A program made the translations under genes and the position numbers. A stretch of DNA of 64,000 nt, from the NCBI RefSeq assembly GCF_008386635.1, contig NZ_VUOE01000003.1, positions 310,001-374,000 of the forward strand. The letters run 5' to 3'. Below are positions 1 through 64,000 of the stretch, in pieces. This DNA is from Maribacter flavus (GTDB taxonomy: Bacteria > Bacteroidota > Bacteroidia > Flavobacteriales > Flavobacteriaceae). The notes under the pieces were generated by a model, which worked only from the letters and a program-made list of their open reading frames with translations, was not told the DNA's origin and did no database searches. Every line of letters begins with the position of its first letter. Position 1 is the first letter of the stretch.

Positions 1-461
1 TTGAAGAAATTTCTGTCGTTATTGAGTTGTTTTGCCTCGTTCAACATAAACAGTGCCTGATAGCTTTGATCCGCCCTAAAAAGTAAGATCGCTTCAATAT
101 ATTTGTGAATGGCATCACCATAAGGGTAAGCAATATCGGCAAGTAGTACACTGGTTCGGTCCCAATAAAATTGAGTATCTTTTTCCCTATCCAACTTTAG
201 GTAGAGAATTGCAAGCTCATGGTAACAATCAATCAGCCCTTTTATATCCTCGTCCTTTTCGGCTTCTTCCGCTGCTCTGTCCAATGTTTCAAGGGCCAGA
301 TCAATTTTGTTCTGATTCCTCAGTCTTCGCGCCTCGTCAAAATAAGGATCCATATCCCTTACGGGAACCGAATCTTGGGAATGGAGGGATAATCCCACTA
401 TTAAGAAAGCAAAAAGTGGTAGTAGCTTTAAAAGTTTTTTATGAAAGTATGTCTTTCTCAA
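1..461 (-). CDS. exported TPR-repeat protein, C-terminus outside window
   Basis: Only the first ~153 residues are visible. Read from a TTG at 461-459, the protein has a basic start (LRKTYFHKK), a hydrophobic stretch FAFLIVGLSLHSQ that looks like a signal peptide, then helix pairs (ALETLDRAAEEAEK, CYHELAILYLKLDR, AIHKYIEAILLFRADQ, ALFMLNEAKQL) with tetratricopeptide spacing. An in-frame stop just upstream leaves no ATG that keeps the signal peptide, so TTG is the likely start; it overlaps the TGA of gap (TTGA), which suggests translational coupling. In Flavobacteriia such N-termini often belong to TPR sensor proteins ending in a kinase or LuxR-type domain, but that part is outside the window, so the function stays open. 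Confidence 0.6.
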   Translation of the reverse strand, partial: MRKTYFHKKLLKLLPLFAFLIVGLSLHSQDSVPVRDMDPYFDEARRLRNQNKIDLALETLDRAAEEAEKDEDIKGLIDCYHELAILYLKLDREKDTQFYWDRTSVLLADIAYPYGDAIHKYIEAILLFRADQSYQALFMLNEAKQLNNDRNFF

Positions 462-1468
462 ATGTACTTTTTAGTTACCATTAAGTGTATGAGGTCGATA
501 ATTCTACTACTGTACCCTGTTTCATTATCATACCAACCAATAATTTTGACCATTTTTCCAATAACGGAGGTCATTAGTGAATCAAACGTACAAGAATAAG
601 AACTATTGTTTATATCAATGGAGACTATGGGATCTTCCGTATAAAAAAGTATGTTTCTTAGTTCATTTTTGGACGCTTTTTCAAAAGTATCATTAATTTC
701 CTTTATTGTGGTATTTCTTTTAACATTGAAGGTAATATCTGTCAATGAGCCGTTTGGGACCGGTACGCGTATACCACAACCGCCAATTACATCCTCCAAA
801 TCCGGAAAAATGCTGGTCAAGGCTTTAGCCGCTCCTGTGGTCGTAGGAACGATGGATTGACCCGCCGCCCGTGCCCTCCTTAAATCCTTGTGGGGCTGGT
901 CGTGAAGACTTTGGTCCGATGTGTAGGAATGGATGGTGGTAATATATGCCTGCTCTATGCCGCAAAGATCATTGATGACCTTGATCATTGGGGCCGCGTT
1001 GTTGGTTGTACAGGATGCGTTGGATATAATTTGGTCTTCCTTGGTCAAGACCGATTCATTTATACCATAGACCACCATCTTTATATCCTGATCTGCGGGT
1101 GGTACAGAAAGAATAACCTTTTTTGCGCCGTTTTTAATGTGATTATCTAAAGACTCCTTAGTCTTGAATTTCCCAGTACTTTCAACCACCAAATCTACTT
1201 GGAGCAAACCCCAGTCAATATCCTTTGGGTGTAATTTGTTCGTTAAGGCTATTTTGGTACCATTGACAATCAAGGTATTTTCTTCAAAAGTGACTTTGCC
1301 TTTAAATACACCGTGAATACTGTCGTATTTGAGTAAATGGGCGAGCGTTTCCGCGTTCGCAAGGTCGTTTATGGCAACGACCTGTAGGTCTGGATAGTTT
1401 TGAACGAGTCTGAGAAATGTTCGGCCAATTCTCCCGAAACCATTGATTCCTATTCTGATTTTTTTCAT
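458..1468 (-). CDS. gap: glyceraldehyde-3-phosphate dehydrogenase, type I
   Basis: Converts glyceraldehyde 3-phosphate, phosphate and NAD+ to 1,3-bisphosphoglycerate in glycolysis, or the reverse in gluconeogenesis, in the cytoplasm. The N-terminal Rossmann motif INGFGRIGR is at residues 8-16, an Asp after the second strand (IND, residue 35) fits NAD preference, and the catalytic motif SNASCTTNN places the active-site Cys at 153 with the partner His at 180 (TTIHSYTSDQ). At 336 residues it has the usual length. The segment HSYTSDQSLHDQPHKD differs slightly from the common HSYTNDQ form, so this could be one of two gap paralogues, as often seen in Bacteroidetes. lipA lies 57 bp upstream on the same strand, and the TPR gene starts on its stop codon. 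Confidence 0.95.
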   Translation of the reverse strand: MKKIRIGINGFGRIGRTFLRLVQNYPDLQVVAINDLANAETLAHLLKYDSIHGVFKGKVTFEENTLIVNGTKIALTNKLHPKDIDWGLLQVDLVVESTGKFKTKESLDNHIKNGAKKVILSVPPADQDIKMVVYGINESVLTKEDQIISNASCTTNNAAPMIKVINDLCGIEQAYITTIHSYTSDQSLHDQPHKDLRRARAAGQSIVPTTTGAAKALTSIFPDLEDVIGGCGIRVPVPNGSLTDITFNVKRNTTIKEINDTFEKASKNELRNILFYTEDPIVSIDINNSSYSCTFDSLMTSVIGKMVKIIGWYDNETGYSSRIIDLIHLMVTKKYI

Positions 1469-1525
1469 TGTTACCGCAATTAAACAGAAATCTTTACAGG
1501 TCTCAACGTCTCCAAGAATGTGCTA

Positions 1526-2401
1526 TTAATGAATATGTTTATGCGCCTTGTAGGAAGAACGAACCAAAGCCCCACTCTCTACATGTCTAAAACCCATTTT
1601 CAGTCCAATTTCCTCGTATTTTTTGAATTGGTCCGGGGTAATGAATTCCTTTACCGGAAGGTGTTTTTTGGAAGGCTGTAAATACTGTCCAATAGTCACC
1701 ACATCTACATTGGCATCCCTTAGATCGCGCATCGTCTGGATGACCTCTTCTTCCAATTCTCCAAGCCCTAACATGATGCCAGACTTTGTCCTGTTCACAC
1801 CATTTGCACGCAAATATCGTAAGACTTCCAAACTACGCTCGTATTTTGCCTGTATCCTAACCTCGCGTGTCAACCGCTTTACCGTTTCCATATTATGCGA
1901 AACAACCTCGGGGGAAACTGATATAATTCGGTCCAAATGTTTTTCAATTCCCTGAAAATCGGGGATCAATGTTTCTAAGGTTGTTTGGGGATTCATTCTT
2001 CGAATGGCTTTAACGGTTTCCGCCCAAATAATCGAACCCATATCTTTGAGGTCGTCCCTGTCCACGGATGTGATAACGGCATGTTTTATACCCATGATCT
2101 TAATGGAACGTGCTACTTTTTCCGGCTCTGCCCAATCTACATTTTCCGGACGTCCTGTTTTAACACCGCAAAAGCCGCAGGACCGTGTACAAATATTACC
2201 AAGGATCATAAAGGTCGCTGTACCCTCGCCCCAGCATTCGCCCATATTTGGGCAACTACCGGATGTGCAAATGGTGTGCAAATCATATTTGTCCACCAAA
2301 CCTCTAAGCTGGGTATATTTCTTTCCGGTAGGAAGTTTAACCCTTAACCACTTTGGTTTTCCTTTGGGAGGAGCTACATTTTCTTTAACTGCTTCGGACA
2401 T
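1526..2401 (-). CDS. lipA: lipoyl synthase (radical SAM)
   Basis: Inserts two sulfur atoms into protein-bound octanoyl groups to make lipoyl cofactors of 2-oxoacid dehydrogenases and the glycine cleavage system. Both iron-sulfur clusters are visible: the auxiliary cluster motif with Cys45, Cys50 and Cys56 ([12 protein letters not shown]) and the radical-SAM CxxxCxxC with Cys71, Cys75 and Cys78 (CTRSCGFC). The C-terminal RSSY motif that ligates the auxiliary cluster is present ([10 protein letters not shown]). The length of 291 residues is normal. It has its own flavobacterial-type promoter (2416-2447) and may be followed by gap in one transcript. Confidence 0.97.
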
Positions 2402-2415
2402 GCCAATTTTTTTTA

Positions 2416-2447
2416 CAAATATACGAAGTAAATAGTCTAAAGTTCAA
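2416..2447 (-). promoter_or_regulatory. flavobacterial sigma-A-type promoter of lipA
   Basis: On the minus strand a TTG (2447-2445) is followed after 21 bp by TATATTTG (2423-2416), matching the Bacteroidetes consensus TTG-N17-23-TAnnTTTG. The predicted start is about 10 nt upstream of the lipA ATG at 2401. Confidence 0.65.
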
Positions 2448-2646
2448 TCTTGAAAGGGGTGTGCCATATTCTTACTGAATGGCCCATATGCCAATAATCC
2501 CGGATTATGCACTGGAAAAGCTGTTACCGTTAAAAATCGCCTCAAAATAAAACGTTACGCTGTATTTTCAATATTACCATAGCGGTGCTATGCCAAAATT
2601 TCCAAACCACATTATTTATGCTTTTTATCTTCACGACGCGCTCCTA

Positions 2647-2670
2647 ATATATATATATATATATATATAT
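2647..2670. repeat. (AT)12 dinucleotide run
   Basis: Twelve perfect AT units lie 16 bp beyond the 3' end of the ECF sigma gene and about 200 bp upstream of the lipA promoter. The rest of the 2402-2686 gap shows no gene; apart from the lipA promoter only weak inverted repeats are visible. Confidence 0.9.
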
Positions 2671-2686
2671 TTCGGGATAAACGGAA

Positions 2687-3238
2687 CTATCTTCTGTTGC
2701 GTATGATTTCGGCCAGTAGCTTTTTGGCTCGAAGAATTTTCACCTTGATATTGTTGATGGGTTCGTTCAGCTTCTCTGCGATATCGGCATAACTAAGTTC
2801 ATTGAAATAGCGAAGGTTGATAACCTCCTGATAATGGGGTTTCAAGCTTTTGATATCCCGAAGCAAATCGGCCAAATTCTGTTCTTGGATGAGTTGGTCC
2901 TCCATGGAAAGCGCATCGTCATGTACTCCTTTTATGGCATCATCGTTTCGTTGCGAATCCAGAAGACTTTTCTTCCGCTTCCTGACCAAATCAATATGAA
3001 TGTTCTTTGATATAGTTATCAGCCAAGTTTTAAATGAGAATCGAGGGTCGTACGTATTAATTTTGTCAAAGGCCTTGGAAAATGTCTGTATGGTGATATC
3101 CTCGGCGTCATTTTCGTTTTCGGTGCGTTTTAGCTGAAAACCATAGACCTCATTCCAAAACCTATCCAGTAATCTACTGAATGCTATCTGATTACCTTCT
3201 TTGGCCTTGATGATAATGTCATGAACGTCCTCTGTCAA
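2687..3238 (-). CDS. ECF-type RNA polymerase sigma factor
   Basis: A 183-residue sigma-70 family factor of group 4. Region 2 covers about residues 22-90, with the promoter-melting/recognition part DAEDITIQTFSKAFDKI and FKTWLITISKNIHIDLVRK; region 4 (about 125-180) has the helix-turn-helix LSYADIAEKLNEPINNIKVKILRAKKLL. The start is TTG at 3238-3236; no in-frame ATG lies upstream and the first codons fit the family. A 67-residue cysteine-rich membrane protein ends 26 bp upstream on the same strand and probably shares its transcript. No classical anti-sigma gene follows it. The regulon is unknown. Confidence 0.85.
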   Translation of the reverse strand: MTEDVHDIIIKAKEGNQIAFSRLLDRFWNEVYGFQLKRTENENDAEDITIQTFSKAFDKINTYDPRFSFKTWLITISKNIHIDLVRKRKKSLLDSQRNDDAIKGVHDDALSMEDQLIQEQNLADLLRDIKSLKPHYQEVINLRYFNELSYADIAEKLNEPINNIKVKILRAKKLLAEIIRNRR

Positions 3239-3264
3239 TATGATGGTAAAAATTTAATGGGTAC

Positions 3265-3468
3265 CTAGGAGGTCACGGCCTCCTTTTTGCAATCCTGTTC
3301 CTCTGGAAGTTTACCGCACATGCCACATGCTTGGCCATCCTTGTTTAAATAGGGACTTTGGCTAGCGCACGTTCCGGCGAACTTCCCGTCCTTCTTGGCC
3401 CATATTTTTATGGCTATGCCAGAGATAGCCAATGCTAAAAGTCCAACGGTAAGGAGTATAAGTTTCAT
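3265..3468 (-). CDS. small membrane-anchored protein with four conserved-looking cysteines
   Basis: 67 residues. An N-terminal hydrophobic helix (MKLILLTVGLLALAISGIAIKIW) works as membrane anchor or uncleaved signal, followed by a short basic segment and a compact domain with Cys at C34 (GTCASQSP), CGMC (C48, C51) and DC (C59). The spacing CxxC plus two further Cys suggests metal binding or a redox pair; this is inference. I recall similar 60-70 residue 'membrane or secreted protein' entries in Flavobacteriia but know of no function. It lies 26 bp upstream of an ECF sigma gene, so it may be co-expressed or act as a sensor. Confidence 0.65.
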   Translation of the reverse strand: MKLILLTVGLLALAISGIAIKIWAKKDGKFAGTCASQSPYLNKDGQACGMCGKLPEEQDCKKEAVTS

Positions 3469-3561
3469 ATATGTGCTTTTATTATAGGTCCTGATTTCTA
3501 ACTGAAGAACCCTTGGATTCCAATAGTACAGGATCCTGATTTTTTAATCCGTTACAAAGGT

Positions 3562-3590
3562 AAAAAAATAAAGCCCCAATTTGGGGCTTT
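3562..3590 (-). terminator. rho-independent terminator after the anti-sigma gene
   Basis: Arms AAAGCCCCAA (3570-3579) and TTGGGGCTTT (3581-3590) form a perfect 10-bp stem; on the minus strand it is followed by ATTTTTTTA. It lies 26 bp after the stop of the RskA-like gene. Confidence 0.85.
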
Positions 3591-3615
3591 AAGACTACTT
3601 TATAATATGGGCACA

Positions 3616-4374
3616 TCAGTATGCGATGTTCGCCACAATATTGTCCACCGTAGGGATTTCATTGCCACCCTTGGGCTCAATGGTGATGTAGCCCATCGCA
3701 TTTTCAGCATATGGAAGTGCCAATAATTTCTGACTATCTCCTGCCTCTTCAATAATGCCCAGGTTCAACATTTCGCCATTCACCTCGGCCCACATTTGGA
3801 AACACTGGTTTTCCGGTAAATTAGGGAGGTTGCTTACATTGATATAGGACAATTTTTTAACAGGATTTATATATGCGACCGCCTTCAGTTCCTTCGCTTT
3901 TTTGTTTCCGTTAACATTGAATTTTCTTGTACTTGGATTGTTTAGTACAATGAATTGGTTTCGAACATCTTCCAATTGTTGTTTCATATCCGCTTCCAAC
4001 AATTTTATCTTGTTGCTTACCATGGAATTTTCTTCCTGTAAATTCTGGTTTTGGTCCCAGAAGAAAAAGGAAGATCCCGCGAAGATTATTGCCACGATAC
4101 TGGCCGCGATCGCAAACCTGAAGAATTTTTTCCTTCCCACCCGTTCTGATTTTATGCGGGCGGTAATTTTTTCCTTCAATCCTTCCGGGGATTTGATGGC
4201 ATGGAGCTTTGCAAAAATCTCCAAACTTTCCTGTAGTTCATTGTAAGCTTCCCTTACCTCAGGATACATGGCAATGTACTGCTCTACCTTTGAAGCCTCC
4301 AAATCTGTGGTAGTCCCAAGAAGATAGTTTTCCAGTAAATCCGTTTCCAAGAACTTTTTAATTTTATCCTTCAT
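3616..4374 (-). CDS. RskA-like anti-sigma factor
   Basis: 252 residues in four parts: a cytoplasmic helical N-terminus (1-82, zinc-less anti-sigma fold, LLENYLLGTTTDLEASKVEQYIAMYPEV), one transmembrane helix (about 84-106, FFRFAIAASIVAIIFAGSSFFFW), a coiled coil (107-140), and an extracytoplasmic RskA-type domain ending with WAEVNGEMLNLGIIEE and GYITIEPKGG. Proteins of this family bind their ECF sigma factor at the membrane and release it after proteolysis or a signal. The gene starts 2 bp after the stop of the sigma gene at 4377-4937, the classic sigK-rskA pairing. A strong terminator closes the two-gene operon. Confidence 0.85.
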   Translation of the reverse strand: MKDKIKKFLETDLLENYLLGTTTDLEASKVEQYIAMYPEVREAYNELQESLEIFAKLHAIKSPEGLKEKITARIKSERVGRKKFFRFAIAASIVAIIFAGSSFFFWDQNQNLQEENSMVSNKIKLLEADMKQQLEDVRNQFIVLNNPSTRKFNVNGNKKAKELKAVAYINPVKKLSYINVSNLPNLPENQCFQMWAEVNGEMLNLGIIEEAGDSQKLLALPYAENAMGYITIEPKGGNEIPTVDNIVANIAY

Positions 4375-4376
4375 AA

Positions 4377-4937
4377 CTATATCATATTTATGAGAAGCAA
4401 AAGCACTGCAGGGCCATAAACTTTCCTCAATTCGCGCAATCCGATTTTTAACCTGGATTTAATCGTTCCAAGGGGAATCCCCAATTCTTCACTGGCCTCT
4501 TGTTGGGTCATTCCCTGAAAAAACAAAGCGTCCAGGACGATTTGATACTTTTCCTCGATCTTGTCCAGATGTTCTTGAACATCCATGAATTCAGGTCTTG
4601 TACTTTCAATTCCTAAATTATATACGTCTGAAACGTCTATTTGGATTTCCTTATCGGTTTTTGTATTTAAACTTCTTAATTTATCAATGGCGGTATTTCT
4701 GGTTATCCTGAACAGCCAAGTAAAAAGTTTTGCTTTGGTGGGGTCGTAGGAATCGGCTTTTTTCCAAATTTTAACGAAGCTTTCCTGTAAGACATCCTGG
4801 GCCAACTCCTCGTTTCTAAGTACCTTGTTGGCAACCCCCAAAAGTGTGTCCCCGTAATTGTCGTACAATAGGGAAATGGCCTTGTCATTCCGCTCCTGCA
4901 ATAGCTCAACAATATGTTTTTCAAGTAGTATGCTCAT
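4377..4937 (-). CDS. ECF sigma factor, SigK-like, partner of the RskA-like protein
   Basis: 186 residues. Region 2 contains NEELAQDVLQESFVKIWKKADSYDPTKAKLFTWLFRITRNTAIDKLR; region 4 has the helix-turn-helix MTQQEASEELGIPLGTIKSRLKIGLRELRK. The YDPTKAKLFTWL segment is typical of the SigK group. It reads from ATG at 4937 and is directly followed by its probable anti-sigma factor, so the two proteins are made together and the sigma is held at the membrane until signalled. The signal is unknown; RskA-type pairs in other bacteria respond to redox or envelope stress. Confidence 0.87.
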   Translation of the reverse strand: MSILLEKHIVELLQERNDKAISLLYDNYGDTLLGVANKVLRNEELAQDVLQESFVKIWKKADSYDPTKAKLFTWLFRITRNTAIDKLRSLNTKTDKEIQIDVSDVYNLGIESTRPEFMDVQEHLDKIEEKYQIVLDALFFQGMTQQEASEELGIPLGTIKSRLKIGLRELRKVYGPAVLLLLINMI

Positions 4938-5114
4938 AGCCTAGCGGGGATGCTTAATTTTTTTTTGGGTGCAAGATCCAAGGTAGGTTGTTCGTCCGTA
5001 TATCCATAAACGCTAATTTATAAAATTGATTGCTAAAGCGGCGTTATCTAAAATATTATCTTATAAGTGAGCAGCTGGTAACTGCCACTTAGTTTTTGGT
5101 TAGTTTGGTTTGGT

Positions 5115-5145
5115 ATAACCCCTGGGATTTTATTTCAGGGGTTAT
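5115..5145. terminator. hairpin overlapping the murB stop codon
   Basis: Arms ATAACCCCTG (5115-5124) and CAGGGGTTAT (5136-5145) pair perfectly over 10 bp; the right arm contains the murB stop. There is no clean T tract on the minus strand, so it may be a weak terminator or a 3'-end stabilising stem. Confidence 0.4.
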
Positions 5146-6158
5146 TTTATGAGATTGACTTCGGGCTCAATGGTAATACCGAATTTAATTCGTACTTCCT
5201 CAATAATCATATGGGCCAAATTTAATATATCGTTTCCGGTCGCGCTTCCATAATTTACCAAAACCAAGGCCTGTTTCACGTGCACTCCCGCATCCCCAAA
5301 ACGTTTCCCCTTGAAACCACTTTGTTCAATCAGCCATCCAGCCGGAATCTTATAGGCTTCTTCCGAAACTTTATAAAAGGGAGCCTCCGGGTATTTAGCG
5401 ATGAACTCCTCAAACACTTCTTTGGATATTACGGGGTTCTTAAAAAAACTTCCGCTATTACCCAGTTCCTTGGGATTTGGTAATTTACTGTTTCTAATAG
5501 TTATAACCGCGTTGGAGACGTCCTTTATGGTAGGTGATTTACAATGGTTTCTTTCCAATTCTTCGTTTATGGCACCGTAACTGGTATTTATAGCATGGTT
5601 CTTTTTGGTAAGCCTTAGTGTTACCGAAGTAATTACATATTTATCCTTGCCCTCATTTTTGAAAAATGAATCCCTATACTCAAACCGACAGTCTTCTTTT
5701 GAAAAATATACCAATTCTTGATCGGCCCTTCGTATGGCTTCGCACCCCACAAAAACATCCTTTAATTCAACCCCGTAGGCACCTATGTTCTGTACGGGCG
5801 CGGTTCCCGTATTTCCGGGGATCAACGACATATTTTCCAGCCCACCAAAATCCCGTTCCAAGGTCCATAAAACCATTTCATGCCAGTTTTCACCGGCCAT
5901 CACTTTAAGTTCAACACGGGAATCATCTTCATTTTCGATAAAAATGCCCTTTATGTTGATATGGATGACCAAGGCATTGATATCCTGGGTTATCAACATA
6001 TTGCTGCCTCCGCCCAAAATAAACTTGTTTGGATAGGAATTGTCGGCCAAAATCCGCTGAAGTTCCGCTACCGAATTTATTGCTACAAAGAACCTCGCCT
6101 TGGCATCGAGGCCAAAGGTATTGTAGTCCTTTAGGGAATAATTTTCGTGTATTTGCAT
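5142..6158 (-). CDS. murB: UDP-N-acetylmuramate dehydrogenase
   Basis: Reduces UDP-GlcNAc-enolpyruvate to UDP-MurNAc with NADPH and FAD in cytoplasmic peptidoglycan precursor synthesis. The FAD-binding part shows NTFGLDAKARFF, FILGGGSNMLI and IPGNTGTAPVQNIGAYGVELKDVF; the substrate domain has GNSGSFFKNPVIS (the catalytic Ser is in GSFFKNP) and the C-terminal PAGWLIEQSGFKGKR. At 338 residues it corresponds to the longer, E. coli-like form. The gene stands alone on the minus strand between the aminotransferase (91 bp upstream) and the sigma/anti-sigma operon. Confidence 0.96.
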   Translation of the reverse strand: MQIHENYSLKDYNTFGLDAKARFFVAINSVAELQRILADNSYPNKFILGGGSNMLITQDINALVIHINIKGIFIENEDDSRVELKVMAGENWHEMVLWTLERDFGGLENMSLIPGNTGTAPVQNIGAYGVELKDVFVGCEAIRRADQELVYFSKEDCRFEYRDSFFKNEGKDKYVITSVTLRLTKKNHAINTSYGAINEELERNHCKSPTIKDVSNAVITIRNSKLPNPKELGNSGSFFKNPVISKEVFEEFIAKYPEAPFYKVSEEAYKIPAGWLIEQSGFKGKRFGDAGVHVKQALVLVNYGSATGNDILNLAHMIIEEVRIKFGITIEPEVNLIK

Positions 6159-6249
6159 GCTTTGTAATTTAGGTCAGCAATTGGCTTATTGAACACATCC
6201 TTATTACCAATGTGCGGATGGCAATAATGATTCTTCAAAGAAGGTTTCC

Positions 6250-7440
6250 CTAACCGATATAGGTTTTAAGGGCCTCGCCCAAGATATGAACCGCCCTTTT
6301 TAGGGAGGCCTGGTCCAGTACATAGGCTATCCTAATTTGGTTTCTGCCCAGTCCTTCCGTGGCATAAAAGCCTGCTGCCGGGGCAACCATGACGGTTTCG
6401 TTGTTTACCCTAAAGTCCTCCAATAACCATTGTGCGAAATCATCCGCGTCCTCAATGGGCAATTCCGCAATGCAATAGAAAGCGCCCTGTGGTTTGGCCA
6501 CTTTTACTCCGTCCAATTTTTCAAGTTCGGAAATCAATAGATTTCTACGGGCAACATACTCGGTCTTAACTTCGTCAAAATAATTTTGAGGGGTTTCCAG
6601 GGCTGCCTCACTAGCTATTTGCGCATAGGTCGGCGGGGAAAGTCGCGCCTGCGCGAATTTTATGGCCGTTGAAATCACTTCCTTGTTCTTGGAAACCAAA
6701 AAACCTATTCTGGCCCCGCACATACTGTATCTCTTGGAAACGGAATCCACGATAATTCCGTGCTGCTCCAAAGAAGGTTCCTGCAAAATTGAATAATGGT
6801 CCTTGTCATCATATACAAATTCCCTGTACACCTCGTCGGCAATAAGGAATAAATCATGTTTGAGAACGATTTTGGCCAGTTTCCTAATTTCCTCCTCGCT
6901 GTAAAGATATCCCGTAGGATTCCCCGGATTACAGATGAGGATGGCCTTTGTTCTTGGGGTAATCAATTTCTCAAAATCCTCAATGGGAGGTAGCGCGAAA
7001 TTGTTTTCCAATTTGGATACTACGGGAACGACCTTCACGCCACTTGCCGTGGCAAAACCGTTATAATTGGCGTAAAATGGTTCGGGGATTATGATTTCGT
7101 CATCGGCATCGGCAATGCTGCCCATGGCAAAGGCGAGCGCTTCGGAGCCCCCTGTGGTAACGATGATATCATCGGCAGTGACCGATATTTTATTTTTTTG
7201 GTAATAGGCCGCCACTTTTTCCCTGTAAGCTTCTGAGCCTTCGGTTCGGCTATATTCCAAAACATTCAGTTGGTTATTTTTTACGGCATCCAAGGCTATT
7301 TGTGGCGTTTTGATATCCGGTTGCCCTATGTTTAGGTGGATTACGTTGGCACCTTTTTTCTTGGCATTTTCCGCAAAGGGGACCAATTTTCTAATGGGGG
7401 ATTGCGGCATCGCAAGCCCTTTTTGGGAAATTTTAGGCAT
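6250..7440 (-). CDS. class I/II PLP-dependent aminotransferase (aspartate-type)
   Basis: 396 residues with a fold type I aminotransferase layout. Visible are NPGNPTG (171-177), ADEVY (201-205, Asp pairing with the PLP ring nitrogen) and the PLP lysine K236 in SVSKRYSMCGARIGF. The N-terminus GANVIHLNIGQPDIKTP is typical of the AspC/AAT-1b group of Bacteroidetes. It probably transfers amino groups between an amino acid such as aspartate and 2-oxoglutarate; exact substrate specificity cannot be read from the sequence. It lies between murB and a divergent protease gene, with no clear operon partner. Confidence 0.88.
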   Translation of the reverse strand: MPKISQKGLAMPQSPIRKLVPFAENAKKKGANVIHLNIGQPDIKTPQIALDAVKNNQLNVLEYSRTEGSEAYREKVAAYYQKNKISVTADDIIVTTGGSEALAFAMGSIADADDEIIIPEPFYANYNGFATASGVKVVPVVSKLENNFALPPIEDFEKLITPRTKAILICNPGNPTGYLYSEEEIRKLAKIVLKHDLFLIADEVYREFVYDDKDHYSILQEPSLEQHGIIVDSVSKRYSMCGARIGFLVSKNKEVISTAIKFAQARLSPPTYAQIASEAALETPQNYFDEVKTEYVARRNLLISELEKLDGVKVAKPQGAFYCIAELPIEDADDFAQWLLEDFRVNNETVMVAPAAGFYATEGLGRNQIRIAYVLDQASLKRAVHILGEALKTYIG

Positions 7441-7713
7441 GTCAAATACTTTTTGACAAAAGTGGCAAATGATTGGGGAATCTACAATATATGGGCTGTT
7501 TATTTATTGGTAATCATAATCGGTAAACAAATACTAGGCTTCACTCACTATCCATTCATTATTGCCGATGGATTCTTCGTGGATTTGCCCCTGGGTAGAT
7601 AACCCATTAAATCTTTCCTTTCCGAAGCTAGTAAGTTTTTGTGAAATGTTAAAATATACCGATGTGGTGAAAAATTCCGTATCTTACTATTGGTCAAACA
7701 ATTGGAAACGAAC

Positions 7714-9042
7714 ATGTTAATAAGGCGCTTGAAATTTTTGTTGCTATTGATGGCACTGCCCATAATTGGTAGTACACAAGGGTATTCGTTGCCCGAAGAT
7801 CAAAAGTTCGAAAAAATTCGGTTCCAATTGATCAATAATTTGATCGTTGTCCCTATCGATGTCAATGGTACGGAATTATCGTTTGTACTAGATTCTGGGG
7901 TCAGTACACCTATTTTGTTCAATCTTTCCAATCAGGATTCCCTAGAGCTAAAGAATGTTTCCGAAATCACCATCAATGGGCTTGGCGAAGGGGAACCGAT
8001 AAATGCCTTGAGTTCCCAAGGAAATTATTTTAAGTTGGGCAACGTCCGAAATTTTTCCCAAAAACTATATGTTGTGATGGACGCAGGTATCAATTTCTCC
8101 CCAAGCTTGGGCGTTCCCATTCATGGCATCATCGGTTACGATCTGTTCAGGGATTTTATTGTGGACATCAACTATTCTGCCAATACCATTAAATTTTATA
8201 ACCCCGAAATTGATGCGCCAAAATTGGGAAATAGGTATGAGACCTTACAAGTTGAGGTTGTTAACAGAAAGGCCTATATGGATGCCACCGTTTCGCTGAA
8301 GGGTGTGAAAGCTATTCCTGTAAAAATGTTATTGGATACCGGTAGTAGTGACGCTATTTGGCTCTTTGAGGACGAACGTATCCAATTGCCCAAGGAATAT
8401 TACGAGGATTATTTGGGAAAAGGTCTCGCCGGGGACATCTATGGAAAAAGAACCAAGGTGGAAGGAATCCAGATTGGGGGTTTCGAACTATACGATGCAA
8501 AGGCCGCATTCCCGGATATGCTGTCTTTTAGCACCATCAAGGACTTGGGCAATAGAAATGGTAGTTTGGGAGGGGAAATATTAAAGCGATTTAACATCGT
8601 ATTCGATTATCCCAACGGAAAAATCAGTCTCAGGAAAAATTCGAATTTCAAAAAACCTTTTCATTATAACGTAAGCGGTATTGATCTGCAACATGTCGGA
8701 GTTCGTTATGTTTCAGAAAGGATTGCCGATGTTAACGGTATCGTTGTAAGTAGCGAAAGGACGTACGGAAACGTTCAGATTTTGTTGGAAGGCGCCACCC
8801 GATTGAGCCTTGTCCCAGAAATTGTGGTTTCCGGTATCAGGTCTGGAAGTCCGGCACATTCTGCTGGTTTACAGGAAGGGGATATTATTTTGGCCGTGAA
8901 CGGCAAGCGAATCCATAGATATAAAATCCAGGAAATAATGGAGATGCTCAATGAAAAGGAAGGCAAGCGGGTGAAGGTGCTTGTGGAAAGGGCCAATAAC
9001 AATTTGTTGTTCAGTTTTGTGCTCAAGGACCTTTTCAAGTAA
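7714..9042 (+). CDS. exported retropepsin-like aspartyl protease with C-terminal PDZ domain
   Basis: 442 residues from ATG 7714; a TTG at 7690 would add eight residues before the signal peptide, so ATG is preferred. The order is a signal peptide (LLLLMALPIIGSTQG), two retropepsin-like halves with active-site motifs FVLDSGVST (near residue 55) and MLLDTGSSDAIWL (near residue 210), then a PDZ domain (about 360-440: IRSGSPAHSAGLQEGDIILAVNGK). The first half carries DSG and the second DTG, so both catalytic Asp are present. It likely acts in the periplasm or outer envelope. The substrate is unknown; the family is common in Bacteroidetes. Confidence 0.83.
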   Translation: MLIRRLKFLLLLMALPIIGSTQGYSLPEDQKFEKIRFQLINNLIVVPIDVNGTELSFVLDSGVSTPILFNLSNQDSLELKNVSEITINGLGEGEPINALSSQGNYFKLGNVRNFSQKLYVVMDAGINFSPSLGVPIHGIIGYDLFRDFIVDINYSANTIKFYNPEIDAPKLGNRYETLQVEVVNRKAYMDATVSLKGVKAIPVKMLLDTGSSDAIWLFEDERIQLPKEYYEDYLGKGLAGDIYGKRTKVEGIQIGGFELYDAKAAFPDMLSFSTIKDLGNRNGSLGGEILKRFNIVFDYPNGKISLRKNSNFKKPFHYNVSGIDLQHVGVRYVSERIADVNGIVVSSERTYGNVQILLEGATRLSLVPEIVVSGIRSGSPAHSAGLQEGDIILAVNGKRIHRYKIQEIMEMLNEKEGKRVKVLVERANNNLLFSFVLKDLFK

Positions 9043-9299
9043 ACTACTTTAAGGAAAGTCTTTTAGGCTCTTGAAGTGAACGAAGGTTTCATTGCATATA
9101 ATACCATTTCCAATTTAAAAATGAGCCAATTTACTTGTCCATTTTTCCTCTACCTTCATTGTGGAAATTGCGAAGAACTCAAGCTATTTGCAATCTCCAC
9201 GGCTTCGGTACAGAAAAAAGCAACGGCGTAAATTTTGGCCCATTCTTAAACCAGAACTGGTATAAAGCTTTGGGGAATAAATCCTTAGGCAGTGCCAAT
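9043..9299. other. intergenic region without recognisable gene
   Basis: Between the protease and the convergent DUF1573 gene. A 36-codon plus-strand reading frame (9121-9231, with TCPF and HCGNCEE) is present but has no coding signature I can support. No terminator is seen for the protease. Confidence 0.5.
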
Positions 9300-9324
9300 A
9301 AAAAAGCCCTCCATTCGGGAGGGC
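9300..9324 (-). terminator. rho-independent terminator of the DUF1573 gene
   Basis: GCCCTCC (9306-9312) pairs with GGAGGGC (9318-9324) around a 5-nt loop; on the minus strand it is followed by six T. It lies about 24 bp after the DUF1573 stop codon. Confidence 0.8.
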
Positions 9325-9347
9325 CTTTAAAATCTTTTGGAAACGTA

Positions 9348-9740
9348 TTACTTGGTTCCGCTAGGAGCCTTTACTTCTCCCTTAATTTTCAAAATCTTTG
9401 TTGGAGTCTCCGCATTTGAAGTAACGGTTATCGCTTTTCTAATGGGGCCAACACGATTGGTGTCATATTTTACCTGGATTTCCCCAGTTTTTCCTGGCAT
9501 GATGGGATCTTCCGGTTTTTTAGGGATGGTACATCCACAGCTTGAACGTACATCGCTAATGATCAAAGGCGAATTTCCTGTATTCGTGAATTCGAACACC
9601 CGGACACCGTCCGAACCCTTTTCGATTTCACCGTAATCCACGGTTTCCTCCTTAAACTCAATTTTTGCCGCGCTATCCTGGGCTTTTAGGCTCATTCCAA
9701 GCAATCCGACAAATAATACAAGTACAATTTTTTTCATCAT
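9348..9740 (-). CDS. secreted DUF1573 protein
   Basis: 130 residues with a signal peptide (MMKKIVLVLFVGLLGMSLKAQ). The mature part is one Ig-like beta-sandwich of the DUF1573 type: VDYGEIEKGSDGVRVFEFTNTGNSPLIISDVRSSCGCTIPKKPEDPIMPGKTGEIQVKYDT. The SSCGCT motif with two nearby Cys is the family hallmark. Its role is unknown; the domain resembles ASPM-SPD-2-Hydin modules that mediate binding. It is transcribed alone, divergent from valS, and ends at a good terminator. Confidence 0.88.
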   Translation of the reverse strand: MMKKIVLVLFVGLLGMSLKAQDSAAKIEFKEETVDYGEIEKGSDGVRVFEFTNTGNSPLIISDVRSSCGCTIPKKPEDPIMPGKTGEIQVKYDTNRVGPIRKAITVTSNAETPTKILKIKGEVKAPSGTK

Positions 9741-9796
9741 TCTTAATTTAGGATGAATCTCAAAATTAATTCTTTTCAGAACAACTCCAAAATCCT

Positions 9797-9826
9797 TTTG
9801 TTATACTCTAACGTTACTTATTTTTG
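9797..9826 (+). promoter_or_regulatory. flavobacterial-type promoter of valS
   Basis: TTTG (9797-9800), an 18-bp spacer and TATTTTTG (9819-9826) match TTG-N17-23-TAnnTTTG. The predicted start leaves a leader of about 85-90 nt before the valS ATG. Confidence 0.7.
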
Positions 9827-9841
9827 TTTCGTATTTTAATA

Positions 9842-9893
9842 GTGGAAAAACGGTACGGATCTTTGAAAATCCATTCCGTTTTATTTTTTCCAC
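9842..9893 (+). promoter_or_regulatory. long hairpin in the valS 5' leader
   Basis: GTGGAAAAA (9842-9850) pairs with TTTTTCCAC (9885-9893), CGG (9851-9853) with CCG (9876-9878), and GGAT (9857-9860) with ATCC (9869-9872). It lies wholly inside the predicted leader. It may stabilise or regulate the mRNA; no known riboswitch is recognised. Confidence 0.5.
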
Positions 9894-9920
9894 CCAATGT
9901 ATTTCAAAAACTGTTCCAAA

Positions 9921-12551
9921 ATGGAAATAGCCTCAAAGTATGAGCCGCATCAGGTTGAAAAGCGCTGGTATGACTATTGGATGAAACACAATTACTTTCA
10001 TTCCACGCCAGATGACAGGGAACCCTATACCATCGTTATTCCGCCTCCAAACGTAACCGGGGTGCTGCATATGGGGCATATGCTCAATAATACCATACAA
10101 GACGTTTTGATACGACGTGCGCGTCTCAAAGGGCGCAATGCCTGTTGGGTACCGGGTACGGACCATGCATCCATAGCAACGGAAGCCAAGGTAGTGGCAA
10201 AACTTAAGGAACAGGGAATCCATAAGAACGAGATATCCAGGGAGGAATTCTTGGAACATGCCTGGGACTGGACCCATGAATACGGCGGGGTCATCCTGGA
10301 ACAGTTAAAAAAACTGGGATGCTCCTGTGACTGGGACAGAACAGCCTTTACCATGGACAAGGAACGCCATGACAGTGTAATCAAGGTATTTATTGACCTT
10401 TTTAAAAAGGGACTCATCTATAGAGGTTACCGAATGGTCAATTGGGACCCGGAGGCCAAAACCACCCTCTCTGACGAGGAGGTAATCTATGAAGAAAAAC
10501 AGGGGCTTTTGTACTATTTGGAGTACTCAATAGAAGACTCCGATGAAAAGGTGACCATTGCAACTACAAGACCTGAGACCATACTGGGCGATACCGCCGT
10601 TTGTATCAATCCCAATGATGAGCGTTATGCGCATTTAAGGGGCAAAAAGGCCATTGTACCGCTTTGCAATAGGGTAATTCCAATCATTGAGGATGAGTAT
10701 GTTGACATAGAGTTTGGAACCGGATGTCTAAAAGTGACCCCGGCCCACGATATAAATGACAAAGCGCTGGGAGAAAAGCATCATTTGGAAACCGTTGATA
10801 TTTTTAATGACGACGCAACGCTGAATTCCTATGGTCTGCATTATGAAGGCAAGGACAGATTCGTAGTACGGAAGGAAATCGCCAAGGAATTGGAAGAAAA
10901 GGGCTTTTTGGTCAAGACCGAACAGCATTTGAATAAAGTGGGAACTTCGGAGCGTACAAAGGCGGTCATAGAGCCCAGGCTGTCCGATCAGTGGTTCTTA
11001 AAAATGGAGGAATTGGTAAAACCTGCCATAAGGGCAGTTTTGGAGTCGGACGATATCAAGTTTTTCCCTAAAAGGTTTGACAATACCTATAGGCATTGGA
11101 TGGAGAATATCCGTGATTGGAACATTTCCAGACAGCTTTGGTGGGGGCAACGCATTCCCGCCTACTATTTTGGGGATGGACAAGATGATTTTGTAGTGGC
11201 CTTTGATGCCGAAGTTGCATTGGATAGGGCCAGGGAAAAATCAGGGAATCCCAATTTGACCATGGCCGATTTAAAACAGGATGAAGACGTGCTGGATACT
11301 TGGTTTTCTTCCTGGTTATGGCCCATAAGCGTGTTTAATGGCATTCTTGACCCAGAGAATGAAGAGGTCAAATACTATTACCCCACCAATGATTTGGTTA
11401 CGGGGCCGGACATTCTTTTCTTCTGGGTAGCCCGAATGATCATTGCAGGATATGAATACAGGGATACTAGGCCTTTTGAAAACGTCTATTTTACCGGCCT
11501 GGTCCGTGATAAGCAACGAAGAAAGATGTCCAAGTCCTTGGGCAACTCTCCCGATGCCCTAAAACTTATCGAGGAATATGGTGCAGATGGAGTGAGGGTC
11601 GGACTATTATTAAGCTCCGCCGCGGGCAACGATTTAATGTTCGATGAGGATCTATGCCAACAGGGAAAGAATTTTGCGAATAAAATCTGGAACGGATTCC
11701 GACTCCTAAAGGGTTGGGAAGTGGCCGATATTCCCCAGCCCGAAGCCTCCAAAATGGGCTTAGAATGGTACAAGGCGAAGTTCAACCAGACCTTGCGGGA
11801 AATTGAGGACCACTTTGGTAAATACAGAATCTCCGATGCTCTCATGGCCATTTACAAACTGGTTTGGGACGATTATAGTTCGTGGTTGCTCGAAATCATA
11901 AAGCCGGCCTATCAACAACCGATCGATAAAAAAACCTTCAAGGCCGTCATCCAAATTTTTGAGCAAAACCTCAAATTATTGCACCCTTTCATGCCGTTTT
12001 TAACGGAGGAAGTCTGGCAGCATATTTCGGAGCGGGACCCTTCCCAAGCTTTGATTATATCAAAATGGCCGGAAGCCTATACCGCTGATGAAGACCTTAT
12101 TGGTCAATTTGATTTTGTTACGGAGGTAGTCGCCGGTATCCGAACCATACGCAAGGAGAAGAACATTCCCATGAAGGAAAGCTTGGAACTATCGGTTTTG
12201 AATGAGGAAAATTTGGTTCGGGATTGGGATTCCGTTATCGGGAAGTTGACAAATCTTTCTTCCATTTCCTATGTGGATAAAACGGTGGACGGAGCTTTGT
12301 CCTTCAGGGTGAAATCCAATGAATATTTTATTCCGATAAGCGGAGCCATTGATGTGGAGGCCGAAAAGGCCAAAATTGAGGACGAATTAAAGTATATAAA
12401 AGGATTTTTGACATCGGTACAGAAAAAACTTTCCAATGAGCGATTTGTAAACAACGCACCTGAGCAGGTGATCGAAATGGAACGTAAAAAACAAGCCGAT
12501 GCCGAGGCCAAGATAGAAACCTTGGAAAAAAGCCTCGCCAGTTTGGGCTAA
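9921..12551 (+). CDS. valS: valyl-tRNA synthetase
   Basis: Charges tRNA-Val in the cytoplasm. ATG 9921 gives [20 protein letters not shown], the usual Bacteroidetes start; an in-frame ATG at 9897 would add eight unrelated residues. The class I HIGH motif is [13 protein letters not shown] (residues 41-53), the editing domain contains [16 protein letters not shown], and KMSKS is at 535-539 ([15 protein letters not shown]). The C-terminal ValRS coiled-coil arm is present ([26 protein letters not shown]). At 876 residues it is full length. It has its own promoter and a structured leader. Confidence 0.97.
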
Positions 12552-12607
12552 AAGTAGCTCGTTTGCCAACCAAATGGGTTAATAATCATAGTGTTAAAGG
12601 ACGATAG

Positions 12608-12823
<216 letters not shown>

Positions 12824-12844
12824 GATTTCACTTAGAATTAAATT

Positions 12845-12876
12845 AAAACCAATCCTAGTTCTAGGATTGGTTTTTT
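12845..12876 (+). terminator. strong rho-independent terminator
   Basis: AAAACCAATCCTAG (12845-12858) and CTAGGATTGGTTTT (12861-12874) form a perfect 14-bp stem with a 2-nt loop and a T tract. It ends the small membrane protein gene. Confidence 0.92.
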
Positions 12877-12950
12877 GTTTTACACACTGGTGCTAGGCAT
12901 AAACTTAAAATATATTATTTCGTATCTTGCTAGAAATAAATCCATTAAAT

Positions 12951-13541
12951 ATGAAGTACTCTTTATTTTTTCTTGTGCTTTTATCATTTACCTGTCTATA
13001 CTCTCAGAGCGGAAAAAGAACTATTTTGTCTAAGGAAATTCAAATTAAGACGGCCATTTTACCTGTACCGGAAGGTAGCAGTACGGATACTATGGTCTAT
13101 GGATACGATGCGAATGGGGATTTTGTAGTACTACGGGAGGGAACGAGTAATTTGGTTTGTTTGGCCGATGACCCCCATAAGGAAGGTATTAGTGTTTCCT
13201 GTTATTCCAAAAAACTCGAACCTTTTATGAAACGTGGACGAGAACTCAGGGCCGAAGGAAAGGAAATTATGGAAATCCGTGAAATTAGGGGCAAGGAGAT
13301 TGCCAACGGTACATTGGATATGCCAAGGGAACCCAGTATGATGTATGTATATTATGGCACGGATGCCGATTATAATACCTCTACAGGGGAATTGGCGAAC
13401 GGTCAATTTAGATATGTGATCTACATTCCCTATGCCACAACGGAATCCACGGGTCTGCCCGATAAACCCCATGCCAAAGGAATGCCCTGGTTGATGGACC
13501 CCGGTACCCACAGGGCCCACATCATGGTAGGACCCAATTAA
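12951..13541 (+). CDS. exported hypothetical protein
   Basis: 196 residues from ATG 12951 (MKYSLFFLVLLSFTCLYSQSG), with a clear signal peptide; an upstream in-frame start at 12927 is less likely. The mature protein has no domain I can name. Notable stretches are VCLADDPHKEGISVSCYSKKLEPFMKRGRELRAEGK in the middle and a conserved-looking end, YIPYATTESTGLPDKPHAKGMPWLMDPGTHRAHIM, with several His. It may bind something in the periplasm, but no function is claimed. Its stop codon directly abuts the stop codon of the convergent DoxX-like gene. Confidence 0.75.
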   Translation: MKYSLFFLVLLSFTCLYSQSGKRTILSKEIQIKTAILPVPEGSSTDTMVYGYDANGDFVVLREGTSNLVCLADDPHKEGISVSCYSKKLEPFMKRGRELRAEGKEIMEIREIRGKEIANGTLDMPREPSMMYVYYGTDADYNTSTGELANGQFRYVIYIPYATTESTGLPDKPHAKGMPWLMDPGTHRAHIMVGPN

Positions 13542-14030
13542 TTACCTGAATCTAAAAATACGTTTTAAGCTTACTTCTTCAGAACCTGTAAGTTCTTCCT
13601 TAATCTCTTTGGAAGCGGAAGCTTCCTGAGTCACTTCCATCCACAGGACACCCATGGCTCCTAGGATAATAAGGTTTTTAATGATATACTGACCTAACAA
13701 GGTGAGCGATAACAAGTTCTCATTGAAAATCAGTTCTGGGAAAAAAACCAGCGGTGTAAAGGTAAGTACCATATGTATAACGGCCACTTTTATGGTTGTC
13801 TTTTTTTGAAGGTTGAAAAGGAAAAATAGTCCCACGAGAACTTCCCAAAGGGCCAAGAGTAGTATTGAAATATTTGATGGTAACAATGAAAAGGTAAGCT
13901 CTCCAATGGTGTTTTTCGCAAGTTCCTCTGCCGGACTCAAATTGGGAAAGAACTTAAGGGTCCCAAACCATAGATATACCAGTCCAATGGATATTTGTAA
14001 ATAGCGTCTTTTAATGTTTTGAAGATTCAT
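13542..14030 (-). CDS. DoxX-like membrane protein
   Basis: 162 residues with four predicted membrane helices: ISIGLVYLWFGTLKFFPN (N-terminal, with the GxxKFFP signature of DoxX/YkgB-like proteins), ISILLLALWEVLVGLFFLF, VAVIHMVLTFTPLVFFP and YIIKNLIILGAMGVLWMEV, followed by a charged tail. DoxX-like proteins are linked to quinone or redox processes, but many have unknown function. It follows the outer-membrane barrel gene by 20 bp, so the two probably form an operon. Confidence 0.65.
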   Translation of the reverse strand: MNLQNIKRRYLQISIGLVYLWFGTLKFFPNLSPAEELAKNTIGELTFSLLPSNISILLLALWEVLVGLFFLFNLQKKTTIKVAVIHMVLTFTPLVFFPELIFNENLLSLTLLGQYIIKNLIILGAMGVLWMEVTQEASASKEIKEELTGSEEVSLKRIFRFR

Positions 14031-14050
14031 TTGGTATGTATTTGAATTGG

Positions 14051-15184
14051 TTATTTGAAATTATTCTCAAGTTCCGGGGCAAGTCTTACCTTGTTATTGG
14101 CAAAGCGATAGGTAACGCCCAAGTTTATAACATAGTCGGAAAAGGCGGCATCCCCATTCCTTGGGGTACCTGTAAGCTGTTCGGTCTGCAAGTCAGTTAT
14201 GCTTTGAGGCCGCTCCCTACGGACCGCAAAAGGTACGTTCAGGTTTATTACAAAATTACTCTTCATAAAACTTACTCCAGGGTCTATGGATAGTACATTT
14301 CCAGGTCGCCTGAACCCTTCATTTCCACCGATCAAATCCTTGACGGGCACGCAATCGAACCGGGCGCCAAGCGAAGATGATATTGTGGGCGAGATGTTAT
14401 AACTAAGCCCTCCCCTGAGCGAATATTGGTCCGGTACCGCCATGATGGATTCATTTTGCAAAATTGGGCTCAAGGTCTCCCTAAAGGTCCTAACGCCATT
14501 CGTTTCCCTGGGGTTTATTAGATAAAATCCGCTTGCATAGCTAAAAACATCCGTGGTTATTTTTTGATAGAATTGAAAATCTACCGTGACCCCAAATCCT
14601 CCGTCACCTGGTTGAATGGACTGGTCTACCGGTCTCGTCTGAGGCTCCCCGTTCGGTCCCACATTATAAAAAATATCCGATGCATTGTAGTTACCCGTTG
14701 GCAGCTTTACACCTAGTCCCAAGGCAAGGTTTCCGTTTGGGGATTTATCCATATCGAACACCCAATAGCCAAACCCGAACCGTATATCGGCAAGCCCCCT
14801 TGAAAAAGTTACATTTCTTTCATTGCGACCATGTTCATAAAGAGAAGATCTTGTGTTTATTACCGTTGGTACGGTGATGCTGGTATACAGTCTATCGTTT
14901 ATTCCGTAAGTGGCAAAAAAATCCCACGCATGGGAGTGATTGATAACCTCTGTATTGTTGGCGAGTCTATCCGGTTCTTCCTCCGTACCCCTAAAATGCC
15001 TAAAGGATTTAAAATACCGGTAATTGACTCCAATTTGAATATCTCCGGTGCTTAATAAATTGTTCTCTAAATTGCTGCCAACGCAAGAGGAAAAATGCCG
15101 GATTGCTACACAACCTTGTCCATTGATTGAAAATATTGGATACAATAAGAATAAAAGAATGATGAAGTATAGTTTTCCCTGCAT
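14051..15184 (-). CDS. outer-membrane beta-barrel protein (MetA-pathway/transporter-like)
   Basis: 377 residues with a signal peptide (YFIILLFLLYPIFSINGQG), then alternating aromatic/glycine strands typical of a barrel: GDIQIGVNYRYFKSFRHF, ATYGINDRLYTSITVPTV, LADIRFGFGYWVF, GNLALGLGVKLPTGNYNASD, and a final strand VINLGVTYRFA. The order resembles the family annotated 'putative MetA-pathway of phenol degradation', a barrel of unclear cargo. Two Cys near the mature N-terminus (GCVAIRHFSSC) may form a disulfide. It is cotranscribed with the DoxX-like gene, and a terminator-like hairpin sits in its leader (15233-15265). Confidence 0.65.
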   Translation of the reverse strand: MQGKLYFIILLFLLYPIFSINGQGCVAIRHFSSCVGSNLENNLLSTGDIQIGVNYRYFKSFRHFRGTEEEPDRLANNTEVINHSHAWDFFATYGINDRLYTSITVPTVINTRSSLYEHGRNERNVTFSRGLADIRFGFGYWVFDMDKSPNGNLALGLGVKLPTGNYNASDIFYNVGPNGEPQTRPVDQSIQPGDGGFGVTVDFQFYQKITTDVFSYASGFYLINPRETNGVRTFRETLSPILQNESIMAVPDQYSLRGGLSYNISPTISSSLGARFDCVPVKDLIGGNEGFRRPGNVLSIDPGVSFMKSNFVINLNVPFAVRRERPQSITDLQTEQLTGTPRNGDAAFSDYVINLGVTYRFANNKVRLAPELENNFK

Positions 15185-15232
15185 GTTTGAGTTTGTATTT
15201 AGTTGGTAGTTAGGAATAGTAGCGTTAAAAAT

Positions 15233-15265
15233 AAAGCCAACTCTACGCTACAAAGAGTTGACTTT
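15233..15265 (-). terminator. terminator-shaped hairpin in the leader of the barrel gene
   Basis: Arms AAAGCCAACTCT (15233-15244) and AGAGTTGACTTT (15254-15265) pair with one mismatch; on the minus strand the stem is followed by ATTTTTAA, and it lies about 50 bp before the barrel start codon. It could be an attenuator, or a terminator for antisense/readthrough RNA. The remaining 15266-15451 region is A+T-rich with no gene. Confidence 0.5.
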
Positions 15266-15451
15266 ATTGCATTCTGTTATGAAACTTTAACTAAACTCAA
15301 GATTAATTTATTAACATTGACAAACTTACCTGATTAGGTCATCCATAAGCATTAAGGGTAGGGTAAAGAGGTTTAAGGAAAGTTTAATGCAATTAACGGA
15401 ATATTAATTTTCATTAATAAACGCATTTATTTAAGTTATTTCGTAGGGATT

Positions 15452-16717
15452 TTGAAAAAGAGATATATCTACATAGGGGTGTTTTTGGTTTCAATTGTGG
15501 GTTTGGCAATTGTACAGTATCAGTATTTACGTATTGGCCTAAGTTTGGCAAAAGTTCAGTTCGATTCTAAAATAGATAGAGTGGGTACTTTAGTGGCTAA
15601 CAGTCTAAAAGAAGAAAACAAACTCACGTATTTAATTGGAGAGGGCATTCGAAGGGACACCTCATTTTTTAAGGTCAGTGTTGATAGCCTGCAAAATGTG
15701 GGAAACATGTTTTTGGACGATTTTATTAGGGACCAGCTTTTAAATCAAGGTATTGAATCTGATTTTACATATACCCTTTATACCAAGGATAGTAGCTATG
15801 TTCTGCATTCCACCAATTCCTTTGAAGGGATGGACAATGTGGATTCTTATCCAATTGATTTGGAGGGTTATTTCCCCCAATTGTTGGGCAAACCGACAGT
15901 ATTGGATCTTAAATTTGAAAATCTTCATAATTATTTTTTAGCGAAACTAAACGGCCTTACATTTCCCAGTATATTGTTTTTGATAGGGATTTGTGCGACT
16001 ATTTTTTGGGTATTGCGTACCTACTATTGGCAAAGTAATGTCATTACCACCACCAATGAATTTATCAACAATCTTACGCATGAATTGAAGACCCCTGTAT
16101 TTTCTATTGGATTGGCTACCAAGATTTTGGATGAATCCGCGAACGAAAAACAAAAACCGGTTTTGGGAATAATCAGGCAACAAGTAGGACGTTTGTCCGG
16201 TCACATAGAAAAAGTCTTGGAGTTGGCCAGTCTGGAATCGGGTAAAAGCGTGATTACCTTGACTAAAGTAGATTTTAAACCATATTTGGAAAACCTGTGT
16301 GCCGAATTCAAGACACTGGTCGCCATAGAAAATGGTATTTTTAACTATGATTTGGCCGGCGAAAACTATGTACTTAACGCGGAAGTCTTTCATTTGGAAA
16401 ACGCCATCAATAATATTCTGGACAATGCAAAAAAATATTCCCCCGAGCCCGAAATACATTTGAAGGCTTATAAGGATGGCCATAGGCTCATTGTGGAGGT
16501 GACCGATAATGGAATCGGGATTTCAAAGGAGGAGTCACAAAGGGTGTTTCGGAAATTTTACAGAGTTACAAATGGAGACCTCCATAGTGTTAAAGGCTAT
16601 GGTCTGGGGCTGAGTTATGTTAAAAAAGTAATCAAAAAGCATGGAGGCAAGGTACAAATGAGCAGTGAGGAGAAAAAAGGTACAAAGTTTAGATTAACAA
16701 TTCCTATATTATCATGA
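15452..16717 (+). CDS. membrane sensor histidine kinase
   Basis: 421 residues starting at TTG 15452 (MKKRYIYIGVFLVSIVGLAIVQYQYLR); no in-frame ATG precedes the first membrane helix, so TTG is the real start. Topology: helix at 5-25, extracytoplasmic sensor 27-170, second helix 172-190, then the H-box NEFINNLTHELKTP with His210, and the HATPase core (NNILDNAKKYSPEP N-box, VTDNGIGIS, GYGLGLSYVKKVIKKHGG). It phosphorylates the OmpR-type regulator encoded downstream with a 4-nt ATGA overlap. It resembles RprX-type Bacteroidetes kinases; the signal is unknown. Confidence 0.9.
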   Translation: MKKRYIYIGVFLVSIVGLAIVQYQYLRIGLSLAKVQFDSKIDRVGTLVANSLKEENKLTYLIGEGIRRDTSFFKVSVDSLQNVGNMFLDDFIRDQLLNQGIESDFTYTLYTKDSSYVLHSTNSFEGMDNVDSYPIDLEGYFPQLLGKPTVLDLKFENLHNYFLAKLNGLTFPSILFLIGICATIFWVLRTYYWQSNVITTTNEFINNLTHELKTPVFSIGLATKILDESANEKQKPVLGIIRQQVGRLSGHIEKVLELASLESGKSVITLTKVDFKPYLENLCAEFKTLVAIENGIFNYDLAGENYVLNAEVFHLENAINNILDNAKKYSPEPEIHLKAYKDGHRLIVEVTDNGIGISKEESQRVFRKFYRVTNGDLHSVKGYGLGLSYVKKVIKKHGGKVQMSSEEKKGTKFRLTIPILS

Positions 16718-17415
16718 TGGAAGAAAAGAAAAGGATTCTTTTGGTAGAGGATGACGAGGCGGTTGGGTATTTATTATCGGAATACTTGAAAATGAAAAGC
16801 TTCGAGGTCATTTGGGAAAAAAACGGCAAGGAGGCTTTAGTGAAATTGGATCAAACTAAATTCGATTTGGCCGTATTGGACGTTATGATGCCGGAAATGG
16901 ATGGGTTTACATTGGCAGAAAAAATAAATGAAAATTTTTCTGAACTCCCCTTTATTTTCCTGACGGCAAAATCCTTGAAAGTAGACGTGCTTAAAGGATT
17001 TTATTTGGGTGCGGTGGATTACCTAAAAAAACCCATCGATGAGGAAGAGTTGGTCATTAGAATTGAGAACCTACTTTCAAGATTGGATAAATCCATCACA
17101 AAAAAGGAGGAAGTTGAAGCATACACTATCGGTATATATCATTTTAATTCGCTTAACCAAGAATTGATGGTTGACGGACAAAAGATAAACCTAACGACGA
17201 AGGAGAGTGAACTCTTAAAATATTTGGTCGAAAAAAAGAACCAATTGTGCCCGCACAAGGATATTCTCATCAAAATTTGGGGCAAAAATGATTATTTCAA
17301 CAGGAAAAGTTTAAACGTATTCATTACCAGATTGCGAAAATTTTTGGAAAAGGATACCAATATAAAGATTGAAAATGTTCATGGTAAAGGCTATATCTTT
17401 CGATTTGACCCATAA
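16714..17415 (+). CDS. OmpR/PhoB-family response regulator
   Basis: 233 residues. The receiver domain (8-120) has the acidic pair EDD (12-14), phospho-acceptor D56 in LAVLDVMMPEMDG, the conserved Thr in FLTAKS and the Lys in LKKPID. The winged-helix DNA-binding domain (about 135-232) ends KSLNVFITRLRKFLEKDTNIKIENVHGKGYIF. The start overlaps the kinase stop by 4 nt, so both proteins are made together as a cognate pair. Targets cannot be read from the sequence; the nearby barrel and hydroxylase genes are possibilities only by position. Confidence 0.93.
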   Translation: MMEEKKRILLVEDDEAVGYLLSEYLKMKSFEVIWEKNGKEALVKLDQTKFDLAVLDVMMPEMDGFTLAEKINENFSELPFIFLTAKSLKVDVLKGFYLGAVDYLKKPIDEEELVIRIENLLSRLDKSITKKEEVEAYTIGIYHFNSLNQELMVDGQKINLTTKESELLKYLVEKKNQLCPHKDILIKIWGKNDYFNRKSLNVFITRLRKFLEKDTNIKIENVHGKGYIFRFDP

Positions 17416-17479
17416 GATTCAATCTGTCTTTTGGCCATTCTTTAGGAGTTCGTATCTTTTAAACGTTAAATAGAGAGTT

Positions 17480-18721
17480 TTGGAAACCTACGCAACTGCA
17501 CTGTTGTACGCTATACCTTTTTTTATTCTCCTACTGGTCATAGAGATGGCATATGGTCATTTTGTAAAGGACCAAAAGTACACGGTGTTGGATACAGTTT
17601 CCAGCATAAGCTCCGGACTTACCAATATTATAAAGGACTCGCTGGGAATTGTCTTGGTACTGATATCCTACCCGTTTTTGCTCGAACATTTGGCCATTAC
17701 CAGTATTGAACCTACCTGGCTTACGTGGGTCATTGGTTTTATTGCCATAGATTTTGCGGGGTATTGGAACCACAGGTTAAGCCATAGGGTCAATTTTTTC
17801 TGGAACCAACATGTGATCCACCATAGTAGTGAGAAATTCAATTTGGCCTGTGCCTTACGACAATCGGTTTCCAACGTTTTGGGTTATTTCCCGTTTTTGT
17901 TGCTACCTGCCGCCTTTTTGGGCGTTCCCAACGAGGTCATTGCTATTTTGGCTCCCATACAACTATTTGCCCAATTTTGGTATCACACACAACATATTGG
18001 AAAAATGGGATGGTTGGAATACATCATCGTAACGCCATCCCAGCATAGGGTACACCATGCCATTAATCCCGAGTACATTGATAAGAACTTGGGTCAGGTT
18101 TTCTGTATTTGGGATCGAATGTTCGGAACGTTTCAGGAAGAATTACCAGATGTTCCTCCACAATATGGAATTTTGAAACCTGCAAGAACCTGGAATCCTA
18201 TAAGAATCAACTTTCAACATCTGTGGAGGTTGTCGTTAGATGCGTGGAGGACCAAAAATCTTTGGGATAAAATTAGGATTTGGTTTATGCCAACAGGTTG
18301 GCGGCCCAGTGATGTCAAGGACAAATATCCCACGGACGTTATAACCGATGTGTACAATTTTGAACGTTATGTCACACCAACGAGCAAGGCATTCAATGCA
18401 TACTTGATTTTTCAATTGGTCATTTCACTACTATTATTGCTGTTCATGTTCGCAAATTTTGGAAACTTGGAGGTCAATCAGTTGTTGTGGTACGGAGGTT
18501 TGGTTTTTCTGGGAATTTATGGATACACTTCCTTAATGGATGGTGATACCTATGCCGTATGGATTGAAGTTTTCCGGGGGGTGCTGGGTTGTACGATTAT
18601 TTTATCTACTGGGGATTGGTTCGGATTGAATTCCTATTTTTCGGCAGGTAAAACGCTCATACTTCTTTACTTTTTGTCGACCATAATAGGAAGTATTTAT
18701 TGGCACCGCCAAAGGGTTTAA
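17480..18721 (+). CDS. sterol desaturase / fatty acid hydroxylase family membrane protein
   Basis: 413 residues from TTG 17480 (METYATALLYAIPFFILLLVIEMAYGHF), which keeps the first helix; the next in-frame ATG is at residue 23. The di-iron histidine boxes are HRLSH, HVIHHSS and HRVHH, placed in the usual hydroxylase order, with several membrane helices before and after. The C-terminal third adds about four more helices (FQLVISLLLLLFMFAN and following), as in the long bacterial form. Family members hydroxylate lipids such as sterols, carotenoids or fatty acids; the substrate is unknown. A promoter-like TTTG (17430-17433), N19, TATCTTTT (17453-17460) lies just upstream. Confidence 0.82.
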   Translation: METYATALLYAIPFFILLLVIEMAYGHFVKDQKYTVLDTVSSISSGLTNIIKDSLGIVLVLISYPFLLEHLAITSIEPTWLTWVIGFIAIDFAGYWNHRLSHRVNFFWNQHVIHHSSEKFNLACALRQSVSNVLGYFPFLLLPAAFLGVPNEVIAILAPIQLFAQFWYHTQHIGKMGWLEYIIVTPSQHRVHHAINPEYIDKNLGQVFCIWDRMFGTFQEELPDVPPQYGILKPARTWNPIRINFQHLWRLSLDAWRTKNLWDKIRIWFMPTGWRPSDVKDKYPTDVITDVYNFERYVTPTSKAFNAYLIFQLVISLLLLLFMFANFGNLEVNQLLWYGGLVFLGIYGYTSLMDGDTYAVWIEVFRGVLGCTIILSTGDWFGLNSYFSAGKTLILLYFLSTIIGSIYWHRQRV

Positions 18722-18830
18722 ACTCCAAGGCTTACCTCGAAAATAATAATTCGTTTTCGAAGTATGACTCGTAGGCTTGCCCAAAGATAGTTTACTTTAT
18801 GAATCTGTTTAAAAAGAAAAGAATATTGGT

Positions 18831-19595
18831 ATGATACGACCTTACATTTTGGCCGAAACTAATTGGAAACATCTAAAGGACGAACAATTTCAATTGGCCG
18901 TGTTACCTTGGGGCGCAACGGAGGCCCATAATTACCATCTTCCCTATGCGACGGACAACTTTCAAGCGGAAGCCATGGTCGCTGAGTCGGCAAGAATCGC
19001 ATGGGAGCAAGGAAAAAAAGTGGTCGTGTTGCCCACCATTCCCTTTGGTGTGAATACGGGCCAGAAGGATATCTACTTGGATATCAACCTAAACCCAAGC
19101 ACCCAATTTGCCATTTTAAAGGATATCATCACTGTGTTAAATAATCAAGGACTTAATAAGTTGCTGATTTTTAACGGACATGGAGGTAACGACTTTAAAC
19201 CTATGATACGCGAGTTGGGACTACTCTTCCCTAAAATGTTCATCAGTTTTTGCTTCTTTCCACAGATGCTGGACAAGTACAAATTTTTTGAAAAGGCAGG
19301 CGACCATGCCGATGAAATGGAAACAAGTCTCATGCTCTATTTAAGGGAGGATTTAGTACTTCCTAAGGAACATTGGGGTAGGGGCGACCACAAAAAGTTC
19401 AAGATAAAGGCCTTTTCCCAAGGGGGTGTATGGGCAGAACGTGAATGGTCCAAAATAACAGAGGATACTGGAACCGGAAATCCGGAATTGGCCACCAAAG
19501 AAAAGGGCGCACGGTTTTTTAGGGATGTTTGCGCGAAAGTAAGTAACCTATTTGTGGACTTGTGTGATGCCGATTTGGAGGATCTTTACGAGTAG
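18831..19595 (+). CDS. creatininase-family metal-dependent amidohydrolase
   Basis: 254 residues, the usual family length. Metal ligands fit the creatininase pattern: E31 and H33 in WGATEAHNYHLPYATDN with D42, H117 in NGHGGN, and E162 in GDHADEMETSLML. The family includes creatinine amidohydrolase and pathway-specific members such as those in mycofactocin or riboflavin-related pathways; conservation of the metal site supports activity but not a substrate. It stands alone between the hydroxylase and the convergent ACBP gene. Confidence 0.85.
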   Translation: MIRPYILAETNWKHLKDEQFQLAVLPWGATEAHNYHLPYATDNFQAEAMVAESARIAWEQGKKVVVLPTIPFGVNTGQKDIYLDINLNPSTQFAILKDIITVLNNQGLNKLLIFNGHGGNDFKPMIRELGLLFPKMFISFCFFPQMLDKYKFFEKAGDHADEMETSLMLYLREDLVLPKEHWGRGDHKKFKIKAFSQGGVWAEREWSKITEDTGTGNPELATKEKGARFFRDVCAKVSNLFVDLCDADLEDLYE

Positions 19596-19613
19596 CCTAC
19601 TTGTTGGATGAGT

Positions 19614-19883
19614 TTATTTACCGTCTGGTTTCAACTCTTTTTCTACCAAGTTTATATATTCTTTCATGGCATCTTCAATGCTGATATTTTGTGCCTGGAT
19701 CAATGCGTTCGCCTTAAAGGCATTGATTAATGGAGTCTTACTTCCGGGATTGCTGAAATTTTTAGTGGCCACTTTATAATAGGCATAAAGTTTCAATAAA
19801 ATATCCGCTGGAATGGGAAATTCATAATTGCTTACGAACGCTACCGCTTCTTGAAAATCAGTATGTAGATTCTTCTTGCTCAT
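19614..19883 (-). CDS. acyl-CoA-binding protein
   Basis: About 89 residues from the second Met (19883); an ATG at 19895 would add four residues. The four-helix ACBP fold is recognisable by LHTDFQEAVAFVSN, ILLKLYAYYKVATKNF (the conserved LKLYALYKQAT motif, with Tyr and Lys contacting CoA) and a helix with NAFKANALIQAQNISIEDAMKEYINLVEK. It binds long-chain acyl-CoA esters in the cytoplasm. Its start overlaps the end of psd, which places acyl-CoA handling in the same operon as cdsA and psd phospholipid genes. Confidence 0.88.
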   Translation of the reverse strand: MSKKNLHTDFQEAVAFVSNYEFPIPADILLKLYAYYKVATKNFSNPGSKTPLINAFKANALIQAQNISIEDAMKEYINLVEKELKPDGK

Positions 19884-20541
19884 TTGGGTCAACATACGTT
19901 GCTATACAGGTAATGGCTCCTTTTACCTTTTGTCCTAAGGAAACGTTTATTTGGCAGTTTAAGGGAAGAAATACGTCAACCCTAGAGCCAAACTTGATGA
20001 AACCGGAATCTTCACCTTGCTGCACGCTTTCACCCACTTCGGCGTAATTTACGATACGTCTTGCCATTGCCCCAGCTATCTGTCTGAAAAGGATATCCCC
20101 AAATTTTGGTGTTCCAATTACAACGGTCGTTCTTTCGTTCTCCTCACTGGATTTTGGATGCCAGGCCACAAGATATTTGCCGGGATGGTATTTTGAATAT
20201 TTTACCTTTCCGCTCGCGGGATACCGAGTTACATGTACGTTGATTGGAGACATAAAAATGGAAACCTGTTTGCGCTTCTCCTTAAAATATTCGGTTTCCT
20301 CAACTTCTTCTATAACTACAACTTTACCATCGACGGGGGCCAAAATTTCATTGAAAGATTTGTTGGATCTTCTTTTTGGGTTCCTAAAAAATTGGAGTAT
20401 TAGGATAAGAATGACCAAAGCGGTAATTTGGATTGCTAGTTTTATCCAAGGTATATTCACAAAGAAGTGGGCCAGCAAAACTGCCAGTGCCGTTATAAAA
20501 AAGGTAATTAAGATTATTTTTTGACCTTCTCTATGAAACAT
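19858..20541 (-). CDS. psd: phosphatidylserine decarboxylase, short type
   Basis: Makes phosphatidylethanolamine from phosphatidylserine using a pyruvoyl group formed by self-cleavage. The 227-residue protein has two N-terminal membrane helices (IILITFFITALAVLLAHFF and LAIQITALVILILILQFF), the motif ILAPVDGKVV, the catalytic-site segment INVHVTRYPASGKV and the cleavage motif FIKFGSRVDVFLP with Gly185-Ser186 as the processing site. It starts within the last codons of cdsA (11-bp overlap) and overlaps the ACBP gene, so translation is coupled. Confidence 0.95.
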   Translation of the reverse strand: MFHREGQKIILITFFITALAVLLAHFFVNIPWIKLAIQITALVILILILQFFRNPKRRSNKSFNEILAPVDGKVVVIEEVEETEYFKEKRKQVSIFMSPINVHVTRYPASGKVKYSKYHPGKYLVAWHPKSSEENERTTVVIGTPKFGDILFRQIAGAMARRIVNYAEVGESVQQGEDSGFIKFGSRVDVFLPLNCQINVSLGQKVKGAITCIATYVDPNEQEESTY

Positions 20542-21334
20542 AGGTAAAAATATTTAACGTTAAATAAGCAAATGGGGCGGCAAAAACCAAACTGTCCAAT
20601 CTGTCCAGCATGCCACCGTGACCCGGCAATATGGCCCCACTGTCTTTTACACCTGCGGACCTTTTTAGTTTTGATTCGATCAAGTCACCCAAACTTCCCG
20701 TTACAACGATAACACTGGCTAGGAGCATCCATTGTATGGGGCCTATAATTTGTTCTTGGGTACCCATGATATACGCCGCACCAAGGGCAAAGATATAACC
20801 TCCAACCGTTCCCTCCACAGTTTTTTTTGGGGAAACTTCAGGGAATAACTTGGTCCTTCCCATGGTCTTGCCAACGATATATGCGAAAGAGTCGTTTACC
20901 CAAATCAATATAAATATGCCCATTATCAATAGCTTGGCAAACGCATCGTTCTTATAGGGAATCATCGTTAGAAAGATACATCCACCACCTATGTAGAACA
21001 AACCAACCAAAAATTTAAACAATGGTGTAAAACTTGATTGTTTTTTTGAAAAAAGATAGAATAATAAATATATATCGATAAAAATCGTGATAAACATTAA
21101 AATGTTAATCAAAATTTGGTCATGTATCAGATAAATATAGGCCCACCATAAGGAGAGGTAGGCCAAAAAAATATAATATCCCTTAAGTTTTACGAGTCTT
21201 TTATATTCATAGAGACAGGCAAGCCCAAATATCATAAAAAGAAAATCAAATGCATCCGAGCTTAGAAATACAGCCGATAATAGTAGAATAATATACACGG
21301 CGCCCGTAAGCGATCTTCTTAGAACCTCTTTCAT
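20531..21334 (-). CDS. cdsA: phosphatidate cytidylyltransferase
   Basis: Makes CDP-diacylglycerol from phosphatidate and CTP, the branch point of phospholipid synthesis, in the inner membrane. 267 residues with about eight hydrophobic helices. Signature motifs are SPKKTVEGTVGG and, near the C-terminus, SAGVKDSGAILPGHGGMLDRLDSLVFAAP, the CDS family pattern. It is followed by psd with an 11-bp overlap, so two consecutive phospholipid steps are in one transcript downstream of ftsH and the LUD gene. Confidence 0.95.
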   Translation of the reverse strand: MKEVLRRSLTGAVYIILLLSAVFLSSDAFDFLFMIFGLACLYEYKRLVKLKGYYIFLAYLSLWWAYIYLIHDQILINILMFITIFIDIYLLFYLFSKKQSSFTPLFKFLVGLFYIGGGCIFLTMIPYKNDAFAKLLIMGIFILIWVNDSFAYIVGKTMGRTKLFPEVSPKKTVEGTVGGYIFALGAAYIMGTQEQIIGPIQWMLLASVIVVTGSLGDLIESKLKRSAGVKDSGAILPGHGGMLDRLDSLVFAAPFAYLTLNIFTYVS

Positions 21335-21427
21335 CTGAAATTATTTAATGTATTTAATAAGTCAGATGTAATGCGCCAATAAAAATGGACAGTGTGATTT
21401 AAATATTCTACTAATGGGAATTTCATA

Positions 21428-22039
21428 CTATAAATCTTCCAGCAATAAAAGATAAAGATTTTTAGTACTACTGCCATATGTTAGAAAATCATCTGAATTT
21501 TCCTCAGTGGCCTTAAAGTGTTTTAATGTGGTAATATTTGCCGGAATGGCGGGGCCATATTTCTTTTTTATGGCCTTAAGACCTTCCCCAATGGATTCCA
21601 CCAATTGACTTGTGGTGGCATAAACGATTACGTTGCTTGGAAGTTCATTTATTTTTTTCTCCATCAGCTGGTTGGAGCATACCAAAATACTTCCGTTTTG
21701 GGCGATCAAGTGTTCGCAAGTCGTCAGGAACACCTCGCTTTCCGATATTTTTTCAGTAAAGGAGATTTGCTCTTTGGAGAACTTCTTGACCAACTGGGGA
21801 TTCATTGCAAAAAACGGATGGTCTTCCCAGCCATTTTCTTCGATAATGTTTTGAATGGCCTTCAGTACTTCTTGGTCAGATATGCAATAAATGAATTTGC
21901 CGCCGTTCTTTTTGAAGTGGATGGTAAATTTTTCATCTACCGGGAGGGCTAAATCTGGCATGTGCTCACCGCGCGTTTCCGCAGTTTCCTTGGAAATTTT
22001 CTTTTTCCCCCCACCAAATAAAATATCTAAAAGCCCCAT
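21428..22039 (-). CDS. LUD-domain protein (LutC/YkgG-like)
   Basis: 203 residues. The LUD fold is supported by IYCISDQEVLKAIQNIIEENGW, SESEVFLTTCEHLIAQNGSILVCSNQLMEKKINELPSNVIVYATTSQLV, the pattern seen in LutC-type proteins where it is part of lactate utilisation. Here no lutA or lutB is present; the gene sits between ftsH and cdsA, a placement I recall in other Flavobacteriia, so its role is probably something other than lactate use. The N-terminus MGLLDILFGGGKKK is typical of this subgroup. Confidence 0.75.
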   Translation of the reverse strand: MGLLDILFGGGKKKISKETAETRGEHMPDLALPVDEKFTIHFKKNGGKFIYCISDQEVLKAIQNIIEENGWEDHPFFAMNPQLVKKFSKEQISFTEKISESEVFLTTCEHLIAQNGSILVCSNQLMEKKINELPSNVIVYATTSQLVESIGEGLKAIKKKYGPAIPANITTLKHFKATEENSDDFLTYGSSTKNLYLLLLEDL

Positions 22040-22102
22040 GTAATTTTTTAATCTACCAAATAGTCCAAACGTTCATTTGCGATACAAAATCGAATTACAT
22101 AA

Positions 22103-24106
22103 TTAACTATTTTCTGCTACTTTCTCGTCTTCTTCCGCATCTTTTTTGGACTCGGAGGTCTCCAACTTTTGACGTTCCTCTTCCTTTAGGTCTTTGTCAA
22201 ATGTTCGTTTTCCAAATATTTTTTCCAAATCCTCTTTAAAGATAACCTCTTTTTCCAAAAGCCTTTGGGCCAAGGTTGTCAGTTTGTCCTTATTATCGGT
22301 AAGGACTTTAATGGCTCTTTGATATTGTTCCTCTATAATCTTTGAAATCTCCTCGTCTATTTTCCTTGCTGTTTCCTCGCTATACGGTTTGGAGAATCCG
22401 TAGGAATCCTGACCAGAGGAATCGTAATAGGTAAGATTACCGATCGTATCGTTCAAACCATAAATGGTAACCATGGCCTTGGCCTGTTTTGTGACCTTTT
22501 CCAAGTCGCTCAAGGCGCCTGTTGAAATTTTGTCGAAAATTACTTTCTCTGCCGCTCTACCGCCCATGGTGGCGCACATCTCGTCCAACATCTGGTCTGG
22601 CCTAACAATGAGTCTTTCTTCCGGCAGGTACCATGCGGCACCTAGGGATTGTCCCCTAGGAACTATGGTCACCTTTACCAAGGGGGCGGCATGTTCCAGC
22701 ATCCAACTTACCGTAGCATGACCGGCCTCATGATAGGCGATTGTTTCCTTCTCTCCCGGAGTTATGATTTTATTTTTCTTTTCAAGACCTCCAACGATCC
22801 TATCCACGGCATCCAAGAAATCTTGTCTGCTAACGGCCTTTTGTTCCTTTCTGGCAGCTATTAATGCTGCTTCGTTACAAACATTGGCAATATCCGCACC
22901 CGAAAAACCTGGAGTTTGTCTGGCAAGGAAATCCAAATCCAAGGTTTCGGCAGTTTTAATCGGTCTTAAGTGAACCTCAAATATTTCCTTTCGTTCCCTA
23001 ATATCCGGAAGGTCCACATAAATCTGCCTATCGAACCTACCGGCACGCATTAAGGCTTTGTCCAATACATCGGCTCGGTTGGTAGCTGCCAAGACGATGA
23101 CATTGGTGTTGGTACCAAAACCGTCCATCTCCGTTAACAACTGGTTCAACGTATTTTCCCTTTCGTCGTTGGAACCCGTAAAGTTGTTCTTACCCCGTGC
23201 CCTACCAATGGCATCGATTTCATCGATGAATATAATTGCGGGGGATTTGTCCTTTGCCTGTTTGAATAGATCTCTTACCCTGGATGCACCAACACCTACA
23301 AACATTTCCACAAAATCCGAACCGGATAGTGAAAAGAAAGGTACTTTGGCTTCCCCGGCTACGGCCTTTGCCAAGAGGGTCTTACCGGTACCTGGAGGTC
23401 CAACCAACAAGGCTCCCTTTGGGATTTTACCACCAAGTGAAGTATACTTATCCGGATTTCTCAGGAACTCCACAATTTCCTCAACTTCCTCCTTGGCCCC
23501 TTCCAATCCGGCTACATCCTTAAAAGAAGTTCGAGTATCCGTTTTCTCATCGAACAATTTGGCCTTGGATTTTCCAATGTTGAAAATTTGCCCTCCGGCA
23601 CCACCGCCTCCACCACCGGACATTCTTCTCATTAGGTATATCCAAATACCAATAATCAGTACAAATGGCAACAGGGATAGCAAAAAGTCCAAAATAGCCG
23701 TGGATTCCTTTCCAAATTCAATGATCGTATCCAGGTTGTTGTCCTTTTTTATTTCGGTAATCTCGTTCTGGAAAATCTGTAAATCCCCATAATCCAGCGT
23801 ATATTGGGGTACACTTCCCGATGTTGGCAAAAAGGATTTTTCGGAAACGTCCTTATGGACTTCCTTGGTCATTGCTTCGTCCGTCAGAAATACCTTTGCC
23901 TGATTGGTATTGGTAATTATCAATATTTTCTGAACATCCCCATTTCTTAGATATTCCTGTAATTCTGAAGTGGTGGTTTTTTTGGTACTTGCCAAATCAT
24001 CACTACTGAACAATTGAAACCCTATAAGCAATACCGCTACCAATCCATATATCCACCAAGAACTGAATTTTGGTTTTTTGGGACTCGTATTATTCTCTTT
24101 TGCCAT
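22103..24106 (-). CDS. ftsH: ATP-dependent zinc metalloprotease FtsH
   Basis: Membrane-bound AAA+ protease that degrades misfolded membrane proteins and regulators. 667 residues: N-terminal helix (18-34), periplasmic part (35-138), second helix (139-160), a glycine run (GGGGGG), AAA domain with Walker A GPPGTGKT (236-243), Walker B IIFIDEIDAIGR (291-302), the pore motif FVGVGASRVRDLF and the SRH region TNRADVLDKALMRAGRFDR, then the zinc protease site HEAGH (459-463). The acidic C-tail (ESKKDAEEDEKVAENS) is long. It starts 9 bp after rsfS and heads the lipid genes. Confidence 0.97.
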   Translation of the reverse strand: MAKENNTSPKKPKFSSWWIYGLVAVLLIGFQLFSSDDLASTKKTTTSELQEYLRNGDVQKILIITNTNQAKVFLTDEAMTKEVHKDVSEKSFLPTSGSVPQYTLDYGDLQIFQNEITEIKKDNNLDTIIEFGKESTAILDFLLSLLPFVLIIGIWIYLMRRMSGGGGGGAGGQIFNIGKSKAKLFDEKTDTRTSFKDVAGLEGAKEEVEEIVEFLRNPDKYTSLGGKIPKGALLVGPPGTGKTLLAKAVAGEAKVPFFSLSGSDFVEMFVGVGASRVRDLFKQAKDKSPAIIFIDEIDAIGRARGKNNFTGSNDERENTLNQLLTEMDGFGTNTNVIVLAATNRADVLDKALMRAGRFDRQIYVDLPDIRERKEIFEVHLRPIKTAETLDLDFLARQTPGFSGADIANVCNEAALIAARKEQKAVSRQDFLDAVDRIVGGLEKKNKIITPGEKETIAYHEAGHATVSWMLEHAAPLVKVTIVPRGQSLGAAWYLPEERLIVRPDQMLDEMCATMGGRAAEKVIFDKISTGALSDLEKVTKQAKAMVTIYGLNDTIGNLTYYDSSGQDSYGFSKPYSEETARKIDEEISKIIEEQYQRAIKVLTDNKDKLTTLAQRLLEKEVIFKEDLEKIFGKRTFDKDLKEEERQKLETSESKKDAEEDEKVAENS

Positions 24107-24115
24107 TCTATTTTA

Positions 24116-24493
24116 TTAATTATTAACGCTACTTTCTATGGTAGTGAATTTTGCATCACCCCATAGCCCTTCTATATCGTAAAATTCCCTGATGTGCTTT
24201 TGGAAGACATGGACCACAATATTTACATAGTCCATTAAAACCCATTCGGCATTTTCCGTACCTTCTACATGCCAAGGTTTGTCCTTACTTGCCTTACTGA
24301 CCGTTTTTTGGATAGAACCTACGATTGCGTTTACATGCGTGTTGGAGGTACCATTACAAATAATAAAGTAGTCACAAACGGTATTTTCGATTTCCCTTAG
24401 GTCGAGTAAATTTATATTTTGTCCTTTTACTTCTTCTATTCCCTGTAAAATCAATGCAATTAGCTCATCTGCACTAGTTTTCCTTTTCTGCAT
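24116..24493 (-). CDS. rsfS: ribosomal silencing factor RsfS (Iojap)
   Basis: 125 residues. It binds ribosomal protein uL14 on the large subunit and blocks subunit joining in starved cells. Family motifs: INLLDLREIENTVCDYFIICNGTSNTHVNAIVGSI, HVEGTENAEWVLMDYVNIVVHVF and REFYDIEGLWGDAK. The first gene of the rsfS-ftsH-LUD-cdsA-psd-ACBP operon; a -7 like TAACTTTG (24520-24513, minus) lies 19 bp before the ATG, although no good -33 is seen. The divergent birA starts 94 bp away. Confidence 0.95.
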   Translation of the reverse strand: MQKRKTSADELIALILQGIEEVKGQNINLLDLREIENTVCDYFIICNGTSNTHVNAIVGSIQKTVSKASKDKPWHVEGTENAEWVLMDYVNIVVHVFQKHIREFYDIEGLWGDAKFTTIESSVNN

Positions 24494-24587
24494 TCAAAAG
24501 TTTTAGTTTTTACAAAGTTATTGTTTTTTTGCTCTTTTAGGCTTAGTTTTTAACAATAGATTAAAGATAGGCCCTTAGCAAATATAT

Positions 24588-25319
24588 ATGCGATTAATCA
24601 AACTTGATGCCACGGCATCTACCAATACCTTTTTAAAGGAATTGGCCAAAAGCGGCTACCTAGATGATTTTACGGTCGTTTGGGCCAAAAACCAGACAAG
24701 GGGTAGGGGGCAAATGGATGGAAATTGGTGTACCGAACCTGGTAAAAACCTAACATTCAGTGTCTTGAAAAAAATGGAGGGATTCCAACTTAATAAACAT
24801 TTTGAGCTCAACATGGCCGTTTCTTTGGCCGTATTTAGGACTTTGGACTTATTGAAAATCCCTAGGATTGCCGTAAAATGGCCGAACGACATTATGTCAG
24901 GTTCCCACAAAATTTGCGGGATTTTAATAGAGAACAGTATTGTGGGTATCTCTTTAAAATCGGTAATTATTGGAATTGGGTTGAATGTGAACCAGTCCCA
25001 TTTTCCTGGGAACCCCAAAGCATCCTCCTTATACAACAAAACGGGTATCGTCTATGATTTGGAGGAATTATTGCAAAGTTTGATTAAAAATTTAAAGCTA
25101 GCCTTGTCAATGCTCCAAATGGGTGAAGGGGAAACCATTCTTTACGAATATCATTCAAATCTTTTCAGAAAAGGCGTTGCGAGCACCTTTAAATCTGGAG
25201 ATGGACCAATCTTCAACGGCATTATATTAGGAGTTGGGAACGAGGGAAAGTTAAGGGTACGGTTGGAGGACGATAGCCTTGCGGAATATGATATAAAGGA
25301 AATTACCCTGCTTTACTAA
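24588..25319 (+). CDS. birA: biotin--[acetyl-CoA carboxylase] ligase
   Basis: Attaches biotin to biotin carboxyl carrier protein through biotinyl-AMP. 243 residues, monofunctional: there is no N-terminal helix-turn-helix, so no repressor role. Motifs are TRGRGQMDGNWCTEPGKNLTFSVL (ATP/biotin loop, GRGQ), IPRIAVKWPNDIM (catalytic Lys in KWPND) and ICGILIENSIVG. The start ATG at 24588 follows a divergent gap shared with rsfS. Its TAA overlaps the stop of the convergent SRPBCC gene by 3-4 bp. Confidence 0.95.
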   Translation: MRLIKLDATASTNTFLKELAKSGYLDDFTVVWAKNQTRGRGQMDGNWCTEPGKNLTFSVLKKMEGFQLNKHFELNMAVSLAVFRTLDLLKIPRIAVKWPNDIMSGSHKICGILIENSIVGISLKSVIIGIGLNVNQSHFPGNPKASSLYNKTGIVYDLEELLQSLIKNLKLALSMLQMGEGETILYEYHSNLFRKGVASTFKSGDGPIFNGIILGVGNEGKLRVRLEDDSLAEYDIKEITLLY

Positions 25320-25708
25320 ATTTTCTCCAAATTGGTCGCCAAGGTGTTCATGAAGTTGGTAATGGGCGATTTTATCATCATGGCCATCATGGCATTAAAT
25401 TCTCCGGAGAAGCTCAGCGTTACTTCACTTTTGGACGCTTCCAGCTCTTGGATATCCGCAGTCAAGGTGAATGGCAGTTTATCGCTGGCCGCGCCCAAAA
25501 CAAGTTTGGAATAGGGTTCTTGATTCTTTTTTTCAAGAACGATTTCCGGCATTCCCTTTAGGGAGAATAGAAATCTGTTTTCGTTCAGTACCTCGAACTT
25601 GTCGATATTGTCGGGCATCAATTTTTCAAAATTGGCCAGGTCGTTCAAAAATTTGAAAGTTTCTTCCTTACTCTTGGATACTCTTGATTTGGGTGATTCT
25701 ATAAACAT
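25316..25708 (-). CDS. SRPBCC-fold (START-like) protein
   Basis: 130 residues with the layout of the polyketide cyclase/START superfamily: an N-terminal SRVSKSKEETFKFLNDLANFEKLMPDNIDKFEVL helix-strand, a beta-sheet middle and a C-terminal helix NAMMAMMIKSPITNFMNTLATNLEKI that forms the lid of a hydrophobic pocket. Members bind lipids or other hydrophobic ligands. It follows pyrE by 4 bp on the same strand, and its stop codon overlaps that of birA on the other strand. Function unknown. Confidence 0.75.
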   Translation of the reverse strand: MFIESPKSRVSKSKEETFKFLNDLANFEKLMPDNIDKFEVLNENRFLFSLKGMPEIVLEKKNQEPYSKLVLGAASDKLPFTLTADIQELEASKSEVTLSFSGEFNAMMAMMIKSPITNFMNTLATNLEKI

Positions 25709-25712
25709 ACTT

Positions 25713-26354
25713 CTATTGTAACCATTTGGAGGGATTTTTCCTCCATTCCATTAATGTGTTCAGTTGTTCTTCCTTTATATAGTTGGTTTCAGATGCCTGC
25801 TCGATCAAATACTCATAATTGCTCAAAGTGTAGAGTTCCACTTTTCGTTCCGCAAAATTTAAGGTGGCAGTTTCAAAACCATAGGTAAATATGGCCAACA
25901 TTCCTTTTACATTTGCACCGTAGGATTCCAAGGCCTCTACGGCATTTAAGCTACTTTTTCCGGTGCTTATCAAATCCTCGATTACCACAACAGTTTGGTG
26001 TGGTTCCAAGTACCCTTCAATTTGGTTTTGCCTACCGTGGGATTTAGGTTCCGGTCGAACATAAATAAAAGGAAGGCCAAGGGCATCCGCTACCAATGCA
26101 CCCATTCCTATGGCCCCTGTTGCAACACCAGCAATAACATCCGGTTTCCCATAAAGGGATTCGACTTGTTTTGCCATTTCGTCCTTGATAAAGTTCCTTA
26201 TACTGGGGTACGAAAGTAAAATTCTATTGTCGCAATAAATAGGGGATTTCCATCCTGAGGCCCATGTAAAAGGATTTTCGGGTTTCAATTTTATTGCATT
26301 AATTTGCAGCAGAAGCTCAGCTGTTTTTTTAGCCGTGTTTTTGTTTAAAACCAT
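25713..26354 (-). CDS. pyrE: orotate phosphoribosyltransferase
   Basis: Converts orotate and PRPP to OMP in pyrimidine synthesis. The N-terminus NKNTAKKTAELLLQINAIKLKPENPFTWASGWKSPIYCDNR is characteristic, the PRPP-binding loop VVVIEDLISTGKSS is at 122-135, and the flexible catalytic loop KSHGRQNQIEG is at 104-114. 213 residues is normal. The ATG at 26354 lies only 7 bp from the divergent ATG of the NUDIX gene, so its promoter must lie within that gene (see 26359-26366). Confidence 0.95.
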   Translation of the reverse strand: MVLNKNTAKKTAELLLQINAIKLKPENPFTWASGWKSPIYCDNRILLSYPSIRNFIKDEMAKQVESLYGKPDVIAGVATGAIGMGALVADALGLPFIYVRPEPKSHGRQNQIEGYLEPHQTVVVIEDLISTGKSSLNAVEALESYGANVKGMLAIFTYGFETATLNFAERKVELYTLSNYEYLIEQASETNYIKEEQLNTLMEWRKNPSKWLQ

Positions 26355-26358
26355 GTCG

Positions 26359-26366
26359 CAAATGTA
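26359..26366 (-). promoter_or_regulatory. -7 element for pyrE inside the first codons of the NUDIX gene
   Basis: TACATTTG on the minus strand matches TAnnTTTG, and only 4 nt separate it from the pyrE ATG, so a transcript from here would be leaderless or nearly so. No good TTG is seen at the -33 position, which lowers confidence. Confidence 0.4.
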
Positions 26367-26952
26367 TAAAGTTTTTGTTAATGAACTGCCTCTGATTTTA
26401 ACAAATAAACTCTCCGAAACAGCTGGTGGCGAGTATTTTCTTCTGAATCAAGAATCTATCAACAGTGCCATAAAGGCATTAAAAAAGAAAAAGCTTACTG
26501 AGGCCTACATCTATCATCCCAATTCGGAAGAAATCCTAAAAAAATTTACACAGGAAATCCCATTGGTCGTTGCTGCCGGGGGTGTGGTCACGAATCCATT
26601 GGGAAAGGTCTTGTTTATTTATAGGAACGATAAATGGGATTTGCCCAAAGGTAAGCTGGACAAGGGAGAATCCATTGAGGACTGTGCAGTAAGGGAAGTT
26701 ATGGAAGAAACCGGTGTAAAGGGTTTACGTGTAGAGAATTTTCTTAGGACGACTTACCACATTTTCAAAAATAATGGCGTCATTACACTTAAGCAGGTGC
26801 ATTGGTATGCTATGAAGACCGATTATTCAGGAAAACTGAAACCCGAAAAAAAGGAGGGAATCGTTAAGGTGAAATGGAAAGGACCCAAAAAGATTCAAAA
26901 GGCCTTACAGAACTCCTATGTGAACATTAAAATTTTGTTCGAAGGAGATTAG
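26362..26952 (+). CDS. NUDIX hydrolase
   Basis: 197 residues from ATG 26362 (MYKVFVNELPLILTN); ATG 26353 would add MSQ and overlap the pyrE start. An N-terminal domain of about 65 residues precedes the Nudix domain; the Nudix box is G97-x5-E103-x7-R111-E-V-M-E-E-T-G-V (residues 97-119), complete. Such enzymes cleave nucleoside diphosphate-X compounds. The N-terminal part is typical of the flavobacterial pyrE-neighbour NUDIX protein I recall; the substrate is not known. It is divergent from pyrE with 7 bp between start codons. Confidence 0.88.
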   Translation: MYKVFVNELPLILTNKLSETAGGEYFLLNQESINSAIKALKKKKLTEAYIYHPNSEEILKKFTQEIPLVVAAGGVVTNPLGKVLFIYRNDKWDLPKGKLDKGESIEDCAVREVMEETGVKGLRVENFLRTTYHIFKNNGVITLKQVHWYAMKTDYSGKLKPEKKEGIVKVKWKGPKKIQKALQNSYVNIKILFEGD

Positions 26953-26984
26953 GCCAATGCTGTTCGAACTAATGGTGAACTACA

Positions 26985-28733
26985 TCACTTTTTCAAGACC
27001 CTGTATACTGGATATCGATTATGGGCTTTTTCATAGAGCTCGGATTTCTTGAACAACCAGTCAAGTTGGGTGTACCAATTTTCTGAAAATGTCGTATCAT
27101 TCTGTTTTTTAAACTCAAATTCTTGTCTTAAAACCGAATCGTTTTGTAGCATTAAGAGGGCGGTATCTTCAAAAACATACGGTGAAAACCCTTCTTTTTG
27201 CTGTAATATGGTGTCAAAGAAGTTCCAGTTGAAAAAGGAATCCACTGCTTCTGGTTCCAGGGTTTCCAATAGATATCTGATGCCCTCCTGCTGTGTAGGT
27301 ACCAATACATCCCCGGCTTCAAATGAAATATTTTCAACTGTGGCCAATACTTTAGTGTTGTAGTGTAGATAGTGCCCTTCATAAGGTCGGTTCCGAGTCT
27401 CAAAGCTATCAATGGTATAGGATTCCACATTTTTGACCGTATCCTTTTCGACAACACTAAACTTAATTGCGTTTGTGCTCAATAGGTCAATAACTTCTTT
27501 CCATTGTTTTTTAATTATATATGCTTCGGGGATTTGTATGGAGTCCGCTGCTTTGTAATAATCGTAATAGGTAACCTCCTTTGTTATGGGTTTTTCCCTA
27601 TCGAACTTCAATCGCTTAAATCCGGTGACCCCACTAATGACCGTATCCGCTTGAAAGCCCTTAAAATCAATTTTAGAGATTTTTGTACTATCAATAACCC
27701 ATTGAATTGGATAATGGTCTTTCTCTAAAAAAGCCGCGTTGGATTTGCTCTTTAATTCCTTGATCTTGGCGCCTTCAATTTCGCTTAGGGCAAGCATTTT
27801 GGTCATTAGCTCATAAGTGCCTTCTACCCTTGTTTTGTATGGTTTTAACATGTGCGTTTCTACCATCATGCCCAAAGTGTTCCATAGGGTCGTATAGCCT
27901 GTGGAGTATCTGGGATGGTCCATAAATTGGGCAAAACCAACCTCTGGCGGCTTGTTGAAAACGTTCACGTAAGGTGTAATATCCCAATTATCGCTGGCCA
28001 AAGAGTCCACTAGGGCCGGCATGAACCGCTCATGGAGATAGGGACCCAATTCGCCCCCAAGTTTGTTATGTTGTGTAAACAGATGGGTCAGGGTGTATTG
28101 GTAATCTGCCCCATTGCTAACATGGTTGTCAATAAAAACATCGGGCTTTACCAAATGGAAAATATGGGCAAAAGTTCTTGCATTTTTTGTATCGGACTTA
28201 ATAAAATCCCTATTTAGGTCATAATTGAGAGCATTTCCCCTAAAGCCATAGGATTTAGGTCCGTTCTGATTAGCCCTGGAGGTGGAATTTCTGTTTAACG
28301 CGCCGCCAACATTGTATATGGGTATTGTTACCAATACGGTATTTTTGGGTGGCGATAGTTTCCCGCTCGCCAAATCCCGATACAACAGCATCGTGGCATC
28401 AATGCCATCACTTTCTCCTGGATGGATTCCGTTATTGATGAATAAAACTGTTTTTTCCTTGTTTATTTTACTGAAATTGAAATCTCTATCGTTATTGTAG
28501 GTAACCAAGTGCAGCGGCCGATCACTATCCGTTTTACCAATAGTCTGGATATTTATTTCAGGAAATTCCTTCGCCAACTTCAAGTAAAAATCAATTACTT
28601 CTTCATAAGTAGGCGTTTCTGTGCCATTGGATGTTTCAAATGTAGTAGGGAGGTCTAGGGCAACATTTGTTGTCTTGGTTTCACAGGCAAGAAATATAAG
28701 GGATAAGATAGGTAGTATAAAACGCTTCTTCAT
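26985..28733 (-). CDS. M14-family metallocarboxypeptidase lipoprotein
   Basis: 582 residues. A lipoprotein signal ends at Cys17 (SLIFLACE), so the protein is anchored to a membrane and acts outside the cytoplasm. Zinc ligands fit M14: H104 and E107 (NNGIHPGESDG), H204 (DVFIDNHVSNGAD); the catalytic Glu is likely E292 (GMMVETHMLKPY). A C-terminal part of about 250 residues, rich in beta, follows the peptidase domain. It probably trims peptides in the envelope. The substrate is unknown. It is convergent with the NUDIX gene (32 bp apart). Confidence 0.85.
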   Translation of the reverse strand: MKKRFILPILSLIFLACETKTTNVALDLPTTFETSNGTETPTYEEVIDFYLKLAKEFPEINIQTIGKTDSDRPLHLVTYNNDRDFNFSKINKEKTVLFINNGIHPGESDGIDATMLLYRDLASGKLSPPKNTVLVTIPIYNVGGALNRNSTSRANQNGPKSYGFRGNALNYDLNRDFIKSDTKNARTFAHIFHLVKPDVFIDNHVSNGADYQYTLTHLFTQHNKLGGELGPYLHERFMPALVDSLASDNWDITPYVNVFNKPPEVGFAQFMDHPRYSTGYTTLWNTLGMMVETHMLKPYKTRVEGTYELMTKMLALSEIEGAKIKELKSKSNAAFLEKDHYPIQWVIDSTKISKIDFKGFQADTVISGVTGFKRLKFDREKPITKEVTYYDYYKAADSIQIPEAYIIKKQWKEVIDLLSTNAIKFSVVEKDTVKNVESYTIDSFETRNRPYEGHYLHYNTKVLATVENISFEAGDVLVPTQQEGIRYLLETLEPEAVDSFFNWNFFDTILQQKEGFSPYVFEDTALLMLQNDSVLRQEFEFKKQNDTTFSENWYTQLDWLFKKSELYEKAHNRYPVYRVLKK

Positions 28734-28810
28734 AGCAAAAAACTACATCACTAATTACTATAATTCAATGGATTTCTTGCAAAAATAGCCAAAAACATCC
28801 AACTTCAGAA

Positions 28811-29215
28811 TTAAGCTTCTTTGGTCATTTCTGCTATTTCCTCCCGGTTTATCGGTTTGTTATTATAAGTTATAACGTGGTGTGTGCTATCCTTGAAGTA
28901 ACTCCATTTTTCTTTGTCAAATGGATCAATTGAAGATGTTACGATATTAATCCTTATCCTTTTTTTAATCGGTAACTTAATAAATTCTTCTAAGAATTGC
29001 CATCCATCCATAATGGGCATATTAATATCCAAAAAAATTACCTCTGGAATATCCTCATCATGCTCGAACTTTTTTCTAAATGTATCAAAGGCTATTTTAC
29101 CATCCTTATACGCTTCAATACTATCACAATCCACAACACAGCTTAGCAATTTTTTAATACCGAATATAGTTATTGGATCGTCATCTATTATGCTTATAAA
29201 TTTAAATTTCCTCAT
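28811..29215 (-). CDS. single-domain response regulator
   Basis: 134 residues from ATG 29215 (MRKFKFISIIDDDPITIFGIKK); a longer frame adds 15 unlikely residues. The receiver shows the acidic triplet DDD (11-13), phospho-acceptor D63 in VIFLDINMPIMDG, Ser/Thr in IVTSS and Lys in NNKPI. There is no output domain, so it acts by protein contact or phosphotransfer, like CheY or Rcp1. Its start lies 14 bp inside the end of the PAS kinase gene, its cognate partner. Confidence 0.88.
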   Translation of the reverse strand: MRKFKFISIIDDDPITIFGIKKLLSCVVDCDSIEAYKDGKIAFDTFRKKFEHDEDIPEVIFLDINMPIMDGWQFLEEFIKLPIKKRIRINIVTSSIDPFDKEKWSYFKDSTHHVITYNNKPINREEIAEMTKEA

Positions 29216-31052
29216 TAAAAAAAATCTTAAATGTGGTTCCAACTCCGACGTTACTTTCAACTTCTATTTTACCACCCATAGCCTCAACTTGATTTTTTGT
29301 AATATAAAGTCCCATACCCCTAGCGTTTTCATGAGCATGGAAGGTTTTGTACATTCCAAAAAGCTTATTTCCATATTTCATTAGATCTATTCCCAGTCCA
29401 TTATCTTTGATTGTTAATATGGAAACCAGTTTGCCTTTTTCCAAACTCAGTGAAATAACGGGTTTTCTTTCTGGGTGTTTATATTTTATCCCATTGGTAA
29501 TAAAGTTCATTAAAATACTTTCCAAATATGCAGGTACTGTCTTTATGGTTTGATCTAAATGAAAATCCGATTCAATTTGCGCTTGGTTTTCGAAAATAAC
29601 ATTGGCCAAATTTTTCTCAACTGATTTTAATTTTTCAAAAAGGTTGATTACCTTTTTTTCAACATTAATGTTGGTGTTTATCGCCAATACCTCATTAAGA
29701 TTTTCAATAGTTTCTAAGAGATTACCTGATGCATTGTTGAGCATTCCCAGAATTTTTTGTTTTTCATCTTCATCGTTTTCATGTCGTAAAAAGTCAAGGA
29801 GCATCGAAAAATTAGCACTATGGGACCTAAGGTTATGAGAGACAATATGGGCAAAATTTATAATTTTTTTATTTTGCAAGGAAGTTACGTCTATGAGATT
29901 TCTTAATTCTTTTTCCTTTTGTTTTATGGATGTTATATCAACACTGATACCTATAAGTCCATTTGCCCGTCCCCTTTCATCTAGCAAGGGAATTTTAGAT
30001 GTCAAAAAGGTCGTTTCGACTCCTTTCTTATCAATACTTACCATTTCTTCTCCTAGGATAGGCACTAAATCAGACATTACCTTCATATCCTGCTCCGTAA
30101 ATTTCTTTGCCGTCTCAATATCATAAATGTCGAAATTATCTTTCCCAATAAGTTCTGATTCATTTTTGGCCCCTAAATAGATGCACTCCGCTTTATTGAC
30201 CAATATCTTTTTGGAGTTGATATCCTTTACATAGACATTCAATGGAAGATTATCTATTAATGTTCTTAATAGTTTTTCACTTTTCTTGATCTCATTGTTG
30301 GCTAATACCTGTTCGTCTATATCTTGGAAGGTTCCGGTGAAACCTATAAGTTTTCCTTTTTCATAGTATGGTTTTCCGGTAGCCAACACCCATTTTTCTT
30401 TTCCTGTTGCTGTAATGATCTGTAATTTTAGGCTCCATGCCCTTCCTTTTTCCTGACCTTCAAAAACGGCCATGGAAATAGCATTTCTACTATAACCCTC
30501 TTTGTAGAATTGAATACTGGTATCCAATCTGGGGACAAAACTTGAGGGTACTTCATGGATTGCCTTTGTAGTATCGCACCAAGTTATTTCGTCCTTTTCA
30601 ATATCGTACTCCCATCTACCGGTTTTGGAAATTTCTGAATGTTGCTTTAACTGTACTTTTGTTTTTCTTAATTCTCGTTCATTTTCTACGGCATCAGTTA
30701 CATCGTTCATCTGAATGATAGCGCCAATAATATTCTCATTCTCATCATACCAGCAAGTGTTGGACCACTTGTACCACTTAACTTGATTGGATATATCTGT
30801 ATATTTTTGAATTCCAATGGGACTACATTTTCCTTCAAAGCACCCCATCAATACCTTCTTCCATTTAGAATTTAGTTCAGAAAAAACGCTAAAAAGACTA
30901 TCACCTATGGTACTGGTGCTTTTCTCTCCAAAAGTAAAAAGCCAATTGTCCGAAGCATGGATGATATTAAAATCCGTATCAACAAATACTGTTAGTGTAG
31001 GTAGTTGCTTTATTAAATACGAAGTAGATTGAATCTTAAGGTCCTTCAACAT
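29202..31052 (-). CDS. cytoplasmic multi-PAS histidine kinase
   Basis: 616 residues without membrane helices. Three PAS/PAC modules can be traced (about 12-125, 140-250 and 258-378; PAC-like ends GAIIQMNDVTD, GFTGTFQDIDEQ, GLIGISVDITSIKQKEKEL). The H-box is FAHIVSHNLRSHSANF with His406, a HNLRS-type dimerisation domain, followed by the ATPase domain (NFITNGIKYKHPERKP N-box, IKDNGLGIDL, NARGMGLYITKNQVEAMGG). It senses a cytoplasmic or small-molecule signal. It is translationally coupled with the single-domain regulator downstream. Confidence 0.9.
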   Translation of the reverse strand: MLKDLKIQSTSYLIKQLPTLTVFVDTDFNIIHASDNWLFTFGEKSTSTIGDSLFSVFSELNSKWKKVLMGCFEGKCSPIGIQKYTDISNQVKWYKWSNTCWYDENENIIGAIIQMNDVTDAVENERELRKTKVQLKQHSEISKTGRWEYDIEKDEITWCDTTKAIHEVPSSFVPRLDTSIQFYKEGYSRNAISMAVFEGQEKGRAWSLKLQIITATGKEKWVLATGKPYYEKGKLIGFTGTFQDIDEQVLANNEIKKSEKLLRTLIDNLPLNVYVKDINSKKILVNKAECIYLGAKNESELIGKDNFDIYDIETAKKFTEQDMKVMSDLVPILGEEMVSIDKKGVETTFLTSKIPLLDERGRANGLIGISVDITSIKQKEKELRNLIDVTSLQNKKIINFAHIVSHNLRSHSANFSMLLDFLRHENDEDEKQKILGMLNNASGNLLETIENLNEVLAINTNINVEKKVINLFEKLKSVEKNLANVIFENQAQIESDFHLDQTIKTVPAYLESILMNFITNGIKYKHPERKPVISLSLEKGKLVSILTIKDNGLGIDLMKYGNKLFGMYKTFHAHENARGMGLYITKNQVEAMGGKIEVESNVGVGTTFKIFFNEEI

Positions 31053-31220
31053 ATATGTAATTTCTTACAAAAATATCGGTTGATGTTAAATGTATTTTAT
31101 AAATGTTGTGAACATATGAAATTTTGTGGTATTTTCTTACAATTGAAAAAATTTAAAGGGATTTGTGGCTTGATTCCAAAATTTTTTTAGAAGAGACAGC
31201 AATGGACTAAGTGTCAAACT

Positions 31221-31679
31221 TTATTTTGAAACCTTAACAGAATCAGGGACTAGGCCGGTATAATCTCCCCCGTTCCTGATTACATCCCGCACGATGGATG
31301 AGCTGATATAGGATTTTCCGGAAGAGGTTAGCAGGAATACGGTCTCAATTTCGGAAAGTTTCCGATTGGTGTGCGCAATGGCCTTTTCGAACTCAAAATC
31401 TGCCGGATTTCTTAGACCTCTTAAAATAAAACCTGCATTTACTTTTTTACAAAAATCCACGGTTAGGCCTTCATAGGTCAAAACCTTTATTTTAGGTTCG
31501 TTCACGAAGGCCTTTTCAATGAAGGTAACCCGCTCTTCGAGGGTGAACATGTACTTTTTTTCGGCATTCTTTCCAATGGCTATAATAAGTTCATCAAACA
31601 ACGTGATGCCACGCATGATGATGTCATGATGGCCTAGTGTAAGTGGGTCAAAAGATCCTGGAAAAATTGCGCGCCTCAT
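31221..31679 (-). CDS. coaD: phosphopantetheine adenylyltransferase
   Basis: Transfers AMP from ATP to 4'-phosphopantetheine to make dephospho-CoA, the penultimate CoA step. 152 residues. The nucleotidyltransferase motif is FPGSFDPLTLGHHDII, then LRNPADFEFEKAIAHTNRKL and SGKSYISSSIVRDVIRNGGDYTGLVP near the C-terminus with the ISSS motif. The gene lies between the PAS kinase and ddl on the minus strand, 129 bp after ddl. Confidence 0.96.
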   Translation of the reverse strand: MRRAIFPGSFDPLTLGHHDIIMRGITLFDELIIAIGKNAEKKYMFTLEERVTFIEKAFVNEPKIKVLTYEGLTVDFCKKVNAGFILRGLRNPADFEFEKAIAHTNRKLSEIETVFLLTSSGKSYISSSIVRDVIRNGGDYTGLVPDSVKVSK

Positions 31680-31808
31680 AAAATGGAACTAAGATTGATT
31701 TTAAAAATACTCATTTTATTGCCTCCGCCAAAGGTTTCAAGACCCAGGAGTTTATCCTAAAACTAAAATAGTTTTCAGCCTAAGCCAACGGACTTGCCCT
31801 GAAACAGC

Positions 31809-32783
31809 TTATCCTAAAACCTCATTGATGGCATTTTCAAAAAGAGCTGAAAGGGATATTCCCGCTTTGACGGCCTGTTGTGGCAGAATACTCTCCGTGG
31901 TAAGACCGGGTGTGGTATTTACTTCCAAGAGATACGGTTCATCTCCGATAAAAATAAATTCGCTTCTTGAGAATCCTTTCATTTTCAAAACCTCATAGAT
32001 TTTTTTTGCCAATTTTGATACATTCGCCTCCTGTGTTTCTGAAATTCTTGCGGGTGTTATTTCCTGCGATTTACCTTCATATTTTGCCTCGTAGTCAAAA
32101 AAATCGTTTTCTGAGATAATCTCGGTAACCGGAAGTACCTTAGTCTTTCCCTGATATTTGATAACCCCTACGGATACCTCAGTGCCACTCAAAAAGCCTT
32201 CAATGATTATTTCATCGTCCTCCTCATAGGCCACTTCAATCGCTTTTTTCAATTCTTCCTTTTTGTAAACCTTTGAGATTCCATAGCTACTACCGGATTT
32301 ATTTGCCTTTACAAAACAGGGAAGCTTTACTTTTTCAATGATCTCATACTCATTCACGGCGTCGCCTTTGTTCAAATAAAAGGATGGGGCGCATTTAATG
32401 CCATACGGCTTTAAAACACTCAATAAATCCCTCTTGTTAAAGGTAAGTGCCGATTGGTAAAAATCGCAGGAGGTCTGTGGTATATCCAACAGTTCAAAAT
32501 AGGCTTGCAAGAGTCCGTTTTCTCCTGGTGAACCATGGATGGCATTGAAAACACAATCAAAATTCACTTTATTACCGTTTATTTCGATGGAAAAATCGTG
32601 TCTGTTTACCGGGGTTTCTTCATTTTTTTCATCCACATACACCCATTTATCCTTGAATATATGAATGGGAAAACAGTTGAATTTTTCCTTGTCCAAATAA
32701 CCGTAGACCACGTTGCCGCTCTTCAAGGAAATCTTGTATTCACTTGAATACCCGCCCATAATAATCGCTATATTTTTCTTCAT
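31809..32783 (-). CDS. ddl: D-alanine--D-alanine ligase
   Basis: ATP-grasp ligase forming D-Ala-D-Ala for peptidoglycan. 324 residues: N-terminal IAIIMGGYSSEYKISLKSG, the His loop HGSPGENGLLQAYFELLDIPQTSC, ATP-grasp lysines in LPCFVKANKSGSSYGISKV, and the catalytic end IFIGDEPYLLEVNTTPGLTTESILPQQA. It is divergent from the PASTA-protein gene, 149 bp apart. Confidence 0.96.
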   Translation of the reverse strand: MKKNIAIIMGGYSSEYKISLKSGNVVYGYLDKEKFNCFPIHIFKDKWVYVDEKNEETPVNRHDFSIEINGNKVNFDCVFNAIHGSPGENGLLQAYFELLDIPQTSCDFYQSALTFNKRDLLSVLKPYGIKCAPSFYLNKGDAVNEYEIIEKVKLPCFVKANKSGSSYGISKVYKKEELKKAIEVAYEEDDEIIIEGFLSGTEVSVGVIKYQGKTKVLPVTEIISENDFFDYEAKYEGKSQEITPARISETQEANVSKLAKKIYEVLKMKGFSRSEFIFIGDEPYLLEVNTTPGLTTESILPQQAVKAGISLSALFENAINEVLG

Positions 32784-32888
32784 GGATTAAATAGAAGTTT
32801 AGGCTACAAAGATGGATTATTCCCGTAAAAGAAAAAAGACCAGTATGCCGGCGAGTGCCAATTATTTATCGAAAAATGATGTACCCTA

Positions 32889-32915
32889 TTTGTAAAACGG
32901 CATTTACTATATTTG
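32889..32915 (+). promoter_or_regulatory. likely promoter of the PASTA-rluD pair
   Basis: TATATTTG (32908-32915) is a perfect -7 element 17 bp before the ATG at 32933. A TTTG (32889-32892) lies upstream, but the 15-bp spacer is shorter than usual. Confidence 0.45.
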
Positions 32916-32932
32916 TACCAATTTAAAAATAC

Positions 32933-33520
32933 ATGAGAAATTTTTTAAGGTTTTTAAAGAGCAAAACTTTCCTGATACAAATAGGCCTCGCCTTAGGTAT
33001 CATGTTGATACTGATCTTTTTGGTTTTAAGATGGCTTAACAGTACCACCAACCATGGGGAATTTGTAGAAGTACCGGATTTTTCAAAACTATCGGTAATG
33101 GAAATGCGCCAAAAAGTGGAAAGTGCCGGTTTGCGCTATGAAGTTGTGGACTCGGCCAATTATAATCCAGATTATCCAAGATTTTCGATTATTGAGCAAA
33201 ATCCATCCGCTGGCACCAAGGTCAAAAGCAATAGAAAGATATACTTTACGGTAAATCCGTCCGGATATAAAAAGGTGACCGTGCCCAAAATTATCCAAGT
33301 AACCAAGCGAAACGCATCGTCCATGTTAAAAGCCGTTGGTCTGGATGTCCAACGTGTAACCTATATAGACCAATTGGGAAAGGATATGGTCTACTACATA
33401 AAATATAAGGGAAAGGATATCAAGCCAGGGGATAAGCTGCCCAAAACCTCTAAAATTGAGTTGATTTGCGGTAACGGCAACGTGCCAGGCAGTGTTGTCA
33501 TTCAGGAAGATCCGGAATAA
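32933..33520 (+). CDS. PASTA-domain membrane protein
   Basis: 195 residues: a short cytoplasmic N-terminus, one membrane helix (about 15-36, FLIQIGLALGIMLILIFLVLRWL), then two to three PASTA repeats outside (FVEVPDFSKLSVMEMRQKVESAGLRYEVVDS and VTVPKIIQVTKRNASSMLKAVGLDVQRV; further DKLPKTSKIELICGNG). PASTA modules bind peptidoglycan-like structures; here no kinase or PBP domain is attached. The stop is 2 bp before the pseudouridine synthase start, so they form a pair, an arrangement that follows ddl in divergent orientation. Confidence 0.85.
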   Translation: MRNFLRFLKSKTFLIQIGLALGIMLILIFLVLRWLNSTTNHGEFVEVPDFSKLSVMEMRQKVESAGLRYEVVDSANYNPDYPRFSIIEQNPSAGTKVKSNRKIYFTVNPSGYKKVTVPKIIQVTKRNASSMLKAVGLDVQRVTYIDQLGKDMVYYIKYKGKDIKPGDKLPKTSKIELICGNGNVPGSVVIQEDPE

Positions 33521-33522
33521 TT

Positions 33523-34551
33523 ATGACTTCAATAGTAAATTCGGAGCAAGAGGATAACGACGATCTTTTTGAGCATTACAAGTTTGTAGCCTCCAAGGGA
33601 CAAGATCCATTGAGGGTGGATAAATTCTTGATGAACTTTGTTGAAAACGCCACTCGAAACAAGATACAGCAAGCCGCCAAGGACGGCCATGTTTGGGTAA
33701 ACGATGCCATTGTAAAAAGTAACTATAAGGTAAAAGCAGGGGATGAGGTAAAGGTACTTTTTGAACATCCGCCCCATGAATTTTTATTGGTGCCGGAAAA
33801 TATTCCCTTGGATATTGTCTATGAGGACGATATCCTTTTGGTGGTGAACAAGCCCGCGGGCATGGTGGTACATCCCGGGCATGGGAATTATTCCGGTACG
33901 CTCATAAATGCTCTGATCTATCATTTTGAATATTTACCTACCAACAGCAGTGAACGACCGGGATTGGTTCATAGGATCGACAAGGACACTTCGGGGTTAT
34001 TGGTAATCGCCAAGACCGAAACGGCAATGGCCCATTTGGCAAAACAGTTTTTTGACAAGACTTCTGAGCGTGAATACATCGCATTGGTATGGGGAAATGT
34101 GGAGGATGATGAAGGAACGATTCGTGGAAATATTGGCAGGAATCCCAAAAACCGACTCCAGATGCACGTTTTTTCTGATGGATCTGATGGCAAGGAGGCA
34201 ATCACCCACTATAAGGTGTTGGAACGTCTTGGCTATGTAACCTTGGTATCCTGCAAATTGGAGACCGGTAGGACCCATCAAATAAGGGTCCATATGAAGT
34301 ACATAGGCCATACCCTCTTTAACGACGAGCGCTACGGGGGCGACAAAATCATGAAAGGGACCACCTTTACCAAGTATAAACAGTTTGTAGAAAATGCCTT
34401 TAAGGTTTTACCCAGACAGGCACTACATGCCAAAACATTGGGATTTGTCCATCCGGCGACGGGCCAGCAAATGCGCTTTGATTCCGTTATCCCTGAGGAT
34501 ATGCAGACGTGCATAGAAAAGTGGCGCAGCTACGCTAAATCCGGTTTATAG
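33523..34551 (+). CDS. RluA-family rRNA pseudouridine synthase (RluD-like)
   Basis: 342 residues: N-terminal S4 RNA-binding domain (about 28-90, LRVDKFLMNFVENATRNKIQQAAKDGHVWVN), then the catalytic domain with HRIDKDTSGLLVIAKT (catalytic Asp153) and the RluA signature TGRTHQIRVHMKYIGHTLFNDERYGG. It likely modifies 23S rRNA uridines as RluD does, but the exact positions cannot be read from the sequence. It is cotranscribed with the PASTA protein. Confidence 0.92.
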   Translation: MTSIVNSEQEDNDDLFEHYKFVASKGQDPLRVDKFLMNFVENATRNKIQQAAKDGHVWVNDAIVKSNYKVKAGDEVKVLFEHPPHEFLLVPENIPLDIVYEDDILLVVNKPAGMVVHPGHGNYSGTLINALIYHFEYLPTNSSERPGLVHRIDKDTSGLLVIAKTETAMAHLAKQFFDKTSEREYIALVWGNVEDDEGTIRGNIGRNPKNRLQMHVFSDGSDGKEAITHYKVLERLGYVTLVSCKLETGRTHQIRVHMKYIGHTLFNDERYGGDKIMKGTTFTKYKQFVENAFKVLPRQALHAKTLGFVHPATGQQMRFDSVIPEDMQTCIEKWRSYAKSGL

Positions 34552-34760
34552 AATAAGTCGATAGGACTATCAAAACTCTTTTTTGATATCGGTTTTTGAA
34601 CGGACAAAAATCACATATTTTTGAAGCTGAGAAATTGATGTTTGCCATCGGAAATAACAGAAACAAATGAAACCCTCATCGAGGGATTTGTTGTAGAAAG
34701 TAAAATACCTACACATAATTAAGTGTTTGAAAATCAATTTATTTACCTAATTTTAAACTT

Positions 34761-35522
34761 ATGAAGATAGTAATATCTCCTGCAAAATCACTGGATTTTG
34801 AAAGTACCTTGCCTACCGATAGATTTTCCCAACCCTATTTTTTGAAGCAAGCCCAGCAGCTGAATAAAGTGCTGGCCAAGAAAAAACCTAAGGTCCTGTC
34901 AGAATTGATGTCAATTTCCGATAATCTGGCCCAATTGAACTGGGAGCGCAATCAAAATTTTTCCGTTCCCTTCACCAAAGAAAATGCTAGGCCGGCAATA
35001 TATGCCTTCAATGGTGATGTGTATCAAGGGCTGGATGCGTATACCATCCAGGAAGAAAAACTTGATGACCTACAGAATACCCTGCGCATATTATCCGGAC
35101 TCTATGGTATTCTCAAACCCCTCGATTTAATTCAGCCGTACCGATTGGAAATGGGTACCTCCTTAAAAGTAGGTAGTAAAAAGAACCTCTATGATTTTTG
35201 GAAAAAGGAGGTTACGGAACACTTGAACAATGAATTGGAAGAGGGGGAGCTGTTCGTGAACCTGGCCAGCAACGAGTATTTTAGCGTCCTGGATACCAAG
35301 AAATTAAATGTTCCCGTAATCAGTCCCGTATTTAAGGATTGGAAAAACGATAAATTAAAGGTGATAAGCTTCTTTGCCAAAAAAGCCCGTGGTTCCATGG
35401 TGCGTTATATTTTGGACTCCAAGGCATCGACTCTGGAAGATATCAAAGGATTCGATTTGGATGATTATCAATTCAGTCAGGAACATACAGTTAAGGAAAG
35501 CGAACCTGTCTTTATCCGCTAA
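34761..35522 (+). CDS. yaaA: peroxide stress protein YaaA
   Basis: 253 residues of the YaaA/DUF328 family. The N-terminus [15 protein letters not shown] is diagnostic, as are [42 protein letters not shown] and the C-terminal [15 protein letters not shown]. In E. coli the protein lowers intracellular iron during peroxide stress and binds DNA. A hairpin-like ATCAAAA/TTTTGAT lies after rluD at about 34569-34587, but no promoter for yaaA is clear in the 209-bp gap. Confidence 0.93.
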
Positions 35523-35578
35523 TAATATATTTTCCTTCTTATCGTTCTGCTAGTATAGTTTATTCTTACTCTAAAAAA

Positions 35579-35944
35579 ATGAAAAGAATCCTACTGGTTT
35601 TCGCTCTATTTTCCGCAGTCCTTTTATCATGTACCGATCGCGACGATGATGTGAACAAGGTAAACATCCGTATAAAGAACGATACGGATTTCAATTTCAG
35701 CGAAGTCAGGGTGACCGAAAAGGATACGATTTACGAAAATGTACTGGCAGGTGAATTCTCAGAATATTATCCTTTTGATTCGGCTCCGGAAGAAATGGGC
35801 TTGACCATTGTGTCAGATTCAGCAACTTTCGAATATACCCCTAGGGTTCTCATTATAGATTCATTGCCAGTAGGCTTTTATACCTACGAATTGGGTCTTG
35901 ATGATGAAAACCAAATTGATTTTAACTTTAGGATAGACTATTAA
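35579..35944 (+). CDS. hypothetical lipoprotein
   Basis: 121 residues with a lipoprotein signal (LLVFALFSAVLLSC, Cys18 lipidated), followed by an acidic linker TDRDDD, so it is likely sent to the outer membrane. The mature part is beta-rich (VNIRIKNDTDFNFSEVRVTE, YYPFDSAPEEMGLTIVSD) without a domain I recognise. It follows yaaA by 56 bp. Its stop lies 2 bp from the stop of the convergent bTHX gene. Confidence 0.75.
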   Translation: MKRILLVFALFSAVLLSCTDRDDDVNKVNIRIKNDTDFNFSEVRVTEKDTIYENVLAGEFSEYYPFDSAPEEMGLTIVSDSATFEYTPRVLIIDSLPVGFYTYELGLDDENQIDFNFRIDY

Positions 35945-35946
35945 AC

Positions 35947-36075
35947 CTATTTCTTCTTCCCGACTTTAATTTTCTCCTCAACGGAGGGTTTTCTCTTTAT
36001 TTTTCTAGGTCTTCTTGCCCCGTATGAATTATTGGCAATTTTTCCGCGCTTTGTTTTTTTGTCCCCTTTTCCCAT
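35947..36075 (-). CDS. 30S ribosomal protein bTHX (short gene)
   Basis: 42 residues from ATG 36075 to TAG 35949-35947, too short for most ORF cut-offs. The protein starts MGKGDKKTKRGKI, goes on with ANNSYGARRPRKIKRKPS, and is strongly basic. MGKGDKKTKRGKI...SYG is the signature of bacterial ribosomal protein THX, a small peptide bound in the head of the 30S subunit, known from Thermus and common in Bacteroidetes. It is convergent with the lipoprotein gene (2-bp gap). No promoter is obvious in 36076-36356. Confidence 0.85.
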   Translation of the reverse strand: MGKGDKKTKRGKIANNSYGARRPRKIKRKPSVEEKIKVGKKK

Positions 36076-36356
36076 ATCATTTTCGTTTTTATTGGCAAAG
36101 CCAATGGGTATTGTACCCTGATGTTTAACTCAAGATTAAAAGTACGTTTCCATCGAACGCCTTGCGGACGTGCTCCAAGGAACTTTACTTATTTATAAAA
36201 TTTAAAACTCCTGTTGTGCTTCCACGCACATGGATGCCTAGCTCCAAATGTTTTTGGTCGCTTAAACCAGAAATGGTATTACTTCCTAAAGTTACAAAAT
36301 TGGAGTTAAACGCCTATTTCAATAGATTTGGTTTCCTAATCTCAATATCCAATAGT

Positions 36357-37016
36357 TTGTTTCTGCATACACATCCCTATGAACCTTTTCTTTTTGAAGG
36401 CGTAAAAAAATTGATCGTTGGTACCCTACCGCCACCAAGATTCACTATAGGAGCCCTAAAGGATGGCGATGTGAATTTCTGTTATGGAAGCAGGGACGGC
36501 CAGTTATGGCCTATTTTGAACGAAATCTTTAAACTGGACCTACTTTTTGAAACCTCTAATAGGGCTATTGTGCAACGAAAGGAATTTTTGATCAGGAACA
36601 GAATAGGGATTTGTGATATTGTTGCATCGGCGGAACGTGAAAAAGTAGATGCTTCTGATTTGGGAATGCAAAATATCAAACTTAGAAACCTTCTCTTTTA
36701 TTTGGAAAAATACCCTACCGTGGAAACATTGCTATTCACGGGGGGCAACAGTAAGAACGGCCCGGAGTACTTTTTTAGAAAACACTTGAAGGACCATGGA
36801 TTGCAATTGAAGGTGAAATCGAATGAAGTTCCAAGGATACATGAATTTGTGCATCCTAAAACCAACAATGCAATTAAAACGGTATCCTTGATCGCACCAT
36901 CCGGCGCTGCAAATCGCGCAGTGGGCAGTATTCCAGAATACAAAGAAATGAAAGCGGCCAACCCCAATTTTAATACGGTAGAATTTAGGGTGCTCCAGTA
37001 CGCCAAACATTTCTAA
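36357..37016 (+). CDS. uracil-DNA glycosylase-family protein
   Basis: 219 residues if started at TTG 36357 (MFLHTHPYEPFLFEG), the only start that leaves the expected family N-terminus; a longer frame continues upstream to 36162 but with non-conserved sequence. Motifs: LIVGTLPPPRFTIGALKDGDVNFCYGSRDGQLWPIL (active-site-like loop), RIGICDIVASAEREKVDASD, LLFTGGNSKNGPEYFF, and SLIAPSGAANRAVG. I recall this GTLPPPRF group as a UDG-superfamily branch of unproven activity. Its promoter region 36076-36356 shows no further gene. Confidence 0.65.
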   Translation: MFLHTHPYEPFLFEGVKKLIVGTLPPPRFTIGALKDGDVNFCYGSRDGQLWPILNEIFKLDLLFETSNRAIVQRKEFLIRNRIGICDIVASAEREKVDASDLGMQNIKLRNLLFYLEKYPTVETLLFTGGNSKNGPEYFFRKHLKDHGLQLKVKSNEVPRIHEFVHPKTNNAIKTVSLIAPSGAANRAVGSIPEYKEMKAANPNFNTVEFRVLQYAKHF

Positions 37017-37029
37017 ACCCTTAAAACTA

Positions 37030-37062
37030 AAAAGAGCCTTGCTTTTGCGGCAAGACTCTTTT
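37030..37062 (+). terminator. rho-independent terminator
   Basis: AAAAGAG-C-CTTGC (37030-37042) pairs with GCAAG-A-CTCTTTT (37050-37062) with one mismatch around a 7-nt loop. It ends the UDG-like gene and can work in both directions. Confidence 0.75.
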
Positions 37063-37293
37063 ACGAGAACACTATATGAAAATGAAAAAATTATTTACTT
37101 GATTACGATGTAAAATTAAGTCGGTTTTTTGGCTTGGATTAATTATTGTTGTCAAAACTGTTGTTTTTGTGGTGAAGGAAATCTATTTTGTTATTTAAGC
37201 ATTTTCGTGCTTTCAATTTCCATAGAATATCGATCTTTATGGATGTAGGAAGGAGGGAAGGCAGTCTTATTAATTGAAAAAATTATTTGAAAT

Positions 37294-39840
37294 ATGCAGC
37301 AGTCTGAAAGATTGGAAGAATTTAAAAAATCCGTTGAAAATAAGTTCAATGTTTACAATAGTCTATTTCTAAACTTGCCATACAGTAATATCGATAATGT
37401 GGGCATGTTGATTCCTTTACTGATGGACCAATCTGAAAAAGGTCTAAAACAGGGTCTCAATCCAAAGGAAATATTGGATATGTTTTTCGAAAAGTTTGGT
37501 AGTTTGGAAACGGAAAAGGAAAAAATCGATTTTATGTTCCGTGTAATCCAGTATGTGGAACGCCAAGTAGTACTGTACGACAGTGTGGAGGATGCCGCTT
37601 TTCCAAAATTGCACAAACATTCCAGTTCATTGTCCTTGAAGGATTATTTTCAATTGGTGGAACGCAATGGGGCCTGGGACCAAATTGGTGAAAAACTGGA
37701 TAATTTCAGTGCACGCATTGTATTGACGGCGCACCCTACCCAATTTTACACACCGGCGGTTCTTGATATCATTACAAATTTACGGACACTGATTCTCGAG
37801 GATCGTATCGATGAAATCGATGTGGCCTTACAGCAATTGGGCCTTACCTCTTTGATAAATGCAAAAAAACCTACCCCGTTGGATGAGGCCAAGAACATCA
37901 TTTACACCTTGAGACATGTGTATTATGATGCCATAGGTGACCTTTATTCCTATATAAAGGGAAGTACAGGTTCAAAGAAGTTCGAGAACCACAATATAGT
38001 AAAACTCGGGTTTTGGCCTGGGGGCGACAGGGACGGTAATCCCTTTGTAACCGCGGAAATTACCAAGGATGTCATGAACGAACTTCGTTTAAACTTAATG
38101 AAGTGCTACTATAATGACCTAAAGCGATTGCAGCATAAATTGACGTTTAAAGCCGTCCAAGACCCGTTGAACCAACTACGTTCCAATCTCTATACGGCCA
38201 TGTTCGATAGTACCAAGGATGTTGGTTATGACGAAATTATAAATCCATTGATTCAAATACGCGAAGCCTTGATCGACAAATACAACAGTTTGTATTTAAA
38301 GGACTTGGATAAGTTTATCGATAAGGTAAAAATCTTTAAGACCCATTTTGCCACCATCGATATCCGTCAAGATCACAGCATGCACACCAAGGTGATGACA
38401 GAAGTGCTGAAACATAAAGAATTTATTAAGGAGAACTTGAACGAATTGTCCGAAGATGAACTGGTCAGGATTTTGCTTCATGAGGATTTTGAACTTTCGG
38501 CAAAGGATTTCTCCGAGGATATCGTAAAGGATACTATAGTTAATATTTCCCAATTGAAGACGATCCAGGAAAAAAATGGGGAGGAAGGATGCAATAGGTA
38601 TATCATAAGCAACTCCGAGGATATTTTCAGTGTCCTGTTCGTATACGGATTGTTCAGATGGTGTGGTTGGGCCGATAAAAAAATAACCTTTGATATCGTA
38701 CCCTTATTTGAGACCATGGCCGGTATGGACAATTCCGAAACCACCATGCAGAAGTTGTTCGGTTTGAAGGAATACCGGGAACATGTTGCCGGCAGAGGGG
38801 ACAAGCAGACCATTATGCTCGGATTTTCTGATGGAACCAAAGACGGCGGGTACCTTAAGGCAAATTGGTCCATTTTAAAGACCAAGGAATCACTTTCCGG
38901 AGTTTGTGAGGAAAATGGTGTGGATGCCATATTCTTTGATGGTAGGGGAGGTCCACCGGCCAGGGGTGGTGGAAAGACACACCGTTTTTATGCCGCCCAG
39001 ACCAGCAAGGTGGCCAATAATGAAATTCAATTGACCATCCAGGGGCAGACGATTACCAGTACGTATGGTACTAAGGAGCAGTTTATATATAACAGCGAAC
39101 AATTGTTGACTGCCGGACTTTCCAATTCAATCTTAGGGAAGGAGATTACGATTTCCGAAGCATCCAGGGACTTGATCGAGGAACTTTCCGAGTTGAGTTT
39201 TGAGAAGTACGATGCTTTAAAGCACCATGATAAATTCATGCCTTATCTGGAAAACATGAGTACCTTGAAATACTATACCAAAGCCAACATTGGCAGTAGG
39301 CCGGGCAAACGTGGGAACAAGGCAAAACTGGAACTGTCGGATTTAAGGGCAATCTCATTCGTAGGCTCCTGGAGCCAATTGAAACAAAATGTTCCCGGGT
39401 ATTTTGGAATTGGTACGGCACTTAAAAAATTGGAGGATGAAGGCCGATTCGATGAGGCCAAAAAGCTGTATGACGAGGTTCCATTTTTTCAGGCGCTCAT
39501 GATGAACAGTATGATGAGCCTTTCCAAGTGTTATTTTGAACTTACCAGCTACATGAAGGAGGATAAGGAATATGGGGCTTTTTGGGAGATTTTATTGCAG
39601 GAGTACGAGCTTTCTAAAAAGATGTTGTTACAGCTTTCCGGTATGGAAGTCCTTATGGAGAAGGAGGCCATATCCAGGGAATCCATTAAAATAAGGGAAG
39701 ATATTGTGTTACCATTATTGGTCATTCAGCAATATGCGCTTCAGAAAATAAGCCAAGGGGTGGAGCACAAGGAACTCTATGAGAAAATTGTAACCCGGTC
39801 ACTATACGGGAATATCAATGCGAGTAGGAATTCTGCATAA
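37294..39840 (+). CDS. ppc: phosphoenolpyruvate carboxylase
   Basis: Carboxylates PEP with bicarbonate to oxaloacetate, refilling the TCA cycle. 848 residues with the catalytic His147 in VLTAHPTQ, FWPGGDRDGNPFVT near 239, MLGFSDGTKDGGYLKANW, and FFDGRGGPPARGGGKTH near 547 in place of the E. coli GRGGSIGRGG loop; the C-terminal RSLYGNINASRNSA ends with the usual RxxYGN...RNTG-like segment. Long for the flavobacterial type but shorter than the E. coli enzyme (883). Single gene between two good terminators. Confidence 0.95.
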   Translation: MQQSERLEEFKKSVENKFNVYNSLFLNLPYSNIDNVGMLIPLLMDQSEKGLKQGLNPKEILDMFFEKFGSLETEKEKIDFMFRVIQYVERQVVLYDSVEDAAFPKLHKHSSSLSLKDYFQLVERNGAWDQIGEKLDNFSARIVLTAHPTQFYTPAVLDIITNLRTLILEDRIDEIDVALQQLGLTSLINAKKPTPLDEAKNIIYTLRHVYYDAIGDLYSYIKGSTGSKKFENHNIVKLGFWPGGDRDGNPFVTAEITKDVMNELRLNLMKCYYNDLKRLQHKLTFKAVQDPLNQLRSNLYTAMFDSTKDVGYDEIINPLIQIREALIDKYNSLYLKDLDKFIDKVKIFKTHFATIDIRQDHSMHTKVMTEVLKHKEFIKENLNELSEDELVRILLHEDFELSAKDFSEDIVKDTIVNISQLKTIQEKNGEEGCNRYIISNSEDIFSVLFVYGLFRWCGWADKKITFDIVPLFETMAGMDNSETTMQKLFGLKEYREHVAGRGDKQTIMLGFSDGTKDGGYLKANWSILKTKESLSGVCEENGVDAIFFDGRGGPPARGGGKTHRFYAAQTSKVANNEIQLTIQGQTITSTYGTKEQFIYNSEQLLTAGLSNSILGKEITISEASRDLIEELSELSFEKYDALKHHDKFMPYLENMSTLKYYTKANIGSRPGKRGNKAKLELSDLRAISFVGSWSQLKQNVPGYFGIGTALKKLEDEGRFDEAKKLYDEVPFFQALMMNSMMSLSKCYFELTSYMKEDKEYGAFWEILLQEYELSKKMLLQLSGMEVLMEKEAISRESIKIREDIVLPLLVIQQYALQKISQGVEHKELYEKIVTRSLYGNINASRNSA

Positions 39841-39860
39841 AACTAGGTTTACATTCATGA

Positions 39861-39890
39861 AAAAATCCCGGCGTAACAGCCGGGATTTTT
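39861..39890 (+). terminator. rho-independent terminator of ppc
   Basis: AAAAATCCCGGC (39861-39872) and GCCGGGATTTTT (39879-39890) form a perfect 12-bp stem with loop GTAACA. Confidence 0.92.
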
Positions 39891-39910
39891 TAGTATGATT
39901 ATTCAGACAA

Positions 39911-40054
39911 TTATTTTTTGTTCTGCTGGTCTTTTATTGTCTTTTCGTCGATATCGAATTTATTGGTATCGATTCTTGTATTGCCAGTCGGATTTGTAGG
40001 ATTTTCCTGTTCCTTTGTTCGTTTAAATTTTCTTTTATCCTTAATTATTCCCAT
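39911..40054 (-). CDS. small hydrophilic hypothetical protein (47 aa)
   Basis: A short frame from ATG 40054 to TAA 39913-39911. It starts MGIIKDKRKFKRTKEQENP, continues with NPTGNTRIDTNKFDIDEKTIKDQQNKK; the composition is charged and Asn/Lys-rich, with no hydrophobic segment. It is isolated between ppc and the plug-domain gene, and no family is recognised. It may be a real small gene because its start, length and lack of low-complexity stops are coherent, but evidence is weak. The upstream 40055-40334 stretch has no other gene; it carries the palindrome TACAAATTTGTA near 40205. Confidence 0.4.
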   Translation of the reverse strand: MGIIKDKRKFKRTKEQENPTNPTGNTRIDTNKFDIDEKTIKDQQNKK

Positions 40055-40334
40055 ATCTTTTATTTTCTTGATTCAACTATAAGATAAGAAATATGGGTCG
40101 GGAACTCCGTTAATGCCCCATTAAACCTTTGTTATTGGATGTTAAAGTCTTGAGAAATAGGTTCTAATTCAATTGGATAATAATTATTATTTCTCCTAAT
40201 ATGGTACAAATTTGTATCTTAATCTTTAGAACGACCAAATAGTCATCATTGCTTTCCAATTTTTTTGAATCTAGTTGTTTTGGAATTACTCAAATTGTTT
40301 ACTAGGCTTTGAACCAGTATCTTATAAGTTTTTT

Positions 40335-40979
40335 ATGAAATATCTATTTATCTTTTTCCTATTGATTTCAGGTTTCTTACAAGCACAGCGGCGCTCATCC
40401 GATAAAATACATATAGAGGGTATTGTACTGGACGGATTTGGCTCTCCTATAAAAAGGGCCATTCTTTATAAGGATTCGGTTAAGACTTTTGTCCAAACCA
40501 ATAAAGAGGGTGTTTTCAAAACAAAGATTTCAAATCAAACCAAAACGCTTTCTATATATTCAACGGAGCATGGAATGGCTACCCTGTTTTATAATGGGGA
40601 AAAGCGTGTACAATTTGTTTTTCCTAAGGAGCATATTATTCTAACCGAGCGTGATTTGGAGGATTTAGGATTCAATACTACGGCTTATAGAAAGGGAACC
40701 ATTGACCCCTCACGATTTGAGGACTATGCAGACATCTACCAATTGATAAGGGAAATGTTCACAGGTATAGAGGTCAGCGGATCTAATATTGTCGTTAGGG
40801 GTAAAGGTTCTTTTGGGGATACTACACCGTTATTTTTGGTAGATGATAGTTTTGTGCAAAGCATATCCTTTATAAATCCAGCGGAAGTCAAATCCATAAA
40901 ATTATTGAAAGGTGAAGATGCAACGTTATATGGCTCAAGGGGAGCCAATGGTGTATTTCTAATATATTTAAAAAAATAG
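40335..40979 (+). CDS. lone TonB-plug-like protein (SusC N-terminal fragment type)
   Basis: 214 residues from ATG 40335; an upstream frame from 40275 is not convincing. Signal peptide KYLFIFFLLISGFLQAQ, then a carboxypeptidase-regulatory-like beta-sandwich (IEGIVLDGFGSPIKRAILYKDSVKTFVQTNKEGVFK), then a plug-like domain with GIEVSGSNIVVRGKGSFGDTTPLFLVDDSFVQSISFINPAEVKSIKLLKGEDATLYGSRGANGVFLIYLKK, the SusC motif D-TLYG(S/A)RGANGV. The 22-stranded barrel of TonB receptors is absent and the reading frame ends naturally. Function unknown; possibly an independent plug or a peptide-binding partner of TonB proteins. Confidence 0.8.
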   Translation: MKYLFIFFLLISGFLQAQRRSSDKIHIEGIVLDGFGSPIKRAILYKDSVKTFVQTNKEGVFKTKISNQTKTLSIYSTEHGMATLFYNGEKRVQFVFPKEHIILTERDLEDLGFNTTAYRKGTIDPSRFEDYADIYQLIREMFTGIEVSGSNIVVRGKGSFGDTTPLFLVDDSFVQSISFINPAEVKSIKLLKGEDATLYGSRGANGVFLIYLKK

Positions 40980-40982
40980 CCG

Positions 40983-42485
40983 TTAATCCATTGGTGTGCT
41001 CAACAGCGCATAAAAGGCTTGAATTCCGTAGGCAATCTGACCGATTTTTAGATTTTCGTTGGGACTGTGTTGGTTGTTATCCGGATTCACCAAGGGCACC
41101 AGGAATGCGGGAATTTGAAGTTCGTTCACAAAAGGGGCAATAGGTACCGTTCCCCCCATGATTCTGATCTGCACTACATCCTGTTCAAAGGTGTCCTTTA
41201 AGGTGTTTACAATGTGGTTTCCATAAGGATTGCTCAAATCTGTTCGAAAGGCATCCGTAACGGAGCCTTCGGTGACCATGATTACTTTTTCATGTTTTAA
41301 ACGTTCTTCTTTCGTTGGTACCGTGTCCGTAATGTAAAAACCTTGGTCCCTGATAAAATCCTTCACCAATTTTTTGAGTTGGTTTCCATCCGATTCCGGT
41401 ACCAATCTCAAATCCAATTCCACCGTGGCCGTTGCTGGTACTATGGTCCGTGCTTCGGCACCTACCCAACCAGAGCCTAGTCCTCGGATGTTCAAACTTG
41501 GATATTGTAAGGATTCTTGGTAGAATGCCCCTACTTTATCGGCAGAATTAAATTGAAGTCTTTTCCTAATTTCGGTATCATTATCCGGAACACTTTTTAA
41601 AATAGTCTGGGTGTCGTCGTCCAAAACTATTCCATCATAATATCCCGGGATGATGACCCTACCTGCGTCGTCCTTAAAGGAAGCCAATAATTTGGAGAGT
41701 ATAAAACCCGGGTTTGGGGCATAATTCCCATAATGCCCGCTATGCTGCGGATGAATTGGGCCAAATGTAGTAAGTGACAAGGTGGTGATACCGCGGCATC
41801 CATAAACCACCGTAGGTCTGCCCGATGCGTGTACCGGCCCATCATTGATTACCAGAAAATCGGCCTCCAAAAGTTCGCGATAGGTTTTCACCGCTTTTGG
41901 TAAAGGGGCACTACTTTTTTCCTCCTCACTATCCAAGATCACCTTTACGTTAAAAGGAAGGGTAACACCATTTTCCTTTAACAGGTCTATCGTATTCAAA
42001 AACATTATAATAGGCCCTTTATCATCAGAAGTGGAACGGGCAAAAAGGCGCCAGTCGTAATTGATATCGGTATCCAAGGCATCAAAGGATTCTTTTTGCC
42101 ATTTTCCTTCCTTATCGGACATTAATTCCAGGACGTAGGGATTTTTCTGATTCCATTTGGACGGATCAACGGATTGGCCGTCAAAATGCATGTAAAAAAG
42201 AATAGTGGGTTTGGCATCGTCCATGGGGAGCGCTGCAAAGAATAGGGGTAGTCCTTCCGTTTCCAAAATACTCGTATTAAAACCACGGGCATTGAATTTA
42301 TTCCGAAGCCAAATAATGTTATTATCTATATCTTCCGGATTTAGGGCATCATTGGGTAGGGCCACAAAATCCTTTAGCTCATCGATGGTTTTACGCACCT
42401 GGGATTTTAATTTGATGGAATCCTGCCCCAGAATATTGGTTATGGTGGCAATGAAAAATACGAGGGTTATAACGCTTCTTATCAT
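40983..42485 (-). CDS. M20-family metallopeptidase (dipeptidase-like), exported
   Basis: 500 residues with a signal peptide (VITLVFFIATITNILGQ). Di-zinc ligands follow M20: H100 and D102 (LFYMHFDGQ), bridging D154 in TSDDKGP, catalytic and metal acids in ILDSEEEKSS (187-188), and a C-terminal His in NNQHSPNENL. The lid domain lies between about 215 and 375. Members cleave dipeptides or N-acyl amino acids. It is the last gene of the minus-strand block after trpA and the small membrane protein, and convergent with the plug gene (3-bp gap). Confidence 0.88.
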   Translation of the reverse strand: MIRSVITLVFFIATITNILGQDSIKLKSQVRKTIDELKDFVALPNDALNPEDIDNNIIWLRNKFNARGFNTSILETEGLPLFFAALPMDDAKPTILFYMHFDGQSVDPSKWNQKNPYVLELMSDKEGKWQKESFDALDTDINYDWRLFARSTSDDKGPIIMFLNTIDLLKENGVTLPFNVKVILDSEEEKSSAPLPKAVKTYRELLEADFLVINDGPVHASGRPTVVYGCRGITTLSLTTFGPIHPQHSGHYGNYAPNPGFILSKLLASFKDDAGRVIIPGYYDGIVLDDDTQTILKSVPDNDTEIRKRLQFNSADKVGAFYQESLQYPSLNIRGLGSGWVGAEARTIVPATATVELDLRLVPESDGNQLKKLVKDFIRDQGFYITDTVPTKEERLKHEKVIMVTEGSVTDAFRTDLSNPYGNHIVNTLKDTFEQDVVQIRIMGGTVPIAPFVNELQIPAFLVPLVNPDNNQHSPNENLKIGQIAYGIQAFYALLSTPMD

Positions 42486-42548
42486 ATAGTAGTAGCTGAC
42501 TAATTGAAAAAGTGAAGCCTAAAGATAGGGCTACCAATTGAAATGAAA

Positions 42549-42764
42549 CTACTTTTTTAGTAGGGAAAGTACAATTTTCCGAAGCAACAATACATAAGGA
42601 AAACCATGTAAAAGTACATCGAACCAATCCATAAAGGCCATTCCTTTGGCCCCTCCCAGTATCCACCTTATTTTGCCCCAAAGATGCGGTTCAGGAAAAA
42701 AGGGGGCCAGCCCAAGGGTCAAGCATAATAGTATAATGACCCGCCAATCGTTTATGAAGCTCAT
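42549..42764 (-). CDS. small membrane protein coupled to trpA
   Basis: 71 residues. Two predicted membrane segments (VIILLCLTLGLAPFF and FDVLLHGFPYVLLLRKIVLSLL) separated by PEPHLWGKIRWILGGAKGMAFMDW. Its ATG (42764) overlaps the trpA TGA (42761-42763) by 4 nt, so it is translated with the trp operon. I recall such short proteins annotated as 'RND transporter' fragments in Flavobacteriia; that name is not supported by the sequence. It may be a membrane anchor or unrelated passenger. Function unknown. Confidence 0.6.
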   Translation of the reverse strand: MSFINDWRVIILLCLTLGLAPFFPEPHLWGKIRWILGGAKGMAFMDWFDVLLHGFPYVLLLRKIVLSLLKK

Positions 42765-43522
42765 CGTATTTTATTAATAAAACTATGGATATTTCCTGTG
42801 CCATTTTCTGTCAGGAATTTAATAAAGGCAGACCCAATAATCGCACCCTTGGCCTTGCGAGTGGCCTTTTCAAATGTTTCGATATCCTTGATACCGAAGC
42901 CTACAATTTGCGGATTGGCGAGCTTAAGCGCAGCTATCCGCTCAAAATAAGCTTCCTGTTCTTTCCCAAATCCGGATTTTGAACCCGTAACACTTGCGGA
43001 ACTTACCATATAGATAAACCCTTTGGAGGCTTTGTCAATTTGGCGGATTCTTTCGTCACTCGTTTGCGGGGTAATGAGAAACATATTCAACAATCCGTAT
43101 TTTTCAAAAATCGCTTTGTAATCGGATTCATAGACATCCAACGGCAAATCGGGCAAAATGAGTCCGTCGATACCAATTTCATGGCATTTCTTACAAAATT
43201 TCTCAACGCCATATTGAAGTACCGGATTAAAATAGCCCATGATGATCAAGGGAATGGACACAGTTTTTCGAATATCCTTTAATTGCTTGAACAGAACATC
43301 CGAGGTCATTCCGTTTTTTAAGGCTGCGGTGGAGCTCTCCTGAATAGTGGGTCCGTCCGCCAATGGATCGCTGAACGGTAGACCAATTTCTATCATGTCC
43401 ACGCCGTTCTTTTCCAAATCCTCAATGATTTGTACGGTACTTTTCAGGGAAGGATATCCAGCGGTAAAATAGATGGACAATAGTTTCTTGTCTTCCCTTA
43501 ATTTTTGTTGTATTCTGTTCAT
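42761..43522 (-). CDS. trpA: tryptophan synthase alpha chain
   Basis: Cleaves indole-3-glycerol phosphate to indole and glyceraldehyde 3-phosphate. 253 residues with catalytic E45 and D56 in MIEIGLPFSDPLADGPTIQ, GYFNPVLQYG, and phosphate-binding SSASVTGSKSGF. It comes after trpB with a 98-bp spacer (43523-43620) holding degenerate heptamers of the TTAGACA/TTAGAAG type and an inverted CTAACAT-like block. It is followed with a 4-nt overlap by the small membrane protein. Confidence 0.97.
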   Translation of the reverse strand: MNRIQQKLREDKKLLSIYFTAGYPSLKSTVQIIEDLEKNGVDMIEIGLPFSDPLADGPTIQESSTAALKNGMTSDVLFKQLKDIRKTVSIPLIIMGYFNPVLQYGVEKFCKKCHEIGIDGLILPDLPLDVYESDYKAIFEKYGLLNMFLITPQTSDERIRQIDKASKGFIYMVSSASVTGSKSGFGKEQEAYFERIAALKLANPQIVGFGIKDIETFEKATRKAKGAIIGSAFIKFLTENGTGNIHSFINKIR

Positions 43523-43620
43523 GAATAAGAGATATGAGATGCTAGAAATGATATGTTAGCTTTGTGGATATTGTTTGACCGGCATTATGGGTCTTACTTC
43601 TAATATCTTATGTCTAACAT

Positions 43621-44841
43621 CTATATTTTAAAATAATCTATATACGTCTGTAAATCCTTATCGCCCCTTCCGGATAAACTCATGACTACCACATCGTCCG
43701 GCTTGAATTTTTTGTGCTGAAAAATGGCAAATGCATGCCCAGATTCGATGGCAGGAATGATTCCTTCCAATTGCGAGAGTTCCAGACCTGCCGTCATTGC
43801 CTCATCATCGGTGGCGGAATAAAATTCCGCCCTCCCCGATGTATACAAATGCGAATGCATGGGGCCAACTCCGGGATAGTCCAGACCTGCCGATATGGAA
43901 TAGGGCTCCGTAATCTGACCATCCGCGGTCTGCATGAGCATGGTCTTACAACCATGTATAATCCCGATTTTTCCCAAGGCCGATGTAGCGGCACTTTCCC
44001 CGGAATCGATACCCTTTCCGGCCGCCTCTACGGCAATAATGCCTACTTCAGGTTCATCCAAAAAGTGGTAATAGGTCCCGGCGGCATTACTGCCACCACC
44101 TATACAAGCTACCACATAATCCGGGTTTTCCCGGCCTTCCTTTTCCATTAACTGCCATTTTATTTCTTCGGAAATGACCGATTGGAAACGGGTTACCATG
44201 TCTGGGTAGGGGTGTGGCCCAATGGCCGATCCAATAATGTAATGGGTATCCACGGGGTTGTTGATCCAGTCGCGAATGGCCTCGTTCGTGGCATCCTTCA
44301 AGGTCTTGCTCCCGGAAGTAGCCGGTCTAACTTCGGCGCCGAGCATTTTCATCCGGGCCACGTTGGGTGCCTGCCTGGCAATGTCTATTTCGCCCATATA
44401 TACCACACAGTGTATACCCATTAGGGCACAAACGGTTGCCGTGGCCACACCGTGTTGCCCCGCTCCCGTTTCCGCAATAATACGGGTCTTTCCCAGTCTT
44501 TTGGCCATCAAGATTTGGCCAACGGTATTGTTCACTTTATGGGCCCCGGTATGGTTGAGGTCCTCTCGTTTTAGGTAGATTTTTGCACCATGCTTCTCCG
44601 AAAGTCTTTTGGCAAAGTATAATGGTGAGGGCCGCCCCACATAATCTTTTAAGAGCTGATGGAATTCTTTTTGAAAGGATTCCTCGTTCATGATTTCCAA
44701 ATATTTTTGGCGTAGTTCTTCTACGTTGGGGTATAACATTTCGGGGATGAACGCGCCTCCAAATTCTCCGTAATAGCCTTTTTCGTTTACGTGAAACTTC
44801 CCTCCGCTCCCAAATAGGGAATCATGTCCAGATTTTTTCAT
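43621..44841 (-). CDS. trpB: tryptophan synthase beta chain
   Basis: PLP enzyme joining indole and serine to tryptophan, in an alpha2beta2 complex with TrpA. 406 residues: PLP lysine K102 in [15 protein letters not shown], the glycine-rich phosphate cup [18 protein letters not shown] and [14 protein letters not shown]. The spacer to trpF contains the TGCCTAA heptamer array. Sixth gene of the E-G-D-C-F-B-A operon. Confidence 0.97.
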
Positions 44842-44863
44842 GAGCTAATTTTTATTTCTTTTT

Positions 44864-44917
44864 TGCCTAATGCCTAATGCCTAATGCCTAATGCCTAATG
44901 CCTAATGCCTAATGCCT
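44864..44917. repeat. 7-bp tandem repeat TGCCTAA, 7.7 copies
   Basis: Seven perfect copies (44864-44912) plus TGCCT. On the minus (coding) strand the unit is TTAGGCA. It forms the last codons and the TAG stop of trpF (44895-44897) and extends into the trpF-trpB spacer. Confidence 0.95.
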
Positions 44918-45620
44918 TTATAAATTCCTCTAATTTCTCAATATTTTTCAACCCTGGCCTGTCCTCGAATTTGCTGTTTACGTCAAGGACATGACAATAT
45001 TTTGACTCGGGTGTTTGCAAAAACTTTTTAATATCTTCCACATTTTCCGGCCCAATCCCTCCACTTAAAAAATAGGGTTTTTGGGATGGATAGTTTTTCA
45101 ATAAAGACCAGTCAAAAGTATACCCGTTTCCGCCCGGAAGTTTTCCTTTGGTATCAAATAAAAAATAATCGCAAACCTCTTCATATTCTTTTAGAACTGA
45201 AAAGTCAAACTTCTCTTTTACCGAAAAAACCTTGATACACCTGACAGGTTTTAAAAACCTGTCAGGTCTTCCGGTGTATTCTACAAGCTCCTTACAATAT
45301 TCCGGGGTCTCATTTCCATGCAATTGCACCCCTTGAAGGTCATACTTTTCAATTTGGTCCAAAACATAGGATATATCCGCATCTACAAACACCCCAATTT
45401 TTTCTATGTCCGGTGGTATAGCTTTGATTTCCCCATCAAAATATCTCGCCGATGGTTCCCAGAATATGAATCCCAGATAATCGGGTCGTAAGGTGGCAAC
45501 CTCCATAGGATTGTATTTCATACCGCAAATTTTAAGCCCCACCCCGGCCCCTCCCAAAGGGGAGGAAGTTTTGCGTGTGTTGTATTTGCTGGTATCCATA
45601 TTTTTGTGATTCTCTTTCAT
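44895..45620 (-). CDS. trpF: phosphoribosylanthranilate isomerase with two repeat-encoded insertions
   Basis: Isomerises phosphoribosylanthranilate (Amadori step). Catalytic Cys32 in LKICGMKYNPMEV, GVQLHGNE, general acid D156 in FDTKGKLPGGNGYTFDW, and LSGGIGPENV are present. At 241 residues it is about 25-35 longer than usual. The extra length is where repeats sit: codons 17-29 (KTSSPLGGAGVGL, positions 45534-45572) are a G+C-rich repeat lying just before the conserved start, and codons 118-127 (RPDRFLKPVR, 45239-45267) are a perfect palindrome. Both repeats recur in the trpG-trpD spacer. The C-terminus ALGIRH is encoded by the heptamer array. Start ATG 45620 lies 8 bp after trpC; ATG 45599 is an alternative. 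Function seems kept. Confidence 0.93.
   Translation of the reverse strand: MKENHKNMDTSKYNTRKTSSPLGGAGVGLKICGMKYNPMEVATLRPDYLGFIFWEPSARYFDGEIKAIPPDIEKIGVFVDADISYVLDQIEKYDLQGVQLHGNETPEYCKELVEYTGRPDRFLKPVRCIKVFSVKEKFDFSVLKEYEEVCDYFLFDTKGKLPGGNGYTFDWSLLKNYPSQKPYFLSGGIGPENVEDIKKFLQTPESKYCHVLDVNSKFEDRPGLKNIEKLEEFIKALGIRH
45239..45267. repeat. palindromic repeat, family B, inside trpF
   Basis: Arms ACCTGACAGGTTTT (45239-45252) and AAAACCTGTCAGGT (45254-45267) match perfectly around one base. 26 of 29 positions agree with the copy at 47545-47573. Confidence 0.93.
45534..45572. repeat. G+C-rich repeat, family A, inside the 5' part of trpF
   Basis: 39 bp running AAGCCCCACCCCGG (45534-45547) to GGGGAGGAAGTTTT (45559-45572), read in frame as 13 codons KTSSPLGGAGVGL. 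A shorter relative is at 47486-47523. Confidence 0.85.
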
Positions 45621-45628
45621 TGAAGGAT

Positions 45629-46411
45629 TTAGAGGAGGCTTTTTATAAACATTTCGGCACTCTTTCCTGGATTATCGGTATTCATAAAATTTTCACCGAT
45701 TAAAAAACCTTGGTATCCAAACTCCTTTAACGTTTTTATTGCTTCGATGGAGCTAATGCCACTTTCCGAAACCTTTACAAAGTCATCAGGTATCAGCACC
45801 GATAGTGCCTTGCTTGTTTCCAAACTAACTTCAAATGTTTTTAGATTTCTGTTGTTGACCCCCAACATGTCCAAACTGGGCATGACCGATTTCTCCAATT
45901 CCTCCTGATCATGCACTTCCAAAAGGACCTCGAGCCCTAGGGACTTGGCAAATTCTGATAGGTTCTTGATTTCTTCTCTTGTGAGAACGGTGGCAATCAA
46001 TAGAATAACATCGGCACCATAGGCCTTTGCTTCCAAGAGCTGATATTCATCGATAATAAATTCCTTCCGTAAAAGTGGAATATCCACAGACGCCCTGGCC
46101 AACAAAAGGTCCTCAATAGAACCTCCAAAATATTTTATATCCGTTAGTACGCTCATTCCGCACACACCGGCCCTTTCATAGCCTTGGGCTACTTGTCCCA
46201 CATTGGTATTCTGGTTGATTGTGGATTTTGAAGGAGAACGTCTTTTGTGTTCCGCTATAATACAGGTTTCACTGTTACGTAAAGCTTCGGCCAAAGAATT
46301 GCAGTTTCTATCAAAAAAAACCGATTTTTCAAACTGTGCTTTAGGTAGTACCGATTTTTTCAAAGCGACTTCCTTGCGTTTATCCGCCACTATTTTATCC
46401 AGAATATTCAT
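45629..46411 (-). CDS. trpC: indole-3-glycerol phosphate synthase
   Basis: Closes the indole ring from CdRP with loss of CO2. 260 residues; the active-site segment CIIAEHKRRSPSKS (51-63), LLRKEFIIDEYQLLEAKAYGADVILLIA, GVNNRNLKTFEVSLE and SESGIS are in place. It reads ATG 46411, 50 bp upstream is the heptamer array that ends trpD, and trpF starts 8 bp after its stop. Confidence 0.97.
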   Translation of the reverse strand: MNILDKIVADKRKEVALKKSVLPKAQFEKSVFFDRNCNSLAEALRNSETCIIAEHKRRSPSKSTINQNTNVGQVAQGYERAGVCGMSVLTDIKYFGGSIEDLLLARASVDIPLLRKEFIIDEYQLLEAKAYGADVILLIATVLTREEIKNLSEFAKSLGLEVLLEVHDQEELEKSVMPSLDMLGVNNRNLKTFEVSLETSKALSVLIPDDFVKVSESGISSIEAIKTLKEFGYQGFLIGENFMNTDNPGKSAEMFIKSLL

Positions 46412-46461
46412 TAATACATTTTTGATACATGGTTTAAAAATCGATTAGAATAGTATATATT

Positions 46462-46497
46462 CTAACATCTAACATCTAACATCTAACATCTAACATC
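46462..46497. repeat. 7-bp tandem repeat CTAACAT, 5 copies
   Basis: Five perfect units (46462-46496) plus one base. On the coding strand it reads ATGTTAG. The trpD stop TAG (46490-46492) and final Cys codon lie inside it. Confidence 0.95.
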
Positions 46498-47485
46498 GGC
46501 TTATTTCCTGTAATTTCTTTAATGCCGATAGTCCTTTGCCACTTTTTAGGGATTCCATGGCCAATTCAAATCCCTGTTTTGGGGATACCCCATTGACCGT
46601 ACTTATAGCTATCCCCGCATTGGCACAGACCACATTGTTTTGTGCTTCCGTTCCCTTACCGTTTAGAACGTTCATAAATATTTGTGCCGATTCCGGTATG
46701 TCCTCGCCCCCCTCAATTTCCGAAGCTTTCACTTCAGATACACCAAAGTCCGAAGGCTTTAGAATATTCTCGGAACCATTTGATATGGTCTTTGTTTCGC
46801 CGGTCAGGCTTATTTCATCATACCCGTCCAAGGCATGTAAAACCGTAAAGTTCTTGTCAGTATTCTGATATAGATAGCCGTACATTCTAGCCAATTCCAA
46901 ATTGAATACCCCCACCATTTGGTTCTTTGGAAAGGCCGGATTTACCATGGGTCCCAACATGTTGAAAAAGGTCTTTACGGCCAATTCCCTTCGAATTGGG
47001 GCCACATTTTTCATTGCCGGATGAAAGAGTGGTGCATGAAGCACACAGATTCCGGCCTCATCGATGGATTTTCGAAGGAAGTCGGGCTCGTTACTGAATT
47101 TGATGCCCAAGAATTCCATGACATTGCTGCTGCCACATTTAGAAGATACCCCATAATTTCCGTGTTTGGTCACTTTTACACCGGCCCCTGCGGTAACAAA
47201 GGAGGCCAGAGTGGAAATATTGAAGGTGTCCTTGCCATCTCCTCCGGTTCCACAAAGATCGATCGGGTTGTATTCTGATAGATCGACGGCCAAACAAAGG
47301 TCCAGCAGCGCATCACGGAATCCCTCCAACTCTTCAATAGTGACGCTTCGCATCATGTACACTGTCAGAAAGGCCGCGATCTGACTGGTGTTGTAATCGC
47401 CCTTGGCGATGTTGACCAATATTTGCTTGGCATCCTCTTTTTCAAGGATTTCGTGATTGATTAGTCTATTTAGTGTTTCTTTCAT
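46490..47485 (-). CDS. trpD: anthranilate phosphoribosyltransferase
   Basis: Transfers the phosphoribosyl group of PRPP to anthranilate. 331 residues with the PRPP loop LCGTGGDGKDTFNIST (77-92), KHGNYGVSSKCGSSNVMEFLG, and NMLGPMVNPAFPKNQMVGV. The start ATG 47485 directly abuts a G+C-rich repeat (47486-47523). The C-terminus ends in EISRC, of which the Cys and the stop are encoded by the heptamer array, so the true ancestral end may have been different. Confidence 0.96.
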   Translation of the reverse strand: MKETLNRLINHEILEKEDAKQILVNIAKGDYNTSQIAAFLTVYMMRSVTIEELEGFRDALLDLCLAVDLSEYNPIDLCGTGGDGKDTFNISTLASFVTAGAGVKVTKHGNYGVSSKCGSSNVMEFLGIKFSNEPDFLRKSIDEAGICVLHAPLFHPAMKNVAPIRRELAVKTFFNMLGPMVNPAFPKNQMVGVFNLELARMYGYLYQNTDKNFTVLHALDGYDEISLTGETKTISNGSENILKPSDFGVSEVKASEIEGGEDIPESAQIFMNVLNGKGTEAQNNVVCANAGIAISTVNGVSPKQGFELAMESLKSGKGLSALKKLQEISRC

Positions 47486-47523
47486 AAGCCCCTCCCAACC
47501 CTCCCCAAGGGGGAGGGCTTTTT
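47486..47523. repeat. G+C-rich repeat, family A, in the trpG-trpD spacer
   Basis: AAGCCCCTCCCAA...GGGGGAGGGCTTTT. It contains a hairpin CCCTCCCC (47499-47506) and GGGGAGGG (47510-47517), followed on the plus strand by a T tract. It borders the trpD ATG without any spacer, so the trpD translation start region is repeat-derived. Confidence 0.85.
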
Positions 47524-47540
47524 TTATTGTTTTATGTTGG

Positions 47541-47577
47541 TTAGACCTGTCAGGTTTTTAAAATCTGACAGGTCTAA
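47541..47577. repeat. palindromic repeat, family B, in the trpG-trpD spacer
   Basis: Arms TTAGACCTGTCAGGTTTT (47541-47558) and AAAATCTGACAGGTCTAA (47560-47577) pair with one mismatch around a single base. It lies 5 bp after the trpG stop codon on the coding strand and would form a long hairpin in the mRNA. Confidence 0.93.
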
Positions 47578-47582
47578 AAATC

Positions 47583-48161
47583 TTATTTCTTTTTCTGGCC
47601 GTTTAACCAGTTTTCTAATATCTTCTTTCCGTTTGGTGTTAAAACCGACTCTGGGTGGAACTGTACCGCCCTGATATCGTAAACCTTATGTCTTAGGGAC
47701 ATAATTTGTCCAGTTTCATCAAGGGAGGTTGCTTCCAAACATTCGGGTAATTTAGGGTTCACCACCCAAGAATGATACCTTCCTATTTCTATTTCCGTTT
47801 CAAGTCCATCGAAAATATAGTCATCAACTATAATATTTATTTTAGTAGCCACTCCATGGTAAACCTGGTCCAAATTTATAAGGGATCCCCCATAAACCTC
47901 CCCTATAGCCTGTTGACCTAGGCATACCCCAAAAATCCGTTTGGAGGGGCCATATTTTTCAATAATGGGTTTTAATAGCCCTGCTTCATCCGGGATACCC
48001 GGACCGGGTGAAAGTACTATTTCCTGATAGTTATCCACTTCCTCCAAGCTAAGTTGGTCATTTCTTTTTACGATTACTTCGCGGCCCAAATCCTCAAGAT
48101 AGTGTACAAGGTTGAAGGTAAAACTATCGTAATTGTCTATCATTAAAATCTTCCGTGCCAT
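47583..48161 (-). CDS. trpG: anthranilate synthase component II (glutamine amidotransferase)
   Basis: Releases ammonia from glutamine for TrpE. 192 residues; class I GATase triad C80 (FGVCLGQQAIGEVYGG), H169 and E171 (VQFHPESV), and the oxyanion segment LSPGPGIPDEAG. The ATG directly follows the trpE TAA (48161/48162), so translation is coupled. Not fused with trpD, unlike in enterobacteria. Confidence 0.97.
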   Translation of the reverse strand: MARKILMIDNYDSFTFNLVHYLEDLGREVIVKRNDQLSLEEVDNYQEIVLSPGPGIPDEAGLLKPIIEKYGPSKRIFGVCLGQQAIGEVYGGSLINLDQVYHGVATKINIIVDDYIFDGLETEIEIGRYHSWVVNPKLPECLEATSLDETGQIMSLRHKVYDIRAVQFHPESVLTPNGKKILENWLNGQKKK

Positions 48162-49559
48162 TTAGATAGTTTCAGCAATTTCTAGGGCCTTATTTAATGC
48201 GCCCAATTTGTTATAGGTTTCTTGAAGTTCATCATTCGCATCGGATGCGGCTACGAGCCCTGCACCGGCTTGGAAATGAAGTTCATGGTTTTTACTGAGG
48301 AAGGTTCTGATCATAATGGCGTGGTTAAAGTTTCCGTTAAAATCCATAAAACCAATGGCTCCGCCGTAATAACTTCGACTGGTTTTTTCATACTTTTCTA
48401 TCAGTTGCATGGCCATATGTTTTGGCGCACCGCTCAAGGTGCCGGCCGGAAAGGTATCGGCAACTATTTTCAACGTAGAAATATCCGGTTTTTTCATCCC
48501 TGTTACCTTTGAAACCAAATGGATTACATGAGAAAAATATTGTACTTCCCTGTAAGTGTCTACTTGGACCAAGTTTCCATTTCTGCTCAAGTCGTTTCGG
48601 GCCAAATCAACTAACATGACATGTTCACTGTTCTCCTTATCATCCTGGGCCAGTTTTTTAGCGAGTTCCGCATCCTTTTCGTCGTTTCCGGTTCGTTTGT
48701 AGGTACCGGCAATGGGATGTATCTCGGCCTTTCCCTCCTTAACAATAAGTTGGGCTTCAGGGGAGCTTCCAAAAATCTTGAAATCGCCATAATCAAAAAA
48801 GAACAGATAGGGTGAAGGGTTTATAGAGCGTAAAGCCCTGTAAACGTTAAACTCGTCCCCTTTGAATTTTTGGGAGAACCTTCTGGAAAGTACCAACTGA
48901 AAAACATCGCCCCGTTTACAATGCTTTTTGGCCAGTTCCACATGTTCCTTGTACTCTTCATCCTTCAGGTTGGTTTTGGCATCGCCTTCCTTGGAAAAAT
49001 TATAGGATGCAAATGTGCGAACGTTCAATAGTCTCTCAATCTCGGCAATGTTGTTTTCGGATTCAAAACAGTGTGCAAAGATGTAGGCCTCGTTCTTAAA
49101 ATGGTTGATGGCGATGACATTCTTGTAAACGGCGTAAAAAATATCCGGAATCTCAACGGAATTTGGTTTTTTGGAAATGTCCACATCCTCAAAATAGCGG
49201 ACGGCGTCGTACGCCATAAAACCAAAAAGACCGTTTGTAATGAACTTAAAATCCTGTTTTGTGGTGTTGAAACTTTTTGCGAATGTGTCCATTTCATGGA
49301 TTACATCCACATGGGCATCGATTTCAACCTTTTCCTTTGAACCATCTGGAAACTCTTTTGAAATACATTCATTTTGAACCTTGATGGAAGCAATGGGATT
49401 ACAGCAGATATAGGAAAAACTGTTATCGTTGGCATGATAGTCGCTACTTTCCAGCAAGATGCTGTTGGGAAACTTATCCCTTATTTTTAAGTAGACGCTT
49501 ACGGGGGTTATGGTATCCGCAAGAATTTTTTTTGAGTATGTCTTAATTTTAAATGACAT
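48162..49559 (-). CDS. trpE: anthranilate synthase component I
   Basis: Makes anthranilate from chorismate, the first committed step. 465 residues; the LLES motif (35-38) binds tryptophan for feedback inhibition, and the catalytic half shows FQLVLSRRFSQKF, SPYLFFFDYGDFKIFGSSPEAQL, HPIAGTYKRTG, HVMLVDLARNDLSRNG, GTLSGAPKHMAM and AGAGLVAASD. The gene begins 11-17 nt after an attenuator terminator; transcription depends on that leader (49571-49683). First structural gene of trpE-G-D-C-F-B-A. Confidence 0.97.
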   Translation of the reverse strand: MSFKIKTYSKKILADTITPVSVYLKIRDKFPNSILLESSDYHANDNSFSYICCNPIASIKVQNECISKEFPDGSKEKVEIDAHVDVIHEMDTFAKSFNTTKQDFKFITNGLFGFMAYDAVRYFEDVDISKKPNSVEIPDIFYAVYKNVIAINHFKNEAYIFAHCFESENNIAEIERLLNVRTFASYNFSKEGDAKTNLKDEEYKEHVELAKKHCKRGDVFQLVLSRRFSQKFKGDEFNVYRALRSINPSPYLFFFDYGDFKIFGSSPEAQLIVKEGKAEIHPIAGTYKRTGNDEKDAELAKKLAQDDKENSEHVMLVDLARNDLSRNGNLVQVDTYREVQYFSHVIHLVSKVTGMKKPDISTLKIVADTFPAGTLSGAPKHMAMQLIEKYEKTSRSYYGGAIGFMDFNGNFNHAIMIRTFLSKNHELHFQAGAGLVAASDANDELQETYNKLGALNKALEIAETI

Positions 49560-49570
49560 GATACAATTGA

Positions 49571-49604
49571 AAATTAAAAAAGGCCTGTCGTGATGACAAG
49601 CCTC
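49571..49604 (-). terminator. trp attenuator terminator
   Basis: On the minus strand AGGCTTGTC (49603-49595) pairs with GACAGGCCT (49589-49581) over 9 bp including one G-U, followed by TTTTTTAATTTT (49582-49571). It sits between the leader peptide and trpE. An upstream segment GGTTCTCCA (49626-49618) can pair either with the Trp-codon region (UGG and GGAAC) or, more weakly, with GAGGCTTG (49604-49597), giving the 1:2 / 2:3 / 3:4 layout expected for an attenuator; the 2:3 stem has several G-U pairs. Confidence 0.8.
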
Positions 49605-49629
49605 TATATTATTTACATGGAGAACCAGC

Positions 49630-49683
49630 TCACGAATACCGTCGCAAGTTGTTCCACCACCAGATATTTTTTACTACTAACAT
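49630..49683 (-). CDS. trpL: trp operon leader peptide with three consecutive Trp codons
   Basis: A 17-residue peptide MLVVKNIWWWNNLRRYS, from ATG 49683-49681 to TGA 49632-49630, with Trp codons 8-10 (49662-49654). Tryptophan is the rarest residue and the peptide lies directly before the terminator of the trp operon, so it is the classical leader whose stalled translation would favour antitermination when charged tRNA-Trp is low. Only 5 nt separate the predicted -7 element from the ATG, so the transcript is leaderless or nearly so. No Shine-Dalgarno is seen, as usual in this phylum. Confidence 0.85.
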   Translation of the reverse strand: MLVVKNIWWWNNLRRYS

Positions 49684-49688
49684 GGGTG

Positions 49689-49719
49689 TAAATATAGAAA
49701 GGAAAATGAAAGTCTCAAA
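49689..49719 (-). promoter_or_regulatory. trp operon promoter
   Basis: On the minus strand TTTG (49719-49716), a 19-bp spacer and TATATTTA (49696-49689), one base off TAnnTTTG. It lies just downstream of the yceI terminator and 5 nt before trpL. Confidence 0.6.
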
Positions 49720-49727
49720 TTTTCTTT

Positions 49728-49767
49728 CAAAAAAAAATCCCTCTAGAAAAACTTTCCAAGGGACTTT
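49728..49767 (-). terminator. rho-independent terminator of yceI
   Basis: On the minus strand AGTCCCT (49765-49759) pairs with AGGGATT (49742-49736, one G-U), followed by nine T. It separates yceI from the trp promoter. Confidence 0.75.
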
Positions 49768-49791
49768 AATTTAAAATGGGTGTATTACCTT

Positions 49792-50373
49792 TTATAAGGC
49801 TAAATCAACGACCAAGTCAAACTCATCGTAAATCGCTTTGTCCCCAAGATTGTCAAAAAAGCTTCCAGAACCATAGCGAACATCGTACTTTGCCCTGTCT
49901 ACCTTAAGGGTAGCGGTGGCCTTATTTTCGTAAATGGAAACCACAAAGGTTACTGGATTTGTCTTTCCTTTGATGGTCAAGTCTCCCTTCACGGAATAGG
50001 AGTTCTTGTTCATGGATTCTGCGGAAGTGATTACCAATTTTGCGGTCGGGTGATTTTCAACACCAAAGAAATCGTCTGATTTTAAGTGTCCTTCCAATTT
50101 TTCCTTTCCTTCACCTGCGGCCATGTCCAAGTTGGTAATGGAAGTCATATCCACCACAAACTCACCGCCTGTAAGTTTGTTGCCGTCCATTTCCAAATGG
50201 CCGGATTTAAGGTCGATCGTTCCTTCGTGGGAACCGGTCACTTTATACCCTTTCCAAGTAATCTTACTTTCGCTAACGTTCACTTCTTTCTTCTCTCCGT
50301 CGATTGGGGAGTTGGCCGTTGCGGAAAATCCGAATACTAGAGCCAATGCAATGCTTAAAACTGATTTTTTCAT
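49792..50373 (-). CDS. YceI-family lipid-binding protein
   Basis: 193 residues with a signal peptide (KKSVLSIALALVFGFSATANS), so periplasmic. The lipocalin-like barrel motifs are VNVSESKITWKGYKVTGSHEGTIDLKSGHLEMDGNKLTGGEFVVDMTSITNLDM, HLKSDDFFGVENHPTAKLVITS, and KGDLTIKGKTNPVTF. YceI proteins bind polyprenyl-type lipids or fatty acid derivatives. The nitroreductase gene lies 35 bp upstream on the same strand, so yceI may be the last gene of the marR-nitroreductase-yceI unit. Confidence 0.93.
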   Translation of the reverse strand: MKKSVLSIALALVFGFSATANSPIDGEKKEVNVSESKITWKGYKVTGSHEGTIDLKSGHLEMDGNKLTGGEFVVDMTSITNLDMAAGEGKEKLEGHLKSDDFFGVENHPTAKLVITSAESMNKNSYSVKGDLTIKGKTNPVTFVVSIYENKATATLKVDRAKYDVRYGSGSFFDNLGDKAIYDEFDLVVDLAL

Positions 50374-50408
50374 GTTTCTAATTTAAATGTTTGAATACTA
50401 ATTTTTGT

Positions 50409-51041
50409 TTATAAATGGGTGAATAATCTTTCTTTTGGGTAACGAACTTTTGGTAGGTGCTGGGTTTCATCGGATGACGCCCTGTAGCCAATGGCCAATA
50501 CGACCGAAGCATTTAGGTTGGCTTCCTTCAGCCCCAATATTTCATTGTACTTTTCATTCTCAAAACTTTCAATGGGGCAAGTATCAATTTTCATGGAGGC
50601 GGCCACGGTCATTAAATTACCAAGGGCCAAATATACCTGCCTGGCCGTCCAGCTATTTTTGTGTTCATTGGGGAGTCCCATTAGTTTCGACTTCATAAAA
50701 TCCGAATACCCTTTAACGGCTTCATGGGTAATGCCCCGGGTCTGAACCACATTGTCCAAATAATCGTCTACCAAATCCTCACCAAAAGAATTTTTGTTGG
50801 CAAACACGATGACATGGGAGGCATCCGTTATTTGTGATTGGTTCCATGTGACAGGTTTTAATTTTTCCCTGAGTTCTTTATTTTCGATTACGAAAATATG
50901 GTAAGGTTGGAGGCCATAGGATGATGCGCTCAGTCTAGTTGCTTCCAAAAGTGTTTCCAAATCCTCCGAATTAACCTTCTTGGTCGTATCGAATTTTTTG
51001 GTAGCGTAGCGCCAATTCAAATCATGTATAATGTCCTTCAT
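50409..51041 (-). CDS. nitroreductase-family NAD(P)H oxidoreductase
   Basis: 210 residues, FMN enzyme of the NfsB type. Motifs are LNWRYATKKFDTTKKV (FMN contact), EATRLSASSYGLQPYHIFVIEN, NSWTARQVYLALGNLMTVAASMKIDTCPIESF, and the C-terminal VVLAIGYRASSDETQHLPKVRYPKERLF. It reduces quinones or nitro compounds. It starts 4 bp after the stop of the MarR-family regulator, so it is probably regulated by it and induced by electrophiles or aromatic compounds (inference). Confidence 0.9.
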   Translation of the reverse strand: MKDIIHDLNWRYATKKFDTTKKVNSEDLETLLEATRLSASSYGLQPYHIFVIENKELREKLKPVTWNQSQITDASHVIVFANKNSFGEDLVDDYLDNVVQTRGITHEAVKGYSDFMKSKLMGLPNEHKNSWTARQVYLALGNLMTVAASMKIDTCPIESFENEKYNEILGLKEANLNASVVLAIGYRASSDETQHLPKVRYPKERLFTHL

Positions 51042-51045
51042 TTCC

Positions 51046-51492
51046 TTAAAATTTATCCAATAGACTATTTAACTCTTTTAACTCGGTCGTAGAAAAGTTC
51101 TTAAGAATGTCCTTTTCCATTTCAAATTTTATGCCATCGATTTCATTTAAAACATCCAAACCTTTTGTAGTGATTTTAATTTCTACTTTCCTTCTGTTCT
51201 GCGGACATATTTTTCTAATGACATAATCTTTGGCCAACAATTTGTCAACCAACCTTGTAGTATTGCTCATTTTCGTGACCATCCTTTCATTTATGGTGGA
51301 TAGGTTGGCAGGCTTATTTTCCTGGCCCCTTAAAATGCGCAACACATTGAACTGTTGAATGGAAATTCCAAAGGGTTTTAACGAGGCCGACATCATTTCA
51401 TTAATCTTGTTGGTAACCAATGTCAGATGAATGATGGTCCTCGCTTCCAAGGGAATTTCTTTTTTTGTTTTTATGATTTTCTCAACGTTCAT
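51046..51492 (-). CDS. MarR-family transcriptional regulator
   Basis: 148 residues from ATG 51492; a TTG at 51498 adds two residues and is less likely. The winged helix-turn-helix is GISIQQFNVLRILRGQENKPANLSTINERMVTKMSNTTRLVDKLLAKDYVIRKICPQNRRKVEIKITTKGLDVL, with the usual D/R wing (NRRKVEIKIT). N- and C-terminal helices form the dimer. A perfect 16-bp palindrome (51504-51519) lies 12 bp upstream of the start and is the likely autoregulatory operator. It heads an operon with the nitroreductase and perhaps yceI. Confidence 0.92.
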   Translation of the reverse strand: MNVEKIIKTKKEIPLEARTIIHLTLVTNKINEMMSASLKPFGISIQQFNVLRILRGQENKPANLSTINERMVTKMSNTTRLVDKLLAKDYVIRKICPQNRRKVEIKITTKGLDVLNEIDGIKFEMEKDILKNFSTTELKELNSLLDKF

Positions 51493-51503
51493 GTACAAAC
51501 AAT

Positions 51504-51519
51504 ATTTGTATATACAAAT
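51504..51519. promoter_or_regulatory. palindromic operator of the MarR operon
   Basis: ATTTGTATATACAAAT, a perfect inverted repeat (2 x 8), next to the marR start; a -7 like TACATTTG (51525-51518, minus) overlaps its edge, so a bound MarR dimer would block the promoter. Confidence 0.65.
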
Positions 51520-51579
51520 GTATGTCGGTTCACAGGAATTATCCTAATGCAACCGATTTAATTTTTTGTTAAAATTATT

Positions 51580-51612
51580 TTTGACCGATTTCAAATAGAT
51601 CCGTTATTTTTG
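51580..51612 (+). promoter_or_regulatory. promoter of the rhodanese gene
   Basis: TTTG (51580-51583), 21-bp spacer, TATTTTTG (51605-51612): full match to the flavobacterial consensus, 12 nt before the ATG at 51625. Confidence 0.7.
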
Positions 51613-51624
51613 AAAAAAACTATT

Positions 51625-51936
51625 ATGGCAGACTTATCGCAAGAGGAATGGGCCTCTAGGCTAGCGCAGGACGACAATGCAATCATTTTGGATGTGCGTA
51701 CCGATACCGAAGTCGAGGAAGGGTTTATACCCAATTCGGTCAATATCGATATTTATAAAGGTCAAGGATTTATAGATGAACTTGAAAAGATGGACAAATC
51801 AAAGAACTATTACGTTTATTGTAGGTCCGGCAATAGATCTGGTCAGGCATGTGCCATCATGAACAGTCTTGGTTTTGAAAACGCCTTTAATCTGGAAGGA
51901 GGATTTATGAACTGGGAAGGCGAAGTGGCCGAGTAA
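51625..51936 (+). CDS. single-domain rhodanese-like sulfurtransferase
   Basis: 103 residues from ATG 51625 (MADLSQEEWASRL); a TTG at 51610 would add five residues and overlap the -7 element. The domain is complete: ILDVRTDTEVEEGFIPNSVNIDIY and the active-site loop YVYCRSGNRSGQA with Cys66, ending EGGFMNWEG. It transfers sulfane sulfur, for example to cyanide or thiols, in the cytoplasm. Single-gene unit between its promoter and a terminator. Confidence 0.92.
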   Translation: MADLSQEEWASRLAQDDNAIILDVRTDTEVEEGFIPNSVNIDIYKGQGFIDELEKMDKSKNYYVYCRSGNRSGQACAIMNSLGFENAFNLEGGFMNWEGEVAE

Positions 51937-51960
51937 AATGGATTTAAATTCTTAATTTGG

Positions 51961-51985
51961 AGACCCGCATCTAGCGGGTCTTTTT
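51961..51985 (+). terminator. rho-independent terminator of the rhodanese gene
   Basis: AGACCCGC (51961-51968) and GCGGGTCT (51974-51981) form an 8-bp stem with loop ATCTA and a T5 tail, 10 bp before the next ATG. Confidence 0.85.
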
Positions 51986-51994
51986 AATTCTACC

Positions 51995-53275
51995 ATGCGC
52001 GAAGACCTGTTGCACTACATCTGGAATTTTAAAAAATATCCCCAACAGGGATTAAGGACCACGAATGGGGATAATCTCTCCATAATCAATACCGGTTCCC
52101 ACAATCATTTGCATGGTCCCGATTTTTTCAATGCCCAGGTACGGATAGGAGATCAGCTTTGGGCGGGGAACGTTGAAATCCACGTAAATGCATCGGACTG
52201 GTACGCGCACCATCATGAGAAGGATTCGAATTATGACAATGTTATACTTCACGTAGTCTGGAACGATGATGTATCGGTATACCGAAAGGATGGTACGGAA
52301 ATACCCACCTTGGAACTAAAAAATCGGATAGATTCCCATTTGTTGGAAACATATCGGGAACTGATGAAGGCCAATTCAGGGAAATTTATCAATTGCGAAA
52401 AGAACATTGCAGAAATCCCGGAATTCGATTTCAATAATTGGCTGGAGCGTATGTTTCTGGAGCGCTTGGAGGAAAAATCCAAGGTAATTGAGAAACTTCT
52501 TCAAACCTTTAAAAATGACTGGGAAAAAGTGTTGTTTACCTTATTGTTGAAAAACTTCGGCTCAAAAATAAATGGCGACGCCTTTTTCCAGTTGGGCAAG
52601 AATTTGAATTTTTCCAAGGTTAGGCACTTACTGGGTAAACCCTTGGAATTGGAAAGCTTGTTATTTGGGATGGCAGGGCTATTGGAATCTGAAGAAGGGC
52701 TAGACTACTATTATAAGGAGCTGCAGGGTTCCTACAGGTTTTTAAGTGCCAAATATGAATTGGGGAATATTCCAATTTCAAACGTTTCCTTCTTTAAATT
52801 AAGACCACCAAATTTTCCAACCATACGCTTGTCCCAATTTGCCATGTTGTATGCATCTTCCCATAATTTGTTCCGCGACCTAATACACGGTCCTGAAATG
52901 GAACTTTATGGCCTCTTCAAGGTAAAGGCCAGTTCCTATTGGGATACCCATTACAATTTTGGCAAGGAATCCCAAAAGTCGCCCAAAACGATTTCTAAAA
53001 GTTTTGTGGACCTGTTGATAATAAACACCATCATTCCCTTGCGGTTCTGTTATTTCAGACAAAAGGGCAACTACAATTCAGATTCCTTGCTTTCCATAAT
53101 GCAAGATTTAGGCGAAGAAAAGAATAGTATCATTGAGAATTTCAAACTTTTGGGCGTTCGTGTGGGTACGGCTTTTAAGAGTCAGGCACTATTACAACTG
53201 TACACTAATTATTGTACCAAGAATAAATGTCTTGACTGTGCCGTTGGGAACAGATTATTGAATTTAAAATCCTAA
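51995..53275 (+). CDS. DUF2851 family protein
   Basis: 426 residues of the Bacteroidetes-specific DUF2851 family. The N-terminus MREDLLHYIWNFKKYPQQGLRTTNGDNLSIINTGSHNHLHGPDFFNAQVRIGDQLWAGNVEIHVNASDWYAHHHEKDSNYDNVILHVVW is very typical, with several His/Asp that could bind a metal and resemble a nuclease-like core. The C-terminal end has CTKNKCLDCAVGNRLL, a Cys cluster (CxxxxCxxC). Function unknown. It leads a same-strand run with PspC and the K+ channel, 10 bp from the next gene. Confidence 0.85.
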   Translation: MREDLLHYIWNFKKYPQQGLRTTNGDNLSIINTGSHNHLHGPDFFNAQVRIGDQLWAGNVEIHVNASDWYAHHHEKDSNYDNVILHVVWNDDVSVYRKDGTEIPTLELKNRIDSHLLETYRELMKANSGKFINCEKNIAEIPEFDFNNWLERMFLERLEEKSKVIEKLLQTFKNDWEKVLFTLLLKNFGSKINGDAFFQLGKNLNFSKVRHLLGKPLELESLLFGMAGLLESEEGLDYYYKELQGSYRFLSAKYELGNIPISNVSFFKLRPPNFPTIRLSQFAMLYASSHNLFRDLIHGPEMELYGLFKVKASSYWDTHYNFGKESQKSPKTISKSFVDLLIINTIIPLRFCYFRQKGNYNSDSLLSIMQDLGEEKNSIIENFKLLGVRVGTAFKSQALLQLYTNYCTKNKCLDCAVGNRLLNLKS

Positions 53276-53285
53276 TTTTACTTTT

Positions 53286-53513
53286 ATGGACATCTTATAT
53301 AATTTGTTGCATTATCTTCAGAAAAGGGGTTTTGAGGTATGTAGAAGGATTGCGGACCGACTTGGAATTAGGGCAAGGGTGGTACGAACTTCCTTCATTT
53401 ACCTAACCTTCGTAACCCTTGGATTTGGATTTGCATTGTACTTGTTTTTGGCATTTTGGTTAAAGATCAAGGATTTGATTTATACCAAAAGAACTTCCGT
53501 ATTTGATTTATAA
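53286..53513 (+). CDS. PspC-domain membrane protein
   Basis: 75 residues; a single PspC domain with GFEVCRRIADRLGIRARVVRTSFIYLTFVTLGFGFALYLFLAFWLKIKDLI. One or two membrane helices cover the second half. PspC-like proteins sense membrane stress together with PspA or toxins in other bacteria; here no PspA is nearby. Between DUF2851 and the K+ channel, with 10 bp and 2 bp gaps, so probably one transcript with them. Confidence 0.83.
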   Translation: MDILYNLLHYLQKRGFEVCRRIADRLGIRARVVRTSFIYLTFVTLGFGFALYLFLAFWLKIKDLIYTKRTSVFDL

Positions 53514-53515
53514 TC

Positions 53516-54529
53516 ATGATAAAGCTCTTTCGTTCCAAACTATATGTGGCCCTATTATTAATGGTAGTGGTCCTATTTTTTGGGGTTTTGGGATATCGGT
53601 ATATAGCCGATTATTCATGGATAGATGCTCTTTACATGACCATAATTACAGTAACGACAGTAGGATTTTCCGAAGTACGCCCCATGGATATCGAAGGAAA
53701 GATTTTCACCGTCGTCCTGATAGTCACCAGTGTTTTTATCTTTGGTTTTGCCATTTCCGTTATAACGGAATATCTTTTGAGTAGAAACAGTCCGCAAAAA
53801 TTAAAATTAAAAAAAGTGAAAAATACGATCGATAAATTATCAAATCACGTAGTAGTCTGTGGTTTTGGTCGAAATGGAATGCAGGCTGCAGAAAGGCTAA
53901 AAGCCTACAAAAAGCCGTTCGTAGTAATCGAACGGGACAAGGAGCTTTTGGAAAAATACGATGACGATATTCTTTTTATGGAGGGAGATGCCAACGAAGA
54001 TGAGGTTTTGCTAGCGGCAGGAATTGATAGGGCAAAATACTTGATTGTCACATTGCCGGACGATGCGGCCAATCTGTTCGTGGTGCTTTCGGCACGGCAA
54101 TTAAATACCAACCTTTTTATAATTAGCAGGGCTTCCCAGGTAACCTCTCAACGGAAACTACAGTTGGCAGGAGCCAATAAAGTGATAATGCCGGATAAAA
54201 TAGGGGGGGACCATATGGCCTCATTGGTCGTTATGCCCGATCTTATAACGTTTATGGATAAACTCTCCGTGGAAGGGGAGCATACAACGAATCTGGAGGA
54301 AGTTGCCATCGAGGATTTTTCCGATCAGATGGATTGTAGCTCCTTAAGAGATTTGGATTTGCGCAGAAAAACCGGGTGTACCATCATTGGATACATCGCA
54401 CCTGATGGCGAATATATAATAAATCCGGAAGCAGACCTTCCGTTACAGCCAAAAAGTAAGGTGATTGTTTTGGGCCGGCCAGAGCAAATTCGAAAGTTGA
54501 ATGAAATGTTCCATATTGAGTTGAGTTAA
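53516..54529 (+). CDS. potassium channel with TrkA-N/TrkA-C regulatory domains
   Basis: 337 residues: two membrane helices (7-30 and about 63-88) flank a pore loop with the selectivity filter TVGFSE (48-53, in place of TVGYGD). The cytoplasmic RCK/TrkA-N domain starts at NHVVVCGFGRNGMQAAERL (Rossmann GxGxxG) and contains VIERDKELLEKYDDDILFMEGDANEDE; TrkA-C follows from about 255 to the end. It is a MthK/Kch-like K+ channel gated by nucleotide or ligand binding. The Phe-Ser-Glu filter variant may change selectivity. Confidence 0.88.
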   Translation: MIKLFRSKLYVALLLMVVVLFFGVLGYRYIADYSWIDALYMTIITVTTVGFSEVRPMDIEGKIFTVVLIVTSVFIFGFAISVITEYLLSRNSPQKLKLKKVKNTIDKLSNHVVVCGFGRNGMQAAERLKAYKKPFVVIERDKELLEKYDDDILFMEGDANEDEVLLAAGIDRAKYLIVTLPDDAANLFVVLSARQLNTNLFIISRASQVTSQRKLQLAGANKVIMPDKIGGDHMASLVVMPDLITFMDKLSVEGEHTTNLEEVAIEDFSDQMDCSSLRDLDLRRKTGCTIIGYIAPDGEYIINPEADLPLQPKSKVIVLGRPEQIRKLNEMFHIELS

Positions 54530-54607
54530 TTCAACGTTATAATTTGATTGGGTTCATTTTTTTTGTGATATTGCCAAACTAACTAACTAAAAAATCCAAA
54601 AAAGAAT

Positions 54608-56281
54608 ATGAAGTATAGACTTCTGAGTTTTTGTACGTTCCTATTACCACTTTTATCCATGGCCCAAGAGGCCGAAGAAATTGGAATAGATGAAAAAATT
54701 GATCAAGTTTTCGGAGATCTTACTGGTTGGTTCGTAAACTTTATTTTTTATCAAATACCTTTTTCTGAGAACATAAAAATTTATTGGGTATTGTTTCCAC
54801 TTATTCTTGGTGCAGGTTTTTTTACATTTTACTTCAAATTTATCAATTTCACTGGTGTGTGGACTGCCATAAAGGTGGTAATGGGTAAGTATGAGGATAT
54901 TGAAAAATACGGTGCCAAGGAATTATATGGGGAAGAGGGTATTGCCGCAGGTGTAGATATGAACAAAGTGGAAAGTTTGGACAAGCACTTGGCAGACAAC
55001 AAGGATGAAATTGTGGTTGACGGAGATATTCTGGATACCATAAGGGATGAGAGTTCGAGTGGGGAAGTTTCCCATTTTCAAGCACTTACTGCGGCGCTAT
55101 CTGCAACAGTAGGTTTGGGAAATATAGCTGGTGTTGCCGTGGCAGTTTCAATAGGCGGTGCAGGTGCGACTTTTTGGATGATTATAGCCGGACTTTTGGG
55201 TATGGCCTCCAAATTTGTGGAATGTACTTTGGGAGTTAAGTACAGGGACGTAGGTAAGGATGGAACCATATTTGGTGGTCCTATGTATTATTTAAATAAA
55301 GGTTTAAAAAACAAAACTTTAGGAAAAATATTGGCTGGTGCTTTCGCTATAATGTGCATTGGTGGTTCATTTGGTGGGGGAAATATGTTTCAAGTGAATC
55401 AAGCGGTACAGCTCTTTGAAAATATGACCGGAGGTACGGAATCTTTCTTATATGGCTACAGATGGGCCTTCGGTGTTGTTATGGCCATCTTGGTCGGTAT
55501 TGTAATAATAGGAGGTATCAAATCCATTGCCAAGGTTACGGATAAAATCGTTCCGTTTATGGTCATTATTTATGTGGGTGCATCTATTTTCGTCCTTGTG
55601 GCCAAATTTGATATGATCGGTTGGGCCTTTAATGAAATTATCCAAGGGGCCTTTGCACCTGTAGGAATTGTTGGTGGGGCAGTGGGTGTTATGATCCAAG
55701 GATTTAGACGGGCCGCCTTTTCCAATGAGGCGGGTGTTGGGTCAGCTTCAATTGCCCACTCTGCAGTTAGGACAAAATACCCTGCCTCCGAAGGCCTTGT
55801 TGCTCTTTTGGAGCCTTTCATAGATACTGTGGTAGTTTGTACAATGACCGCTTTGGTACTTATCATTACTGGGAATGTAGATCCAGGTAATGCTGGGTTG
55901 AACGATGCAGATGCTATCTTATTGACTTCGGGTGCTTTTGGTTCCGTTATTAGTTGGTTCCCCTATGTATTAACGGTGGCCGTGGTCCTTTTTGCCTTTA
56001 GTACGCAAATTTCTTGGTCTTATTATGGTTATCAGGCGTGGGCATATCTTTTTGGGAGAACTAAGAAAACGGAGTACACTTATAAAATCATTTTTTGTTT
56101 ATTCGTTATCGTGGGAGCATCCGCGAGTATGAGTTCCGTAATTGGGTTTTCAGATGCCATGATTTTTGGTATGATGGTGCCTAATATGATAGGGATAGTA
56201 ATCTTGGCGCCAAAAGTAAAAGGAGAGTTAAAAAGATACATGGACGCAATAAGACTCAAAGTTAAAGCAGTTACGGAATAG
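54608..56281 (+). CDS. AGCS-family sodium:alanine (amino acid) symporter
   Basis: 557 residues with about eleven membrane helices. Family motifs: GEVSHFQALTAALSATVGLGNIAGVAVAVSIGGAGATFWMIIAGLLGMASKFVECTLGVKYRD, GGPMYYL, GIKSIAKVTDKIVPFMVIIYV, and RAAFSNEAGVGSASIAHSAVRTKYPASEGLVALLEPFIDT. An N-terminal region (1-80) with a signal-like start is longer than in E. coli relatives, and the 95-145 loop (NKVESLDKHLADNKDEIV) is specific. It imports alanine or similar amino acids with Na+, fitting a marine host. Confidence 0.93.
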   Translation: MKYRLLSFCTFLLPLLSMAQEAEEIGIDEKIDQVFGDLTGWFVNFIFYQIPFSENIKIYWVLFPLILGAGFFTFYFKFINFTGVWTAIKVVMGKYEDIEKYGAKELYGEEGIAAGVDMNKVESLDKHLADNKDEIVVDGDILDTIRDESSSGEVSHFQALTAALSATVGLGNIAGVAVAVSIGGAGATFWMIIAGLLGMASKFVECTLGVKYRDVGKDGTIFGGPMYYLNKGLKNKTLGKILAGAFAIMCIGGSFGGGNMFQVNQAVQLFENMTGGTESFLYGYRWAFGVVMAILVGIVIIGGIKSIAKVTDKIVPFMVIIYVGASIFVLVAKFDMIGWAFNEIIQGAFAPVGIVGGAVGVMIQGFRRAAFSNEAGVGSASIAHSAVRTKYPASEGLVALLEPFIDTVVVCTMTALVLIITGNVDPGNAGLNDADAILLTSGAFGSVISWFPYVLTVAVVLFAFSTQISWSYYGYQAWAYLFGRTKKTEYTYKIIFCLFVIVGASASMSSVIGFSDAMIFGMMVPNMIGIVILAPKVKGELKRYMDAIRLKVKAVTE

Positions 56282-56298
56282 TGATTAATTGAATAACA

Positions 56299-57174
56299 TT
56301 GAGAAAATCCCACATAAAGTTTACAAAACAGGAACGAAGTGGGATTTTCTTTTTGTTGTTGATCATCATCCTTGTTCAAGGTGCCTTTTGGTTTTACAAG
56401 CGGTCTTCCAGTGTGGCTACCCATTCTTTACATCTGGATAAGGAAATCCAAGGTAAGATAGATGCGCTTAAAGAGGAAACCAAAAAGCGGGATAATTTGG
56501 TGATATTCCCCTTCAATCCAAATTTTATTTCGGACTATAAAGGCTACACCTTGGGGATGTCTGTAGAGGAGATAGATCGTCTTCACGAGTTCAGGGAGCA
56601 AAATCGGTTTATAAACAACACGGAAGAATTTCAAGAGGTAACGGGGGTTTCGGATTCTCTTTTGAATAGGCTGTCACCATATTTCAAGTTTCCGGAGTGG
56701 GTCAAAAATAGTGGCATCACTGATAGGAATCCCAAGGTTGTCGAAAAAAGTAAGATCCCCCTTGATATTGCGCTGAAGGATTTAAACCAAGTTACCGTTC
56801 AAGAATTAATGGAGATACGCGGTGTAGGAAATATACTTTCTGAAAGAATCATAAAGTTCAGGGACAGATTGGGCGGGTTTTTGTTGGATGATCAATTGTA
56901 CGATGTTTTTGGACTGGAACACGAGGTTGCCGCACGTGTCATTGAAAGATATAAGGTATTGAAAGCACCAGAAATTGAAAAGGTCAACATCAATACCGCC
57001 AGCGCACGGGAATTATCTAAAATAGGCTATATTTCTAGAAGCCTCGCTGAGGGAATTGTCAGGTTTCGGGAAGAGAACGGCGAAATAACTTCCTTCGATG
57101 AATTGCGACAAATCGAGAATTTTCCAACCAATCGGATAAATAGATTTCCTTTATATTTGTCGCTCAAAAAATAA
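56299..57174 (+). CDS. helix-hairpin-helix (ComEA-like) membrane protein
   Basis: 291 residues from TTG 56299 (MRKSHIKFTKQERSGIFFLLLIIILVQGAFWFYKRSS); the TTG keeps a short basic N-terminus before the single membrane helix (15-33). Three to four HhH modules follow: GMSVEEIDRLHEFREQNRFINNTEEFQEVTGVSDSLLNRLSPYF, LNQVTVQELMEIRGVGNILSERIIKFRDRLGGFLLDDQLYDVFGLE, and VNINTASARELSKIGYISRSLAEGIVRFREENG. Similar proteins bind DNA outside or inside the membrane (ComEA type), but this architecture has no proven competence role. It is 17 bp from the AGCS gene. Confidence 0.82.
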   Translation: MRKSHIKFTKQERSGIFFLLLIIILVQGAFWFYKRSSSVATHSLHLDKEIQGKIDALKEETKKRDNLVIFPFNPNFISDYKGYTLGMSVEEIDRLHEFREQNRFINNTEEFQEVTGVSDSLLNRLSPYFKFPEWVKNSGITDRNPKVVEKSKIPLDIALKDLNQVTVQELMEIRGVGNILSERIIKFRDRLGGFLLDDQLYDVFGLEHEVAARVIERYKVLKAPEIEKVNINTASARELSKIGYISRSLAEGIVRFREENGEITSFDELRQIENFPTNRINRFPLYLSLKK

Positions 57175-57178
57175 AGCT

Positions 57179-58348
57179 ATGGAGAATATGTACTTCACTG
57201 AAGAACATCTTTTATTTAGGCAAAGCCTAAAGGATTTTTTGCAGAAAGAAGTAGTACCGCATATTGAAAAATGGGAGCAGACCGGTACCATCGAAAGATT
57301 TATTTGGGAGAAGTTTGGCGAAATGGGATATTTTGGCCTCGCTACACCGGAAGAAGATGGCGGTTTAGGCCTGGATCTTTTTTATACGGTTATATTTTTA
57401 GAGGAACTGCAAAAGATAAATTCCGGTGGTTTCGCGGCCGCAATGTGGGCACACGCTTATCTGGCCATGACGTATTTGAACAAGAGGGCAAAAGGGGGTA
57501 TCAGGAAAAAATATCTTGAGCCCAGCGCGGTTGGTAAATTGATCGGTTGTCTTGGTGTAACTGAACCCTATGGCGGAAGTGATGTCGCGGGTATGAGAAC
57601 CACGGCGATAAAAAAGAGCAATACCTATGTAATAAACGGGTCAAAAACATTCATTACAAATGGTGTTTATGGAGACTATATTATCCTGGCAGCCAAAACG
57701 GACGCTTCGGCAGGGAATAAAGGGATCAGTATTTTTGTCGTTGATAGAAAAACGGAGGGCGTAACTGCAAATAAGCTTAACAAACTAGGATGGAGGGCTT
57801 CGGATACCGCCGAGCTAGCATTCGACAATGTTGAAATCCCTGAAGAAAATTTATTGGGCGAGGAAGGTATGGGATTCTCATATATTATGGAAGCCTTCGC
57901 ACTCGAACGTCTTGTTATGGGAATCAACGCACATGCAAGGGCGGAATATGCCTTGGAATATGCCTTGCAATATATGTCCGAACGGGAGGCGTTTGGCAAG
58001 ACCATCGATCAATTTCAGGCTTTGCGTCATAGGATAGTGGACCTTCATGCCGATATGGAAATTTGTAAACATTATAATTATTTTGTGGCAGGCCGATTGG
58101 ACAAAGGGGAATACGTTGTAAAGGAGGCGACCATTTCCAAGCTTAAATCCACAAAAATGGCCGATGAGGTCGCTTATGAATGCCTGCAATTTCTGGGTGG
58201 TTACGGATACATTGAGGATTACCCCATGGCCCGTTTGTTAAGGGATAGTAGATTGGGCCCTATTGGTGGTGGAACCTCTGAGATATTGCGGGAAATTATT
58301 GCAAAGATCATCATAGATAAAAAAGAATATCGGCCTACAACGAATTAA
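57179..58348 (+). CDS. acyl-CoA dehydrogenase
   Basis: 389 residues, FAD flavoprotein for acyl-CoA alpha-beta desaturation. Motifs: LTMYLNKRAKG region, IGCLGVTEPYGGSDVAGMRTTAIKKSNTYVINGSKTFITNGVYGDYIIL (substrate/FAD), RASDTAELAFDNVEIPEENLLGEEGMGF, and the C-terminal QFLGGYGYIEDYPMARLLRDSRLGPIGGGTSEILREIIA, in which the catalytic base Glu sits in GYIEDYPMAR. It starts 4 bp after the HhH gene, so they may be cotranscribed though not functionally linked. Chain-length preference cannot be read from the sequence. Confidence 0.93.
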   Translation: MENMYFTEEHLLFRQSLKDFLQKEVVPHIEKWEQTGTIERFIWEKFGEMGYFGLATPEEDGGLGLDLFYTVIFLEELQKINSGGFAAAMWAHAYLAMTYLNKRAKGGIRKKYLEPSAVGKLIGCLGVTEPYGGSDVAGMRTTAIKKSNTYVINGSKTFITNGVYGDYIILAAKTDASAGNKGISIFVVDRKTEGVTANKLNKLGWRASDTAELAFDNVEIPEENLLGEEGMGFSYIMEAFALERLVMGINAHARAEYALEYALQYMSEREAFGKTIDQFQALRHRIVDLHADMEICKHYNYFVAGRLDKGEYVVKEATISKLKSTKMADEVAYECLQFLGGYGYIEDYPMARLLRDSRLGPIGGGTSEILREIIAKIIIDKKEYRPTTN

Positions 58349-58380
58349 TGACAATTTCCTGTTCAAATTAGGCATTAATG

Positions 58381-58410
58381 TTGTCCATGTGAAATTAGTT
58401 ATTATCTTTG
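58381..58410 (+). promoter_or_regulatory. promoter of rpsU
   Basis: TTG (58381-58383), 19-bp spacer, TATCTTTG (58403-58410), a full match to the flavobacterial consensus. Confidence 0.75.
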
Positions 58411-58428
58411 CGGCCTTAATCACAAAAG

Positions 58429-58437
58429 AAAGGAGGT
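58429..58437 (+). promoter_or_regulatory. perfect Shine-Dalgarno of rpsU
   Basis: AAAGGAGGT, complementary to the 16S anti-SD, 8 nt before the ATG. Other genes here lack such a site. In Flavobacterium johnsoniae rpsU is the known exception whose SD is used for autoregulation by bS21. Confidence 0.85.
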
Positions 58438-58445
58438 TGTAGCCC

Positions 58446-58640
58446 ATGTTAATAATACCAGTTAAAGAAGGAGAAAACATAGATAGAGCTTTAAAACGTT
58501 TCAAAAGAAAGTTTGACAAGACAGGTACAATGAGGCAGTTGAGAAAACGTCAGCAGTTTACCAAGCCTTCCGTAGAGCGCAGAGCCCAAATACAGAAAGC
58601 ACAGTATATTCAAAGTCTAAGGGACCAAGAGGAAATTTAG
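58446..58640 (+). CDS. rpsU: 30S ribosomal protein bS21
   Basis: 64 residues, basic and helical: MLIIPVKEGENIDRALKRFKRKFDKTGTMRQLRKRQQFTKPSVERRAQIQKAQYIQSLRDQEEI fits bS21 (KEGENIDRALKRFKRKF is the family signature). It binds the 30S platform next to the 3' end of 16S rRNA; in Bacteroidetes it helps occlude the anti-SD. The strong SD upstream is consistent with translation rising when bS21 is scarce. Single-gene unit with its own promoter and terminator. Confidence 0.97.
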   Translation: MLIIPVKEGENIDRALKRFKRKFDKTGTMRQLRKRQQFTKPSVERRAQIQKAQYIQSLRDQEEI

Positions 58641-58660
58641 ACTTTTATACATACAGCATT

Positions 58661-58686
58661 AAATCCCGCACTTTGCGGGATTTTTT
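58661..58686 (+). terminator. rho-independent terminator of rpsU
   Basis: AAATCCCGCA (58661-58670) and TGCGGGATTT (58674-58683) form a 10-bp stem followed by T6. Confidence 0.92.
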
Positions 58687-58727
58687 GTTTTTGACGTTTT
58701 CTTCTCGGTAATTCCTAACTTTGGTAT

Positions 58728-59621
58728 ATGCACTTAAATCAATTCACGGACTATCTCACCCTGGAAAAAAAGTATTCCGTTCATACGGTACAGGCCTACG
58801 GAACCGATCTTATTGAATTTCGGGATTTTTGTGAATCGGAATATTCCATTGGGGATATCGATGATGTCGCCTATACCATAATAAGGAGTTGGATCGTGTC
58901 CATGTCCGATATCGGTATTTCAAACCGTACGATCAATCGAAAAGTTGCTTCTTTAAAAGCTTATTATAAATTCCTTCAAAAGATTGACATACTACAGGTG
59001 AGTCCTCTTTTGAAGCACAAGGCCTTGAAAACCCCTAAAAAATTGGAGACGCCTTTTTCTGAAAATGAGATGCAACAAGTTTTGAACGAAATTCCGTATT
59101 CCAAGGATTTTGACGGTTTGCGGGATCAGCTCATTATCCATATTTTATATACTACGGGTATCCGAAGGGCAGAATTGGTAAATATTAAAGTAAAGGATAT
59201 AGATCTAGCGGAGAAAACAGTAAAGGTTTTGGGAAAAAGAAACAAGGAACGTATCATTCCCCTATTACCGGAGACGATACTTTTTATTGAGGATTATCTA
59301 GCTGAACGAAACACAATCGCCGAAGCTAAAAATACCGACTATTTTTTCTTGACCAATAAGGGCAATAAAATATATGAAACCCTTGTTTATAGAATTATAA
59401 ATAAGTATTTTAGAAAGGTTTCCGCTAAGGTTAAAAATAGCCCTCATGTTCTGAGGCATACCTTTGCAACACATTTGTTGAACAAGGGAGCCGATTTAAA
59501 TTCGGTGAAGGAATTACTGGGGCATGCAAGTTTGGCCTCAACGCAAGTTTACACGCATAACAGCATAGCGGAACTCAAAAGAATACATGCTTCTTCCCAC
59601 CCTAGAGGGAAAAACAATTAA
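58728..59621 (+). CDS. tyrosine recombinase XerC/XerD
   Basis: 297 residues, standard length. N-terminal SAM-like domain (1-100: DYLTLEKKYSVHTVQAYGTDLIEF) and catalytic domain with R146 (YTTGIRRAEL), K170, H240 and R243 (PHVLRHTFATHLL), H266 (LLGHASLASTQ) and nucleophile Y275 (VYTHNS). It resolves chromosome dimers at dif during division, rather than being an integrase, because it is a housekeeping-type enzyme with no mobile element around. XerC versus XerD cannot be decided. It lies between rpsU and hpf. Confidence 0.93.
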   Translation: MHLNQFTDYLTLEKKYSVHTVQAYGTDLIEFRDFCESEYSIGDIDDVAYTIIRSWIVSMSDIGISNRTINRKVASLKAYYKFLQKIDILQVSPLLKHKALKTPKKLETPFSENEMQQVLNEIPYSKDFDGLRDQLIIHILYTTGIRRAELVNIKVKDIDLAEKTVKVLGKRNKERIIPLLPETILFIEDYLAERNTIAEAKNTDYFFLTNKGNKIYETLVYRIINKYFRKVSAKVKNSPHVLRHTFATHLLNKGADLNSVKELLGHASLASTQVYTHNSIAELKRIHASSHPRGKNN

Positions 59622-59674
59622 TTGTTTAATCCGGTCCCTGGTCTAGATAAAGGGGCGTTAAAATTTTTTAGCTT

Positions 59675-59977
59675 ATGAAAGTAAACGCACAATCCGTGAA
59701 TTTTAATGCAGATATTAAACTGATAAATTTTCTGCAAAGCCGTTTAGATAAGTTGGAGACGTTTTATGATAAGGTCATCAGTTCCGATGTTTATTTAAAG
59801 GTGGAGAATACTAGTTCTAAAGAGAACAAGATTGTGGAAATTAAGTTAAATGTTCCAAAGAACCATTTCGTAGTAAAAAAGCAGTGCAAATCCTTTGAGG
59901 AAGCGGTAGATACTGCATGTAATTCCTTGGAGAGAAAATTGATCAAGAACAAGCAAAAATTAAGGGCACATGCTTGA
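59675..59977 (+). CDS. hpf: ribosome hibernation factor, HPF/RaiA family (short form)
   Basis: 100 residues: beta-alpha-beta-beta-beta-alpha fold with VNAQSVNFNADIKLINFLQSRLDKLETFYDKVISSDVYLKV, then VEIKLNVPKNHFVVKKQCKSFEEAVDTACNSLERKLIKNKQKL. The short form lacks the C-terminal dimerisation domain of long HPF, so it would promote or stabilise 100S or 70S dormant ribosomes with other factors. It is 53 bp from xer; a tRNA operon follows. Confidence 0.92.
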   Translation: MKVNAQSVNFNADIKLINFLQSRLDKLETFYDKVISSDVYLKVENTSSKENKIVEIKLNVPKNHFVVKKQCKSFEEAVDTACNSLERKLIKNKQKLRAHA

Positions 59978-59998
59978 TTAAAATTTTTCGAAATTTAT

Positions 59999-60028
59999 TT
60001 TGAAAAAACAAATAAATCTATACATTTG
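59999..60028 (+). promoter_or_regulatory. promoter of the tRNA-tuf operon
   Basis: TTTG (59999-60002), 18-bp spacer, TACATTTG (60021-60028): complete consensus. It lies about 50 nt before the first tRNA and probably drives the tRNA-tuf transcript. Confidence 0.75.
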
Positions 60029-60079
60029 CAGTCCGTTAGAAATAGCGGACTTTTTTGTGCCGAAAAAAGCATTAAAAGT

Positions 60080-60153
60080 GCCGATGTAGCTCAGCTGGCT
60101 AGAGCAGCTGATTTGTAATCAGCAGGTCGTGGGTTCGAGTCCCTCCATCGGCT
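60080..60153 (+). tRNA. tRNA-Thr (anticodon TGT)
   Basis: 74 nt; acceptor GCCGATG / CATCGGC, D-arm TAGCTCAGCTGGCTAGAGC, anticodon stem CTGAT-TTGTAAT-CAG with TGT, T-arm GTGGGTTCGAGTCCC. CCA is not encoded. First gene of the tRNA cluster before tuf. Confidence 0.95.
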
Positions 60154-60252
60154 CTTGAAATAGTGAATAAAGCATCAGGATGCAATTAAAAAGTGAATAA
60201 ATACGCTTTTGTTTGTGGGGGCGAGAAGTTTATCTTGGGCGAAGTCGATGGA

Positions 60253-60269
60253 AGTCCCGCCATCGGCTC
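60253..60269 (+). pseudogene. tRNA-Thr 3'-end fragment
   Basis: AGTCCCGCCATCGGCTC matches the last bases of tRNA-Thr (60138-60154) at 16 of 17 positions but is not followed by a rebuilt tRNA. It lies in the 142-bp gap between tRNA-Thr and tRNA-Tyr. Confidence 0.5.
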
Positions 60270-60295
60270 CAAAGTTCTTAAAATACTGATAAGGC

Positions 60296-60377
<82 letters not shown>

Positions 60378-60424
60378 CATAGCTTTATCATCGGTATTAA
60401 ATTGAAATCTTGAAAATTAAACAA

Positions 60425-60497
60425 GCGGGAGTAGCTCAGTTGGTAGAGCGTCAGCCTTCCAAGCTGAATGTCGCCGGTTCGAACCCGGTCTCCCGCT
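60425..60497 (+). tRNA. tRNA-Gly (anticodon TCC)
   Basis: 73 nt; acceptor GCGGGAG / CTCCCGC, D-arm TAGCTCAGTTGGTAGAGC, anticodon loop CTTCCAA with TCC, T-arm GCCGGTTCGAACCCGGT. Confidence 0.95.
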
Positions 60498-60595
60498 CAA
60501 AATAAACCGGAAGTCTATTATTTAGGTTTTAGGTTTATGAAGGGTTATTTTGGGACGATTTTTCGTTCTGACCCTAATTTTTTGACTTTATAGTC

Positions 60596-60615
60596 ATTCC
60601 TGCGAAGGCAGGAAT
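60596..60615. repeat. small palindromic repeat between tRNA-Gly and tRNA-Thr
   Basis: ATTCCTGC (60596-60603) and GCAGGAAT (60608-60615) with loop GAAG. I remember similar CATTCCTGCGAAGGCAGGAAT units in other Bacteroidetes genomes, but this was not checked. Confidence 0.75.
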
Positions 60616-60644
60616 TTACCATTTTGGTAGATTCGACACTTTAC

Positions 60645-60716
60645 GCCGGTGTAGCTCAGGGGTAGAGCGTTTCCTTGGTAAGGAAGAGGTCACGAGTTCA
60701 AATCTCGTCATTGGCT
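60645..60716 (+). tRNA. tRNA-Thr (anticodon GGT)
   Basis: 72 nt; acceptor GCCGGTG / CATTGGC with two G-U pairs, anticodon loop CTTGGTA with GGT, T-arm CACGAGTTCAAATCTCGT. Directly precedes tuf. Confidence 0.92.
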
Positions 60717-60771
60717 CAATTAAGGTATAAATTTGTACACTAATATAAACTAAGATTAAAATTCAATAAAC

Positions 60772-61959
60772 ATGGCAAAGGAAACTTTCGATCGTTCCAA
60801 ACCGCACTTAAATATTGGTACTATTGGACACGTGGATCACGGTAAAACTACATTGACTGCTGCTATCACAGAGGTTCTGTCTAACGCAGGTCTTTCTGAA
60901 AAGAGGAGTTTCGATTCTATCGACAACGCTCCAGAGGAAAAGGAAAGAGGTATCACAATCAATACATCGCACGTAGAGTATCAAACAGCTAACCGTCACT
61001 ATGCGCACGTTGACTGTCCAGGTCACGCGGATTACGTGAAGAACATGGTTACTGGTGCCGCCCAGATGGATGGTGCTATTTTGGTGGTTGCCGCTACAGA
61101 TGGTCCTATGCCACAAACTCGTGAGCACATTCTATTAGGTCGTCAGGTAGGTATTCCTAGAATCGTTGTTTTCTTGAACAAAGTTGACATGGTTGATGAT
61201 GAGGAGTTGTTGGAGTTGGTTGAAATGGAGGTTAGGGAATTGCTTTCTTTCTACGAGTACGATGGTGACAATGGGCCTGTAATCTCAGGTTCTGCCCTAG
61301 GTGCGTTAAACGGTGAGCAAAAATGGGTTGATACCGTTATGCAATTAATGGAGGCTGTTGATAGCTGGATTGAATTGCCGGAAAGGGATGTCGATAAGCC
61401 TTTCTTGATGCCTGTTGAGGATGTATTTACAATTACTGGACGTGGTACCGTGGCAACAGGTAGAATTGAAACTGGAATCGCTAATACTGGTGATGCCGTA
61501 GATATCATTGGTATGGGTGCTGAAAAATTGTCTTCAACTATTACCGGTGTTGAAATGTTCCGTAAAATTCTGGACAGAGGTGAAGCTGGGGATAACGTTG
61601 GAATCTTGTTGAGAGGTATTGAGAAATCTCAAATTAGCCGTGGAATGGTTATCTGTAAGCCAGGTTCTGTTAAGCCACATGCTAAATTTGAAGCTGAGGT
61701 GTATATCTTGAAAAAAGAAGAAGGCGGTCGCCATACTCCTTTCCATAACAATTATCGTCCACAATTTTATGTAAGAACTACTGATGTTACCGGTAATATT
61801 TCCCTTCCTTCTGGTGTAGAGATGGTAATGCCAGGTGATAACCTTACAATTACTGTTGAATTAATTCAACCAATTGCACTTAGTGTAGGTCTTCGTTTTG
61901 CTATCCGTGAAGGTGGTAGAACCGTAGGTGCTGGCCAGGTAACTAAGATTTTGGATTAA
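60772..61959 (+). CDS. tuf: elongation factor Tu
   Basis: Brings aminoacyl-tRNA to the ribosome with GTP. 395 residues: GHVDHGKT (19-26), switch [22 protein letters not shown], domain II and III with [15 protein letters not shown] and [16 protein letters not shown] -7 like TAAATTTG (60728-60735) lies 36 bp before the ATG but with a poorly placed -33, so tuf is probably made mainly by readthrough from the tRNA promoter. Ends at a hairpin (61991-62017). Confidence 0.98.
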
Positions 61960-61990
61960 TCCAATCTTTTAATGTAATAGATATTTTAAG

Positions 61991-62017
61991 GGTGTCCGTC
62001 TTTTGACGGATACCTTT
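61991..62017 (+). terminator. hairpin terminator after tuf
   Basis: GGTGTCCGTC (61991-62000) and GACGGATACC (62005-62014) pair over 10 bp with one G-T, loop TTTT, then a short T tract (TTTAAA), so termination may be partial. Confidence 0.6.
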
Positions 62018-62066
62018 AAATGTAAATATAAAGGCGTGTCATCTAAAGATCTAGTGATACGCAAAT

Positions 62067-62139
62067 ACGGGTGTAGCTCAGTTGGTAGAGCACTGGTCTC
62101 CAAAACCAGGTGTCGGGAGTTCGAGTCTCTCCTCCCGTG
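62067..62139 (+). tRNA. tRNA-Trp (anticodon CCA)
   Basis: 73 nt; acceptor ACGGGTG / CTCCCGT (one T-T mismatch), D-arm TAGCTCAGTTGGTAGAGC, anticodon loop CTCCAAA with CCA, T-arm GGGAGTTCGAGTCTCTCC. The tuf-tRNA-Trp-secE-nusG-rplK order is the standard bacterial arrangement. Confidence 0.95.
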
Positions 62140-62270
62140 CTAAAATATTATAATAAAGTTGTGGGTCGAGATATATATCCCAAGCATAGTCTAAGGAGGT
62201 CTCTTTTCTCGCGCTTTGAACAGGTGGTCGCGTAATCGATACCTGAATTTTGAAACCTAATATAGTATAA

Positions 62271-62459
62271 ATGCTTACATACATAAAAGAATCCGTTGAA
62301 GAATTGAGGAATAATGTTACCCTTCCTTCTAGGGCGGAAGCCTCTAACCTTATGGTAGTGGTCGCTGTTTTTTCCATATTGTTCGCTTTGGCAACTTGGG
62401 GTGTGGATACGGTCTTTAGTAAAGTCGTTCAGCTGTATTTTGATTATGTATTAAACTAA
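62271..62459 (+). CDS. secE: preprotein translocase subunit SecE
   Basis: 62 residues: an amphipathic helix YIKESVEELRNNVTLPSRAEASNLM followed by one membrane helix VVVAVFSILFALATWGVDTVFSKVVQLYF. It stabilises SecY in the translocon. Single-helix form, as usual outside enterobacteria. 10 bp from nusG. Confidence 0.95.
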   Translation: MLTYIKESVEELRNNVTLPSRAEASNLMVVVAVFSILFALATWGVDTVFSKVVQLYFDYVLN

Positions 62460-62469
62460 TTAGAGCTCT

Positions 62470-63021
62470 ATGTCAGAAGTATTGGAAAAGAAATGGTACG
62501 TAGTTAGGGCTGTAAGTGGTCAGGAAAACAAAATTAAGGGCTACATCGAGAGTGAGGTAGAGCGCCATGGTTTTTCGGATTATTTGGAGGAGGTTCTTGT
62601 TCCAACCGAAAAAGTGATTCAAATTAGAAATGGAAAGAAAATTAACAAGGAAAGGGTTTATTTTCCAGGTTATATAATGGTTAAGGCCAATTTGGGTGGT
62701 GAAATGGTCCATATAATCCGTTCCATAACCAATGTAATTGGTTTTTTGGGTGAAACCAAAGGTGGTGACCCTGTTCCCCTAAGAAAGTCTGAAGTAAATA
62801 GGATGCTAGGTAAGGTTGATGAATTAACCGTGAATACGGACAGTGTTGCCATACCATTCGTCTTTGGTGAGACCGTAAAGGTTATAGATGGACCTTTCAA
62901 TGGGTTTAACGGTACCGTAGAAAAAATTAATGAAGAAAAGCGTAAGCTTGAAGTTATGGTGAAGATTTTCGGAAGAAAGACACCATTGGAATTGAGCTAT
63001 ATGCAAGTAGAAAAGATTTAA
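62470..63021 (+). CDS. nusG: transcription termination/antitermination factor NusG
   Basis: 183 residues: NGN domain (KKWYVVRAVSGQENKIKGYIESEV, PTEKVIQIRNGKKINKERVYFPGYIMV) and C-terminal KOW domain (VFGETVKVIDGPFNGFNGTVEKINEEKRKLEVMVKIFGRKTPLELSYMQVEKI). Binds RNA polymerase and couples it to Rho or the ribosome. Downstream of secE, followed by rplK at 66 bp. Confidence 0.97.
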   Translation: MSEVLEKKWYVVRAVSGQENKIKGYIESEVERHGFSDYLEEVLVPTEKVIQIRNGKKINKERVYFPGYIMVKANLGGEMVHIIRSITNVIGFLGETKGGDPVPLRKSEVNRMLGKVDELTVNTDSVAIPFVFGETVKVIDGPFNGFNGTVEKINEEKRKLEVMVKIFGRKTPLELSYMQVEKI

Positions 63022-63087
63022 GATAATTGTTACATATTTAAAAGTAGTGTTGCTTCCATTAACACACTTTCAATTTAATTTTAAACA

Positions 63088-63525
63088 ATGGCAAAAGAAG
63101 TAGGTAAAGTAGTTAAACTACAAGTTAGGGGAGGTGCAGCGAATCCATCGCCACCGGTTGGACCCGCCTTAGGTGCTGCCGGTGTTAACATTATGGAGTT
63201 CTGTAAGCAGTTCAATGCAAGGACCCAGGACAAACAGGGCAAGGTATTACCTGTTGTTATCACCGTTTATAAGGACAAGTCTTTCGACTTCGTCGTTAAA
63301 ACACCACCAGCGGCAGTCCAGCTATTGGAAGCGGCTAAGATTAAAAAAGGATCTGGCGAACCTAACAGAGTAAAATTGGGTAGTGTAACCTGGGATCAAA
63401 TCAAGGCAATCGCTGAGGATAAGATGGCCGACCTTAACGCATTTACGATTGAATCAGCAATGAGTATGATTGCCGGTACTGCTCGTTCCATGGGTATGAA
63501 GGTTGCAGGTAAAAGACCTTTTTAA
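63088..63525 (+). CDS. rplK: 50S ribosomal protein uL11
   Basis: 145 residues. Motifs: [57 protein letters not shown], and the C-terminal RNA-binding part [10 protein letters not shown]. It forms the GTPase-associated centre with 23S rRNA. Start ATG 63088; the 66-bp leader from nusG may hold an L1 autoregulation site, but none is evident. Confidence 0.98.
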
Positions 63526-63544
63526 AATCTTTAAAAGCAATTAA

Positions 63545-64000
63545 ATGGCAAAGTTAACAAAAAAGCAAAAGGAAGCACACTCTAAAATTGAAAAGGATAA
63601 ACTATATTCTTTGGAAGAGGCTTCTGCTTTAGTAAAAGAAATAACAAGCACTAAGTTTGATGCATCTGTTGATATAGCTGTGCGTTTGGGAGTAGATCCG
63701 CGTAAGGCGAATCAAATGGTACGTGGCGTAGTAACACTTCCCCATGGTACCGGTAAGGATGTAAAAGTATTGGCTTTGGTTACTCCGGACAAGGAAGCCG
63801 AAGCTAAAGAAGCAGGTGCTGACTATGTTGGATTGGACGAATATTTGGATAAAATAAAGAATGGTTGGACAGATGTTGATGTTATCATCACTATGCCAAG
63901 CGTTATGGGAAAACTTGGACCTTTAGGACGTGTTCTTGGGCCAAGAGGACTAATGCCCAATCCAAAAACAGGAACAGTGACTATGGATATTGCCAAAGCG
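63545..64000 (+). CDS. rplA: 50S ribosomal protein uL1, 3' end outside window
   Basis: 152 codons are visible from ATG 63545 ([33 protein letters not shown]). Family motifs [72 protein letters not shown] are intact. L1 forms the L1 stalk and, in many bacteria, represses its own L11-L1 mRNA. It starts 19 bp after rplK; the stop lies beyond 64000. Confidence 0.97.

Follow-up and report, generated by a model that had tools for sequence, protein, structure and literature searches.

Repeats read as protein in TrpF of Maribacter flavus, and the association of one repeat family with a flavobacterial RAYT clade

REPs lying in frame in protein-coding genes are already known, including those of Rickettsia (RPEs, Rickettsia palindromic elements) (PMC3733652). 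In 2013, intragenic GTAG and CGTC REPs were reported to be small palindromes that sit, without shifting the frame, in genes for proteins of known function; two Xanthomonas species carry different REPs at about the same site of recB, loops and linkers were thought to be tolerant, and the GTAG REPs were linked to RAYT genes (REPtrons) (PMC3733652). REPs also occur inside tnpA_REP genes, in TnpA_Y1 subclass 2.4, in Bacteroidetes and Cyanobacteria; the study that reported them excluded a small number of unusually long proteins, with gene fusions among them (PMC6006769). In Pseudomonas, the non-autonomous palindromes of the REPIN/RAYT system are associated with a RAYT gene (PMC3116915). Pseudomonas REPINs consist of a pair of REPs.

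In the present study, we analyzed 64,000 nucleotides of Maribacter flavus DNA (the window) and found that two segments of its TrpF protein are copies of repeats, families A and B, which otherwise lie mostly outside genes and which are here read as protein in an intact frame. Like the RPEs, family B is a palindrome translated in frame in a metabolic gene. The resemblance to RPEs proposed in the initial annotation is apt as to the mode of action, but membership was not shown, as sequence homology to RPEs was not established; moreover, RPEs are about 150 bp long according to a review whose relevant passages give no transposase link (PMC10969869), whereas the family B unit is 33 bp and is associated with RAYT. 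Neither a GTAG nor a CGTC tetranucleotide was found at the foot of the family B hairpin; thus, family B was not filed with the GTAG or CGTC REPs (PMC3733652), from which it also differs in its host family, the Flavobacteriaceae. A further difference from that study is that one enzyme loop here takes several unrelated repeat families across genera, in addition to a fusion of RAYT with HemF. Compared with the Pseudomonas REPIN/RAYT system, family B has a lower copy number (up to 27 at one mismatch or fewer, in genome G258) and is a single long palindrome.

Two repeat families in the trp genes

The trpF ORF (45620 to 44895, minus strand, stop codon included; 241 aa) matches Pfam PRAI (2.6e-32), and the fold of its structure model matches PRAI structures. 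The probable start is the ATG at 45620 or the in-frame ATG at 45599. As C32 and D156 are invariant in an alignment of 52 TrpFs, TrpF activity of the product is inferred, from conserved residues only. On the same strand, trpC (45629 to 46411; named from its position and from homology among relatives) ends just upstream of trpF, and trpD (46490 to 47485; Pfam Glycos_transf_3, 4e-68) and trpG (47583 to 48161; Pfam GATase, 1.6e-45) were identified. Two heptamer arrays, neither assigned to a strand, accompany these genes: TGCCTAA (7.7 copies, 44864 to 44917) codes for the C-terminus of TrpF and provides its TAG stop, and TCTAACA (5.3 copies, 46461 to 46497) contains the stop codon of trpD.

The family B unit in trpF (45237 to 45269, minus strand) is read as the 11 codons RPDRFLKPVRC, residues R118 to C128. 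Its core, 45239 to 45267, is a perfect 29-bp palindrome. A second unit of 33 bp, without assigned strand, lies in the trpG-trpD spacer (47543 to 47575); the two copies pair as inverted arms, and the reverse complement of the spacer copy equals 45239 to 45267 at 26 of the 29 core bases. A 27-bp core pattern gave four matches in the window, which are these two sites on both strands (0 in 100 shuffles), and 16 sites genome-wide at three mismatches or fewer (0 for the reversed-pattern control).

Family A is a GC-rich hairpin repeat. Its copy in trpF (45534 to 45572, minus strand) is read as KTSSPLGGAGVGL, residues 17 to 29, directly before KICGM of strand 1, and the copy in the trpG-trpD spacer (47486 to 47523, minus strand) extends to the base immediately preceding the start codon of trpD; it is in phase with trpD and lacks its own start codon. 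The two copies are related (common AAGCCCC.CCC..CCTCCC..GGGGAGG) and differ by a length change. As a repeat, family A is less well supported than family B. A short core pattern occurs at the level of chance both in the window (2 found, 1.79 expected) and in the genome (10 at three mismatches or fewer, 11 for the reversed control). Longer patterns stand out, with 2 found against 0.06 expected and two exact matches in the genome (control, 0), both in the trp region of the window; one more partial copy, with one mismatch, lies at C1:1931696. No transposase was found for family A. In other genomes, family A occurs at the same place in trpF (G212, G183, and G133; degenerate in G178 and G274), internally and in frame in the HemF of G174, and in an ArgB-like gene of G264, where it follows an ATG overlapping the upstream stop.

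The initial annotation, made from sequence alone, had described both families as repeats shared by trpF and the spacer, with the translations KTSSPLGGAGVGL (17-29) and RPDRFLKPVR (118-127). These coordinates and translations held, as did the repeat nature of both families, but for family A on weaker evidence; of the other genomic copies whose absence would have refuted the reading, those of family A are few. Its statement that TrpF is 25-35 residues longer than usual held only in part: the protein is longer only in comparison with congeners starting MKLKICGM. Similar N-terminal extensions without the repeat occur in some congeners and in other genera, so length alone is no evidence of insertion. 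Relative to the nearest congener, the loop has gained a net 5 residues only; part of its native sequence was replaced by the family B segment.

Family B and the RAYT clade

The conserved unit of family B is AGACCTGWCAGGTTTTNAAAACCTGWCAGGTCT, 33 bp, larger than initially annotated; it ends in AGACCTG...CAGGTCT, and conservation drops sharply outside it. The unit in trpF differs from this consensus at one end base. No base is strongly conserved beyond the 33 bp, and no empty site was aligned that would reveal a target-site duplication of the kind made by MITEs with terminal inverted repeats; since neither insertion is clean, an exact empty site cannot be shown for either family. In the M. flavus genome, only one of the 16 copies falls within a long ORF; among the other 15, five overlap ORFs of 62-133 aa, which we take to be spurious. 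Family B is thus short, dispersed, and mostly extragenic, as REPs are.

The palindrome occurs in 6 of 36 genomes of the genus (M. flavus included) and in 33 of 397 genomes of the family. In protein genes it was found in frame in trpF of M. flavus and of G008 and in a BNR gene of G024; a 124-aa ORF across a palindrome at locus L167 was dropped as spurious, being overlapped by an ORF of 508 aa. Among 23 other complete TrpFs of the genus, 22 lack the family B segment and the exception, G008, carries the palindrome in its other W variant. Close relatives therefore do not share the segment as conserved protein sequence; such sharing would have refuted the initial reading, which is supported. A pattern search of the 36 genus genomes gave no further palindrome in trpF beyond these two.

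A RAYT of one clade is present in 19 of the 33 genomes with the palindrome, versus 61 of 397 overall (Fisher P = 3.9e-9; as the genomes are related, this value overstates the association). No RAYT of this clade was detected in the other 14, including M. flavus itself and the 27-copy genome G258, with at most 8 candidates per genome scored. Of 99 RAYT loci, 64 had an inverted repeat (score of at least 9) within the 110 bp upstream, 57 had one within the 110 bp downstream, and 10 had one in the gene itself; at loci with repeats on either side, 36 of 37 pairs shared a 9-mer, versus a mean of 15.7 when shuffled. Copies thus flank RAYT genes, as in a REPtron, but not in the genome of the window, where no RAYT was detected. 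Among 11 junction palindromes, 6 of 15 pairs were changed on both sides (shuffled mean, 2.4); of five measures, one, further pair types, equals its shuffles (7 versus 7.0). The HUH motif and the catalytic tyrosine of RAYT (N54 H55. H57 and Y116) are invariant in 11 fusions with HemF, and the match to NCBIfam NF047646 (E = 3e-14, 53 bits) is below the cut-off of 80. Genes matching PF01797, present in 10 of the 36 genus genomes and not in M. flavus, were rejected as the family B transposase: inverted repeats with arms of at least 12 were missing at the 12 loci inspected. Association of family B, as a REP-type palindrome, with a flavobacterial RAYT (Y1/HUH) transposase clade is shown; its cleavage and mobilization by RAYT are inferred.

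The TrpF loop and RAYT-HemF fusions

In the structure model, family B is predicted to lie in the loop that connects helix 106-117 with strand 127-134, and family A in the tail before strand 1, residues 10-24 of which are disordered. The check proposed initially, that the segments fall in surface loops of a model, thus places B in an alpha-to-beta loop and A in the N-terminal tail. In TIM barrels, alpha-to-beta loops face away from the active site.

Of 132 TrpF loci, 5 lacked a gene call, and 2 of the 127 genes called yielded no loop. The 125 loops obtained were then filtered to exclude those that were short or mis-delimited, leaving 119 for the loop-match search and a slightly different 119 for the window comparison. 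Of 119 genes, 12 have a loop center that matches repeats located outside trpF, versus 44 of 1940 other windows, through at least three unrelated repeat families. Of the 15 loops with matches, three (L049, L428, and L368) were excluded from the count, their matches being to trpF of another genome; for this reason, the family with CGTCATTACGAGG (L368) remains only a possible fourth. No open frame of at least 90 aa spans the site at five of the six matching repeat sites examined. Neighboring windows are also enriched (-1, 4; +1, 9; +2, 6 of 119), as are gene ends, and the ratio depends on windows chosen afterwards: 17/1547 for the inner body without +2, 23/1666 with +2, and 44/1940 for all but 0 and +-1. 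P ranges from 2e-7 to 5e-5, or from 6e-6 to 7e-4 without the two family B loops, and the database is enriched for family B loci. With this post hoc choice of windows in mind, we consider it likely that the loop is a hot spot for insertion of multiple unrelated repeat families.

In 16 of the 397 genomes, RAYT and HemF are fused in a single reading frame, mostly through the palindrome, and the fused HemF is the only HemF-family match of those genomes. In these fusions the palindrome comes after the RAYT domain and links it with HemF, unlike the REPs inside tnpA_REP genes (PMC6006769). The AlphaFold model of one such fusion is poor (mean pLDDT 67, 11 sequences), with low confidence in linker residues 174-190. 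Support for the HemF tree is weak, only 10 of its 80 inner branches being starred; thus, single and multiple fusion were not resolved. We found no account of the fusion in the literature searched (open-access PMC only): the words coproporphyrinogen and hemF are absent from PMC6006769, and the terms sought in PMC2817692 were not found. The hot spot, the RAYT link, and these fusions go beyond the single-sequence view of the initial annotation.

Alternative explanations and significance

Family B might instead serve regulation as a hairpin in DNA or RNA (a terminator, an operator, or a stabilizer of mRNA) kept by selection at each site, the copy in trpF being one of these. Consistent with this, 14 of the 15 M. 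flavus copies outside long ORFs lie 5-58 bp from an ORF of at least 100 aa, and for three copies the gene layout at the site is the same in G040 (two) or G046 (one). The patchy spread (33/397), the RAYT association, and the use as a protein linker fit a mobile element, and we regard this alternative as improbable, although individual copies could have been co-opted secondarily.

It is also unlikely that the TrpF segments are ordinary, vertically inherited sequence resembling repeats. The N-terminal extension is old, with similar repeat-free tails in other genera, and family A, found at the same place in trpF of several genomes, may have been inserted long ago and then passed down in some lineages of the family. 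For family B this explanation is already contradicted by its absence from 22 of the 23 TrpFs, by codons identical to copies elsewhere over 32 bases, and by a quick trp tree that rejects M. flavus and G008 as one clade (p-AU 0.017).

Local copying between the trpG-trpD spacer and trpF, by gene conversion or duplication, has in its favor that both families occur twice within 2.4 kb and that both exact family A matches of the genome lie here, but it can hardly account for copies of A and B that differ in sequence, order, and spacing, for similarity around B that ends after about 47 nt at 81%, or, unless a spacer copy accompanies it there, for family A in trpF of other genera.

We therefore return to insertion of repeats into trpF, an account that we consider likely as a whole, from the RAYT-linked family B to tolerance at the insertion site and the route to fusion. 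No transposition was observed. Past RAYT activity would have copied the hairpin as single-stranded DNA to new places, and the M. flavus copies are probably relics, since no such RAYT was detected in that genome. With a length of 11 codons and two of its three frames open, the unit would often keep the frame on insertion into a gene. A copy would survive where the structure of TrpF tolerates it: B in the alpha-to-beta loop, replacing part of the native loop, and A in the floppy tail before strand 1. As the same loop received at least three unrelated families in other genera, structural tolerance, rather than the target choice of one transposase, may explain most of the hot spot. No new catalytic function would be expected from the insertions. 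At the start of hemF, a RAYT gene between two palindromes may have given rise to the RAYT-palindrome-HemF fusions, several times or by repeated exchange.

On a bolder reading, which could as easily prove wrong as right, RAYT repeatedly joined HemF as one polypeptide through its own recognition palindrome, the fusion being kept by selection on both halves, with relics of the palindrome at other sites turning into loops of enzymes, TrpF among them. If this is true, a transposase riding on the housekeeping enzyme HemF would be hard to lose. The fusions open two questions to experiment: can fusion to a housekeeping enzyme allow a transposase to persist, and is the RAYT domain still active there? 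The loop of TrpF offers a natural experiment, in which at least three unrelated repeat families have come to occupy one TIM-barrel loop across many species. Our findings suggest that it is not only in Rickettsia that mobile non-coding palindromes can be built into enzymes.

Palindromic repeats translated within TrpF

The genes trpE-G-D-C-F-B-A lie on the minus strand of the window, in contig 3 of the 4.30-Mb genome of Maribacter flavus (G000). Pfam supports trpF, trpD, and trpG, and the other trp genes were named by position and similarity. The initial annotation had located two repeat families here, and its positions held for both: a palindrome (family B) in trpF (annotated as a 29-bp core at 45239-45267; full unit 45237-45269, minus strand) and in the trpG-trpD spacer, and a GC-rich hairpin repeat (family A) in the N-terminal tail of trpF (45534-45572) and directly before trpD (47486-47523). 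Family B occurs at two sites in the window, versus none in 100 shuffles, and at 16 sites in the genome, versus none for the reversed pattern; a chance match is ruled out. At three of the 16 sites, the same gene layout was found in the related genomes G040 and G046. Alignment of copies with up to two mismatches (14 from M. flavus and 101 from relatives) gave a 33-bp unit, AGACCTGWCAGGTTTTNAAAACCTGWCAGGTCT; the adjoining outer base is not strongly conserved. The trpF copy is exactly eleven codons. As read from the sequence, two of the three frames lack stop codons when N is suitable (R-P-V/D-R-F-L/S-K-P-D/V-R-S and D-L-S/T-G-F-K/E/Q-N-L-T/S-G), and the remaining frame has TGA. Among the listed loci of 34 other genomes, seven of 102 distinct copies kept the frame of a credible gene: trpF of the congener G008, a 775-aa Sortilin/BNR-type open frame of G024 (L064, 1501-1527, read DLSGFKNLTG), a stand-alone gene for the REP-associated Y1/HUH transposase, RAYT (L104), and four open reading frames of about 490 aa that join RAYT to the heme-synthesis enzyme HemF. 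Because these in-frame palindromes in relatives pointed to RAYT, the identity of family B could be established. The identity of the repeat, its dispersal, and its reading frame are shown.

The repeats had been interpreted as in-frame insertions in TrpF; the finding is real, and the reading is right. Among 24 complete TrpFs of the genus, only those of G000 and G008 have the family B segment, and G008, whose genome is 85% complete, yielded no other palindrome. Two separate arrivals are more likely than one, because the copies are opposite W variants at slightly different points within the loop, and because the two genomes are apart (but not on starred branches) in a trpC+trpB+trpF tree made without the loop, with a single clade rejected (p-AU 0.017). 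Loss or transfer remains possible. In both genomes the palindrome replaced part of the native loop, since the stretch separating the conserved Cys from IKVF is only 8 (G000) or 6 (G008) residues long without the eleven codons, versus at least 12 in congeners.

The structural context is shown only as a prediction. In an AlphaFold model built from 52 homologues (mean pLDDT 87.7), residues 118-126 were predicted to be a loop (pLDDT about 91) between helix 106-117 and strand 127-134; residues 10-24 had pLDDT below 50, and strand 1 was predicted to start at residue 28. The best structural matches were PRAI enzymes (e.g., 1pii, 1lbm, 1v5x, and 1nsj), and C32 and D156, which we take to be the catalytic Cys and Asp, were invariant in all 52 sequences. 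The alpha-to-beta loops of a TIM barrel lie opposite the active site.

Repeats in the TrpF loop and at the ends of trp genes

The length of this loop varies widely among 125 TrpFs. The repeat GTCATGCTGAACTTGTTTCAGCATCTCA is matched by the loops of seven genera (G314, G387, G179, G359, G099, G118, and G297), GAGCGCAGTCGAGA-type repeats by those of G278 and G079, family B by those of G000 and G008, and half of a B-like palindrome by that of G192 (L383). In the seven genera, GTCATGCTGAACTTGTTTCAGCATCTCA is translated as RHAELVSASH or similar (L130, L135, L395, L397, L401, L407, and L419). The loop is a hot spot that has received three repeat families; the GTCATTACGAGG-type stretch in the loop of G367 is only a possible fourth, because its only match elsewhere is at the trpF end of G183. 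A control set 66-nt windows along trpF against 1.40 Mb of DNA with trpF masked. The loop-centre window matched outside repeats in 12/119 cases, and its neighbours in 4/119 (-1 step), 9/119 (+1), and 6/119 (+2); the gene ends gave 7/38 and 5/119 on the N side and 6/79 and 3/18 on the C side. The corresponding values were 44/1940 for all windows except 0 and ±1 (P 5e-5; 7e-4 without the two B loops) and 17/1547 for the inner gene body alone (P 2e-7; 6e-6 without B). These P values are indicative only, because the windows overlap and were chosen afterwards, the genomes are related, and B loci are over-represented in the database. Five of six matching sites inspected had no open frame of at least 90 aa, and the sixth was the trpF end of G183. 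A single loose literature search turned up no prior account of insertions landing in this loop of TrpF.

Family A is less certain and rarer. Its short core is at chance level (10 matches versus 11 for the reversed control), and longer patterns are above chance, one having two exact matches in G000, 10 in 8 of 289 genomes of the family Flavobacteriaceae, and none for the control in every listed genome. Four of the ten are trpF N-termini in four genera (G000, G212, G183, and G133), three lie outside any open frame of 100 aa, one is directly before trpD in the window, and one is in frame inside HemF of G174 (DGSSPSGRSGGASWF). This last belongs to a RAYT-HemF fusion (L349), in its HemF half, so that protein has both repeat kinds. 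In G264 (L344, 735-1553), the remaining match encodes the N-terminal end of an acetylglutamate-kinase-like protein, with an ATG that overlaps the preceding gene's stop codon; the name argB rests on a motif and the neighbour, without a family search. Family A is read in frame outside trpF too. Repeat-free TrpF tails (e.g., MDYYYTNK...KLKVCGM) exist in G011 and several genera; the tail predates the repeat in part, and family A, judged by eye, appears to overlie its second half.

Two heptamer arrays, TGCCTAA (44864-44917) and TCTAACA (46461-46497), contain the stop codons of trpF and trpD, respectively; thus, repeats of a third kind also shape the protein ends encoded by this operon. In at least 20 listed family members (L113 among them), trpF lies within one open frame of more than 600 codons (examples, 608-646), likely a fusion with the next gene, as inferred from frame length alone.

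The RAYT transposase and its fusion to HemF

RAYT was present in 61 of 397 family genomes and in 19 of the 33 genomes with the palindrome (Fisher P 3.9e-9). Among 99 RAYT loci inspected (mostly Flavobacteriaceae, plus some other Bacteroidota and other records), a strong inverted repeat occurred within 110 bp upstream in 64, downstream in 57, and inside the gene in 10, and the upstream and downstream repeats shared a 9-mer in 36 of the 37 loci with both, versus 15.7 by shuffling. Co-occurrence and flanking are thereby shown. The palindrome varies by lineage (CCTGTCAGG, CCTGCAAGG, and CCCACAGGG), and its base pairing is maintained. A search of the M. flavus genome detected no RAYT of this clade, and its 16 copies are likely relics. 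RAYT of this clade likewise went undetected in G258, the genome richest in family B (27 copies), where a different mobilising enzyme may act or the gene may have been missed.

RAYT and HemF form one open frame of 490-553 codons in 16 of the 397 genomes, each confirmed by two profiles on one ORF. Eleven of the 16 also have family B at one mismatch or fewer, and each has a single HemF-family match (HemN was outside the search). The loci collected through searches for RAYT and HemF, which are not a random sample, include 31 distinct fusions, plus 23 in which RAYT lies unfused in the same stretch. Fusions (L216-L226, L234, L242, L243, L246, L248, and the fused ones among L261-L304) occur, for example, in Hanstruepera flava, Flavivirga aquimarina, Aestuariivivens insulae, Winogradskyella litoriviva, Gelidibacter gilvus, Aequorivita viscosa, and Luteirhabdus pelagi. 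The linker is mostly a palindrome, read DLSGFxNLTG or DLQGFENLAG, or RPARFxKPARS in the other frame, and is degenerate in a few (e.g., G374, G217, and Aequorivita). The HemF Met is lost in several fusions (IKDKF, VKDKF, TKDKF, LKNKF) and kept in others (SMKDKF). In 11 junction palindromes, 91.5% of cells pair, and six of 15 pairs changed on both sides, versus a shuffled mean of 2.4. Sliding the partner destroyed this signal, but the number of further pair types equalled its shuffles; the linkers are related, so these figures are not a probability.

The RAYT half is likely under purifying selection, since dN/dS was 0.11-0.19 in the nine computable of ten pairs (dS exceeded 1.5 in three of the nine). 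W. litoriviva and W. psychrotolerans share 97% identity in HemF but just 54% in RAYT, which suggests that RAYTs are exchanged at the hemF site. On the HemF tree, the fused state must change at least 18 times, though starred branches force only 4 changes. We found no account of a RAYT-HemF fusion in the literature searched.

Precedents and a proposed mechanism

The general phenomenon is not new, because Rickettsia has RPEs (PMC10969869), GTAG/CGTC REPs occur in frame, with different ones around one shared site in recB (PMC3733652), and subclass 2.4 tnpA_REP genes contain REPs (PMC6006769). The TrpF palindromes are most likely translated REP-type repeats. The finding of the initial annotation is real and was rightly read, and it gained an unexpected extension. 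We propose that RAYT would copy a single-stranded hairpin to new sites and that inserted copies would survive where the protein tolerates them; the copies in M. flavus are probably relics of such past activity.
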